NCBI GenBank assembly: GCA_007136585.1
Contig: SLGR01000098.1
Location: 1-12,825 of the forward strand
Length of the DNA stretch: 12,825 nt
DNA from: Candidatus Sumerlaeota bacterium
GTDB taxonomy: Bacteria > CG03 > SLGR01
Reading direction: 5' to 3'
Shown one piece after another: positions 1 through 12,825 of this stretch. The position numbers and the translations under genes are program-made. Position 1 is the first letter of the stretch. Each line of letters begins with the position of its first letter. Below the pieces are notes generated by a model. That model searched no databases. It was not told where the DNA came from and was given only the letters and a program-made list of their open reading frames with translations.

Positions 1-222
1 GAAGGGGCTTTTTATATATTTCCGTCAGTAAAAAGCTGCCTGAACGGACGCACTTCCCTTGAATTTACAGAGGAACTTCTCTCAAAAAAATACCTTGCTG
101 TAGTTCCGGGCGAAGGTTTCGGAACCCCGGGATTTATAAGGATATCATACGCGGCGGGAATGGAGGAGTTAAAAGAAGCAATGGACAGACTGGAGAGTTT
201 TCTGATAAATCCCGGAAAATAA
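1..222 (+). CDS. Class I/II aspartate-type aminotransferase, C-terminal part (5' end outside window)
   Basis: Reading from base 1 in frame gives 73 residues ending at a TAA at 220-222; the N-terminal four fifths of the protein lie upstream of the window. The fragment opens with EGAFYIFPSVK, the GAFY.FP signature of fold-type I PLP aminotransferases of the AspC/AAT group. It later has VVPGEGFGTPGFIRISYA, in which the Arg at fragment residue 47 corresponds to the C-terminal arginine that binds the substrate alpha-carboxylate. The PLP lysine is not in the window. The family moves amino groups between aspartate or similar amino acids and 2-oxoglutarate in the cytosol. It is the only plus-strand gene here and converges on glnA with a 44-base gap. 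Exact substrate (aspartate, alanine or aromatic) cannot be told from this fragment. Confidence 0.88.
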   Translation, partial: EGAFYIFPSVKSCLNGRTSLEFTEELLSKKYLAVVPGEGFGTPGFIRISYAAGMEELKEAMDRLESFLINPGK

Positions 223-243
223 TCCGCCCCCCAGCCTGTCCAT
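181..243 (-). terminator. 13-bp inverted repeat at the aminotransferase/glnA convergent junction, possible glnA terminator
   Basis: ATGGACAGACTGG (181-193) and CCAGCCTGTCCAT (231-243) are inverted copies with one non-matching position. In RNA read from the minus strand (glnA mRNA) that position is a G-U wobble, so all 13 pairs can form; in plus-strand RNA it is an A-C mismatch. The 37-base loop holds a nested CGGA/TCCG pair. On the minus strand the stem is followed by TGCTTCTTTT, a broken U-rich tract. This favours a role as glnA terminator or 3' stabiliser, although the loop is long and the U tract imperfect. Confidence 0.4.
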
Positions 244-256
244 CTTAACGTTTCCT

Positions 257-278
257 CCTGTCTTCTCTAAAGGACAGG
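257..278 (-). other. Small hairpin across the glnA stop codon
   Basis: CCTGTC (257-262) and GACAGG (273-278) form a 6-bp inverted repeat with a 10-base loop that contains the glnA TAG. The same hexamers recur in the 181-243 repeat, so alternative pairings are possible in the glnA 3' region. There is no following U-run, so it is not a convincing terminator alone. Confidence 0.3.
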
Positions 279-1607
279 GAGATAATTCTTTATCTCGTAA
301 TCGGTAACCTGTGTCCTGTAATTATCCCATTCTATCTTCTTGTTTTCAATAAACTTGGCAAATACATGTTCACCAAGAGTTTCCCTGAGAAAATCCGATT
401 TCTCAGCCTCAAGGATTGCTTCTATCAGGCTCCCCGGAAGCGTACTTATACCCATACTTTCGCGTTCCTGATCTGAAAGATGGAAAACATCCGTTTCAGT
501 GGGATCTCCCAGCTCGTACCTGTTTTTTATACCCTCAAGTCCGGCAGCCAGCATAACACTGAAAGCAAGATAGGGGTTGCAGGCAGGATCCGGAAACCTC
601 AGCTCTATCCTTGTGGCGTTCTCCTTACCGGGCTTATACATAGGCACCCTTACCAGCGCGGAACGGTTTTTCTGACCCCATACTAAATATACAGGGGCCT
701 CGTACCCGGGCACCAGACGTTTATAGGAGTTGACCCACTGATTGGTTATGGCGCATATTTCCCTGGCATGCCTCATTATGCCGGCCGTAAAGAACCTTGC
801 CTCTTCGGAAAGATGATAGGGAGCTCCTTCCTCGTAAAAGGCGTTCCTTCCGTCCTTAAAAAGAGACATATGCACATGCATTCCGCTTCCGTTTTCACCC
901 ATAAGAGGTTTCGGCATAAACGAAGCGTACATCCCTGAAAGCCAGGCTATGGCCTTAACGGCAACTTTATAGCTTATCACATCGTCAGCCATATCAAGAG
1001 CCGAAGCATACCTCAAATCTATCTCATGCTGACTGGGGGCAACCTCGTGGTGGGAATACTCCACCGGTATCCCCATTTCCTGCAGGGTCAGTATGGTGTC
1101 CCTTCTTAGATCCTGCCCCATATCAAGCGGCATAAGATCAAAGTACCCTCCCTCATCCGTGATTTCAGGACTTTTACCGGACTTGAAATAAAAATACTCA
1201 AGCTCCGGGCCTACACAAAAATCATCATACCCGGCAGCCTTCATTTTCTCAATGTTTCTCCTGAGAACATACCTGGGGTCACCGGCATAAGGGTTTCCGT
1301 CAGGCGTAAGTATGTCGCAGAACATCCTTGCCACCCGGCATCCGTCCTCGCATCTCCACGGGAGCACGGTAAAAGTAGAAGGGTCGGGTTTTCCGATAAG
1401 GTCGCTCTCGTATATCCTGGCAAAACCCTCTATTGATGACCCGTCAAACCCCATCCCGTCTTCCAGGGCTGTCTCTATCTCGTCAGGAGTAACCGAAAAC
1501 GATTTAACCTGTCCCAGGATATCAACAAACCAGAACTTGACGAACCTTACCTTTTCATCCTTCATCTCCCTCAAAACCTCTTCACTTCCATAATTGCGGT
1601 CTCTCAT
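267..1607 (-). CDS. glnA: Glutamine synthetase, type I-alpha
   Basis: ATP-dependent ligation of ammonia to glutamate, the entry point of nitrogen assimilation; GSI enzymes are cytosolic dodecamers. The 446 residues align throughout with the short Bacillus-type enzyme (about 444 residues). Visible signatures are FDGSSIEGF (54-62), GPELEYF (133-139), HHEVAPSQHEID (186-197), NGSGMH, RLVPGYEAP and RFPDPACNPYLA. The roughly 25-residue insertion and the NLY adenylylation motif of GSI-beta are absent, so control by GlnE is not expected. The Arg in GFAR (64) matches the Bacillus Arg62 involved in glutamine feedback. The ATG at 1605-1607 follows AAAGGAGGA at a short spacing. It has its own promoter at 1754-1782 and a long leader, and converges with the aminotransferase. 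The stop is TAG. Confidence 0.98.
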   Translation of the reverse strand: MRDRNYGSEEVLREMKDEKVRFVKFWFVDILGQVKSFSVTPDEIETALEDGMGFDGSSIEGFARIYESDLIGKPDPSTFTVLPWRCEDGCRVARMFCDILTPDGNPYAGDPRYVLRRNIEKMKAAGYDDFCVGPELEYFYFKSGKSPEITDEGGYFDLMPLDMGQDLRRDTILTLQEMGIPVEYSHHEVAPSQHEIDLRYASALDMADDVISYKVAVKAIAWLSGMYASFMPKPLMGENGSGMHVHMSLFKDGRNAFYEEGAPYHLSEEARFFTAGIMRHAREICAITNQWVNSYKRLVPGYEAPVYLVWGQKNRSALVRVPMYKPGKENATRIELRFPDPACNPYLAFSVMLAAGLEGIKNRYELGDPTETDVFHLSDQERESMGISTLPGSLIEAILEAEKSDFLRETLGEHVFAKFIENKKIEWDNYRTQVTDYEIKNYLPVL

Positions 1608-1641
1608 AATTCCTCCTTTAGAAGAAATACAAAACTTCCCT

Positions 1642-1657
1642 GCCGGATGAATCCGGC
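1642..1657 (-). promoter_or_regulatory. Perfect palindrome in the glnA leader
   Basis: GCCGGATgaATCCGGC is a perfect 7-bp inverted repeat around two bases. It lies about 35 bases before the glnA start and about 90 bases downstream of the predicted transcription start, inside the transcribed leader. It could be a compact RNA hairpin next to the ribosome binding site or a DNA operator. It does not match the GlnR/TnrA box (TGTNAN7TNACA). A second small repeat, TCTTgtAAGA, lies just upstream in the leader at about 1658-1667. Confidence 0.45.
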
Positions 1658-1753
1658 TCTTACAAGACCTTCGTTGGAATAAATATATACCTGCGTGGTA
1701 ATTAAAAAGAGAACTTCTTTGTCAGGTTGGGCTCTTCCTTGAGCGGTAAGTAA

Positions 1754-1782
1754 AGTTTAATATATGAAAAATAAATTGTCAA
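1754..1782 (-). promoter_or_regulatory. Sigma70-type promoter of glnA
   Basis: On the minus strand TTGACA (1777-1782, perfect -35) is followed after exactly 17 bases by TAAACT (1754-1759, 4 of 6 to TATAAT). The spacer is AT-rich. Transcription would start near 1747, giving a leader of about 140 bases before the glnA ATG. The promoter begins 12 bases after the stop of the NIL-ferredoxin gene, so glnA can be expressed independently of that operon. Confidence 0.75.
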
Positions 1783-1793
1783 GCATAAACAGT

Positions 1794-2201
1794 TCAGAAA
1801 TCAAGAACCATAGCCCTTGTAGGGCAGGCGCTTATGCAGAGCTCACAGGCTATACATTTGTCACTGTCAAAAATTATTTTCCGTTCAGATCCTTCGGCAT
1901 ACAGCGCTTCAGTGGGACAGATAACTATACAGGCCCCGCAATGGGTGCACTTCTCCTCATCCCTTTTTATATCCTTGGATAGGGGTTCTAATGTGACACC
2001 CGCATCAGAAAGATATTTTACCCCCTTATCAAACTCTTCTTCATCCCCGGAAAGCTCCATAACCATAAGCCCTTCCTCATCGGGGAGGATCTTGGCCTTC
2101 AGAATATTAAATCTCAGGTTAAAATCCCTTATAAGCCTGTAAACTATAGGCTGATTGACGCATTTTCGGGGAAAATGAAGAACTATTTTTTTTGTTTTCA
2201 A
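1794..2201 (-). CDS. NIL-domain 2[4Fe-4S] ferredoxin, iron-sulfur subunit for homocysteine synthesis
   Basis: This 135-residue protein has an N-terminal NIL domain (about 3-76, the ligand-binding fold also found at the C-terminus of methionine ABC ATPases). Two classical [4Fe-4S] motifs follow: CTHCGACIVICP (Cys 85, 88, 91, 95) and CIACELCISACP (Cys 116, 119, 122, 126). It matches MA1822 of Methanosarcina, which works with the COG1900 protein MA1821 in converting aspartate semialdehyde to homocysteine; the ferredoxin is thought to supply electrons. The start is a TTG at 2199-2201 whose last two bases lie in the upstream TGA (4-base TTGA overlap), preceded by GGAAGGGG at good spacing. The tight overlap suggests translational coupling and a 1:1 complex. 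The family call is firm; the electron-transfer role is known only from homologues. Confidence 0.92.
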   Translation of the reverse strand: MKTKKIVLHFPRKCVNQPIVYRLIRDFNLRFNILKAKILPDEEGLMVMELSGDEEEFDKGVKYLSDAGVTLEPLSKDIKRDEEKCTHCGACIVICPTEALYAEGSERKIIFDSDKCIACELCISACPTRAMVLDF

Positions 2202-3364
2202 CGGGAACCCCTTCCGTCAGGAAGATACTTTTGGGGTTCCCCCAGGAAGAACCGCCCTTTGAGTATCTGTTTTTTTAGTATATCCGCTATTTCCAAAGCC
2301 TTATAATATGAAGAAAGAGAACCGGTGGGAACCTCCAGGTCGGAAATTTTTACGGTCCCCGACTTAAGCTCTTCATAAGTAACGCTTCCAAGCACCCTGC
2401 CTGTAGAGTTTGGATAATCATTTGAGTAATCCACCACGGGACAGCTTAACTCACTGTCTGAGACCCCGCAAAACGCGGCTATCTCTTCATCCAGCACCGG
2501 TATCGGAACTCCTATACCAACCATTAAACTTGGCCCGTACCCAGTCATAGAAACACCTTTGACCCACTCAGGAGACATTTCCTTTAGGTTTCCGGTCACC
2601 ATTAGCGTTCCTCCGGGCTGAAGAGGAAACCCTTTACTGTTCCTCTCTACACCGGGTTTATGCTGAGTTCCCTGCCACGTGACATACCCTTCCGCGCCAC
2701 CCAGGAAAATTCTGGTTCCGATACCTATGGTCCGGAAAAAAGGATCGTTTAATAGCGGGGAGAGCTGGCCGGCGCTGCAAAAATTTGCGTTTCCCAGGTT
2801 GCCTTTGAGGATCCCCATATAGGTATATACCGTTTTTTCCGAAGTATTTACGGCGCAGTTATAGTTCTGGTATGCGTTCCTGGGGTTCACCATAACAGCT
2901 TCGGGTATATCGTCAAGCGTTATCTCCGCTTCATAATACTTTGACGGGTAACAGTCGGTTCCGTAGGCTGTGGCCTCCAGATGAATTTTATTTTTCCTTA
3001 CCAGGTCTTCCAGAAGGTGGCCTCCCCCGTAAGTGAAACTCCCCGGCTTTTCCCTGTTAAGCGGGTCATCTTCCGCTACCTGGGTTGCACCGATGTAAAT
3101 ATCAACGGCGGCAAGCCCGGCATAAGCCTCTACGCCGTTTAAAAAAACTTTCTGCATCTTCATCTTGGGGCGGGGGTGCCCCAGATTAAGGAACGCGCCG
3201 GAGGAACACATCGGACCGAAGGTTCCCGTAGTAACCACATCCACTTTTTCCGCCGCTTCTTCCGCCCCGGATTTCTTAACCACGGTGACCATCTCTTCGG
3301 CGGTTACGACAACCGCATTTCCAGAGCGTATCTTTTCATTGATTTCAGATATTGTCTTATTCAT
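2198..3364 (-). CDS. COG1900/DUF39 homocysteine biosynthesis protein (aspartate semialdehyde sulfurtransferase), short form without CBS domains
   Basis: The protein is recognisable as COG1900 from VTTGTFGPMCSSGAFLNLGHPRPK, AYGTDCYPSKYYE, NCAVN, GAEGYVTWQGTQH and the VDYSNDYPN region near the C-terminus. The homologue MA1821 makes homocysteine by transferring sulfur to aspartate semialdehyde in anaerobes lacking the usual O-acyl-homoserine route. Two cysteines in conserved contexts, in GPMCSSG and GTDCYPS (56 and 141 counted from the upstream GTG), are the likely sulfur carriers. The protein ends after the core domain, whereas MA1821 carries C-terminal CBS repeats. The frame opens at a GTG at 3373 (391 residues). 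I prefer the ATG at 3362-3364 (388 residues) because GGGTGAT sits just before it and a promoter at 3382-3410 would start RNA near 3375. It overlaps the NIL-ferredoxin by 4 bases. Confidence 0.92.
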   Translation of the reverse strand: MNKTISEINEKIRSGNAVVVTAEEMVTVVKKSGAEEAAEKVDVVTTGTFGPMCSSGAFLNLGHPRPKMKMQKVFLNGVEAYAGLAAVDIYIGATQVAEDDPLNREKPGSFTYGGGHLLEDLVRKNKIHLEATAYGTDCYPSKYYEAEITLDDIPEAVMVNPRNAYQNYNCAVNTSEKTVYTYMGILKGNLGNANFCSAGQLSPLLNDPFFRTIGIGTRIFLGGAEGYVTWQGTQHKPGVERNSKGFPLQPGGTLMVTGNLKEMSPEWVKGVSMTGYGPSLMVGIGVPIPVLDEEIAAFCGVSDSELSCPVVDYSNDYPNSTGRVLGSVTYEELKSGTVKISDLEVPTGSLSSYYKALEIADILKKQILKGRFFLGEPQKYLPDGRGSR

Positions 3365-3381
3365 TTCTATCACCCGGCTTT

Positions 3382-3410
3382 TTTATAATATATTTCCGGA
3401 ACGTTTTCAA
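3382..3410 (-). promoter_or_regulatory. Internal promoter for the COG1900/NIL-ferredoxin pair
   Basis: Minus strand: TTGAAA (3405-3410, 5 of 6) then 17 bases then TATAAA (3382-3387, 5 of 6). It lies in the 55-base gap after the UPF0280 gene. The predicted start near 3375 leaves only about 10 bases before the ATG at 3364. The spacer contains the perfect palindrome TTCCGGAA (3394-3401), which may be an operator or chance. Confidence 0.68.
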
Positions 3411-3419
3411 GAAGAATTC

Positions 3420-4145
3420 TTAAAGTTCAACAATCTCTATATTCCCGCAAGCCCCCAAGCTCTCTTTTACGATAGCAAGAGCTCCGTGTATACCATTTAT
3501 TTTAACTGTTTTCTCAAGAACAGACGCGATATCGTCCTTAGAATGGATCCTGTTTGCGGCAGAGGTCGCGACGGCATCGGCAAGAGGCGGCGTATCTCCC
3601 GCGCATACAACCGCATCTGAGGCTCCTCCGGAGAAAGAGTGTCCTACCGTCGCCGATGAGGTGCAGACCCCGGCGCCGTCCGGGGCTTTTACCCTGATAC
3701 CGAACTTCATACTTAAAGGGGAGCTTCCGGCAAAAACAGCAACGGTTATCTCATTTTCGCTTCGGATATATATATCCCCGCCGTTTTCAACAATAACTTC
3801 AGGGGAATACTCAAGGAGAAATTTACCCACCTCCTCGGCTACAACCCCGGCTACAGCCGCCATAGGGCCCACCCCGGCGGAACGTGAAGCCGTTATCATT
3901 CTACTCACAGGACCGCTGACCCCCGGGGGCTCATTCACCGGGAGAAGAGATTCGGCTATCTCGGGGTATTTCTGCAGATCACGCTTTATAAGGGCCCTGA
4001 CCCGTGAAAGCTGCTGTTCCGCCGGGTGTATGAAAACCCCCCTTGTCATAACCCTTAAGTCCGATTCTTCTTCCTTTATATCATACCCGGAGAGCTTTCC
4101 GGAGGCGTTTATTCTGTAGTTTCGCTTAATGTATACTGCGGTCAC
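3420..4145 (-). CDS. UPF0280/COG2122 ApbE-like protein linked to sulfide assimilation
   Basis: The family is shown by VYIKRNYR near the N-terminus, GVFIHPAEQQ, SRSAGVGPMAAVAGVVAEEVGK, VIVENGGDIYI and the GVCTSSATVGHSFSGGASDAVV region, typical of ApbE-like folds. The Methanosarcina member MA1715 is needed for efficient sulfide use in homocysteine synthesis; its chemistry is not settled. The frame stays open upstream to an ATG at 4259 (279 residues), but that would overlap the sensor gene by 80 bases with residues foreign to the family. The GTG at 4143-4145 gives 241 residues, the usual length, beginning just before VYIKRNYR, and is chosen here. It lacks a good ribosome binding site. The gene sits between the sensor gene and COG1900, consistent with a shared pathway with the latter. 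Confidence 0.88.
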   Translation of the reverse strand: MTAVYIKRNYRINASGKLSGYDIKEEESDLRVMTRGVFIHPAEQQLSRVRALIKRDLQKYPEIAESLLPVNEPPGVSGPVSRMITASRSAGVGPMAAVAGVVAEEVGKFLLEYSPEVIVENGGDIYIRSENEITVAVFAGSSPLSMKFGIRVKAPDGAGVCTSSATVGHSFSGGASDAVVCAGDTPPLADAVATSAANRIHSKDDIASVLEKTVKINGIHGALAIVKESLGACGNIEIVEL

Positions 4146-4179
4146 GCTTTGAACCCGCAGGAAGCTAATGAGAGAATCT

Positions 4180-5052
4180 TTACGCTCCCCCCATTCTCTT
4201 TTCCTCAAGGCGGCGCCGGGCCTCCTCATCCTGCCTGGAATAGGCTTTAAGTATACCAAGCCCCGCCTGGCTTGCGACAGCGGAAAGGGTTATCATCTGT
4301 TCGGTTGTAAAACCCCCGGAATCTCCCGTTCTCTCAAAAATTATATACCCGAGAGGCATACCGTCCTCCGTTACCGGTTCACCGAGAAGAACCCCGGCAT
4401 CATCTGAAAGCATTATGCGCTCCCCCGAAGATTCAGAAGCTTTCCGGGAAGCATCTTCCCCGTCAAGGATCACAGTTCCACGGCTGTAGACTACATCGTA
4501 AAAATCAGTAAAACGGTTATAAATCAGCATCATAGCCCCCGTAGCCTCAAGTTCCTCAAAGAGCCGGCCTATGAGCCCTTCTGAAATTTCTTCCAGAGCC
4601 CCCCCGGCGCTTACTATTCTTCCGGTATCGTAAACGGTTATAAGGTACTCGGAAGTTCTGCGGAGACGCCGTGATATCTCCTTAACCGCCCCGAAAAGGA
4701 ACTTAAGCCCCGGCTGCGGATTATCAAAGATGAACCGGCGAAAATCACCATTATTTACCTTATATAGTGAAACATCCGTTTTAGCCACCGCATCCGCGCT
4801 CCTTGAGGCGTCCTCAAAAAGGGACATCTCCCCGAAAATGTTTCCCGGTTCTATTATACTCAAGACCCTGCTGCCTTTTCTTATCTCGACCTTCCCGGAT
4901 TCCACTATATACAGTGAACTCCCCGGGTCGTTCTCCCTGAATACAGGAGCGTCTTTACTTACATTTTCAACCGTAAGCATCTCTCCCAGTTTTTGCAGAG
5001 CCTCATCAGGAAAAATTTCCAGAATCCGTATTTTTTTAAGTTTCTCTATCAC
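4180..5052 (-). CDS. Cyclic-nucleotide-binding domain plus GAF-like domain sensor protein
   Basis: Residues about 5-125 form a CRP-type cyclic-nucleotide-binding domain. It shows the FRENDPGSSLYIVESGKVEI strand region and a phosphate-binding cassette FGEMSLFEDASRSADA (73-88) with the expected Glu and Arg. Residues about 150-270 read as a GAF-like domain (EGLIGRLFEELEATGAMMLIYN through LGYIIFERTGDSGGFTTEQMITLSAVASQAG). A charged helix with EEARRRLEEKR ends the protein. No helix-turn-helix is present, so it is not an ordinary CRP-type repressor or activator; it more likely binds a partner. No membrane segment is seen. The GTG start overlaps the pilT TGA by 4 bases (GTGA), which points to co-translation with PilT. 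The ligand is unknown. Its 3' end has a run of six Gs just before the stop. Confidence 0.85.
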   Translation of the reverse strand: MIEKLKKIRILEIFPDEALQKLGEMLTVENVSKDAPVFRENDPGSSLYIVESGKVEIRKGSRVLSIIEPGNIFGEMSLFEDASRSADAVAKTDVSLYKVNNGDFRRFIFDNPQPGLKFLFGAVKEISRRLRRTSEYLITVYDTGRIVSAGGALEEISEGLIGRLFEELEATGAMMLIYNRFTDFYDVVYSRGTVILDGEDASRKASESSGERIMLSDDAGVLLGEPVTEDGMPLGYIIFERTGDSGGFTTEQMITLSAVASQAGLGILKAYSRQDEEARRRLEEKRMGGA

Positions 5053-6113
5053 AGCCCTGCCGCTCCAAGGGTGGCTTCAAACATCTTGAGGTTATTGGCT
5101 TTTGCTTTTGCTGTCTCTTTCTTCACAAGCCCTTTCTTTACAAGGGAGGCAAGGTCCTTATCAAGGCTCCTCATTCCCAGCCTGCCCCCAACATCTATGG
5201 CGCTGTAAATCTGGTGAGTCTTTCCTTCCCTGATAAGATTGGAAATGGCGGCATTTACTATCATAATCTCCCGCGCCGCCACACGCCCGCTCCCTGTGGC
5301 GTTGGGCAGAAGCTGCTGGCATATGACAGCCTTTAACACGCCCGAGAGCTGGGTCCGTATCTGCTGCTGCTGGAACGGTGGAAAGACATCTATAATCCTG
5401 TCCACAGTCTGAGCGGCATCGGTAGTGTGAAGAGTAGCAAAGACAAGGTGACCTGTTTCTGCAAGGGTAAGAGCCGCCGCGATTGTCTCGAGATCGCGCA
5501 TCTCGCCTACAAGCATTACATCAGGGTCCTGCCTCATGGCCCGCTTCAGGGCCTCCGAGAAGCCTTTTGTATGGCTTCCTATCTCACGCTGGGTAACAAC
5601 ACAGCTTCCCCGCGGGTAAACATATTCTATGGGATCTTCTATGGTGACGATATGATCTTTTCTCTCCATATTGATCATATTGAGAAGAGATGCCAGTGTA
5701 GTGGATTTCCCGCTCCCGGTCGGACCGGTTACCAGTATGATGCCCCTGGGGGTATCCTTAAGTGTTGTAATCGTCTCATCAAGTCCTATTTCTGAAGGGG
5801 AGGGTATTTCCGAAGGTATCACACGCAGAACAGCCCCCACTCCGTCCTTCTGGGAAAGGACGTTTACCCTGAAACGTCCTATATCCTGGGCGTTTATTGA
5901 AGTATCAAGCTCACCCTCAACCTTGAACTTGTCTATGAGTTTCTCGGCAAGCATACCGTATATGATACGCTGGGTCATATCAGGGGGAAGGATATCGGAA
6001 TTGAGGCTCCTCATCTGTCCGCCGATTCTTAGGAAAGGTTTCCGCCCCGGAACTATATGTATATCCGAAGCGCCGTGCTTTACCGCAGCCATCAAGATTT
6101 CTTTTATATCCAT
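5049..6113 (-). CDS. pilT: Type IV pilus retraction ATPase PilT
   Basis: Hexameric secretion-superfamily ATPase that powers pilus retraction and twitching motility from the cytoplasmic face of the inner membrane. Visible are GASDIHIVPG near the N-terminus, Walker A GPTGSGKS (about 130-137), an Asp-rich stretch TIEDPIEYVY, Walker B DPDVMLVGEMRD, a His box ETGHLVFATLHT and ICQQLLP. The PilT hallmark AIRNLIRE appears as AISNLIRE (about 289-296), an Arg to Ser change. An upstream GTG at 6131 would give 360 residues; the ATG at 6111-6113 (354 residues) is preferred because AAAAAGGAG lies six bases before it. No other pilus gene is in the window. It overlaps the sensor gene by 4 bases. No convincing promoter was found in the 104 bases between it and the tRNA. 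Confidence 0.95.
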   Translation of the reverse strand: MDIKEILMAAVKHGASDIHIVPGRKPFLRIGGQMRSLNSDILPPDMTQRIIYGMLAEKLIDKFKVEGELDTSINAQDIGRFRVNVLSQKDGVGAVLRVIPSEIPSPSEIGLDETITTLKDTPRGIILVTGPTGSGKSTTLASLLNMINMERKDHIVTIEDPIEYVYPRGSCVVTQREIGSHTKGFSEALKRAMRQDPDVMLVGEMRDLETIAAALTLAETGHLVFATLHTTDAAQTVDRIIDVFPPFQQQQIRTQLSGVLKAVICQQLLPNATGSGRVAAREIMIVNAAISNLIREGKTHQIYSAIDVGGRLGMRSLDKDLASLVKKGLVKKETAKAKANNLKMFEATLGAAGL

Positions 6114-6217
6114 AAGAGGCTCCTTTTTCACGGGTAGAGATCCCGCTTTTACATCATCCGAAGGCCAGATGTCTTAATATTGAAGAAATGGGAAAGACCC
6201 TGGAAATAAAAAATTTC

Positions 6218-6292
6218 TGGAGCGGGCGATGGGATTTGAACCCACGGCCTTCTCGTTGGCAACGAGACGTTCTTCCACTGAACTACGCCCGC
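6218..6292 (-). tRNA. tRNA-Gly (anticodon GCC), CCA encoded
   Basis: The minus strand folds as a full cloverleaf. The acceptor stem is GCGGGCG/CGCCCGC, the D arm is in GTTCAGTGGAAGAAC, the anticodon stem is TCTCG/CGAGA and the loop is TTGCCAA (anticodon GCC at 6258-6260). The T arm is GTGGG-TTCAAAT-CCCAT. Discriminator U and the 3' CCA are encoded (6218-6221). It starts only 22 bases after the pgk stop and is followed by a T-rich stretch (GAAATTTTTTATTT), so it may be processed from the gap-pgk transcript. Confidence 0.98.
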
Positions 6293-6314
6293 CCCTAATT
6301 TTATGCTGACCGTC

Positions 6315-7496
6315 TCAGCCCAGGACTTTTATACCGGGAAGCTCGCGCCCTTCAAGGAACTTAAGGCTGGCGCCGCCCCCGGTCGATACGTGAGTAAAAT
6401 CCTCCCTGCTGAAACCCAGCCCGTTAATCGCAGCAACAGTATCACCGCCTCCGGCAATTGTTGAAGCGCCTGCGGCTGTTGCTCCCGCTATGGATTTAAG
6501 AACCGCTTTTGTTCCTTCGGAAAACTCAGAAATCTCAAAGACCCCCATGGGTCCGTTTAAAACAACTGTCCTGGTCTGCCTGATCTTGGAATCAAAGAGT
6601 TCTCTTGTTTTTTCTCCTATATCAACCCCCATAAGCTCATCGGGGATATCGGCCCCTTGTGTCTTGTCAATACTCCGGGGGGAATCTACCGAGTCAGAAA
6701 CAATATAATCGACAGGGAGAACAAGGTCTACACCCTTTTCTTCGGCTTTCTTTATTATCCTGCGGGCGGTCTCAACGTTTTCCGCGTCAAAAAGGGATCT
6801 CCCTATACTGTGCCCTTTTTCCTTCAGGAGAGTATAGGCCATACCTCCGCCTATGATTATTATGTCGGCCCGGTCAAGCATGAACTCTATCACGCCTATC
6901 TTGGTCTCAATCTTGGCTCCCCCAAGCACAAGGACCATGGGATGTTCCGGTTCAAGCCCCCGGGAAAGATATTTTATTTCCTTCTCCAGCAACCTCCCGG
7001 CAGCCGACTCGAGCAGGGAAGGAACCCCTACCATTGAAGCATGCTCCCTGTGAACCGTACCGAAAGCATCCTGCACAAACAGGTCGCCCAGGGAAGCCAG
7101 CTCGGAAGCAAAACCCGGATCGTTCTCTTTCTCTTTTGAAGTAAACCTCAGGTTCTCAAGAACCATAACTTCTCCGGGAGAAAGCTCCGATGCCATCCTT
7201 GAAGCAACTTCTCCTGAAGTCTCGGGGCAAAATATAACTTTCTTTCCGAGAAGCTCCGAAAGTCTCTCCGCCACGGGTTTCAGACTCAACGCGGGGTCAG
7301 GGGCTCCCTTAGGACGCCCCAGGTGGCTCATAAGGATAACGGCGGCCCCGCCATCAAGAAGCTCCTTTATGGTGGGCAGCGCCTCTCTTATCCTTGTATC
7401 GTCTCCTACCACGGAGTCTTTCACCGGGACATTGAAGTCACAGCGGAGAAGGACTTTCCGTCCGCTGCAGTTTATCTCACTAAGAGTTTTTACCAT
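6315..7496 (-). CDS. pgk: Phosphoglycerate kinase
   Basis: Cytosolic enzyme that makes ATP and 3-phosphoglycerate from 1,3-bisphosphoglycerate, and the reverse in gluconeogenesis. The 393 residues match the usual monomeric length, with no fusion to triosephosphate isomerase. Visible motifs: VLLRCDFNVPV (15-25, substrate Asp and Asn), SHLGRPKG (57-64), LRFTSKEKENDP, FVQDAFGTVHREHAS, VLGGAKIETKIGVI, LNGPMGVFE and the nucleotide-binding GGGDT (349-353). The gene begins 12 bases after gap and has no clear ribosome binding site, so it is probably translated by coupling. A weak hairpin GCTGA-GACGG-TCAGC overlaps its stop. No tpi follows; a tRNA does. Confidence 0.98.
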   Translation of the reverse strand: MVKTLSEINCSGRKVLLRCDFNVPVKDSVVGDDTRIREALPTIKELLDGGAAVILMSHLGRPKGAPDPALSLKPVAERLSELLGKKVIFCPETSGEVASRMASELSPGEVMVLENLRFTSKEKENDPGFASELASLGDLFVQDAFGTVHREHASMVGVPSLLESAAGRLLEKEIKYLSRGLEPEHPMVLVLGGAKIETKIGVIEFMLDRADIIIIGGGMAYTLLKEKGHSIGRSLFDAENVETARRIIKKAEEKGVDLVLPVDYIVSDSVDSPRSIDKTQGADIPDELMGVDIGEKTRELFDSKIRQTRTVVLNGPMGVFEISEFSEGTKAVLKSIAGATAAGASTIAGGGDTVAAINGLGFSREDFTHVSTGGGASLKFLEGRELPGIKVLG

Positions 7497-7508
7497 AACT
7501 GCGCGTAT

Positions 7509-8564
<1,056 letters not shown>

Positions 8565-8586
8565 TTACAGATTTATATTAAGCACT

Positions 8587-8614
8587 ATTTTAAGAAAAAA
8601 AAGTAACCTGTCAA
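8587..8614 (-). promoter_or_regulatory. Sigma70-type promoter of the gap-pgk operon
   Basis: Minus strand: perfect -35 TTGACA (8609-8614), 16-base spacer with eight Ts, and -10 TAAAAT (8587-8592, 5 of 6). RNA would start near 8579, leaving a leader of about 70 bases with a second SD-like AAAGGAG upstream of the one used by gap. It lies in the gap after the TPR gene, so gap-pgk is separable from the genes upstream. Confidence 0.72.
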
Positions 8615-8636
8615 ATAAAAACCCGGGAAAGTTACT
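8595..8636 (-). terminator. Possible intrinsic terminator of the PHP/TPR operon overlapping the gap promoter
   Basis: On the minus strand AGTAAC (8631-8636, spanning the TPR stop codon) can pair with GTTACT (8602-8607), followed directly by a run of eight Ts (8595-8602, one shared with the stem). The stem is only 6 bp and the loop 23 bases, so it is weak. The T-run is also the spacer of the gap promoter, and the -35 box lies in the loop. Confidence 0.35.
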
Positions 8637-9324
8637 CAGTTATAATTTCAGGGACTACTTCCGGTTCTTCCCGGGATGTATCCAGATCCTCAAGCCGCCC
8701 GCCCGCAAACTCAGCCCAGTAAGTGTCGGGGTGCCGGGCGCTTATCCTCCTGTATATCTCAACAGCCCTGCTTTTCCTGCCTGTAAGCTCAAGGGCTCTT
8801 GCCTCGCCGGCCAGAGCCTCCGGTTTCAGGTAATGCCTGTCCGGAACTTTCCTGTAATACCTGATCGCGTTTTCGTAATCATTTTTCTCTTCGAGAAGAT
8901 TACCCCGGGAAAGAATTATCTCCGGGGCTATCTCGCTTCCGGAATACCTTTCCGAAGCTTCGGAAAGCGCTTCATCGGCTTTTCCCAACTCCTCCATTTT
9001 ATAGTAGGAAAGCCCTTTAAGGTAAAGGGCATGGTCGCTTATGCCGCTTCTGGGATAAGAGTCTAATATCTCGCGGCAAAGCTGCGCGGACCTATCGTAA
9101 TTAAACCTTGAGAACTCCGTCTGCGCGGCGGAGAATAACCTTGCCGCCTCATTTCTCTGGCGCATTACGTCTCTTATAACCACCACGCTTAACCCCGCCA
9201 GGAGAAGCAAGGCCGCCGCTGATACCGCCGCGCCTTTCCTGTGCTCTCTTATGTACTTGAGAATTGAAAAGAAAGCGCTTCTCAGCGGGTCTTTCTTTAA
9301 CTCCTTCTTAACCCATCTTCTCAT
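8632..9324 (-). CDS. Membrane-anchored tetratricopeptide repeat protein
   Basis: 230 residues. A basic N-terminal stretch (1-30, MRRWVKKELKKDP onward) precedes one transmembrane helix at about 31-50 (GAAVSAAALLLLAGLSVVVI), with no lipobox or signal cleavage site. TPR-like helical pairs follow from about 57 to 213: FSRFNYDRSAQLCREILDSYP, ALYLKGLSYYKMEELGKADEAL, EKNDYENAIRYYRKVP and LELTGRKSRAVEIYRRISARHP. By the positive-inside rule the repeats would be periplasmic, as in YfgM-like proteins, where they act as protein-protein scaffolds. An acidic tail ends the protein. Its ATG overlaps the PHP gene's TGA by 4 bases. The specific partner is unknown; assignment to YfgM, BamD or another TPR group is not possible by eye. 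Confidence 0.75.
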   Translation of the reverse strand: MRRWVKKELKKDPLRSAFFSILKYIREHRKGAAVSAAALLLLAGLSVVVIRDVMRQRNEAARLFSAAQTEFSRFNYDRSAQLCREILDSYPRSGISDHALYLKGLSYYKMEELGKADEALSEASERYSGSEIAPEIILSRGNLLEEKNDYENAIRYYRKVPDRHYLKPEALAGEARALELTGRKSRAVEIYRRISARHPDTYWAEFAGGRLEDLDTSREEPEVVPEIITE

Positions 9325-9983
9325 ATTTTTTCCTGCCTTTTCACCCTGTTTAGAATCTCTCTTGAGTTACCCAGTAATGTCTCATAGTAATCTTTCTCCA
9401 ACCGGCACTGTTTAAGAACAGCGGAAACCTTCCTTTCATCGAGAAGGTCCTCCGGCGCGTGAGAATCGGTATTTAAAACCATTTTACACCCTGTTGCAGC
9501 AGCTTTTTCAGCCACATTCCGATTGCCGCGACAGTGACCGCGGCGTGTTGTAAGCTCAAGAAAGACCCCTTTCTCCGCAGCCATTTCGGACTCGCTTTCG
9601 GTTATGTCGCCCGGATGAGCAAGTATATCGCACCCGGCCTGTACGGCTTCCCTGTTTGTCCCGGGCGGCACCCTCTCGACCGGAGACTCGCCGTGCACCA
9701 CTACAAGCTCCGCGCCGAGCTGCCTGGCCCTGGAGATCATCTCGGCTATATCCCCGGGGGGGATATAAGTAAGCTCTACCCCAGCGATGACATGTATATC
9801 ATAGCTGCGGTTGAGTCTTTCGGCCCCGTATAGGGCCGATTCAATGAGAAACCCGAGGTTTGAGTAATCGGCATGATCGGTCAGAGCCACCGCCTCGCAA
9901 CCGTTCTTCATACACCGGTACACAAGCTCGGCCGGGCTGAGAACTCCGTCTGAAAAAAAAGTATGTGTATGCAGATCAATCAT
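9321..9983 (-). CDS. PHP-domain phosphoesterase (histidinol-phosphatase-like)
   Basis: A complete stand-alone PHP metal-dependent phosphoesterase domain of 220 residues. The expected metal ligands are present: HTH (His5, His7), Asp12 in SDG, His37 in TDHAD, Glu70 in AGVELT, His97 in VVHGE, His123 in AHPGD, and Asp173/His175 in NTDSHAP. PHP enzymes hydrolyse phosphoesters such as histidinol phosphate or nucleotide phosphates; the real substrate here is not visible, and no histidine gene is nearby. No signal peptide is seen, so it is probably cytosolic. The ATG follows AAGGGAT at good spacing. The 99 bases upstream show only weak promoter-like hexamers (a TATAAA near the start without a good -35). 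It is translationally coupled with the TPR gene. Confidence 0.85.
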   Translation of the reverse strand: MIDLHTHTFFSDGVLSPAELVYRCMKNGCEAVALTDHADYSNLGFLIESALYGAERLNRSYDIHVIAGVELTYIPPGDIAEMISRARQLGAELVVVHGESPVERVPPGTNREAVQAGCDILAHPGDITESESEMAAEKGVFLELTTRRGHCRGNRNVAEKAAATGCKMVLNTDSHAPEDLLDERKVSAVLKQCRLEKDYYETLLGNSREILNRVKRQEKI

Positions 9984-10082
9984 TATTATCCCTTTATACT
10001 TAAACAGGTATCCTTAAATAACGCAGGATATAGGTTAGCAAAATTTTATTGGTTTTTAAATCCCGCTTTCGCAACTGAAGGA

Positions 10083-10496
10083 TCACTCATCAGGGTAAAT
10101 CCTGGACCTAAGCTCCTTTTTCCGGGCCTGTTTTCTTTTTTCCTCAAGCATCTTTGCCTTAGCCCGGCGGGATCTCCTGCGTTTCCGGCGTCTTTTTTTC
10201 TCAATTCGCTTCCTTCTTTCAGACTCTTTACCCAGCCTTAACTCCTCTATCTTTTCCGCAAGAAGGCGCCTTGCCAGGTACCGGTTTAAAGTTCTCTTTC
10301 TCTCCCTGGAGCATTTAACCTCTATACCGGTGGGAAGGTGTTTAAGGTAAACGCAGTTTGAGCTTTTATCAGCCTTCTGCCCTCCGCTGCCGGAGGACCT
10401 TATAAATTTCTCGGTTATATCCTCTTCCTTTATTGAAAGGCTCTCCATCTTTTCAATGAGCCTTCTCTGTTTTGCCTTTGAAACTCCGAATATCAC
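10083..10496 (-). CDS. ArfB/MTRFR-like GGQ peptidyl-tRNA hydrolase (ribosome rescue release factor)
   Basis: The 137-residue protein has the RF-1 catalytic domain only: SSGSGGQKADKSSNCVYLKHLPTGIEVKC, with the GGQ at 38-40. This tripeptide triggers hydrolysis of peptidyl-tRNA. No codon-recognition domains of RF1/RF2 are present. From about residue 85 to the end it is highly basic (RRKRIEKKRRRKRRRSRRAK), longer and more charged than the E. coli ArfB tail that enters the empty mRNA channel. This suggests rescue of stalled ribosomes or release of nascent chains from split large subunits, as for MTRFR. The GTG start overlaps the fxsA TGA by 4 bases (GTGA) and no clear ribosome binding site precedes it, so coupling is likely. 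It is the last gene of its operon. Confidence 0.88.
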   Translation of the reverse strand: MIFGVSKAKQRRLIEKMESLSIKEEDITEKFIRSSGSGGQKADKSSNCVYLKHLPTGIEVKCSRERKRTLNRYLARRLLAEKIEELRLGKESERRKRIEKKRRRKRRRSRRAKAKMLEEKRKQARKKELRSRIYPDE

Positions 10497-10864
10497 AGGG
10501 GGTCCACATCTATGTACTCTCCGGGAGGAGAAGTTACGGGTTTCACCCGTTTTTTTATAAACCGTTTAATTATCCCCCGGGTACCGGGTATAAGAAGAAG
10601 AAAACCGGCGGTATCTGTTATAAAGCCCGGGGTAAGGAGAACGAGTCCTCCGGCAAGTATAAGAACCCCGTCAAACATTTCGTCCGCCGGCATAACCCCT
10701 GACTCCAACTGTCTTCGGATTTTTTCAAGTATACTGAACCCCTGTGACCTTGCGAGCGCGGCGCCGGCTATACCTGTTGATATTACAACAAGGACCGTAC
10801 TGATAACCCCTATTCTCCGGCCGGCCTCCAGGAGCAGTATAAGCTCCATAACCGGCAGGACCAT
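10493..10864 (-). CDS. fxsA: FxsA family cytoplasmic membrane protein
   Basis: 123 residues from the ATG at 10862-10864. FxsA signatures are seen: P..ELILLLEAGRRIGVISTVLVVISTGIAGAALARSQG, then a short polar segment with ADEMFDGVLILAGGLVLLTPGFITDTAGFLLLIPGTR. These predict about three to four membrane segments (5-20, 20-38, 64-82, 82-95) and a basic cytosolic tail. In E. coli the family member reduces phage T7 exclusion by F; its general role is unknown. The frame is open upstream, and an in-frame CTG at 10877-10879 would add LIFIF. That extension restores the hydrophobic N-terminus expected in the family and would overlap the terB-like TGA by 4 bases. So the true start may be non-ATG. It is followed by the ArfB-like gene with a 4-base overlap. 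Confidence 0.88.
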   Translation of the reverse strand: MVLPVMELILLLEAGRRIGVISTVLVVISTGIAGAALARSQGFSILEKIRRQLESGVMPADEMFDGVLILAGGLVLLTPGFITDTAGFLLLIPGTRGIIKRFIKKRVKPVTSPPGEYIDVDPL

Positions 10865-10875
10865 GAATATGAAAA

Positions 10876-11355
10876 TCAGGTAGACGAAGATACGTTCTCC
10901 TCCCGCATTACTTTCATCTTTGCCTCTATCATCTCCTTATGCGGTATCTTTAGAACTTTAGCGGTTCTGCGCGCGATATGGTCCTCGTATTTATGTATCC
11001 TTCCGTCCGAAAGTATTATCCGCCATATATTTTCCATGAACTCCCTTTTCTCCCCGGGGGAAAAACTGCGGTTTATGATATTCATAAACCTCCATTTATT
11101 CGTATCTTCGCGGAGTATACTCTCCCCTGTTTCAATGAGTTCGCGGGCCTGATCACCCTTTATTCTGAATTTATCGGTTAATATCCGGGTAATAAGCTCC
11201 CTTTCTCTCCGGGTAATATCGGTATCCGAGCAGGCGGTCTCAAGAAGGACCACGGAAGCCGCAACCTCCAGGTCCCGGCTTAAGGTTTCCCGGAGCTCAT
11301 CCTCCCTCGGAGGAGAACCGGAGCCGGTTATTTTTCTCAGTAAATCTATAAACAT
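10876..11355 (-). CDS. TerB-like (COG4103) helical protein
   Basis: 159 residues that read as a TerB/DjlA-type all-helical domain. DLEVAASVVLLETACSDTDITRREREL matches the 'vLLvevA.aDg...eE' first half, and FMENIWRIILSDGRIHKYEDHIARRTAKVLKI matches the 'LW.iaaADG.i...E..lir.va..L.i' second half. TerB domains are linked to tellurite and envelope-stress functions, and may bind metals through acidic residues; stand-alone COG4103 members have no defined job. No signal peptide or membrane segment is visible. The ATG lies 5 bases after the peptidase stop with only a weak AAAAAG as ribosome site, so it depends on the upstream gene. I infer a shared role with fxsA from position only. Confidence 0.78.
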   Translation of the reverse strand: MFIDLLRKITGSGSPPREDELRETLSRDLEVAASVVLLETACSDTDITRRERELITRILTDKFRIKGDQARELIETGESILREDTNKWRFMNIINRSFSPGEKREFMENIWRIILSDGRIHKYEDHIARRTAKVLKIPHKEMIEAKMKVMREENVSSST

Positions 11356-11360
11356 ACTTT

Positions 11361-12825
11361 TTACAGCTTTTCAAGATCCTCCTGATACCCTTCAAGAACT
11401 CTAAACCCCTGCTCCCAGAAACCCGGGGATGTTATATCATAACCTTCTGCTCCCAGTATATCAACCGGGGAGGCTGAACCGCCTGCGGAAAGGATCCTTT
11501 CAAACCCGGGAATAAAAGTGTCCGGGTTTTCCCTGTACCGGTTATACAGAACAAGAGAAAGAAGCTCGCCGAAACAGTAAGCGTAACAGTAGAAAGGGGT
11601 GCGTACAATATGGGGTATATATGCCCATTCATACCTGAAAAGCCTGTCTATATCCACGGAACCCGAGAACTGCTCCTCAAGCAATTCGAAATACGCGTCA
11701 GAGAGCTCTTCGGGAGTTACACCGTTTTCAAGTAACTCGTGAGCTTTAATCTCAAACTTTACAAAATAAGCCTGGCGGAGTATAGAGGCGTAAGACTCCT
11801 GAAGTTTCCCTGAGAGAAGCCTTTTTCGAAGCGCAGCCGAATCGGCATCTCTATACATCCGGTCAAAAACAATAAGTTCCGCAAATGTGGAGGCTGTTTC
11901 CGCCAGAGGCAGCCCGGCATGGTATACGCTGGGAGAAAGATTTCCGGCGTAAAGCCCGTGAATAGCATGCCCCAGCTCATGGGCAAGGGTCAGAAGATCG
12001 CGCGATGTCCCGGTATAATTAAGGAAAACATACGGGACAACTCCCGGGGCGCAGGAGGCGCAGAAGGCCCCAGGCTGTTTTACCGGTGACGGGTGGGTAT
12101 CAATATGATTTTTCTCTATAATCTTCAGCGCCCTTTTATGAAACCCCGGGGAAAATTCGCCAAAAGTCTTAAGAACCGTATCAAGGGCCTTCTCAAAAGA
12201 AACTTTTTTTTCCTTTTTCCCTGAAGGAGAATATATATCAAACCTCGGCAGTCTTTCCTGACCATCTTCCCCAGCCTTATACCCGAAATACCTTTTAAAG
12301 ATATGACGGTTTTTTCTGCAGGCATCCAGCAGGGCCTCAACCGCGCCATCCGGAACCCGGTTGAGCTTATTCCTCATCTGTATGGGAGAATCGTACCCTC
12401 TCAGCCCGGTCTCAAACCCCCAGTCCTTTACAACTGATCTGAATACACTGAAAAACTTATCAGTGTTATCGCGGTATTTTTCTAGAAGAACCGTGTACGC
12501 CGCTCTCCGGTTTTCAGGGACCGGAGAATAAACATACCTCATAAGTTCAGCCTGGGATCTGACCCGCCTGCCGCGCTTTCCCTCGGGACGGAAATCATAC
12601 TCAAACCCCGTCTCTATCAGCGCCCTCATATCTGTAAGCGGTTCTATACCGCAGGCGTCCTTGGCGTCAATTATCATCTCCTCTCTTTCGGATAAAGTAT
12701 GAGAAGCCATCTCCCGCATATTCTTCAAATGATCACTCATCTCCGGGCAGGCGCCAAAAAGTCGGAAGGCGTTTATATTATCCAGCGGGAGGCTGCGACC
12801 CGTCTTCCTTCCCATTACCCAGTGC
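11361..12825 (-). CDS. M3B family oligoendopeptidase (PepF-like), 5' end outside window
   Basis: Zinc metallopeptidase that cuts short peptides in the cytosol. The active site is TLAHELGHAIH: counting from the internal ATG at 12815, His279, Glu280 and His283, with the third zinc ligand Glu306 in PLAETASTFAE 23 residues later. The family substrate-loop signature PGAFCASC precedes it. Later conserved parts include AYFVKFEIKAHELLENG, YEWAYIPHIVRTPFYCYAYCFGELLSL and FLXAGGSASP-like LSAGGSASPVDILGAEGYD. The frame stays open past the ATG to the window edge (codons for HWV precede it), and PepF proteins are about 600 residues, so roughly the first fifth is missing. It appears to be the first visible gene of an operon with the TerB-like, FxsA and ArfB-like genes. 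Confidence 0.95.
   Translation of the reverse strand, partial: HWVMGRKTGRSLPLDNINAFRLFGACPEMSDHLKNMREMASHTLSEREEMIIDAKDACGIEPLTDMRALIETGFEYDFRPEGKRGRRVRSQAELMRYVYSPVPENRRAAYTVLLEKYRDNTDKFFSVFRSVVKDWGFETGLRGYDSPIQMRNKLNRVPDGAVEALLDACRKNRHIFKRYFGYKAGEDGQERLPRFDIYSPSGKKEKKVSFEKALDTVLKTFGEFSPGFHKRALKIIEKNHIDTHPSPVKQPGAFCASCAPGVVPYVFLNYTGTSRDLLTLAHELGHAIHGLYAGNLSPSVYHAGLPLAETASTFAELIVFDRMYRDADSAALRKRLLSGKLQESYASILRQAYFVKFEIKAHELLENGVTPEELSDAYFELLEEQFSGSVDIDRLFRYEWAYIPHIVRTPFYCYAYCFGELLSLVLYNRYRENPDTFIPGFERILSAGGSASPVDILGAEGYDITSPGFWEQGFRVLEGYQEDLEKL

Follow-up and report, generated by a model that had tools for sequence, protein, structure and literature searches.

The locus analysed here raises the question of how its host makes homocysteine. 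Within the window, by which we mean the whole stretch of 12,825 nucleotides, a first-pass annotation had picked out neighbouring genes for a COG2122 protein, a COG1900 protein and a NIL-domain ferredoxin, and had proposed that they make homocysteine from aspartate semialdehyde without an O-acylhomoserine intermediate. Family matches, conserved cysteines, an asd gene for the precursor and a genome in which no O-acylhomoserine route was found all support this reading. We put at about 0.88 the probability that the trio encodes the aspartate-semialdehyde sulfurtransferase route to homocysteine, the chemistry of which would presumably run in the window bacterium as outlined below.

Layout of the gene trio

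The three genes lie side by side, as had been proposed, all on the minus strand, and in the order of transcription COG2122 comes first, followed by COG1900 and by the NIL-ferredoxin (Table 1). The four-base overlap reported between the last two genes is real, and COG1900 and the NIL-ferredoxin are likely translationally coupled through it; the coding-strand sequence upstream of the ferredoxin TTG start is GGAAGGGG. The start of the COG1900 gene is most likely ATG 3364 rather than GTG 3373, because homologue alignments begin at the former, and that of the COG2122 gene was placed near its GTG codon.

Table 1. Coordinates of the trio and of its two immediate neighbours in the window
Feature	Position	Strand	Remarks
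COG2122 (MA1715-type)	3420..4145	minus	241 aa from GTG 4145; ENGGD motif
COG1900 / HcyBio (DUF39, L-aspartate-semialdehyde sulfurtransferase large subunit)	2198..3364	minus	388 aa from ATG 3364
NIL-domain 2[4Fe-4S] ferredoxin (MA1822-type)	1794..2201	minus	135 aa from TTG 2201
TTGA overlap	2198..2201	minus	NIL-ferredoxin TTG start shares bases with COG1900 TGA stop (sequence)
glnA	267-1607		neighbour on the NIL-ferredoxin side of the trio
Cyclic-nucleotide-binding (cNMP) protein	4180-5052		neighbour on the COG2122 side of the trio

The gene that follows the NIL-ferredoxin, glnA, has a promoter-like site of its own. Upstream of the trio, the gene of the cNMP-binding protein overlaps by 4 bases that of a PilT-like ATPase (the pair spans 4180-6131). 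The same pair is found at the same position in two related genomes, G002 and G005, at about 1.2 kb from the COG2122 gene. A tRNA-Gly (gcc) is encoded on the minus strand at 6218-6292, between pgk and the PilT-like gene. When RNA control elements, including a SAM riboswitch, were sought in the window, the sole match at gathering thresholds was a tRNA.

Protein families and conserved cysteines

The family searches suggested at the outset for the three proteins were run, and each returned the expected family. The COG1900 protein matches the HcyBio family (PF01837) with 518.9 bits for a cut-off of 26.2, over the whole of the model (1-349 of 349). It contains exactly two invariant cysteines, Cys53 (context TGTFGPMCSSG) and Cys138 (context YGTDCYP), both of which are retained in 97 of 97 distinct homologues. 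A loss of the conserved cysteines on alignment with MA1821 of Methanosarcina acetivorans had been named as one observation that would refute the reading; among the homologues aligned here, the two cysteines of the family are retained. According to PMC12068725, COG1900a proteins have two nearly universal cysteines, Cys54 and Cys131 of MA1821, of which the former is essential and the latter is not. Cys53 and Cys138 would be the equivalents of these residues, as the position numbers fit if a short indel is allowed for 138 versus 131.

AlphaFold2 modelled the COG1900 protein with confidence (pLDDT 87.9, pTM 0.88). A sequence search of the PDB gave no relatives, and comparison of the model with solved structures gave no meaningful fold relative (Foldseek best E 0.3; VIA-align best Z 4.2). 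No homologue of the protein was found on a plasmid.

The COG1900 protein had also been described as a short form from which a regulatory CBS module is missing. Indeed, the window protein has no CBS match, although this is not a loss of its own: a CBS pair occurs in 0 of the 101 bacterial homologues examined, and 100 of these sequences stop at most 30 residues past the COG1900 domain. The only longer one, at locus L016, carries a ferredoxin there and not CBS. Judging from these homologues, the short form without CBS is the bacterial norm rather than a special loss.

The COG2122 protein matches NF003323 (E 1.3e-68) with 231 bits, below the equivalog cut-off of 271, and PDB entry 2o34 (phmmer E 5.5e-35); it has no Pfam match at the threshold used. 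None of its cysteines is invariant among 15 homologues, on which ground a cysteine-relay role was rejected, and its proposed function is that of a sulfide- or persulfide-loading factor. The COG2122 gene of G005 (L034 4948-5766, also seen as part of L004) contains a TGA codon in frame, at a site occupied by a conserved glycine in its homologues. As this is not a cysteine site, selenocysteine was ruled out, and the codon may reflect either a truncating point change or a sequencing error.

The third protein combines a NIL domain (PF09383, 61.5 bits) with two subsequent 4Fe-4S motifs (Fer4, 58.4 bits), whose eight cysteines are all invariant in 18 homologues. The window ferredoxin retains the NIL domain, for which methionine binding has been proposed (PMC12068725) and which is the putative methionine sensor.

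These features can be placed in a scheme drawn from other organisms. A genetic need for the three proteins, a persulfide on a COG1900 cysteine and an essential Cys54 are described there. The persulfide and a thioaldehyde intermediate are proposals of Rauch and colleagues, as cited in PMC5764234. In the window bacterium, sulfur derived from sulfide would be loaded, with the help of COG2122, onto the active-site cysteine of COG1900 (Cys53) to give a persulfide, and would pass from there to the aldehyde group of L-aspartate semialdehyde. Reduction of the resulting intermediate, at the thioaldehyde level, to homocysteine would take two electrons supplied by the two [4Fe-4S] clusters of the NIL-ferredoxin, whose NIL domain may provide feedback by sensing methionine.

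Probable route of homocysteine synthesis in the genome and in its relatives

The genome to which the window belongs (G000) is a draft of 1.88 Mb, 88% complete, so that absences from it are weak on their own. An asd gene is present on contig 133 (PF02774, E 9.2e-52) and accounts for the supply of aspartate semialdehyde. A complete O-acylhomoserine sulfhydrylase route in the same genome had been named beforehand as another finding that would refute the reading. A search that covered MetX, as the acyltransferase, and the PF01053 enzymes found no MetX and no MetB, MetY or MetZ. The best match to Cys_Met_Meta_PP (PF01053) reached about 28 bits, and of the weak matches that were opened, one is a cysteine desulfurase relative on contig 90 and one, by sequence, a class V aminotransferase on contig 216. 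The presence of a homoserine dehydrogenase without the classical methionine route is accounted for by a hom-thrC-thrB cassette for threonine, also on contig 133. Methionine synthase, sought as MetE or the homocysteine-binding domain of MetH, was not found in G000; relatives of the same family carry a MetH-type protein, and the absence is probably due to assembly incompleteness.

In a survey of 16 genomes of the phylum, COG1900 is found in 12, 11 of which have neither MetX nor a full-length PF01053 enzyme, G012 being the one with both routes. Conversely, G011 is devoid of COG1900 and COG2122 and possesses MetX together with a full-length PF01053 (MetY-type) enzyme. Ten of the 12 genomes have COG2122 next to COG1900, and the whole trio is together in eight (G000, G001, G003, G006, G007, G008, G012 and G014), while the contigs of G002, G005 and G010 end part-way through the cluster. 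Among named relatives, the closest are MAGs that bear the label Elusimicrobia (L034-L036), at 68-70% identity. Outside the phylum, the full trio occurs at L048, L063, L092, L099 and L017, and most Desulfobacterota loci have COG1900 alone within the flanking DNA examined. Since relatives and members of other phyla share the adjacency, it is not due to chance.

Several variants of the locus were met in this survey. A DUF4139-like gene of about 465 codons lies between COG1900 and the NIL-ferredoxin in G003 and G007 (L148 3280-4689, L149 2221-3609), and also follows COG1900, up to the contig end, in G002 and G005. In G014, which is 90% complete with 6% contamination, COG1900 and the NIL-ferredoxin occur together at two loci, L152 and L153, only one of which includes COG2122; the duplication could reflect a paralogue or contamination. 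At L016 (1447-3526), in a one-contig genome of 1.4 Mb (G051), COG1900 carries a 4Fe-4S ferredoxin, without NIL, as a C-terminal fusion, and the COG2122 gene downstream overlaps the fusion gene. Both this fusion and the compact cluster of the window lend themselves to biochemical reconstitution of the enzyme, for which the PDB offered neither a sequence match nor a convincing fold match. Furthermore, a sulfide-dependent Thi4 (ADP thiazole synthase) is encoded at L148 4702-5919 (TIGR00292, 325.5 bits), at L149 974-2206 and at L150 and L151. As Thi4 comes after the NIL-ferredoxin in these four relatives, two sulfide-using pathways adjoin there.

Another locus of G000 deserves mention, an operon on contig 90 (L147 2681-6623) for which our literature search found no description of its type. 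It encodes a threonine synthase-like enzyme (407 aa), a ThiS/SAMP1-like carrier ending in GG, a free-standing NIL protein (81 aa), a ThiF/MoeB-like enzyme and the cysteine desulfurase relative mentioned above. Given the cassette on contig 133, the first of these proteins is a threonine synthase paralogue; its counterparts in G001 and G004 share 89-93% identity with it, against only 74-76% for the DNA. In a speculative and rather improbable extension of the main reading, G000 would have two sulfur routes into the aspartate family, the trio and a second one in which this paralogue uses a ThiS-like thiocarboxylate (for example to make homocysteine out of O-phosphohomoserine); NIL domains would sense the product of either route.

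A stronger version, in which homocysteine comes mainly from the contig 90 operon (for instance by way of O-phosphohomoserine and a thiocarboxylated protein) and the window cluster plays an auxiliary part, is in our view highly unlikely. It could draw on the presence of the operon in G000 itself as well as in G001 and G004, on the paralogue status of its synthase-like protein and on G004, where neither COG1900 nor COG2122 was detected. However, the operon was recognised in only 3 of the 16 genomes against 12 for COG1900, its product assignment is putative, and most COG1900 genomes have neither the operon nor MetX/MetY.

Less probable still is that COG1900 acts on another aldehyde, homocysteine coming from elsewhere. 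The COG1900 family has several subfamilies, one of which, MMP16 or ComF (COG1900d), is a coenzyme M synthase of the same HcyBio domain family with analogous aldehyde-to-thiol chemistry (PMC12068725), and the window protein does match the MMP16 model weakly. Nevertheless, its 164.1 bits against TIGR03287 fall far under the cut-off of 363.95, which rules out that it is MMP16. MMP16/ComF, moreover, has an inserted ferredoxin domain and its cysteines elsewhere, whereas the window protein lacks such an insertion, is accompanied by a separate NIL-ferredoxin and has both invariant cysteines of the homocysteine type; nor did the searches for MetX and PF01053 enzymes reveal any known type of alternative homocysteine route in the genome. 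Finally, it is scarcely credible that the trio serves chiefly for sulfide assimilation in general and also feeds thiazole synthesis: Thi4 does follow the NIL-ferredoxin in G001, G003, G006 and G007, with the TIGR00292 match in G003 pointing to the sulfide-dependent enzyme, but the next gene in the window is glnA, the trio is found without Thi4 at other loci, and no report known to us makes Thi4 dependent on the trio proteins.

The aspartate-semialdehyde route encoded by the trio stands as the best explanation. Counting against it are the draft state of the genome, in which no methionine synthase was found, the lack of an invariant cysteine in COG2122 and the second sulfur-carrier operon, on contig 90. 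It explains how the lineage labelled Elusimicrobia at NCBI can make homocysteine without MetX/MetY, and for this reason its bacteria should not be labelled methionine auxotrophs on MetX/MetY grounds.

Comparison with known systems

In M. acetivorans, MA1821, MA1822 and MA1715 form a set like that of the window, with a two-cysteine COG1900 subunit, a NIL-ferredoxin subunit and a COG2122 partner. MA1821 has C-terminal CBS domains, with a proposed control by SAM, which the window protein does not have; such domains belong to the archaeal form and do not define the bacterial proteins.

Among bacteria, Price et al. 2018 (PMC5764234) established by genetics that all three proteins are needed for homocysteine in Desulfovibrio. 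There, DvMF_1464, DvMF_0262 and DvMF_0044 belong to the same three families, no classical route was found and hom is kept for threonine; D. vulgaris likewise has a homoserine dehydrogenase without the classical methionine route (PMC5764234). The Desulfovibrio trio has widely separated locus tags, whereas in the window all three genes are adjacent.

This compactness, which the first-pass annotation had considered noteworthy, turns out not to be unusual, as the trio is also found in relatives within the phylum and in other phyla, and an adjacent run in Dehalococcoides, DET0921:DET0919, was already known (PMC5764234). The Dehalococcoides genes were proposed for the same pathway and are likened here by their description. 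Our literature search found no report of the pathway in the window lineage. The pathway itself is not new, being known from methanogens and sulfate reducers, and the window is an ordinary further instance of it in a poorly sampled lineage.
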